A stretch of 22,161 bases of DNA from a virus. Below are positions 1-22,161 of this stretch, piece after piece (the first letter of the stretch is position 1; each line of letters opens with the position of its first letter). The stretch covers positions 1 to 22,161 of the IMG/VR virus record IMGVR_UViG_3300025508_001657; one strand, 5' to 3'. The notes under the pieces are model-generated. The model was given only the letters and a program-made list of their open reading frames with translations. It did no database searches and was not told the DNA's origin. A program made the position numbers and the translations under genes.

Positions 1-1
1 G

Positions 2-427
2 TCCTCTGTTGGTGCAGGTATTCAATCTCTTAACGCTGTACTTATAACTCTTACAGGAATTGATGAGAGGATGAATAACATTGAGTATGAGTTTGTAACT
101 CTTAAAGAATCTACTTATGTACAGAATGATATAGCTGTACTGTATGAGAAGATACAGTCATTAGAGATGTCGGCACAGAATGTCGGTAGGTTTAATGAAG
201 AAATGGCTACCCTACAAGCTAACTTGTTTAACTTAGAGCAAACAGTTAGAGATGGTGGTTTTGATTTAGACAGATATTACTTACTAGAAAAGTGGGAGTA
301 TCAAGACCTTAACGATTCTTTAACTAGGGTAGAAACACAAGTACAAACTGTTAACAATAGTATGTGGGAACTTAACGATTTGAAAACTAGATTAGCTTAC
401 TTAGAAGCAAATAATCATCAACATTAA
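2..427 (+). CDS. C-terminal part of a coiled-coil phage protein (5' end outside window)
   Basis: The reading frame is open from the first bases of the window, so the ATG at 71 is probably internal and the gene begins upstream. The visible 141 residues are rich in Leu, Asn, Gln and Glu with heptad-like spacing (for example LEMSAQNV..LQANLFNLEQTV and LTRVETQVQTVNNSMWELNDLKTRLAYLEANN), typical of a long coiled coil. I see no catalytic motif. It directly abuts the next gene (TAA then ATG). Its place just before the lysis-like genes would fit the end of a tail-fibre, baseplate or other late structural protein, but that is inference from position only. Confidence 0.6.
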   Translation, partial: SSVGAGIQSLNAVLITLTGIDERMNNIEYEFVTLKESTYVQNDIAVLYEKIQSLEMSAQNVGRFNEEMATLQANLFNLEQTVRDGGFDLDRYYLLEKWEYQDLNDSLTRVETQVQTVNNSMWELNDLKTRLAYLEANNHQH

Positions 428-550
428 ATGAGTAAGAGTAAAGAATTTTATAGGGATAACGATTACAGTCAATGTACTCCTAAACAAAATGAAAGAGGTA
501 CGTGGATAACTATTTGTAATTGTAAACATGGAAGCAGTAGCCATGAGTGA
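428..550 (+). CDS. Small Cys/His protein, 40 aa, unknown function
   Basis: ATG follows the preceding stop codon without a gap, and the frame ends at TGA 548-550, overlapping the next gene. The 40-residue product is polar with three cysteines and two histidines; the end reads ICNCKHGSSSHE, so a metal site is conceivable but the spacing is not a standard zinc ribbon. The tight coupling on both sides is the main reason to call it a gene. Function is not recognised. Confidence 0.5.
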   Translation: MSKSKEFYRDNDYSQCTPKQNERGTWITICNCKHGSSSHE

Positions 551-725
551 TAACGGATATACACAAAAGGAGATGACTGAAAAAATCATGGTAGATATTG
601 ATAAGATATTTGAAAAACTAGAACAACTACAAAAAGATTTGGCTACAAGACCTACACGGCAAGAAATATATGGCTGGATTATAGCTGGAATCTCTATTGC
701 AACACTTATTACTATTTTAATGTAA
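543..725 (+). CDS. Coiled-coil protein with C-terminal membrane anchor, XhlA/holin-like layout
   Basis: I chose the ATG at 543 rather than 528 because GGAAG lies 8 bases upstream and this start overlaps the previous stop in the usual phage manner. The 60-aa product has an amphipathic helix (about residues 10-38, KIMVDIDKIFEKLEQLQKDL) followed by one hydrophobic segment at the extreme C terminus (about 43-60, GWIIAGISIATLITILM). This coiled coil plus single tail-anchor is the layout of haemolysin XhlA-type proteins that accompany phage holins. The endolysin lies 1.9 kb downstream, so a role in lysis or membrane attachment is plausible. There is no sequence proof of holin activity. Confidence 0.6.
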   Translation: MSDNGYTQKEMTEKIMVDIDKIFEKLEQLQKDLATRPTRQEIYGWIIAGISIATLITILM

Positions 726-737
726 CTAGACACATTC

Positions 738-753
738 TAGAACATTTGTTCTA
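738..753. promoter_or_regulatory. Perfect 7+7 palindrome with GAAC-N4-GTTC core (LexA-box-like)
   Basis: TAGAACA and TGTTCTA are exact inverted copies separated by TT. The core GAAC-N4-GTTC matches the form of the SOS box bound by LexA in Firmicutes and Actinobacteria. It sits 11 bases before the phosphoesterase ATG, next to an AT-rich stretch. It could be an operator for the downstream gene or simply a short hairpin. Confidence 0.35.
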
Positions 754-764
754 CAATATATAGT

Positions 765-1961
765 ATGGACAAAGACACCAAAGGTCTTATATCTAAACGT
801 AAAGATATAGCCCATAATGAAGAACTAGGTAATAACTTCTACCCTAGTGGGTGGCAACCTCGTGCATCTTTTGATGAAAACACAAAGACTGGGGAAATAC
901 TTCATGTACAGCCCGACAACAACAACTTTAAATATGATTCTTTATTAAATGAGTGGGGTTTTGACAGTAAAGAATTTTATATTGATGAAGATACTATTAA
1001 ATTTTCTACATGGAATGCACAGCAAAAAGGTGGCGTAATTGTTGATATGTATGCATTCAAAGCAGTTATTAAAAAACGTAATCCACATCATGATAAAAGT
1101 TATGCAAAACTTCTTAAAGAAATTAAAAAAAAGAAACCAGTCAAGGTTAAAAAGGGTGGTAATTGTGCATGGTTTTTCTTTATGGCTGATTGGCAACTTG
1201 GAAAAAAAGATTTAGGTGTTGAACAAACTATTGCATTAATTAGGCGTGGAATTGCAAATGGAAAAACTCAACTAAAAGATTTGGAAAAGCAAGGTCACGT
1301 TGTGAAAGAAATATATCTTATAGGGCTTGGCGATTTGATTGAAAATTGTTTTGGCTTTTTTGACCACCAACCCTTTAATGTATCTTTATCCAAAACTGAA
1401 CAGGAACATCTTACTAGGGTTATGATACTGGAAATACTTGATGCATTTCTTGGTCAAGCTGAATCTATCGTTCTTGGTGGCGTACCGGGAAATCATGGGG
1501 AAAATCGCTCTGGTAAAGCAAGTGTTATGACTAATCGTTTAGATAATGCAGATACAGCTTCGATTCAAATAGTTGGAGAAATTATAAAAGGTAGAGAACG
1601 TTACAAGCACGTAAAGGTTGTTGTACCTGATGATTTTCATTTAGCCCTTGAAGTCTTTGGTAAAAGAATTGCATTTACACATGGTCACATGACTACTGGT
1701 GGTGGAGATATTTGGGGCAAGATTGAAAAGTGGTGGAAAGGTCAAATGTACGGATGGCTTCCAGCAGGTATGTGTGAGATTCTCGTCACAGGACATTATC
1801 ATCATTTAAGAGTTGTAGAACAACTTGGTCGTGCATGGTTTCAAGCTCCATCCCTAGACCAGTCTGATGAATTTAAAGCAAGAACAGGCAATATGTCTAG
1901 AAATGGTGTCTTATCCTTTACTGTAAACAATGATGGCTGGGATAATCTAAAAATACTCTAA
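765..1961 (+). CDS. Calcineurin-like metallophosphoesterase
   Basis: The 398-aa protein carries the ordered metal-binding motifs of the calcineurin-like phosphoesterase superfamily: ADWQ (D142, Q144), GLGDLIEN (D190), GNHGE (N243, H244), THGH (H306, H308) and TGHYHH (H344, H346). These enzymes bind two metal ions and cleave phosphodiesters or phosphomonoesters. The first motif has Gln where DxH is usual. Residues 1-130 form an extra N-terminal region ending in a Lys-rich linker. Phage members are often annotated as nucleases or phosphatases acting on DNA, but the substrate here cannot be read. The ATG has only a weak ribosome binding site, and a palindrome lies just upstream. The gene converges with the small leftward gene at 2086-2247. 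Confidence 0.85.
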   Translation: MDKDTKGLISKRKDIAHNEELGNNFYPSGWQPRASFDENTKTGEILHVQPDNNNFKYDSLLNEWGFDSKEFYIDEDTIKFSTWNAQQKGGVIVDMYAFKAVIKKRNPHHDKSYAKLLKEIKKKKPVKVKKGGNCAWFFFMADWQLGKKDLGVEQTIALIRRGIANGKTQLKDLEKQGHVVKEIYLIGLGDLIENCFGFFDHQPFNVSLSKTEQEHLTRVMILEILDAFLGQAESIVLGGVPGNHGENRSGKASVMTNRLDNADTASIQIVGEIIKGRERYKHVKVVVPDDFHLALEVFGKRIAFTHGHMTTGGGDIWGKIEKWWKGQMYGWLPAGMCEILVTGHYHHLRVVEQLGRAWFQAPSLDQSDEFKARTGNMSRNGVLSFTVNNDGWDNLKIL

Positions 1962-2085
1962 ACACGTCATAAACAGACTGTTTTAAGACGATTTAAGAGG
2001 GTGTATTAGCGTCTAGGGTGCAAGTGCTTATAACCTAAACCCTATAAACATTGAGGCTTTTTAGGTATTAAAAACTGCAATCAAC

Positions 2086-2247
2086 TCAACCCCAAAGGGA
2101 GTTGAATTGATTTAAGTGGTTTTTACAAATGGGTTTTCTATGCCCACTTATTGATAAATGGTTTTTTTTAGGGTTTAAAACCAACCCGTTACAGATGTAG
2201 CAAAAATATTTTTTGCAACATTTGCAGTTTGAAAAGTCGTAAAACAT
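2086..2247 (-). CDS. Leftward 53-aa Cys/His-rich small protein (putative zinc finger)
   Basis: The antisense strand of the apparent gap reads MFYDFSNCKCCKKYFCYICN and on to a TGA at 2086, 53 residues in all. ATG at 2247 is preceded by AAGGAG with 6 bases spacing, one of the best ribosome binding sites in the window. Cysteines at 8, 10, 11, 16 and 19, followed by PICKNH (C41, H44), give CxxC and CxxH pairs that could bind zinc. It is the only leftward gene in this half of the window and points toward the phosphoesterase gene. Function is unknown; a small DNA- or protein-binding regulator is one guess. Confidence 0.6.
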   Translation of the reverse strand: MFYDFSNCKCCKKYFCYICNGLVLNPKKNHLSISGHRKPICKNHLNQFNSLWG

Positions 2248-2262
2248 TGTTTACTCCTTATG

Positions 2263-2386
2263 TGGCTTATACTTCCTTGCCCTCTATTACCTTCTGTCCA
2301 ATAAATTTCCAAATTTCCGGTATTTTAAAAAAATATTAAAAAAAAATAAAAAACCTACTACCATTAATAATGCATAAGGAGATAAT
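2263..2386. promoter_or_regulatory. Divergent AT-rich control region between leftward 53-aa gene and rightward operon
   Basis: This 124-bp stretch separates the divergent starts at 2247 and 2387. It holds a tandem 8-mer (AAATTTCC at 2303-2310 and again at 2311-2318) and a long A/T run near 2322-2352, and it ends in AAGGAG 5 bases before the ATG at 2387. TTGCCC (2278-2283) followed after 17 bases by AATAAA is a weak promoter candidate. A promoter here is expected from the divergent layout, but no strong consensus is visible. Confidence 0.35.
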
Positions 2387-2575
2387 ATGTCAGCAGAAAA
2401 AATTGTAGGCATTGAAAATTCAGTATATGGGAAACCACAACTGATAAAACAAAATGATAAGGGTATTTATTCTTTTGAAGATTTACCTTTAGGAATAACT
2501 AGGTTAGAGGTAGATAATAGTAAATCTGTTAGTACCGATAATAAGTTGCCTGATACCAAACACGTTAACGCTTGA
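2387..2575 (+). CDS. Hypothetical protein, 62 aa
   Basis: ATG at 2387 has a strong AAGGAG site with 5 bases spacing. The product is soluble and polar, with a central segment GIYSFEDLPLGITRLEVDNS that could form a small beta-rich fold and a charged, flexible C terminus. It has no membrane segment and no recognised motif. It opens the rightward operon and is followed after 19 bases by the endolysin, so it may belong to the lysis block, but nothing in the sequence shows a function. Confidence 0.6.
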   Translation: MSAEKIVGIENSVYGKPQLIKQNDKGIYSFEDLPLGITRLEVDNSKSVSTDNKLPDTKHVNA

Positions 2576-2594
2576 TTCTTTAACAGAATACCAA

Positions 2595-2936
2595 GTGTGC
2601 AGAGAGCACCAAATAATCATAGAACACGTGATAGATTGGCAACCTATTGTTGCATCATATTTTGATGAGAAAGATGTCGTAAAGGCATTAACTATCATAT
2701 ACTGCGAGAGTAGTGGGCGTAGCTCTGCACGAAACATCAACACAAATAAAACAAGTGACATAGGTCTATGGCAATTTAATGATAAAACATGGGCATGGCT
2801 CAAAGATAAGCTGGGTGTCAAGTCAAACAGAAACAATCCAGATGTATCTACCCGTGTGGCTTCTTGGCTAGTTTATAATGATGGATGGCACCATTGGAAC
2901 AGTTCACAACATTGTTGGGGGAAATATGAGTATTGA
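2595..2936 (+). CDS. Endolysin: lysozyme/transglycosylase-fold muramidase, 113 aa
   Basis: The pattern ALTIIYCESSGRSS (E38 as likely catalytic acid) followed by SDIGLWQFNDKTWAWL matches the lysozyme-like or SLT transglycosylase fold, in which Glu is followed by a G-L-x-Q-F/I-N motif. Such enzymes cut the glycan strands of peptidoglycan to release phage. The C terminus is Trp/His-rich (DGWHHWNSSQHCWGKYEY). The start is uncertain: GTG at 2595 is the only standard start codon before the domain, without a clear ribosome binding site, and the frame is open upstream to 2514. There is no obvious signal peptide, so export would need a holin. The next tiny membrane peptide overlaps its end. Confidence 0.75.
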   Translation: MCREHQIIIEHVIDWQPIVASYFDEKDVVKALTIIYCESSGRSSARNINTNKTSDIGLWQFNDKTWAWLKDKLGVKSNRNNPDVSTRVASWLVYNDGWHHWNSSQHCWGKYEY

Positions 2937-2994
2937 GCAATTTTTACTTATTATAATTTTAGTAATACAAATTACTTCATATCGATTAAAATAA
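2926..2994 (+). CDS. 22-aa single-span hydrophobic peptide overlapping endolysin end
   Basis: ATG at 2926 lies behind a purine-rich GGGGGAA and overlaps the last 11 bases of the endolysin gene. The peptide MSIEQFLLIIILVIQITSYR continues for two more residues to TAA. It is one hydrophobic helix with a charged end, long enough to cross a membrane once. Position next to the endolysin suggests a holin-like or lysis-regulating microprotein, but peptides this short arise easily by chance in AT-rich DNA. Confidence 0.4.
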   Translation: MSIEQFLLIIILVIQITSYRLK

Positions 2995-2998
2995 ACAC

Positions 2999-3604
2999 AT
3001 GGTAGAACACGCTGAAGTTTCATTATACGACTTAAAGATGTACCCTAATAATCCACGTATTGGGGATGTTAATACAATATATGAATCTCTTTTGGCAAAT
3101 GGTCAATATAGACCACTTGTTGTTAATCGTAAAGATAATGTTATTCTCGCTGGTAACCACACCTTTAAAGCATTAAAGAGGCTGGGATGGGCAACAGCTA
3201 TTGTTTGGTATGTAGATGTAGATGATGAACAAGCTAAACAGATTATGTTAGTTGATAATAAGTTAAATGATGATGCTACTTATGATTTTGAAAAACTTGA
3301 AAAAGCTATTAAAGACATGCAAGATGTAGGACAACTTATTGGTACTGGTTACACAGAACAAGCACTTGATGAAGTTCTTAAAGACTTGCCTACTGAACTT
3401 GAAACACCATCTAAAAACAGCTCTAAAGAGCCAACAGATGCTAAATTAGACGCAGTAATAGATGTCGTGTTGCTTCTCACAGATGAGAAATTTTATCTTT
3501 ATAAAAAAGCCATTGGAATTATCGCAGACTATCACAAAGTTAATCCAACTAAAGCTGGAATAATTGCTGTTGAAAGTTATGCTAATAAATTAATAGGTAA
3601 TTAA
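2999..3604 (+). CDS. ParB/Srx-like N-terminal domain protein (first of tandem pair)
   Basis: Residues 1-110 show the ParB N-terminal (ParB/sulfiredoxin) fold: NNPR at 17-20, an ANGQYRPLVV strand region, then ILAGNHTFKALKRLG (50-63) at the nucleotide-binding position where chromosomal ParB has GERR, and a late VDN motif at 85-87. The C-terminal 60 residues form a second helical region (VLLLTDEKFYLYKKAIGIIADYH) that its neighbour partly shares. Phage ParB-like proteins are frequently linked to DNA modification, methylation or nuclease functions rather than partition. It starts 4 bases after the preceding microprotein and is followed after 2 bases by a paralogue, with the glycosyltransferase and dioxygenase downstream. 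Confidence 0.8.
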   Translation: MVEHAEVSLYDLKMYPNNPRIGDVNTIYESLLANGQYRPLVVNRKDNVILAGNHTFKALKRLGWATAIVWYVDVDDEQAKQIMLVDNKLNDDATYDFEKLEKAIKDMQDVGQLIGTGYTEQALDEVLKDLPTELETPSKNSSKEPTDAKLDAVIDVVLLLTDEKFYLYKKAIGIIADYHKVNPTKAGIIAVESYANKLIGN

Positions 3605-3606
3605 AT

Positions 3607-4311
3607 ATGAAGTATGAAGTCTTAGAAGTAGATGTTGATTCTTTAAAAGAATTTCCAGATAATCCCAGAGAAAGCAATATAGAGCCTATTAAACAAAGTA
3701 TTGAAAAACATGGGCAATATCGTCCATTAACTGTAAATAAAAATACAAATGAAATACTTACTGGTAATCACACGTGGTTAGCCATGAAAGAACTAGGCAT
3801 GGAAAAATGTACAGCTATGTTTGTAGATGTAGATGAAGTTACTGCTAAGAAAATAGTTCTTGTTGATAATAGGGCTAATGAACTGGCAACTTATGATAAA
3901 GAAATTATGGTTGAATTGTTGTCAGAGTTTATGGAACTTGGGAAATTGTTGGGTACTGGATATTCTGCTGATGAAGTAGATGATATATTGTCAGCTGTTG
4001 ACGAGATAGCTGTTACAGAGTTTGAAGAATTTACTGGTGGGTTTGCTTTAACAGATGAAGAAATAGAAGAAGCACAAGAACGTATATCACAACCTAGTGA
4101 TTACAAACCTAGAGAAAAACTGAATGAAGTTATCTTAGCTTTACAAAAAACAGACCATACAGTTTATGTTGGACACATGGCAACGATACAAAAATATACT
4201 GAAAAAACTGGAACTGATGCTTTGTATGAAGCTGTTCTTAACACAGCTAAGGATATAGAAAATGGTATTGGGGATAGACCATCTATCTTTGATAAACTTT
4301 TTGGTAAATGA
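3607..4311 (+). CDS. ParB/Srx-like N-terminal domain protein (second of tandem pair)
   Basis: This 234-aa protein is a clear paralogue of the preceding gene. It shares DNPR (18-21), HGQYRPLTV (35-43), ILTGNHTWLAMKELG (50-64), VDVDEVTAKKIVLVDNRANELATYD and the GKLLGTGYS hallmark. The duplicated pair conserves GNHT in place of the ParB GERR box, so both copies may keep the same altered nucleotide-binding chemistry. Residues 130-165 are an acidic linker, and the C-terminal 60 residues are helical. Its stop overlaps the glycosyltransferase ATG by 4 bases (ATGA), implying coupled translation and a shared pathway. Either member could recognise or prepare the DNA target of the modification enzymes. 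Confidence 0.8.
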   Translation: MKYEVLEVDVDSLKEFPDNPRESNIEPIKQSIEKHGQYRPLTVNKNTNEILTGNHTWLAMKELGMEKCTAMFVDVDEVTAKKIVLVDNRANELATYDKEIMVELLSEFMELGKLLGTGYSADEVDDILSAVDEIAVTEFEEFTGGFALTDEEIEEAQERISQPSDYKPREKLNEVILALQKTDHTVYVGHMATIQKYTEKTGTDALYEAVLNTAKDIENGIGDRPSIFDKLFGK

Positions 4312-5069
4312 ACATATACATACCAACACTTAACAGAACAGAAAAACAAATAACTTTATCTAATCTACCTAAAACTTTATATGAACAAATTTATTTAGTA
4401 TGTATTGGAGCAGAAGCAGAAGAACTTAAAAAATACGGAACTAATGTTTTAGTTACTCCACCTGAAGTTAAAGGTATTGGGGAAACTAGGCAATATGTAA
4501 TTGATAACACAGAAGCTGAACACATTTTATTTTTAGATGATGATTTAAAGTTTTATAAAAGAAACGCTGATAAAAAATTGAGAAAGATAGTTGATAATCA
4601 ATTTCATGAATTATACAACTGGATTAGCTCGGCTTTGCAAAAAGGTTATCCAATGGTTGGAGTATCTGCACAAGCAGGTAATAACAGGTTTGATGGTAAC
4701 TTTGCTTACCTGCAAAGAATCTTTACTGTCTATGGTCTTAACACAAAATTTTTAAAAGATAACAATATAAGGTTTGATGAAATGAAACTTATGGAAGATT
4801 TTAATGTTGCTCTAAAAGTTATTAGACACGGATATAAAACAGTTATGAACACAGAATTTGCACACACACAATCAAATAGTAATGCAACAGGTGGATGCTC
4901 GTCTTACAGGGATTATGAGTTGCAGAAAGAATCTGCATTTCAACTTATGGAAAACCATTATCCATTTGTAAAGGTTGTAAAGAAAAAGTCTAAGTCATGG
5001 ACAGGTCTTGAGGAAAGATATGATGTTAGGGTGCAATGGAAAAAAGCATACTTGAAAGGAAGTTATTAA
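4308..5069 (+). CDS. Glycosyltransferase, GT-A fold, resembling TET-associated glycosyltransferases
   Basis: The 253-aa protein begins with a GT-A nucleotide-sugar fold: IYIPTLNRTEKQ at the N terminus, KGIGETRQYVID (55-66), then the metal-binding acidic triplet LFLDDDLKF (DDD 77-79). Later MKLMEDFNVALKVIRHGY (ED 163-164) supplies the usual second acidic motif, and H186 follows. The C-terminal WTGLEERYDVRVQWKKAY is basic. GT-A enzymes transfer a sugar from an NDP-sugar to an acceptor. Lying three genes before a TET/JBP dioxygenase, the likely acceptor is a hydroxylated DNA base, as described for the TET-associated glycosyltransferase (TAGT) family of phages. The assignment to that family is from memory of its context and motifs. 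The ATGA overlap with the ParB-like gene implies co-expression. Confidence 0.75.
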   Translation: MNIYIPTLNRTEKQITLSNLPKTLYEQIYLVCIGAEAEELKKYGTNVLVTPPEVKGIGETRQYVIDNTEAEHILFLDDDLKFYKRNADKKLRKIVDNQFHELYNWISSALQKGYPMVGVSAQAGNNRFDGNFAYLQRIFTVYGLNTKFLKDNNIRFDEMKLMEDFNVALKVIRHGYKTVMNTEFAHTQSNSNATGGCSSYRDYELQKESAFQLMENHYPFVKVVKKKSKSWTGLEERYDVRVQWKKAYLKGSY

Positions 5070-5246
5070 ATGGTTGAAAGACTTATAGAACTAATAAAAC
5101 AAATTGATATAAGTAAATACACACAGGAAGAATTTATTGAGGTTGTTGATGCAATCTTTGGAGAACTGCGTGGACAGTTTATAGATGAAGCTATAAATAA
5201 AGTGCTAGATGAAAGTGGATGGAGAGATACTGGTGGGCAGGGATAA
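5070..5246 (+). CDS. Small acidic helical protein, 58 aa, in modification operon
   Basis: ATG directly follows the glycosyltransferase stop (TAA-ATG). The product starts MVERLIELIKQIDISKYTQE and is almost wholly predicted helix (LIELIKQIDI, EEFIEVVDAIFGEL, FIDEAINKVLDE) with a net negative charge and no cysteine. It resembles a small helical adaptor or subunit rather than an enzyme. Its last 14 bases overlap the next microgene. Its conserved place between two modification enzymes suggests an accessory role, but I do not recognise a family. Confidence 0.6.
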   Translation: MVERLIELIKQIDISKYTQEEFIEVVDAIFGELRGQFIDEAINKVLDESGWRDTGGQG

Positions 5247-5328
5247 TCGTTGTTCAAATTGTGACCAAGTAAAAATATTAGATGGCAAGACCGAACTTTG
5301 CTATGATTGTAACAGAGGTCAAATATGA
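5233..5328 (+). CDS. 31-aa zinc-ribbon microprotein between glycosyltransferase and dioxygenase
   Basis: GTG at 5233 has GGAGAG 6 bases upstream, and the frame ends in ATGA shared with the dioxygenase start. The product begins MGRDNRCSNCDQVKILDGKT and continues ELCYDCNRGQI, giving two CxxC knuckles (C7/C10 and C24/C27) separated by 13 residues: a minimal zinc ribbon. Good ribosome binding site, overlaps on both sides and an intact four-Cys motif together argue for a real gene despite its size. It may act as a DNA- or protein-binding accessory of the dioxygenase, or as a translational coupler. Function is inferred only from context. Confidence 0.6.
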   Translation: MGRDNRCSNCDQVKILDGKTELCYDCNRGQI

Positions 5329-6188
5329 TAGATATAAGATTACGTAGCAAAATAAGTCCAGAAGAAATGAAGCAAAAGATTGGTAAGATTCTTACTGATG
5401 ATGATTACAATTTGTTAATTCATAAAGATACCACTATACGTGGTACTGATGGTCGTGTTGTTGCTATATTTCAAAAAGGTGTCATACCTACTGATATTAT
5501 GGATGAATCTTATGAAACTTTACATGACTTAAAAAAATATCAAACTAATAACAGGGGATTGGCTAGTGGAACTCCACGTATAAGTAAAGGCGAGGGTAAA
5601 CGTTCTGCTACTGCTAAAAGTATTGCAAGTGCAACTATTGGTAGCTTTGATGCAGTCGGTGCGAAACAATATTGTAGGTTAACTGCTTACAGTGGTAAAG
5701 AAACTGAAGAATATAAAAAGTTATTTCCATTATTTCAATTTATTGGAGATGAGATGAAAGACAAAGCACCAGATAGATATAACGCACAAATGGAATTTGT
5801 TGATAGAACTCATGATGACTGGGTTATTCCTAACACACCATTCACAACTGTAACTGTAAATAACTCATATCCTACTGGTGTACATACTGACAAAGGAGAT
5901 TTAGATGAGGGTATATCTACCCTAGCTTGTATTAAAAAAGGAGATATGCAAGGTGGCTACTTGGTCTTACCAGAATTTAGAATTGCTTTTAAAATGGGGC
6001 ATGGGGATTTGTTAATATTTGACGCTCATCAATGGCATGGAAATACAAAACTTATTAGCAATAGTGATGACGCTGAACGTATCTCGGTTGTTTGTTATTA
6101 CAGAACACGCATGGAAAATTGTGATGATATGGATTCTGAATATTTAAAGCGTTTGAAAGTGCAAGAAAAGAAGTTAATAGATGGCTGA
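5325..6188 (+). CDS. TET/JBP-family Fe(II)/2-oxoglutarate dioxygenase (DNA base hydroxylase)
   Basis: The C-terminal half holds the iron and 2-oxoglutarate site of the TET/JBP branch: VNNSYPTGVHTDKGD (H187, D189), then GGYLVLPEFRIAFKMGHGD, FDAHQWHGNT (H235/H238) and ERISVVCYYR (R252). Order and spacing closely follow JBP1, where the corresponding residues are, from memory, H189, D191, H239 and R255. TET enzymes oxidise 5-methylcytosine and JBP enzymes oxidise thymine, each to the hydroxymethyl base in DNA. The N-terminal 110 residues are a family-specific cap. AGAGG lies 7 bases before ATG, which overlaps the zinc-ribbon microgene, and the stop overlaps the nuclease start by 8 bases. With the glycosyltransferase it predicts base hydroxylation followed by glycosylation. 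Confidence 0.85.
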   Translation: MIDIRLRSKISPEEMKQKIGKILTDDDYNLLIHKDTTIRGTDGRVVAIFQKGVIPTDIMDESYETLHDLKKYQTNNRGLASGTPRISKGEGKRSATAKSIASATIGSFDAVGAKQYCRLTAYSGKETEEYKKLFPLFQFIGDEMKDKAPDRYNAQMEFVDRTHDDWVIPNTPFTTVTVNNSYPTGVHTDKGDLDEGISTLACIKKGDMQGGYLVLPEFRIAFKMGHGDLLIFDAHQWHGNTKLISNSDDAERISVVCYYRTRMENCDDMDSEYLKRLKVQEKKLIDG

Positions 6189-6696
6189 TGTCGAATGGCA
6201 ACCAGATGAATCTTTTTCTGAATATAAAGCTAGGAAAACTGCTGGTATGCAAGGCATGGGGCAACCCAACTCACAAAAACGTATGGCAGGTAAGTGTCCA
6301 AATACAGATAAGTTAAAAACTAAATGTGATTGTAGGACTTGTATTAATCGTAGGAATAGGTCTAAAGGTAGACGTAAGCAAAACTTAGCTCGTAAAAAAT
6401 TAAATATACCTAATAATAGGTTTCATGGTGCAGACGCACACGAGGAGAATTGGTCTACTGGTTTAAGGGTTGAAGTAAAAGCTGGTAAACAAGTAAATCC
6501 ACTAGCTACTGTTTTTTATAAATCTAAACAACAATCTGATGTATCACATAGGGCTTTTGGTGGTATGGGTAAACCATTTATACAGGTAAGTATGCCAGAC
6601 GGAACTACTAAAGGCATAGTTAGTTTTGAGTTAGATGATATTGAAAATGTATGTATGGAAGTTTTAAAAAATTTTGGTTATGAGTTTGGGGATTAG
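6181..6696 (+). CDS. Putative PD-(D/E)XK endonuclease with Cys cluster
   Basis: The 171-aa protein has a Cys cluster (C39, C49, C51, C54), a very basic stretch (NRRNRSKGRRKQNLARKK) and then GADAHEENWSTGLRVEVKAG, where E88/E89, E98 and K100 fit the E...ExK signature of PD-(D/E)XK nucleases. Q104 and QQ at 117-118 follow, and KPFIQVSMPDGTTKGIVSFEL resembles the C-terminal strands of nuclease-like proteins of actinobacteriophages. It starts inside the dioxygenase gene and ends the operon. Possible roles are cleavage of unmodified (host or rival) DNA, junction resolution, or repair. Family membership is by motif only. Confidence 0.55.
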   Translation: MADVEWQPDESFSEYKARKTAGMQGMGQPNSQKRMAGKCPNTDKLKTKCDCRTCINRRNRSKGRRKQNLARKKLNIPNNRFHGADAHEENWSTGLRVEVKAGKQVNPLATVFYKSKQQSDVSHRAFGGMGKPFIQVSMPDGTTKGIVSFELDDIENVCMEVLKNFGYEFGD

Positions 6697-6748
6697 TGAT
6701 GTTCACTAAGGCATTGCTTATGATGATAATACATCGAAAGGCACCTGT

Positions 6749-6765
6749 CTAGAGTTCTCCTCTAG
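6749..6765. terminator. Hairpin in convergent junction, possible bidirectional terminator
   Basis: CTAGAG and CTCTAG form a perfect 6-bp stem with a 5-base loop in the 97-bp gap between the convergent genes ending at 6696 (+) and 6794 (-). The position is where a terminator is expected. There is no clean T-run on either side (only CTATTTC after the stem), so it would be weak as an intrinsic terminator. Confidence 0.35.
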
Positions 6766-6793
6766 CTCTATTTCACATATACCCCAATCTTTG

Positions 6794-7546
6794 TCAGCTA
6801 CTTGGTATGTAAGCATTCTTAGCAGGATATTCTACTTTACATCTAGCACAATATGAGAAGCCATCTTCAAAGTCATGGACTTGTAAATGGTTTAAACCCT
6901 CACACATAGGTAGTTGCTCAGTTTGTTTATCCTGTAATAATTCTCCTAACATTGACCAATGCTTTACTATTGCATAAGGTGTAACAGACATTGTAGTCCA
7001 TTCCTTACGATAGACAAGCACTCGGTCGATAATGTCGTCATACGTAGCTCCAGCTTCTTGTAACTGCTTCGCACACTTGTTAAATCCACCAATCTCAACT
7101 TTTGTTGCAGGCATATATATTGCTTCTGTTAGGGCTTTATATTGCTCTGCAAACTTGCTTTGTTTAATTGGCTTTGATTTGTAGCTCTTATGCGAACTGC
7201 CCACTAGGTCATCTTTGACTTGGGGTGGCTCGTATATGAACGATGGTGTATGCATAACTGTATACAGGTTGCTGGTTTGCTCTCCTGTTGCTTTGTTGTA
7301 ACGTGCCTCTACTAGAATTGCTTTAATATCTTTCAATTCATTTAAAGCACGTTTAACTGTTGAATCGGATGTGTGCATACGTTTAGCAATAGTCTTTATT
7401 GCTGGAAAGCATGTAGCGTCATCCTTATTAGCATATCTATTAAGAACTGAATATAGTCTAACGGCTTGTGCCGAAATAGGTGCGTCAATTACCCATTCAG
7501 GCACAATCGCAAAATATATATCGCTCTTAATATTATTACTTTCCAC
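6794..7546 (-). CDS. Winged-helix replication-initiator-like protein with C-terminal zinc ribbon
   Basis: Residues 10-100 form a winged helix-turn-helix typical of phage replication initiators: WVIDAPISAQAVRLYSVLNRYAN, then CFPAIKTIAKRMHTSDSTVKRALNELKDI with the recognition helix, and a wing with GEQTSNLYTV. Residues 130-210 are helical (DnaD-like layout is possible), and the end has CEGLN..YCARC, a zinc knuckle. Such proteins bind the origin and load helicase. The start is GTG at 7546, exactly after the upstream stop TAA, with no strong ribosome binding site, so translation is probably coupled. It is the last gene of the leftward operon. Confidence 0.65.
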   Translation of the reverse strand: MESNNIKSDIYFAIVPEWVIDAPISAQAVRLYSVLNRYANKDDATCFPAIKTIAKRMHTSDSTVKRALNELKDIKAILVEARYNKATGEQTSNLYTVMHTPSFIYEPPQVKDDLVGSSHKSYKSKPIKQSKFAEQYKALTEAIYMPATKVEIGGFNKCAKQLQEAGATYDDIIDRVLVYRKEWTTMSVTPYAIVKHWSMLGELLQDKQTEQLPMCEGLNHLQVHDFEDGFSYCARCKVEYPAKNAYIPSS

Positions 7547-7999
7547 TTAGAAAGGTGCTACGTTATCAGCAGTATCTGTCTTAGCAGTTGGTGGAACGCT
7601 CTCATCAACTTTTTGTTTTAGTTGTTCAATCATTCCACTTGCAATACCCTTAGTAACTTTGCCGTCAAGTAGTTGAGTAAAAGCACCCTGCTCACTTGCA
7701 GGTATCTCTTTTATCAAGCTCTTAATGAATGAGAGTTGCTTGTCACTAGCATCTTCATTTGGGTTACCAATTTTAGGCGTACCAGAGTTGGCATTGTTGT
7801 AGTTTTTCTTAGGTTGAAAAACTGGCTTCGCAGGTGTTGCCACTTCCGTAGCCATGCCGTTTCCGTACTTGCCTAGTATTGCTTCTGTAAATGTTGCAGT
7901 CATGCTGTTAATCTCCTCGACTGTTATCTTATTAGCTACTGCTAAGTCGATAGCACCCTTAAAGCAACATTGTGCAACGATTAAGTTTTCCTTACTCAT
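7547..7999 (-). CDS. Putative ssDNA-metabolism accessory protein with SSB-like C-terminal tail
   Basis: The 150-aa product has three parts. The N-terminal helical segment (LIVAQCCFKGAIDLAV..NSMTATFTEAIL, residues 6-42) is of a type seen in small phage recombination or replication proteins. A Pro/Asn-rich linker follows. The second helical domain begins ASDKQLSFIKSLIKEI and resembles small domains attached to helicases and SSB-like proteins. The last residues TADNVAPF resemble the ...DDxPF tip with which SSB proteins recruit replication partners. Ribosome binding site AGGAG is 5-6 bases from ATG. It sits directly upstream of the replication-initiator-like gene, supporting a replication role. 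Exact family is not certain. Confidence 0.55.
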   Translation of the reverse strand: MSKENLIVAQCCFKGAIDLAVANKITVEEINSMTATFTEAILGKYGNGMATEVATPAKPVFQPKKNYNNANSGTPKIGNPNEDASDKQLSFIKSLIKEIPASEQGAFTQLLDGKVTKGIASGMIEQLKQKVDESVPPTAKTDTADNVAPF

Positions 8000-8102
8000 T
8001 ATTCTCCTGTTCTTTTTTTAGTTGGCTTATATCTTTTTGTATAGTCTTTAAGGTCTTGTTCAATTTACGAATCTCATCATAAATTATTTGTGAAGAACTC
8101 AA
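7992..8102 (-). CDS. 36-aa coiled-coil peptide, TTG start
   Basis: The leftward frame from TTG at 8102 reads MSSSQIIYDEIRKLNKTLKT and ends KKEQENNE, a highly charged amphipathic helix. It begins 2 bases after the upstream gene's stop codon, and its TAA overlaps the next gene's start (ATGAGTAA). It fills an otherwise unexplained 100-bp gap and keeps gene coupling continuous. TTG lacks a clear ribosome binding site, so it may be translated by re-initiation. Function unknown. Confidence 0.45.
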   Translation of the reverse strand: MSSSQIIYDEIRKLNKTLKTIQKDISQLKKEQENNE

Positions 8103-8103
8103 C

Positions 8104-8406
8104 CTATACCAATCGCAGTCTGTTTTCTCCGTTGTCATCATCTGGAGATGAAATTAGGTAGTAAACAAACTTACCATTAGTTTTGTGTTGTACTGTTGCA
8201 ATATCCCATCCCTCAGCTCTAAGGTCGTGGATAACTCCACCGAATCTTGTACAACGTAAGTCAAATACAAACTCTGCATTTGTAATCGGTGCTTCGTGCC
8301 TGTATCTTTTTAGAACATACGCTATTAGTTCAGATTTATTCTTCACATAAATAGGTATAATTTCTCCTCTAAAATGCGATACAGTTTTTCTAGTTTTTGT
8401 ACTCAT
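8104..8406 (-). CDS. Helix-turn-helix (winged-helix) DNA-binding protein, HTH_39-like
   Basis: The start at 8406 (MSTKTRKTVS) is chosen over the ATG at 8439 because GGAG lies 5 bases upstream and the ATGA overlap with the preceding gene is typical here. The 100-aa product contains LIAYVLKRYRHEAPITNAEFVFDLRCTRFGGVIHDLRAEGWDIATV, a winged-helix layout common in small phage HTH proteins, ending in strands KFVYYLISS. Probably binds DNA in replication or transcription control. It is coupled to the excisionase-like gene upstream. Confidence 0.65.
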   Translation of the reverse strand: MSTKTRKTVSHFRGEIIPIYVKNKSELIAYVLKRYRHEAPITNAEFVFDLRCTRFGGVIHDLRAEGWDIATVQHKTNGKFVYYLISSPDDDNGENRLRLV

Positions 8407-8675
8407 ACTTGCTCCATTAAAGGTGGTATATTCGTACACCTGTTTTTAATGTAGTCGTTATGATGTACCCAGAATATAATTTCACAAGCAAACCAAACTG
8501 GAATACCACTAATTTTATAATCTGGATTTGGCAATCTGCCTTGATGTCGCCATGATGCAACAGTCGCTCGGTCAATACCGAGCAACTCTGCAATCTCTTT
8601 AACACCAACTAATTCGTCTTTGGGTTTGTTATAGACAGTCGTTGTCTTTTCAAACACAATAGTTGATACTGTCAT
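8403..8675 (-). CDS. MerR/excisionase-type helix-turn-helix protein
   Basis: Residues 20-55 read LVGVKEIAELLGIDRATVASWRHQGRLPNP, a HTH_17/AlpA-like DNA-binding motif used by excisionases and small transcription regulators, followed by PVWFACEIIFWVH where such proteins specify target binding. Length 90 aa is usual. TAGGAGAG before the ATG overlaps the stop of the DUF932 gene's side of the junction. Since no integrase is in the window, a regulatory role is more likely than excision. Confidence 0.7.
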   Translation of the reverse strand: MTVSTIVFEKTTTVYNKPKDELVGVKEIAELLGIDRATVASWRHQGRLPNPDYKISGIPVWFACEIIFWVHHNDYIKNRCTNIPPLMEQV

Positions 8676-8682
8676 AGCTCTC

Positions 8683-9642
8683 CTATACTTCGAGTAAACT
8701 TTTTACTCTGTTACTTATAGTCTGATTGTCATGGATGAAGTTACTTGCTTGACGCTCTAAAGCGTTGCCTCTAACTTTTTTATCCCACAACTCATAACTG
8801 TTGAACGCATTGAAAACACCCCATGCAGTTCCTACGTGAGTTTCCTGCACATAGTTGCTTTTGATGTTTGCAATTTTATTTTTGTAGTTAGCTTCAACTC
8901 TAGGTTTATCCATTTCCTCATCGCTTGGTCTAGGAAATAATTTTTCTAGAATATCGTAGAACTTCTCATCGGCTACTTGTTGGTCAATCATTCTCTCCAC
9001 TTGCTCTTGGAAAGAACTGTAATAATCAACCACAAGCCCTAATGATTGTCTTGCATAATCTACTTGGTTAGATATACCTGATGTATGTCTAACTGATATT
9101 TGTTGGTTAGCACCTTTTAACGCCATACGTAAAGTGTTATTACACACAACTCGTATTGGTGTCATGGTTACTTTCAACGCTGATGAGCCATCGTGTGAGT
9201 TGGATAACAACATATATGGTTTAATGTCATCTCCATCTACTTGCGATATACCCTCAACGTTTTCTAGATTCATAAGAATCCAAATGTTCTTGCCGTTGAA
9301 CAAGCTACCAGCAGTTTCGTATTTAGCTTCTCCACTATCTACAATATTATCCATGAACGTAAACGCATCACGATTTTGTAATGGTGTGTACTTGCTTCCT
9401 ACTGTACCTAAGCAAGAGTTGTCACTATCTCTTACAACGGCATATTTATCTGGAACTGCTCTCTCTAGGTTTTCACCATAGACAGTTAATGTGTTATAGA
9501 ACATATCTTTAAGTTCTACTCTCCAGTCCAATCCAGCTGTAACTAACGCATCGTTTGCAGTTAGTACGCCATCTGTTATCGTTCCTAGTTTGTGCCATGG
9601 GGTTTCCAAAGCACTAAACATAGTTTCTACTTCTGCACTCAT
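8683..9642 (-). CDS. DUF932 / TIGR03299-type phage-plasmid protein
   Basis: The 319-aa protein starts MSAEVETMFSALETPWHKLG and continues with a central block (KYTPLQNRDAFTFMDNI, GSLFNGKNIWILMNL, LLSNSHDGSSALKVTMTPIRVVCNNTL) that matches DUF932 proteins found on many phages and plasmids. The biochemical role of the family is not established; links to replication or recombination have been suggested by gene context. The ATG has GAGAGG 7 bases upstream. The 133-bp stretch before it is not coding and folds into three hairpins, so its translation or mRNA stability may be controlled. Confidence 0.85.
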   Translation of the reverse strand: MSAEVETMFSALETPWHKLGTITDGVLTANDALVTAGLDWRVELKDMFYNTLTVYGENLERAVPDKYAVVRDSDNSCLGTVGSKYTPLQNRDAFTFMDNIVDSGEAKYETAGSLFNGKNIWILMNLENVEGISQVDGDDIKPYMLLSNSHDGSSALKVTMTPIRVVCNNTLRMALKGANQQISVRHTSGISNQVDYARQSLGLVVDYYSSFQEQVERMIDQQVADEKFYDILEKLFPRPSDEEMDKPRVEANYKNKIANIKSNYVQETHVGTAWGVFNAFNSYELWDKKVRGNALERQASNFIHDNQTISNRVKSLLEV

Positions 9643-9665
9643 TTGAGTACCTCTCTTTCTTTAGT

Positions 9666-9761
9666 GTTAGGTCATGCCTAACGAGATGCCTACTATCTTT
9701 TGGGTGTTAGTACGTATAACAAAGGGCAATAGTAAGCATCTCGCTAGACACATATCTAGCG
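9666..9761 (-). other. Three consecutive hairpins in gap upstream of DUF932 gene
   Basis: Read on the leftward strand, the gap holds three stems in a row: 9742-9761 (7 bp, CGCTAGA/TCTAGCG, 6-base loop), 9682-9743 (8 bp CGAGATGC/GCATCTCG, one mismatch, then 6 bp TACTAT/ATAGTA), and 9666-9682 (6 bp GTTAGG/CCTAAC, 5-base loop). The stems abut each other and share one or two bases at each boundary. A 133-bp non-coding gap is exceptional in this densely packed operon. It may be a cis-acting RNA (processing, attenuation), or a protein-binding/replication site at DNA level. Confidence 0.5.
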
Positions 9762-9775
9762 ATTGCCGTGTTGGG

Positions 9776-9937
9776 TTACTTCCAAACAGTAGGTACGTCT
9801 TTTTTGTACTGCTCTGTCCAGAGTTCTGATTCAGTTTTTTTAGGTTGTGTTTTCTTTTCAAGCCATCCACTTAAATCCCAAATGAATTTAGTAGCCATGA
9901 TTGATATAAATAAACAACCGATTAATGCATATTCCAT
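9776..9937 (-). CDS. 53-aa protein with N-terminal membrane segment
   Basis: ATG overlaps the upstream stop as TAATG. The product begins MEYALIGCLFISIMATKFIW, one hydrophobic segment, followed by a charged soluble tail (WLEKKTQPKKTESELWTEQY...). The likely topology is a short N-terminal anchor with a cytoplasmic tail. The segment before the first Cys is not followed by a clear lipobox. Small early phage membrane proteins often modify host envelope functions, but nothing specific can be read. The three-hairpin gap follows. Confidence 0.6.
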   Translation of the reverse strand: MEYALIGCLFISIMATKFIWDLSGWLEKKTQPKKTESELWTEQYKKDVPTVWK

Positions 9938-10221
9938 TAGAACATACCTCCAGCTGAATCTTTGAGAAGTTCGTTTTGCTTCTCTTTATTTTCTGCATCA
10001 ACTATTGCAAGTTGATAATCGTAAACAACGTTTAAGGTTTTAATAATCTCATGGTGTACTGCACTATAAACTGAATGCAATATTCTGTTTGAGTTAATCC
10101 CTTGTTCGTCATTTTCTCTTATTTTTTCTGCTATTGGAGCAAGAACTTCGTCCATGATACTTCTGTTAATATCTCTTACAAGGTCACTTGCTTCAGGTAT
10201 TTCGTCATATACTTTTGCCAT
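9937..10221 (-). CDS. Hypothetical helical protein, 94 aa
   Basis: ATG at 10221 has AGGAG 6 bases upstream. The acidic product is almost entirely helical (DLVRDINRSIMDEVLAPIAEKI, ILHSVYSAVHHEIIKTLNVVYDYQLAIV) and ends AGGMF. No cysteine cluster, membrane segment or known motif is seen. It overlaps the zinc-ribbon gene upstream by 17 bases and the membrane protein downstream by the stop-start overlap, so it belongs to the same transcript. Function unknown. Confidence 0.65.
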   Translation of the reverse strand: MAKVYDEIPEASDLVRDINRSIMDEVLAPIAEKIRENDEQGINSNRILHSVYSAVHHEIIKTLNVVYDYQLAIVDAENKEKQNELLKDSAGGMF

Positions 10222-10408
10222 ATTTTTCTCCTAACGTTTTATAGCATTTGTCACAAGCAAAAAAATCTCTGCTCGTAATAGGGAACACATGATACTCTCC
10301 ACACATAAAGCAACTGAACTTTTTCAATTCTTTAGGCGTGTTGTAATTTTTTAACATAAAGTTTTTTAAGTAAAACAAAATATTAAAAAAGTAATTAATT
10401 ACTCTCAT
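10205..10408 (-). CDS. Zinc-ribbon small protein with hydrophobic N terminus, 67 aa
   Basis: FSCFMCGEYHVFPITSRDFFACDKCYKTLG contains two CxxC knuckles about 18 residues apart, a classic zinc ribbon. The N terminus MRVINYFFNILFYLKNFMLK is hydrophobic and basic. I keep the start at 10408 because AGAGG lies 6 bases upstream, while the internal ATG at residue 18 has no ribosome binding site. The N-terminal segment might associate with the membrane or be a buried helix. It overlaps both neighbours by 14-17 bases. Confidence 0.65.
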   Translation of the reverse strand: MRVINYFFNILFYLKNFMLKNYNTPKELKKFSCFMCGEYHVFPITSRDFFACDKCYKTLGEKYGKSI

Positions 10409-10556
10409 TACGTTCCTCTTTTAATTTATTCTTTATCTTTTTAATTAAAGCGTTTTCAAAAGATTCTGCCTGTAACTTATTAACAGCTACTGGATGATTC
10501 TTTTGTGTAGAGCCACGCTTCTTAGATTTAGCTCTCCTGCGTTGTTGCCTGTTCAT
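10395..10556 (-). CDS. Highly basic 53-aa protein (MNRxxRR type)
   Basis: The frame reads MNRQQRRRAKSKKRGSTQKN and continues to TAA at 10395. It begins by an ATGA overlap with the upstream gene and ends overlapping the zinc-ribbon gene. The first 16 residues hold nine Arg/Lys; the C-terminal half is a Lys/Glu-rich helix. Short proteins beginning MNRxxRR recur in actinobacterial phages. Nucleic-acid binding is likely from charge alone. Confidence 0.6.
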   Translation of the reverse strand: MNRQQRRRAKSKKRGSTQKNHPVAVNKLQAESFENALIKKIKNKLKEERNESN

Positions 10557-10801
10557 AACACAAACCTTAAATGACCACGTGGTCTTGGGTATGGTTTTAA
10601 CTTGCCTGTCATTCCTACTGTCTGTGTGTTGCCAGTTGGTACAACATTATTTTCTACTGTATAAATAGGTGCTGATAACTGTACGTGCCTGTCTGCACTC
10701 ACAACATGAGTTAAGACGGCTGTATTGTTTTCAACATAACCTAAATATGTTTTTCCTAGAATTAAGTTATCTGATTCACAGATAGCTGTATATTCTTTCA
10801 T
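10553..10801 (-). CDS. Hypothetical beta-rich protein, 82 aa
   Basis: The start at 10801 (MKEYTAICESDNLILGKTYLGYVENN) is preferred to 10909 because GGAG lies just upstream, and the longer version would run through the repeated hairpin element. The sequence alternates short hydrophobic strands with polar turns (TAICESDN, LILGKTYLGYVENNTAVLTHV), like a small beta-barrel. Its Pro/Arg-rich end is KPYPRPRGHLRFVL. It is the first gene after the last hairpin element, and its own junction with the next gene is a plain ATGA overlap. Function unknown. Confidence 0.6.
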   Translation of the reverse strand: MKEYTAICESDNLILGKTYLGYVENNTAVLTHVVSADRHVQLSAPIYTVENNVVPTGNTQTVGMTGKLKPYPRPRGHLRFVL

Positions 10802-10822
10802 GATTCTCCAATCGTTTGTAGT

Positions 10823-10874
10823 GATACCTAAGTATCTATCTACCCACAATTTCTTATGGGTAGTTAGATAATTA
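10823..10874 (-). repeat. Junction hairpin element, copy 1
   Basis: On the leftward transcript this begins at the stop codon of the gene above (TAA 10872-10874). Stem B is 10840-10863 (9 bp CUACCCAUA/UGUGGGUAG with one G-U, 6-base loop), extended by UAUCUA/UAGAUA across an A-A mismatch. Stem A is 10823-10836 (GATAC/GTATC, 4-base loop). The two share the GAUA segment. It lies 22 bases before the next start codon. Confidence 0.8.
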
Positions 10875-11306
10875 CGGGTATAATATAAGATGACAAATAA
10901 CATCGGCAAAGTTGCTCATATATTTACCGTCATCGTCAAACAAGTCGATATCTTTATGATAACTAGCAACGTGGTCGTTATTTACTTTTGTATTTACATT
11001 TGCTATGTGCGTATACATTGGTTTGACAAAAGTTCCGTCACTTCCGAAAATGAAAATACTTTTGCTTAATGTGTAACCACGACTTGTATCGCTGTAATAA
11101 AATGATACGCTTCTATCACTTACTGGTAATAACTTGTGGTCGTCATCACTTTGGTTGTAATCTACAATTAGTTCCCAATCTTTTGTGGAAAATGTATATT
11201 GCAAGTTTTTAGGGTATCTAAAATTTGCAGTATCAATTTGTTCTCCTTTCACATCTGTCCATTTTGCTATGTCTTTTATTATTTTTGTATATAATGATTT
11301 ATTCAT
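10872..11306 (-). CDS. Hypothetical early protein, 144 aa
   Basis: ATG at 11306 follows AAAGGAATAACAA, the ribosome binding site form shared by genes in this block. The product starts with a helix (LYTKIIKDIAKWTDV) and continues as a mixed, aromatic-rich region (WELIVDYNQSDDDHKLLPVSDRSVSFYYSD, KSIFIFGSDGTFV) with many Asp residues. No cysteine cluster or transmembrane segment and no family I recognise. It is bounded on both sides by copies of the hairpin element. Confidence 0.65.
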   Translation of the reverse strand: MNKSLYTKIIKDIAKWTDVKGEQIDTANFRYPKNLQYTFSTKDWELIVDYNQSDDDHKLLPVSDRSVSFYYSDTSRGYTLSKSIFIFGSDGTFVKPMYTHIANVNTKVNNDHVASYHKDIDLFDDDGKYMSNFADVICHLILYP

Positions 11307-11327
11307 TTGTTATTCCTTTTTTTAAGT

Positions 11328-11379
11328 GGTACTTATGTACCAATCTGCCCTCACTATATGTAAGAGCAGTTTGCTACTA
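11328..11379 (-). repeat. Junction hairpin element, copy 2 (diverged)
   Basis: Begins at the TAG stop of the ArdC-like gene. Stem B 11345-11369 is 10 bp on the leftward RNA (CUGCUCUUAC/GUGAGGGCAG, two G-U pairs, 5-base loop). Stem A 11328-11341 is GGTAC/GTACC, a compensatory A-U to G-C change relative to the GATAC/GTATC of copy 1. The outer UAUCUA/UAGAUA helix is lost in this copy. Confidence 0.75.
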
Positions 11380-11673
11380 AGCAACGTTGCTTTGTATTAT
11401 TGATTCGTATGCACGTTGTCTTTTGCATATATCCTCATAATCAAAAACGCTGAAGAATTTTACATCAAGTATTTTTTTGCCGAGTACATCCTCAACTTCT
11501 TTACAGAACTTTAAGGTTGCAACTTTCTTAATACCTTTCATAGCTTTAGGGTTGATACCTAATTTCATGGCTTGGTTGAAAGTGCAAAACCTATGACCAT
11601 CTGCAAATCCTAGACCTGCAAGTAATTCATAGTTTGTACCTGTGTATGTATTTCCTGTTAATGCGTTAATCAT
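11377..11673 (-). CDS. Stand-alone ArdC N-terminal-like (ssDNA-binding, antirestriction) domain protein
   Basis: Start 11673 is chosen (AGGA just upstream); the ATG at 11724 would include hairpin element DNA. The 98-aa protein opens MINALTGNTYTGTNYELLAG and continues with FADGHRFCTFNQAMKLGI and KAMKGIKKVATLKF. This matches the ordered motifs of the ArdC N-terminal domain (N-x-x-TG-x-x-Y-x-G-x-N, W/F-x-T-F-x-Q-A-x-x-L-G, KG-x-K). ArdC binds ssDNA and protects incoming plasmid DNA from restriction; the full protein also carries a metalloprotease, which is absent here. In an early phage operon an antirestriction or ssDNA-protection role is likely. Identification is by motif, not by search. Confidence 0.65.
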   Translation of the reverse strand: MINALTGNTYTGTNYELLAGLGFADGHRFCTFNQAMKLGINPKAMKGIKKVATLKFCKEVEDVLGKKILDVKFFSVFDYEDICKRQRAYESIIQSNVA

Positions 11674-11696
11674 TTTTCCTACTTTCGTTTTTAAGT

Positions 11697-11755
11697 GATA
11701 CTTCGTATAAGTATCTATCTGCACACCCTAAGATATGCAGTTAGATAATTACTTA
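11697..11755 (-). repeat. Junction hairpin element, copy 3
   Basis: Begins at the TAA stop at 11753-11755. Stem B 11719-11740 is 9 bp (CUGCAUAUC/GGUGUGCAG with two G-U pairs, UUAG loop) inside the conserved UAUCUA/UAGAUA helix. Stem A 11697-11715 is a perfect 7-bp GATACTT/AAGTATC with a 5-base loop. CACTTAAA follows stem A, as in copies 2 and 5. Confidence 0.85.
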
Positions 11756-11947
11756 CAATGATTTCATGCCAGTCAATATGTCGATACAATATTTCATGCC
11801 ATCAGTAAAACCATTGTCGTATGCTTTTTGATTTTTTAAAGAGCCACCAAGTAATTCTTTTTTAGTAGCGACTTCATAAAAGTCGTTGCATTCGATTATT
11901 TGCCTTTGTAACTCTTTCTTGAGAGCTTCTGCTATTTCTTTATTCAC
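11753..11947 (-). CDS. Hypothetical helical protein, 64 aa
   Basis: The start is GTG at 11947 with AAAGGAG 6 bases upstream. The product (MNKEIAEALKKELQRQIIEC...) is a charged helix followed by a Gly-containing turn and a second helix (YDNGFTDGMKYCIDILTGM), with two cysteines too far apart for a knuckle. It is preceded by a 144-nt closed RNA domain, the largest leader in the operon, so it may be the most tightly controlled gene here. Function unknown. Confidence 0.6.
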   Translation of the reverse strand: MNKEIAEALKKELQRQIIECNDFYEVATKKELLGGSLKNQKAYDNGFTDGMKYCIDILTGMKSL

Positions 11948-11968
11948 GTTTATCTCCTTTATTTTTAG

Positions 11969-12112
11969 TTATGATTTGTGAGCCCTTGCTAATTTTACTT
12001 ACCTAATGGTCGTTTATCTTAACAAAAGTGTCTAGCACCAACTTGTTAAGGTTTTTTCGCAGTTGTTTGAACATCGCAATGAGTGGTATTTATTGATACC
12101 CACAAATCATAA
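11969..12112 (-). ncRNA. 144-nt RNA domain closed by a perfect 12-bp stem
   Basis: TTATGATTTGTG at one end and CACAAATCATAA at the other are exact reverse complements, 120 bases apart. On the leftward RNA the interior holds a hairpin GGUAU/AUACC and a longer CUUAACAA/UUGUUAAG 8-bp stem capped by GUG-CUAGA-CAC, which gives a multibranch look. The domain ends about 11 bases before AAAGGAG of the gene starting at 11947 and contains no convincing ORF. It could be a riboswitch-like leader, a small phage RNA or a mobile structured insertion. I recognise no known class and no tRNA. Confidence 0.5.
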
Positions 12113-12118
12113 TTCGTT

Positions 12119-12174
12119 GATACTTCTTGTAAGTATCTATCTACCCACCGAGTTGATGGGTAGTTAGATAATCA
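12119..12174 (-). repeat. Junction hairpin element, copy 4
   Basis: Begins at the TGA stop at 12172-12174. Stem B 12141-12163 is 9 bp (CUACCCAUC/GGUGGGUAG, one G-U, 5-base loop) with the conserved outer UAUCUA/UAGAUA. Stem A 12119-12137 is a perfect 7-bp GATACTT/AAGTATC. Here the 144-nt domain follows instead of the ribosome binding site. Confidence 0.85.
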
Positions 12175-12495
12175 CTCTCCAGCGTTAGCAAGTTCTTCAA
12201 CATCAGGCATAGTCAATTTAAGCATTGATATTTCGTTCCTGAGATTTCTTAGAACACATGATTCTTCACAGAAGTATGTAGCACCTTTGAATAAACTCTC
12301 GTATACGAATTCGTTTTCGTTTAGATATTCTTCACAATATTCACATTTTTCTGCCCATCCGTCATTAGTATCTTCATCAAGAAATGGATTGTCTAGTTTT
12401 TCAACTGTGTCCATGTGTTCTAGGTTTTCTACTATTACTTCTAGTTCCTCTAGTCTTGCTTTTTTGTCGGCTAGTATTTTTTTCCAGTCAGTCAT
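12172..12495 (-). CDS. Acidic zinc-finger-like protein, 107 aa
   Basis: The product has an N-terminal coiled-coil helix (KKARLEELEVIVENLEH), then CEYCEEYLNENEFVYESLFKGATYFCEESC, where two Cys pairs (CxxC and CxxxC) about 20 residues apart could bind zinc, and a C-terminal helix. It is strongly acidic, so protein binding, for example to a host factor, is more likely than DNA binding. ATG follows an A-rich AAAGGAAAAAA leader. Flanked by hairpin element copies 4 and 5. No family recognised. Confidence 0.65.
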   Translation of the reverse strand: MTDWKKILADKKARLEELEVIVENLEHMDTVEKLDNPFLDEDTNDGWAEKCEYCEEYLNENEFVYESLFKGATYFCEESCVLRNLRNEISMLKLTMPDVEELANAGE

Positions 12496-12515
12496 TTTTT
12501 TTCCTTTGTTTAAGT

Positions 12516-12571
12516 GATACTTCTTATAAGCATCTATCTGCCCTCACTTAATGAGAGCAGTTAGATAATTA
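12516..12571 (-). repeat. Junction hairpin element, copy 5
   Basis: Begins at the TAA stop at 12569-12571. Stem B 12538-12560 is 9 bp on the leftward RNA (CUGCUCUCA/UGAGGGCAG, one G-U, 5-base loop). Stem A 12516-12534 is 7 bp with one G-U (GAUGCUU/AAGUAUC). On the opposite strand both G-U positions would be A-C mismatches, which indicates that the leftward transcript is the functional form. Confidence 0.85.
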
Positions 12572-12925
12572 CAATGTGATTGTAAAGTGTACGCTAAAGT
12601 CGTTGGGAGTTCTTGTGATTGCGATTTTGCCCATATGGGTTACATCGTCTGTACCACCCTCATTATCCCAGAATCTTGCTCGTGTAATTCTGTACTCGTT
12701 AGTTTCGCCGACTGGTAGTTGTACTCTCTCGTGACAAAGCATTTGTGCATTGTCGACTAGGAATCTTGCGATAGCTTCCAAACTGATTTCTCCGTCTGTG
12801 TAGTATTCGCTAATTTCTTGGTCTTTTGTTTGAAACCAGTTACCGAAGCATCCAAACATCTTGTCAGAGTCTGTATTCTCGAATTGTATAGTTTCATGTG
12901 TTAGTGTTTTTCCGTAAGTTGTCAT
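12569..12925 (-). CDS. First gene of leftward operon, hypothetical protein, 118 aa
   Basis: Start 12925 (MTTYGKTLTHETIQFEN) is chosen because AAAGGAAAAC lies just upstream; the ATG at 12994 would place the leader hairpin in the coding sequence. The protein has a helical middle (ISLEAIARFLVDNAQMLCHERVQL) and C-terminal strands (YRITRARFWDNEG, GKIAITRTPNDFSVHFTITL), a compact alpha/beta layout. No recognised family. As the first gene after the divergent region it is probably expressed earliest, so a host-takeover or regulatory role is conceivable. Confidence 0.65.
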   Translation of the reverse strand: MTTYGKTLTHETIQFENTDSDKMFGCFGNWFQTKDQEISEYYTDGEISLEAIARFLVDNAQMLCHERVQLPVGETNEYRITRARFWDNEGGTDDVTHMGKIAITRTPNDFSVHFTITL

Positions 12926-12950
12926 TTTGTTTTCCTTTTTTTTAGTGGAA

Positions 12951-13001
12951 CTGATTGCTCCATAAGGCACCATCCGTAAATGATGCCCTAGCAAAAATCA
13001 G
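12951..13001 (-). promoter_or_regulatory. Leader hairpin of leftward operon (possible divergent sixth element)
   Basis: On the leftward RNA, 12966-12987 forms a 9-bp stem (GGCAUCAUU/GAUGGUGCC, two G-U) with loop UACG. It is enclosed by CUGAUU/AAUCAG (12951-12956 with 12996-13001) and GCU/AGC. The sequence differs from copies 1-5, but the arrangement before ACTAAAAAAAAGGAAAAC is the same. It would form the extreme 5' end of the transcript if the TATAAT just upstream is used. Confidence 0.55.
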
Positions 13002-13002
13002 A

Positions 13003-13008
13003 ATTATA
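13003..13008 (-). promoter_or_regulatory. Candidate -10 box for leftward operon
   Basis: The leftward strand reads TATAAT here, an exact -10 consensus about 80 bases before the first gene and directly upstream of the leader hairpin. No good -35 hexamer lies 16-18 bases further upstream (GAACGA at 17), so it would need an activator, a phage factor or another sigma. In AT-rich DNA such hexamers are frequent. Confidence 0.3.
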
Positions 13009-13053
13009 ATTGTTTAGTTTTTTTCTCGTTCTAAATGCTTTGGGGTCAATCGT

Positions 13054-13285
13054 ATTTAGCTGTTGTGTGTAAAGAGCACACAGCCACATGGGCTACCTTG
13101 ACTATCTCATAAATTTCTTATACTAACATTCGTGGACTATGTCAGCACCGTACCCACACAATTTCGTAAACACCTCCAATAACGGTCAATGGTCGCGTGA
13201 GCTGGTTTGTCGGCTTTCGCAGGGAAGCGTACTGGGTTTTTGACTGCTTGCAGGGACGACTGCAACCAACAGTTTACAGCTAAAT
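13054..13285. other. GC-richer structured island in divergent region, closed by 10-bp inverted repeat
   Basis: ATTTAGCTGT (13054-13063) and ACAGCTAAAT (13276-13285) are perfect inverted copies enclosing 212 bases that are visibly richer in G and C than their surroundings. Inside are hairpins at 13059-13084 (GCTG..TGTG with CACA..CAGC) and 13248-13265 (TTGCAG/CTGCAA, 6-base loop). It contains no gene with a ribosome binding site. Lying between the divergent early and late operons and just upstream of terminase, it could be a structured RNA, a replication origin, or the packaging (cos/pac) site. Confidence 0.45.
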
Positions 13286-13508
13286 CCAGAGCCCCCCAAA
13301 TGTGTGTGTGTTTTTCATAGTAATACTAGTTTAATCGGTAATTCTTAATTATGTATTAATAATTAAATAATGTATGTTCTGTACTTACAAAAAACCCTTA
13401 TTACAATAGAGTGGATAAGACGCTAAAAAAACTTTAAAAAAAAGTGAAAAAATTTGCTGAATTTTGAGTGAAAATGTACCTTGAACTTTAGTTTTAGGAG
13501 TTGAGAAA
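13286..13508. promoter_or_regulatory. AT-rich leader of late operon with 8-bp palindrome
   Basis: This stretch holds a GCCCCCC run (13291-13297) and a TG repeat (about 13301-13310). A perfect hairpin TTAATTAT/ATAATTAA at 13345-13366 has a 6-base loop. Long A-runs lie near 13425-13451, and AGGAG sits 8 bases before the terminase small subunit ATG. A late promoter is expected here but I see no convincing -35/-10 pair. I found no protein-coding ORF in it. Confidence 0.35.
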
Positions 13509-13961
13509 ATGTCGGAACAAGAGATGAAATTACGCTATAAATTCTTAGATGAATCTGTATGGCAACGTCTTAATCAAGCCATCTCAGTTGGTGCTTACAT
13601 TGAAGATGCTTGTATTTTTGCTGGGATAAGTTCTAGGCAGTTCCGTAGGTGGAGAGAACTTGCTGAACAAGGTATTGAGCCTTACGCAGAACGCTGGGAA
13701 GAAATAAACAAATCTGAATCACAATCTATTGTACGTAACTTGTTTAATATACAGAACGCTTCTAATAATGGAACTTGGCAGGCTTCTGCATGGTTGCTCG
13801 AAAGGAAATATCCAGAGAAGTATGGTCGTAAAGAAACTGTTAACGTAGAAAGCAACAATAAGCAATTTGATGTGGAACTCTACTGGAGTGATGGTAAAAA
13901 GTTTGTTGAGGGTGAAGTCGTGTCCGATATGTCCGATAATAAAAAAGATGAAGAAGAATAA
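13509..13961 (+). CDS. Terminase small subunit
   Basis: The 150-aa protein has an N-terminal helix-turn-helix (VGAYIEDACIFAGISSRQFRRWRELAEQG, residues 27-55) followed by a helical segment (EEINKSESQSIVRNLFNIQNA...WQASAWLLERKYPEKYGRK), the layout of phage small terminases that recognise the packaging site and assemble into a ring. It precedes the large subunit by one small gene. Ribosome binding site AGGAG with 8 bases spacing. The acidic tail (DMSDNKKDEEE) may contact the large subunit. The GC-richer island just upstream is a natural candidate for its DNA target. Confidence 0.8.
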   Translation: MSEQEMKLRYKFLDESVWQRLNQAISVGAYIEDACIFAGISSRQFRRWRELAEQGIEPYAERWEEINKSESQSIVRNLFNIQNASNNGTWQASAWLLERKYPEKYGRKETVNVESNNKQFDVELYWSDGKKFVEGEVVSDMSDNKKDEEE

Positions 13962-14188
13962 TGGCAATCCCACAAGACTTTGATGATACTAATGAACAGT
14001 TTATTGACATCGTACAAGCTAATGATTGGGGATTTCCTATCACTATATTTGAAGAAGTTGCTAATGAATCTGAAGATTATTTTCGTGGGGGATTCTACGT
14101 GTTACCTATTCCACAAGCTGTACTCAAACTTTGGATTGAAATGTTAGAAACACCAGATGAGGACAATGGAAACTTCTTTACCGACTGA
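13961..14188 (+). CDS. Small acidic protein between terminase genes, 75 aa
   Basis: ATG overlaps the TerS stop (TAATG), and the end overlaps TerL by 32 bases. The product is acidic with aromatic patches (DWGFPITIFEEV, YFRGGFYVLPIPQAVLKLWIEMLE). No motif is recognised. The overlapping position suggests co-translation with terminase; it could be a packaging accessory. Confidence 0.6.
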   Translation: MAIPQDFDDTNEQFIDIVQANDWGFPITIFEEVANESEDYFRGGFYVLPIPQAVLKLWIEMLETPDEDNGNFFTD

Positions 14189-15443
14189 TAATACAGGTGG
14201 ACTTAAACCTTTTAAGGTTAAACTCCCTGAACTGCATTCAGGTCAGCTTAATGTTGCTTCCAGTAAGGCACGTTTTAAAGTTCTCGTAGCTGGTCGTAGG
14301 TGGGGAAAGACAAGACTTGGTGTGTGGCTCTGTATAGCAAAAGCTATGCAAGGCAAAAGAACATGGTGGGTTGCTCCAACGTATGCTATGGCTCTAGAGG
14401 GTTGGAAAGAAATTAGAAATCTTGGTATTGACTATGGCTGTATCGTCAAAGAATATGAAAAAACTTTATACACTCCTACTGGTGGGCAAGTAACAGTTCG
14501 TTCTGCTGATAACCCAGATAGGTTACGTGGAGCTGGACTTGACTACATTGTGCTTGATGAGTGTGCATATATTAAAGAAGATGTATGGAAAGAAGTCTTA
14601 CGTCCAACTCTAACTGAGCGTAGAGGTGGTGCTTTGTTTATCTCATCTCCTAAAGGGTACAACTGGTTTTCTAGATTGTTTGATGACGCAGTTAAATATG
14701 ATGACTGGGATAGGTGGCAACTTCCTACTAGCACGAATCCTTATGTACCTAATGATGAGCTTGAAATTGCTAGGCGAGAGATTGGTAGCTTCTTGTATTC
14801 GCAGGAATACTTGGCTGAGTTCGTTGAAGCAAAGGGTGGAATAATCCATCCAGAATGGTTTAGGTATTATCAAGATGGAAAGAAGCAAGTTTATGATGAT
14901 AAAGGTTATGAGAAAACTGTTACTACTATCACAACTGCTGATGTAGAGCATAATACAGAAGATTTAAGACGCATTACTACTGTTGACTTGGCAACTTCTA
15001 CCAAAGAATCTGCTGACTACACAGTTGTTACTACTGTTGGTATCGCTCCTAATCAAGATGTATTCGTGCTTGATGTTGTTAGGGCTAGGCTGGAGGCTCC
15101 ACAAGTGCTGAAGCTGTTGCAAGATGTCTATGATAAATGGCAACCAGAAGTTATGGGAGTTGAACGTGCTGGGTATCAACTTGCCTTTGTACAGATAGCT
15201 AGACAACAAACTAATCTACCCATACGTGAACTTCGTGCCGATAAAGATAAAGTCAGCAGAGCGTTGCCTTTGTCTGCTAAGATGGAAGCTGGACAAGTCT
15301 ATTTTCCTAAATATGCAGATTGGTATTTGGATTTAGAAAAAGAGCTACTACAATTTCCAGCAGGAGAACATGACGACCAAGTAGACAGTTTGGCGTATGC
15401 GATATTGCAAGTAGCAAGAAAAAGAGAGTTTAGAGCATATTGA
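14157..15443 (+). CDS. Terminase large subunit (ATPase and nuclease)
   Basis: The ATPase domain has Walker A AGRRWGKT (45-52), Walker B YIVLDE (D134, E135) and a coupling SSPKG motif at 163-167. The RNase H-like nuclease domain has acidic residues in ITTVDLAT (D277), MGVERAGY (E336) and HDDQVDSLAYA (D410). At 428 aa it is of normal length. The protein powers DNA translocation into the prohead and cuts the concatemer. The start could be ATG 14157 or, three codons later, 14166; the latter has a purine-rich GAGGA but very short spacing. Confidence 0.93.
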   Translation: MRTMETSLPTDNTGGLKPFKVKLPELHSGQLNVASSKARFKVLVAGRRWGKTRLGVWLCIAKAMQGKRTWWVAPTYAMALEGWKEIRNLGIDYGCIVKEYEKTLYTPTGGQVTVRSADNPDRLRGAGLDYIVLDECAYIKEDVWKEVLRPTLTERRGGALFISSPKGYNWFSRLFDDAVKYDDWDRWQLPTSTNPYVPNDELEIARREIGSFLYSQEYLAEFVEAKGGIIHPEWFRYYQDGKKQVYDDKGYEKTVTTITTADVEHNTEDLRRITTVDLATSTKESADYTVVTTVGIAPNQDVFVLDVVRARLEAPQVLKLLQDVYDKWQPEVMGVERAGYQLAFVQIARQQTNLPIRELRADKDKVSRALPLSAKMEAGQVYFPKYADWYLDLEKELLQFPAGEHDDQVDSLAYAILQVARKREFRAY

Positions 15444-15445
15444 TA

Positions 15446-15492
15446 GAACACAATAGGTTGGCTTTGGGTGGGTTTTTCCTTTGGGTGTGTTC
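15446..15492 (+). other. Inverted repeat in TerL-portal gap
   Basis: GAACACA (15446-15452) and TGTGTTC (15486-15492) are perfect inverted copies in the 81-bp gap. Between them CTTTGGGTG occurs twice, around a GGGTTTTTCC core. It may form an RNA hairpin affecting portal expression, which starts 32 bases later. No T-run terminator is seen. Confidence 0.3.
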
Positions 15493-15524
15493 ATTAATCC
15501 ACTCTTAGCCATAGAGGAGAGAAC

Positions 15525-17213
15525 GTGGCAGAACGTAGAAATTTAAGTGACATAATATTTGGCAGAGCTAAATCTGTTGACGAACAAAAAAGAATAAACT
15601 TTTTCCGTGATAGCGATTCTCTTTACAATAACAATAATTTTTTACAGGGCTGGAACTCTAAAGCAGGTGCATTTGATGTAAGCTCTATGGGTAATGGTGC
15701 TTCTAACTCGGCAGTAGTTGCTTGTCTGCAAACTTTAGGTATGTCATTCTCTGAAGCAACACTTATGGTCAAGGAATATGATAAAGATGGCTTACAACAA
15801 GAATTAATTAATCATCCGTTCACTATGTTGATGAGGCGTCCAAATCCATATATGTCTGGAGATATAGTTCAACAATATATTATTAATGCTATGCACGTAT
15901 CTGGAGATGCATACTTAATCAAACAAAAGAATAACGCTGGTCAACTGGTTGCTCTTTATCCGTTGATGCCTGAAAATGTTACTCCTAAAGGTAATGATAA
16001 TGAACTTATTACTCATTATGAATATGATACAAACACCAAAAGTGTTTTAGTGACACCACAAGATATGGTACATATCCGTCTAGGGCTTGACCAAACTAAT
16101 CACAGGCAGGGCTTTGCTCCACTTCGTTCTGTTCTTAGGGAAATTTATGGAGATGAATCTGCTGGGCAAATGGCTACTGCACTTCTTGCAAATAGTGGTG
16201 TGCCTAATGTAGTTATCTCTCCCAAACAAGATTTTGGTTTAACTGAAACTGAAGCTGAACAAGTCCAAAGAGCGTTCAAACAAAAAGTAGGGGGAAAGAA
16301 CAGGGGTATGCCTTTAGTTCTTAGTGGCTCAATGGATGTTAAGAAAATGGCTTTTAGCCCTACTGAATTAGACATTGGTACGCTTCGTAGGGTGCCAGAG
16401 GAAAGAATTTCAGCAGTACTTGGAGTTCCTGCAATCTTAGCTGGTCTAGGTGCAGGTTTGGATAGGGCTACTTATTCTAATGCTAGTGAGCTTCGTGAGT
16501 TCTTTACTGAAAGCAAACTTATTCCTTTATGGAAGCAAATCTCTGAGGAGCTTACACAACAAGTCTTACTTCGTGATTACGAGATTACTGATGGTACTTC
16601 TGCTGAATATGATTTCTCTGATGTACGTGCATTACAAACAGACCAAGACGCTCTATATACTCGTATGAATGTTGGTGTACAAGGTGGCTGGATAACTATT
16701 AAAGAAGCTCGTGAAGAAGTCGGTTTACCTGTTGATGAATCTCAAGAGGTGTACTTACTTGATGCTAATAAGATATTAACACCAGCTAACTCTATGGATG
16801 AATATACTGCTTCTGAAACTCCTACTGAATCTGCTGATAAGCCCGTTGCTGAAGTGCAACCACAAGTAGAAACTCTTGATGATGAAGAACAAAAGTTTCA
16901 CGAATATAAAGTTGTTACAGAAATAGATGGAGAATACTGCGTAATTGCAGAAGTATCAGGGCGTAATATGGGTTGCTATCCAACACGTGAACTTGCCGAA
17001 GCTAGATTATCACAAGTTGAAAGATTTGGAGATGGTAGCAAAATAGCACTAAGTGGAGATAAGTTTACAACACAAGAAGAAGCTGAAAAACGTGCTTCTG
17101 AAATTGGTTGTGTAGGTTATCACACTATGGATGATGACGGAAATACAATCTATATGCCATGTGATACTCACGAAGAATATGATGAGTTGATTGATGGAAC
17201 AGAAACAAGTTAG
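15525..17213 (+). CDS. Portal protein (HK97/SPP1 superfamily) with C-terminal extension
   Basis: Residues 1-430 match phage portal proteins: SNSAVVACLQTLGMSFSEATLMV, HPFTMLMRRPNPYMSGDIVQQYI, GDAYLIKQKN, DMVHIRLGLDQTNHRQGFAPLRSVLREI and RVPEERISAVLGVPAILAGL in order. The dodecameric portal is the DNA gate and packaging vertex of the head. Residues about 455-555 add an extra region: EYCVIAEVSGRNMGCYPTRELAEARLSQV followed by EEAEKRASEIGCVGYHTMDDDGNTIYMPC. The start is GTG with GGAGAG just upstream. The 3' end overlaps the minor head gene by 20 bases. Confidence 0.9.
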   Translation: MAERRNLSDIIFGRAKSVDEQKRINFFRDSDSLYNNNNFLQGWNSKAGAFDVSSMGNGASNSAVVACLQTLGMSFSEATLMVKEYDKDGLQQELINHPFTMLMRRPNPYMSGDIVQQYIINAMHVSGDAYLIKQKNNAGQLVALYPLMPENVTPKGNDNELITHYEYDTNTKSVLVTPQDMVHIRLGLDQTNHRQGFAPLRSVLREIYGDESAGQMATALLANSGVPNVVISPKQDFGLTETEAEQVQRAFKQKVGGKNRGMPLVLSGSMDVKKMAFSPTELDIGTLRRVPEERISAVLGVPAILAGLGAGLDRATYSNASELREFFTESKLIPLWKQISEELTQQVLLRDYEITDGTSAEYDFSDVRALQTDQDALYTRMNVGVQGGWITIKEAREEVGLPVDESQEVYLLDANKILTPANSMDEYTASETPTESADKPVAEVQPQVETLDDEEQKFHEYKVVTEIDGEYCVIAEVSGRNMGCYPTRELAEARLSQVERFGDGSKIALSGDKFTTQEEAEKRASEIGCVGYHTMDDDGNTIYMPCDTHEEYDELIDGTETS

Positions 17214-18819
17214 CCAGAGGGTACGTAAAGCTCTTGAAAAAAAAGTTGAAGAACACAACGAGAAGCACGGCGATTCTGCTGGTAAACGTGTCACTCTCCG
17301 TATGCTTATTGCTGTATTTAAACGTGGAGTAGGAGCATACAATACCAATCCAGCGTCTGTTAGACCATCCGTAACATCTCCTGACCAATGGGCTTATGCT
17401 CGTGTAAACGCGTTCCTGTACGCTGTGAGGACTGGTAAGTTTCGTGGTGGTAAGTTTGATACTGATTTGTTACCTGCTGGTCATCCTCTCTCTAGTAAAT
17501 CAATGACTAAAGGTCTTTATGATGATTTGAATTTTACTATTCCTAAAGGTGCTAAAGAAGAAGCTAAACGTGGACTGGAATGGCGTAAAGAATTTGGTAG
17601 AGGTGGTACTTCTGTTGGGCTTGGCTCGGCTAGGTATATCCTTAACAATACAACTGCTGGTGCAGAAAAAACTAGACATATTGCTAAGTATTTTCCTAGG
17701 CATGAAGTTGATAAACGTGCAGAGGGATGGCGACAGGGAGAAAAAGGTTATCCAAGTAATGGTCGTATAGCTTGGGCATTATGGGGTGGAGAAGCTGGTA
17801 AGACATGGTCACAAAAACTTGTAAGAGCTATGAACAAACGTGATGAAAAAGCAAACTCTGCATTTGAACTTATTGAACGTAGGAACAAACTTCGTGAAGA
17901 AGATTGGGAATATAGATTAGGTAGATTTCGTGATAACGAAGTTAAAGACATTCTCTATAAAGAACATGATAAGTTGTTAACTCAATGGGAAACTGTTCTT
18001 AAAGATGTTTACTTTGACTTATTGCAATCACAAGACTTAAAAATATTTAATCAACTTAATAGATATTTTCCTACGGAGATAGGTGTGGAAAGTATTATTG
18101 ATTTTAATATTGATGAGAACGTCAAGACTTGGTCTCCTGATGTTTTTGATTTGTATGTATCGTTGGCTAATGACTTTGCATATTATCAAGTTGACTTGTT
18201 ACTTCCTAATGAGAAAGCAAGTCCTTATGTAATTCCACACAGGGAGAAAAGAAGTCGTAATGATATTATTGAACAAGGATTCTTTTACAGGCTCATATCC
18301 GTAGAAAGATTTCCTTTATCTAATCTTAAGAATAACAGAGAAGCTATTGCCTATATAAATAGTCGTATTGATACGATGCTTCCTAACATGGCTGTAACTT
18401 CTAAAAAAAGATTTAACCTAGAGTTCCGTAAAGCTCTGCAAGAGGGTATGGACTTGGGTTACTCTGGTCGTAAACTACAAACATTCGTTGCTAACTCTGT
18501 TAAAAAAGTTTTGAGTAAAAGAAATCTTTCTAGGGCTTTGACTATTGCTCGTACTGAAGCGAACTCACTTGCAAATTATGGTAGAGGAGTAGGTGCAAAC
18601 TCAACTGGGATTCTATATACTAAAGAATGGATTTCTCAAAGAGATGGGAAAGTGCGAGATGCACACGTTATACTAGATGGAACGGAAGTTAACGAAGATA
18701 ATAACTTTGAATATCAGGGTTACAGGTTAGAATATCCAGGAGATAGTTCCTTGGGAGCACCTGCTGGTTTAACAGTAAATTGTCGTTGCTTCCTAAGTTA
18801 TCACGAAAAGAGGATATAA
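17194..18819 (+). CDS. Minor head protein with C-terminal Mu gpF-like domain, three modules
   Basis: I start at ATG 17194 (TTG lies one codon earlier). Module 1 (about 20-105) reads RVTLRMLIAVFKRGVGAYNTNPASVRP and on to FDTDLLPAGHPLSS. Module 2 (about 112-220) contains AKRGLEWRKEFGRGGTSVGLGSARYI, FPRHEVDKRAEGW and IAWALWGGEAGKTW. Both are small conserved modules that recur in phage head-module proteins. Module 3 (about 445-540) is the Mu F-like domain: ARTEANSLANYGRG, EWISQRDGKVRDAHVILDGTEV and the final GLTVNCRCFLSY. Such proteins join the prohead interior near the portal and act in head morphogenesis. The long middle is helical. Confidence 0.8.
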   Translation: MEQKQVSQRVRKALEKKVEEHNEKHGDSAGKRVTLRMLIAVFKRGVGAYNTNPASVRPSVTSPDQWAYARVNAFLYAVRTGKFRGGKFDTDLLPAGHPLSSKSMTKGLYDDLNFTIPKGAKEEAKRGLEWRKEFGRGGTSVGLGSARYILNNTTAGAEKTRHIAKYFPRHEVDKRAEGWRQGEKGYPSNGRIAWALWGGEAGKTWSQKLVRAMNKRDEKANSAFELIERRNKLREEDWEYRLGRFRDNEVKDILYKEHDKLLTQWETVLKDVYFDLLQSQDLKIFNQLNRYFPTEIGVESIIDFNIDENVKTWSPDVFDLYVSLANDFAYYQVDLLLPNEKASPYVIPHREKRSRNDIIEQGFFYRLISVERFPLSNLKNNREAIAYINSRIDTMLPNMAVTSKKRFNLEFRKALQEGMDLGYSGRKLQTFVANSVKKVLSKRNLSRALTIARTEANSLANYGRGVGANSTGILYTKEWISQRDGKVRDAHVILDGTEVNEDNNFEYQGYRLEYPGDSSLGAPAGLTVNCRCFLSYHEKRI

Positions 18820-18821
18820 AG

Positions 18822-19652
18822 TTGAAAGAGCAAAAAGCTAAAGATTTACTAAGTTTTGATGAAGCTGAGGGTAAAGTAAGTGCAGTATTTTCTGTATTTA
18901 ATGAAATAGATTCAGATGGAGATGTAGTTCTCCCTAAGTCCATTAGAAGTGGCTATGGCGACAAGGGTGTCGTTATGTGCTGGGGGCATGACTGGAAGCA
19001 TATCATCGGTAAAGGTGTTATTCGTAACGAAGATAGTCAAGCTGTTTTTCATGGAGAGTTCAACATGAACACTACTGCTGGTAAAGAAGCATACGAAACT
19101 GTTAAAGCTATGGGAGACATTCAACAATGGTCATTTGGTTTTGAAGTTAATGATTCAGAGCGTGGTATGTTTACAAAAGACGGGCAAGAAACTGAAGTAC
19201 GTTTTCTTAAAGATGTTAAAGTCTGGGAAGTTAGTCCAGTTTTAGTGGGTGCAAATCAAAATACACACACACTTGCAGTCAAAGAAAAAGATTTAAAAGA
19301 AGAAGATATAGTTGATGACGTTGACACCGAATTTGAGGAAGTCGAAGAAGTCAAAGATGTCGGATTAAGATTTACCGATGAAGTAGATAACTTGCTTATC
19401 AAGATGACTGCTTTGTTGAAAAGGGCTAAGGAGCTTACTGCCTTACGCTTGGGTAAAGAGAAAACATTATCAGAAGATAGCACAGAAGCATTGACTTCTT
19501 TGAAAGATGCGTTAGAAGAAATGCATCAAGATATAGATACTTTGCTTACTGTTGGCTCTGCTGATGATGTTGAAGTAATACAAGATGAGATTGATGTTAA
19601 CGATTTGTTTAGAACTACAACAGATTTGTTAGCTGATACTCTTGATTTATAG
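18822..19652 (+). CDS. Prohead maturation protease (HK97/S78 family) with long acidic tail
   Basis: The start is taken as TTG 18822, 2 bases after the previous stop, with AGAGG 8 bases upstream. Residues 18-155 form the S78 fold: VSAVFSVFNEIDSDGDVVLP, CWGHDWKHIIG (H56), WSFGFEV (S104) and WEVSPVLVGAN (E136), the His-Ser-Glu triad. The enzyme removes the scaffold-like delta part of the capsid protein. Residues 155-276 are an acidic, helical tail (EFEEVEEVKD...) that may act as built-in scaffold. It lies directly before the capsid gene. Confidence 0.85.
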   Translation: MKEQKAKDLLSFDEAEGKVSAVFSVFNEIDSDGDVVLPKSIRSGYGDKGVVMCWGHDWKHIIGKGVIRNEDSQAVFHGEFNMNTTAGKEAYETVKAMGDIQQWSFGFEVNDSERGMFTKDGQETEVRFLKDVKVWEVSPVLVGANQNTHTLAVKEKDLKEEDIVDDVDTEFEEVEEVKDVGLRFTDEVDNLLIKMTALLKRAKELTALRLGKEKTLSEDSTEALTSLKDALEEMHQDIDTLLTVGSADDVEVIQDEIDVNDLFRTTTDLLADTLDL

Positions 19653-19660
19653 GAGATATT

Positions 19661-20914
19661 ATGGCTGATAATACAGTTAAACTTCAAGAATTAAGAGAGA
19701 ACTTAGCAAAGTTTGCTGGGGAAAAAGACTTTTCTGAATTTACACCTGAGGATAAAACCAAATGGGCGTCAATGAATGAAGAAGCTAAAACCTTAGCAGA
19801 TGGTATTCGTGAGCAACAAATATTTGAAAAAGATATGAAAGCTAACGAAGAAGCAATTAGTGCAGGTAAGACTGTCGCTTCTCTCCCAATTCATGAAGAA
19901 CAAAAAGAAATGCCTAAAGCATTAGGCGAACAGGTACGTGAATCAAGGGCTTATAAATCCTACATGGAAGATGGACAACTAAACATTTCATCAGAAGTAA
20001 AATACAATCCTTTATTGGAAAGTAAAACACTTTTGACTGAGACTGGTTATCCACCTGCAGTTACAAGGAGTGATTTACTCGTTCCTACTGCTTTAAGAAA
20101 CCCTAATTCAGTTATAGATTTGTTTTCAGTAATTCCTACTGATTCATATCAATACAAGTATTTAGAAGAAACTACTTTCACAAACAACGCTTCAGAAAAA
20201 GCCGAGGGTACAGCCTTTGGAGAATCTGCGTTGGCATTTACAGAAAGAACTGAAAACATCAGAAAATTTGGTGTGTCAATTCCTGTAACAGAAGAATTAT
20301 TATCTGATGTTGCATCTGTCAATGGATATTTAGACAGTAGATTAAAAACAATGCTCGAACTAAGATTATCCGATGTTCTCATCGGTGGCTCAGGTGTTGC
20401 TCCGATTATCACAGGTGTATTGAATAAATCTGGTATAAATACCTTTAACTATTCAAGCTACTCTGGTAATTTAGCAAGAATTGGTCAAATCTATCAAGCA
20501 ATTACAGAAATTAGAAAAGACGCTTTTATGGAGCCTGATGCAATACTCATGCACCCAAGCGACTGGAACGACATAGTAACACAAGTTAACTCAACTGCTG
20601 GTACATCGGGTGCAGGATTTACAGAAGTATCTCCTACATTTGTTGGTGCAGGTATGTTTGGTAACTCTGTTACACCTCAAATTTGGGGTATAAGAGTTGT
20701 CCCTAATACTGCAATTTCAGCTGGTACAGTTCTAGTTGGTACTTTTGGTGGAGGCATGGCTTCACATATCATCACTCGTGAGGGTATGGAAGTTGCTATG
20801 TCAGATAGTCATGATGACTTTTTCACAAAAGACAAAGTAATGATGAAAGCAAGTATGAGGTTAGGTTTTGCAATCTATCGTCCAGAGGCTTTCTGTTCTA
20901 TTACAAACTTCTAA
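19661..20914 (+). CDS. Major capsid protein, HK97 fold
   Basis: The 417-aa protein has an N-terminal helical delta-like region (residues 1-85, LQELRENLAKFAGEKDFSEF..., KTLADGIREQQIFEKDM) followed by the HK97 capsid domain: SDLLVPTALRNPNSVIDLFSVIPT, FGVSIPVTEELLSD, LSDVLIGGSG, AILMHPSDWNDI, and WGIRVVPNTAISAGTVLVGTFGG. The N-terminal segment is the probable substrate of the protease gene just upstream; the cut site cannot be read. AGGAG is 6 bases from ATG. Length is normal for the family. Confidence 0.93.
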   Translation: MADNTVKLQELRENLAKFAGEKDFSEFTPEDKTKWASMNEEAKTLADGIREQQIFEKDMKANEEAISAGKTVASLPIHEEQKEMPKALGEQVRESRAYKSYMEDGQLNISSEVKYNPLLESKTLLTETGYPPAVTRSDLLVPTALRNPNSVIDLFSVIPTDSYQYKYLEETTFTNNASEKAEGTAFGESALAFTERTENIRKFGVSIPVTEELLSDVASVNGYLDSRLKTMLELRLSDVLIGGSGVAPIITGVLNKSGINTFNYSSYSGNLARIGQIYQAITEIRKDAFMEPDAILMHPSDWNDIVTQVNSTAGTSGAGFTEVSPTFVGAGMFGNSVTPQIWGIRVVPNTAISAGTVLVGTFGGGMASHIITREGMEVAMSDSHDDFFTKDKVMMKASMRLGFAIYRPEAFCSITNF

Positions 20915-20926
20915 GGAAGTTATTAA

Positions 20927-21190
20927 TTGGTTTTGTTATCCCATTCGAGTTACGTAAGTAGTAAGAGTGGGATGCAAACTGGAAAGAAAGACAATATGAT
21001 TTTAAAAAAAGATGTATGGATTGATGAAGATGGTAAAGTCGGCGAGGGTAAAGATGGTTTACCTAAGGGATGGGCTAAAGGCAAATTAGTTGCTAAAGCT
21101 GGTACAGAAATCTCTGACTTGCAAGCTAAAGAACTCGGTCTTAAAAAAGAAACTAAAGCAAAAAAAGCACAAGAAAATAAATCTAAGTAG
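20927..21190 (+). CDS. Small Lys-rich head-module protein
   Basis: The conserved-looking part is MILKKDVWIDEDGKVGEGKDG...GKLVAKAGTEISDLQAKELGL, ending in a Lys/Ala-rich tail. Similar short proteins sit between capsid and connector genes in many phages. The start is uncertain: TTG 20927 has AAGGAAG at 7 bases, but ATG 20972 or ATG 20996 would give the conserved core without the Ser-rich N terminus. Function unknown; possibly a head decoration or head-tail accessory. Confidence 0.6.
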   Translation: MVLLSHSSYVSSKSGMQTGKKDNMILKKDVWIDEDGKVGEGKDGLPKGWAKGKLVAKAGTEISDLQAKELGLKKETKAKKAQENKSK

Positions 21191-21197
21191 GTAGTCA

Positions 21198-21821
21198 ATG
21201 TCTAACCAGTATGTTGATAAAGCAGATTTAAAAACCTATATAGGATTAACAGGTACTGGTCAAGATACCAATATTGATAATGCTATTGATGGTGCTAGTC
21301 GTCTTATAGACAAGATGTGTGGTCGTCATTTTTGGCAAGACGCTACTGTTACAGACAAGTTCTACACACCTATTAACTCTTATTATTTAGAAATAGATGA
21401 CTTATCTACAACTACTGGTCTGGTTGTGAAACTAGACACAAATGATGATGGTACTCATGATAAAACATTAACTATTGATACCGACTTCGTGTTGAAACCA
21501 TACAACCCTCAGGTACATAAGATTTCTAGTACAACCTATTACTATCCTCATAGTGAAATAAATATACTTCCAACTCGTAGTGATGCACATTTCGATGCAT
21601 TCGTAACTAAGAATGTTAAAGTGACTGGGAAGTTTGGCTGGAGTGCCGTTCCTGAAGCTATTAAACAAGCAACTCTCATACAGGCAACTAGGTTGTGGAA
21701 GCGTAAAGATACACCCTTTAATGTTTTTGGTAATGAACAAACAGGGCAAAAAGAATTATTTAATAAAATAGACCCTGACGCATTGCAACTTATAAAGGGT
21801 TATGTAAAGCACAAGCTATGA
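21198..21821 (+). CDS. Head-tail connector protein, gp6-like
   Basis: The start NQYVDKADLKTYIGLTGTGQDTNIDNAIDGASRLIDKMCGRHF is characteristic of gp6-like connectors (DxxxLKxYL...D..I...I..AS..I...CGR.F), and the end VPEAIKQATLIQATRLWKRKDTPF is the typical C-terminal helix. The middle consists of strands. These proteins form a ring under the portal that seals the head and receives the tail. At 207 aa it is of usual length. The stop overlaps the next ATG (ATGA). Confidence 0.8.
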   Translation: MSNQYVDKADLKTYIGLTGTGQDTNIDNAIDGASRLIDKMCGRHFWQDATVTDKFYTPINSYYLEIDDLSTTTGLVVKLDTNDDGTHDKTLTIDTDFVLKPYNPQVHKISSTTYYYPHSEINILPTRSDAHFDAFVTKNVKVTGKFGWSAVPEAIKQATLIQATRLWKRKDTPFNVFGNEQTGQKELFNKIDPDALQLIKGYVKHKL

Positions 21822-22161
21822 GTTTTTCTGTTAGTGGTGCTAACAATATAAATAAACGTTTACAACTAAGTGCTTTGGGTGGAGTTGCACTTCGTAACTT
21901 TTTCTCACAGTACGGGCAAGTTGTTGTTACTAATTCTAAAAAAGAAGCACCTAGATATAAAGGTAATCTTAGGGGTAGTCTTACGTTTAAAAGAATTGAT
22001 GGTGTCGGTCGTCTACCTATTGGTATAGATGTCTATTCTCGTAGTCCTTATGCTTTGTACGTACATGGTTTTTACGACATGAAAGTTAAGATGAGTAAGC
22101 CATGGTCAAGAAGTAAGCCACATTATCCACCTATCTCTGCTATCAAAGGGTGGGCAGATGA
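21818..22161 (+). CDS. Gp10-like head-tail joining protein (3' end outside window)
   Basis: ATG overlaps the connector stop, and the frame stays open to the window end (114 codons). The residues TNSKKEAPRYKGNLRGSLTF and SRSPYALYVHGFYDMKVK match the HK97 gp10-like pattern (PvdtGnLr.Si......yA.yvh.G). Such proteins act in head closure or tail joining. Because the C terminus is missing, the length cannot be compared. Confidence 0.65.
   Translation, partial: MSFSVSGANNINKRLQLSALGGVALRNFFSQYGQVVVTNSKKEAPRYKGNLRGSLTFKRIDGVGRLPIGIDVYSRSPYALYVHGFYDMKVKMSKPWSRSKPHYPPISAIKGWAD

Follow-up and report, generated by a model that had tools for sequence, protein, structure and literature searches.

Results

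Genomic context and element copies

The window, meaning the whole stretch of DNA analysed, is a virus record of 22,161 bases, and a DNA search of its full length against phage records gave 0 matches. Genes for terminase, portal and major capsid protein run rightward, and a leftward operon extends from ~12,925 to 6,794, with small genes first and replication genes last. The operon starts, on the minus strand throughout, with a gene for a 118-aa protein that has no Pfam or PHROG match (12569..12925), followed by genes for a four-cysteine protein of 107 aa (12172..12495; zinc-finger match at sub-threshold level only), a 64-aa protein (11753..11947; no match), a 98-aa protein matching the N-terminal domain of the anti-restriction protein ArdC (11377..11673; PF08401), a 144-aa protein (10872..11306; no match) and an 82-aa protein (10553..10801). 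Their arrangement suggests that these genes are early and co-transcribed.

Each of the joints between these genes carries a copy of an RNA element of ~50–60 nt, which reads 5' to 3' as N-UAA-U-UAUCUA-A-P2-loop-P2'-A-UAGAUA-C-UUA-N, followed by the 3' strand of stem A. Two folds are open to it. In state 1 it forms one long interrupted hairpin of ~20 pairs, in which P1' (4 bp) is separated from P1 (6 bp) by a mismatch, and P1 from P2 (8–13 bp) by an A.A mismatch; P1', P1 and P2 together span ~20–25 positions that include conserved mismatches. P1' pairs NUAA, within which the upstream stop codon lies, with UUAN, and its N pair covaries (G-U, A-U, G-C, C-G). In state 2, P1' and P1 are open and the P1 3' strand pairs downstream to form stem A (5–7 bp), which adjoins P2 and lies just before the A-rich ribosome binding site. 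Here GAUAC, consisting of part of the P1 3' strand and the next C, pairs with a downstream GUAUC; that C is unpaired, as a mismatch, in P1 and paired in stem A. P1 and stem A are mutually exclusive, since they share a strand, which is 3' in P1 and 5' in stem A. The sequence-only reading of this locus had described two hairpins, and both of its stems, A and B (our P2), are real, but they are not independent: the outer helix, whose 3' strand stem A reuses, had been overlooked. By predicted energy, P1 is favoured over stem A by 1.9 kcal/mol in the median, and the two states are within 5 kcal/mol of each other in 84 of 90 copies; the difference is 0.3–4.3 kcal/mol for the window copies, with the sixth copy within 1 kcal/mol, and mostly within 1 kcal/mol for class 3 (classes are defined below).

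Five minus-strand copies had been proposed, and all five are present, at 50–70 bits against a covariance model. Copy 1 (10822..10877, minus strand; class 1; 70.3 bits) has P1 UAUCUA/UAGAUA, the A.A mismatch, P2 CUACCCAUAA/UUGUGGGUAG, a GAAA loop and stem A GAUAC/GUAUC; the outermost N pair of its P1' is G.G, and the P1' 5' strand holds the UAA of the 144-aa gene, with the 82-aa gene downstream. Copy 2 (11327..11383, minus strand; class 2, the GG variant; 49.9 bits) starts with UAG and combines P1 GUAGCAA/UUGGUAC, containing a G.G mismatch, with a 10-bp P2 and stem A GGUAC/GUACC. Copies 3 (11696..11754, minus strand; 70.5 bits) and 4 (12118..12177, minus strand; 68.6 bits), both of class 1, have stem A GAUACUU/AAGUAUC, and copy 4 has a UGA stop within P1' (GUGA/UUAC). 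In copy 5 (12515..12574, minus strand; class 1; 62.9 bits), stem A is GAUGCUU/AAGUAUC, with one G-U. Stem B is 9–10 bp in every one of these five copies, as had been read, the compensatory change in stem A from GATAC/GTATC to GGTAC/GTACC is present, and the G-U pairs of the leftward RNA do correspond to A-C on the opposite strand. Five was nevertheless an undercount, in that a sixth, divergent copy of class 3 (12946..13003, minus strand) lies in the leader ahead of the first gene, with outer helix CUGAUU/AAUCAG, P2 AGGGCAUCAU/AUGGUGCCUU and stem A GGAGC/GUUCC. Alone it reaches only 13.9 bits (E 0.27); it has homologues in more IMG/VR contigs, among which P2 covaries.

Relatives and classes

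A pattern scan of IMG/VR in which only the flanks TTATCTAACT and AGATAGATRCTTA were fixed returned 41 stretches. The covariance model that had been called for was built from 41 sequences and run on IMG/VR together with further patterns; scans and model yielded ~100 distinct elements in some 60 contigs, with 1 to ~7 elements per contig, usually in one cluster and oriented with the genes. Scores on the sense strand were mostly 47–76 bits, versus up to 34 bits on the opposite strand. All of the contigs are metagenomic fragments, and as the relatives were gathered by window-like patterns, their diversity is underestimated. From the metagenome identifiers and relatives, our reading is that the carriers are marine and estuarine phages.

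Three classes can be told apart. Class 1 has the GAUAC word and keeps the sequence of P1 as well as its pairing; class 2 combines GG words (e.g. GGAAC, GGUAC) with a G.G mismatch conserved in P1; class 3, to which the sixth window copy belongs, has the outer CUGAUU/AAUCAG and is located before first genes. The P1 and P2 sequences differ between classes and the shape is constant. Long inserts in the P2 loop, of 24–75 nt or so, leave P2 and stem A intact in five contigs (L017:1350-1483, L004:379-465, L021:34-123, L033:3053-3135 and L003:6405-6489). When the pattern was relaxed to catch a rare variant, CTAGTATA...AATACTACTTA, it produced 11 chance contigs without the stem (L069–L079), which were rejected, and a single genuine contig (L006/L080).

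Searches beyond these contigs were negative. A strict 25-base element pattern found nothing in GTDB genomes, an element query gave no credible match among phage records, and the cultured pelagiphages HTVC010P, HTVC200P, HTVC204P and Kolga, to which a small gene in common had led and which served as outsiders, have no element. Rfam 15 contained no family at gathering score and a literature search brought up no described element of such form, in keeping with the initial impression that the element has no name.

A 398-aa protein encoded in the window (765-1961, plus strand) occurs in 16 contigs that carry the element and fall into two replication types, one with a Rad52-like protein. It has no Pfam match, and its invariant histidines and aspartates resemble those of metal-dependent hydrolases. 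A host search with this protein gave one relative, on a contig of a Flavobacteriaceae metagenome-assembled genome that is without the element; we did not accept this as a host assignment because the binning may be wrong and because the element phages use strong Shine-Dalgarno sites.

Selection on RNA structure

Since nothing inside the flanks was selected, the flank scan offers an unbiased test of both structure and strand. A stem of 6 bp or more forms in all 26 distinct inserts between the fixed flanks, versus 267 of 52,000 shuffles (0.5%), and the pairs of the inserts comprise 145 Watson-Crick, 36 G-U, 0 A-C and 1 other. Across 41 distinct sequences, pairing is kept in 95.6% of pair cells, falling to 26–44% when the partner is slid by 1–3 columns, and both sides vary in 16 of the 20 pairs. 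A lack of covariation in a larger alignment, named beforehand as an outcome that would speak against RNA structure, did not occur. The 69 distinct P2 helices contain 526 Watson-Crick, 89 G-U and 0 A-C pairs, a count to be read with the bias of model hits towards G-U over A-C in mind; only the flank scan and the class 3 pattern counts are free of that bias, and in the latter nine distinct P2 inserts form stems of 9–11 bp with 37 Watson-Crick, 8 G-U and 0 A-C pairs.

Both of the competing pairings were assessed through the middle strand that they share. For 17 distinct middle words, stem A scores 13.8 with its own downstream partner versus 8.8 with the partners of other elements, and P1 scores 10.4 with its own upstream partner versus 7.9; in a permutation test on these words, 0 of 20,000 permutations reached the observed value, for stem A and for P1 alike. 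Examples of the pairings kept are GAUAC/GUAUC, GGAAC/GUUCC, GCUAC/GUAGC, UACUAC/GUAGUA, GGUGC/GCACC and GGAAG/CUUCC. A tree-based covariation test, conservative because its tree is that of the elements themselves, placed just 3 pairs at E <= 0.05; these and all of the six top-ranked pairs lie in P2. Support for P1 and stem A therefore comes from the permutation test and the pair counts. Covariation, the strand asymmetry of G-U over A-C (36 versus 0) and orientation with the genes together strongly support the selection on RNA structure that had been suspected. Judged by comparison of sequences, selection on a bistable RNA is well supported, and these data show an element that is RNA-level, bistable and gene-linked.

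Placement at gene cassettes

Of 95 copies, 84 have an upstream ORF; the stop codon of this ORF occupies a single fixed position within P1' in 58 copies, and most of the remaining ORFs end within a few nt of it. The median distance from P1 to the next start codon is 32 nt, and the leaders are A-rich with AAGGAG-like sites. Several consecutive genes each have an element ahead, the leader of the first gene included. The earlier description of the copies as lying at consecutive gene junctions fits the five but is too narrow, as leader copies precede first genes without an upstream gene; those of class 2 have no upstream ORF and are preceded by a noncoding stretch.

The position of the stop codon invites an explanation in terms of translation, wherein a ribosome ending at the P1' stop would cover the 5' strands of P1' and P1 and force stem A, an untranslated upstream gene would leave the RNA in state 1, and the state would set cleavage, reinitiation or transcription of the next gene. 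The footprint of a terminating ribosome is ~12 nt, which would cover P1' and P1 and leave most of P2. This match makes ribosome gating the strongest rival to the processing function proposed below, and the near-equal predicted energies of the two states also suit it. Still, the leader copies keep both pairings without an upstream gene, which disfavours gating as the sole role, and stem A hides the ribosome binding site in neither state; we regard such a switch as unlikely. In a more general form, quite unlikely in our view, the element would be a translation-sensing universal linker of genes: the finishing ribosome would flip each junction from the long hairpin to stem A, the flip would decide cutting or expression of the next gene, and cassettes could be shuffled freely because each would bring its own switch.

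The elements are located at the joints of shuffled gene cassettes, with one downstream gene family found behind up to seven upstream families, one upstream family found ahead of six downstream families, and element variants crossing gene boundaries. Such shuffling might be expected of a joint that works as DNA, where phages would recombine at the repeats, and folding would be a by-product or would occur in single-stranded DNA, as for integron attC. Homologous recombination, however, needs neither a G-U/A-C asymmetry, nor gene-matched orientation, nor two alternative stems, and the core of a simple attC site (RYYYAAC...GTTRRRY) was not found: the 3' side of class 1 reads GATAGAT rather than GTTRRRY, and the other classes are without the core. 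A DNA-level joint is thus very unlikely.

Lying between a stop codon and the next start codon, with a TATAAT just before the sixth copy, the elements could also be taken for repeated promoters or terminators. Promoter-like sites in the region number 14, versus 11.9 in shuffles, and terminator-like sites 2, versus 1.5. UUUU occurs in the 12 nt after stem A in 0 of 92 copies, so the element is not an intrinsic terminator, a GC-rich hairpin with a U-tract, and we consider the whole reading extremely improbable.

Neighbouring structured RNA and leaders

Copies had been described as ending before the next ribosome binding site; this needs correcting for copy 4, directly 3' of which comes a structured insert of ~150 nt (11958-12112, minus strand) with a long terminal helix, UUAUGAUUUGUG.../...CACAAAUCAUAA. 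This insert folds better than shuffles (z -3.75), is present in contig L031 and absent from contig L039, and had no match in Rfam; it may be a structured RNA in its own right, or else mobile. In contig L022 (~375-540, plus strand), an insert of 165 nt that shares this design but not the sequence (z -4.51) lies directly 3' of a class 3 element, and structured inserts therefore seem to use the same spot.

The noncoding stretch before the early operon (13010-13330, minus strand) has relatives at 69–76% identity in three contigs (L035, L016 and L009) and a predicted long-range closing helix GGGG...CCCC, UUUAGCUGU/ACAGCUAAA; its overall fold energy is not unusual (z 0.03). Noncoding leaders extend at least ~150 nt upstream of class 2 leader elements in contigs L021, L034, L067, L063, L061, L056, L023, L042 and L051; they are partly homologous to one another, and those of them that were compared with Rfam had no match. 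Ahead of one gene family, in six contigs (L007, L016, L022, L057, L002 and L063), the element is followed by a conserved sequence resembling AATGACAAATCAAN...AAAGGAGTT, which may be another leader motif.

Discussion

Bacterial mRNA is stabilised by a hairpin at its 5' end. We tentatively propose, at a little under an even chance, that RNase III-type processing takes place at the element and that stem A then refolds to cap the 5' end of the downstream mRNA. A double-strand endoribonuclease, RNase III of the host or a similar enzyme, would act on state 1 and cut the polycistronic early RNA close to the A.A mismatch, at a distance of one helical turn from the base. In the downstream product, stem A would then refold a few nt from the new 5' end, protecting this product and leaving the ribosome binding site open. 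With cutting and refolding at each element, every gene would have its own cut-and-cap signal, functional despite shuffled gene order. The distance from the base to the A.A mismatch is 11 positions in nearly all copies, while loops range from 2 to 75 nt, as expected if the enzyme takes its measure from the helix, whatever the loop. Dependence on RNase III is suggested by size, shape and place, by analogy with T7, whose early RNA has five RNase III sites (PMC4858673), one of which, R1.1, is cut once to give 47 + 13 nt (PMC4858673). Against processing, a simple hairpin site needs no conserved alternative stem A, and an active switch could be the main function.

The conservation of P1 sequence in class 1 could reflect recognition by a protein. 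Together with the near-invariant A.A mismatch, kept in 88 of 92 copies, and the occurrence of the same element at many genes, it would fit an RNA operator, in which a phage or host protein bound to the P1-A.A-P2 hairpin represses, activates or antiterminates all early genes together. We find this doubtful, given that P1 and P2 sequences vary between classes while the shape is constant, that the loops are so variable, and that no RNA-binding candidate stood out among the shared genes, most of which have no further annotation.

In conclusion, the element represents an undescribed RNA family spread over many uncultured phages, and provides rare evidence of two mutually exclusive folds that are both under selection. 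Its probable role is to mark, for each gene in turn, the point at which the long viral message is cut or protected. Should processing and capping indeed be what it signals, the element would show how phages can still express their early genes separately after shuffling. Covariance models of the element also offer a way to locate accessory phage genes, often directed at the host, in metagenomic data.

Among known systems, the T7 RNase III site is the nearest analogue in working, and the ESAS/SAS elements of cluster K mycobacteriophages are the nearest in place. T7 sites such as R1.1 are likewise ~60-nt hairpins, several along one early polycistronic RNA, and an irregular hairpin of about two helical turns at the junctions of a presumably early, co-transcribed message is what we find here. 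In contrast to T7 sites, the copies described here, known from sequence, are homologous and strongly covarying over many phages, have an alternative stem A that excludes the outer helix, and hold a stop codon within the base. ESAS/SAS are inverted-repeat elements upstream of the start codons of many small non-structural genes; the ESAS half-sites have conserved sequence with SigA-like promoter hexamers (PMC3203893, PMC11373665), and SAS is a 13-bp GGGATAGGAGCCC near the start codon (PMC3203893). Our element resembles them in being a repeat with inverted repeats upstream of phage start codons. Unlike in ESAS, its stem sequence varies with pairing kept, and the counts of promoter-like sites given above show no excess that would suggest a SigA-type promoter within the repeat; in place of the SAS 13-mer, the leaders are A-rich with AAGGAG-like sites.

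Two further systems are similar in outline. The integron attC site is a hairpin between a gene and the next cassette, with conserved ends, a variable paired middle and shuffled cassettes, all features that the element shares; it differs in lacking the attC core (GTTRRRY/RYYYAAC), in a polarity and G-U bias that fit RNA, and in its alternative stem A. The put sites of phage HK022 are, like the element, two-stem RNAs of phage early transcripts; they act in processive antitermination, by which RNA polymerase is made to bypass terminators. The element differs in occurring at many genes and in having mutually exclusive stems. We place the element within a known kind, the junction hairpins of phage mRNA, where it is distinguished by having two selected folds.
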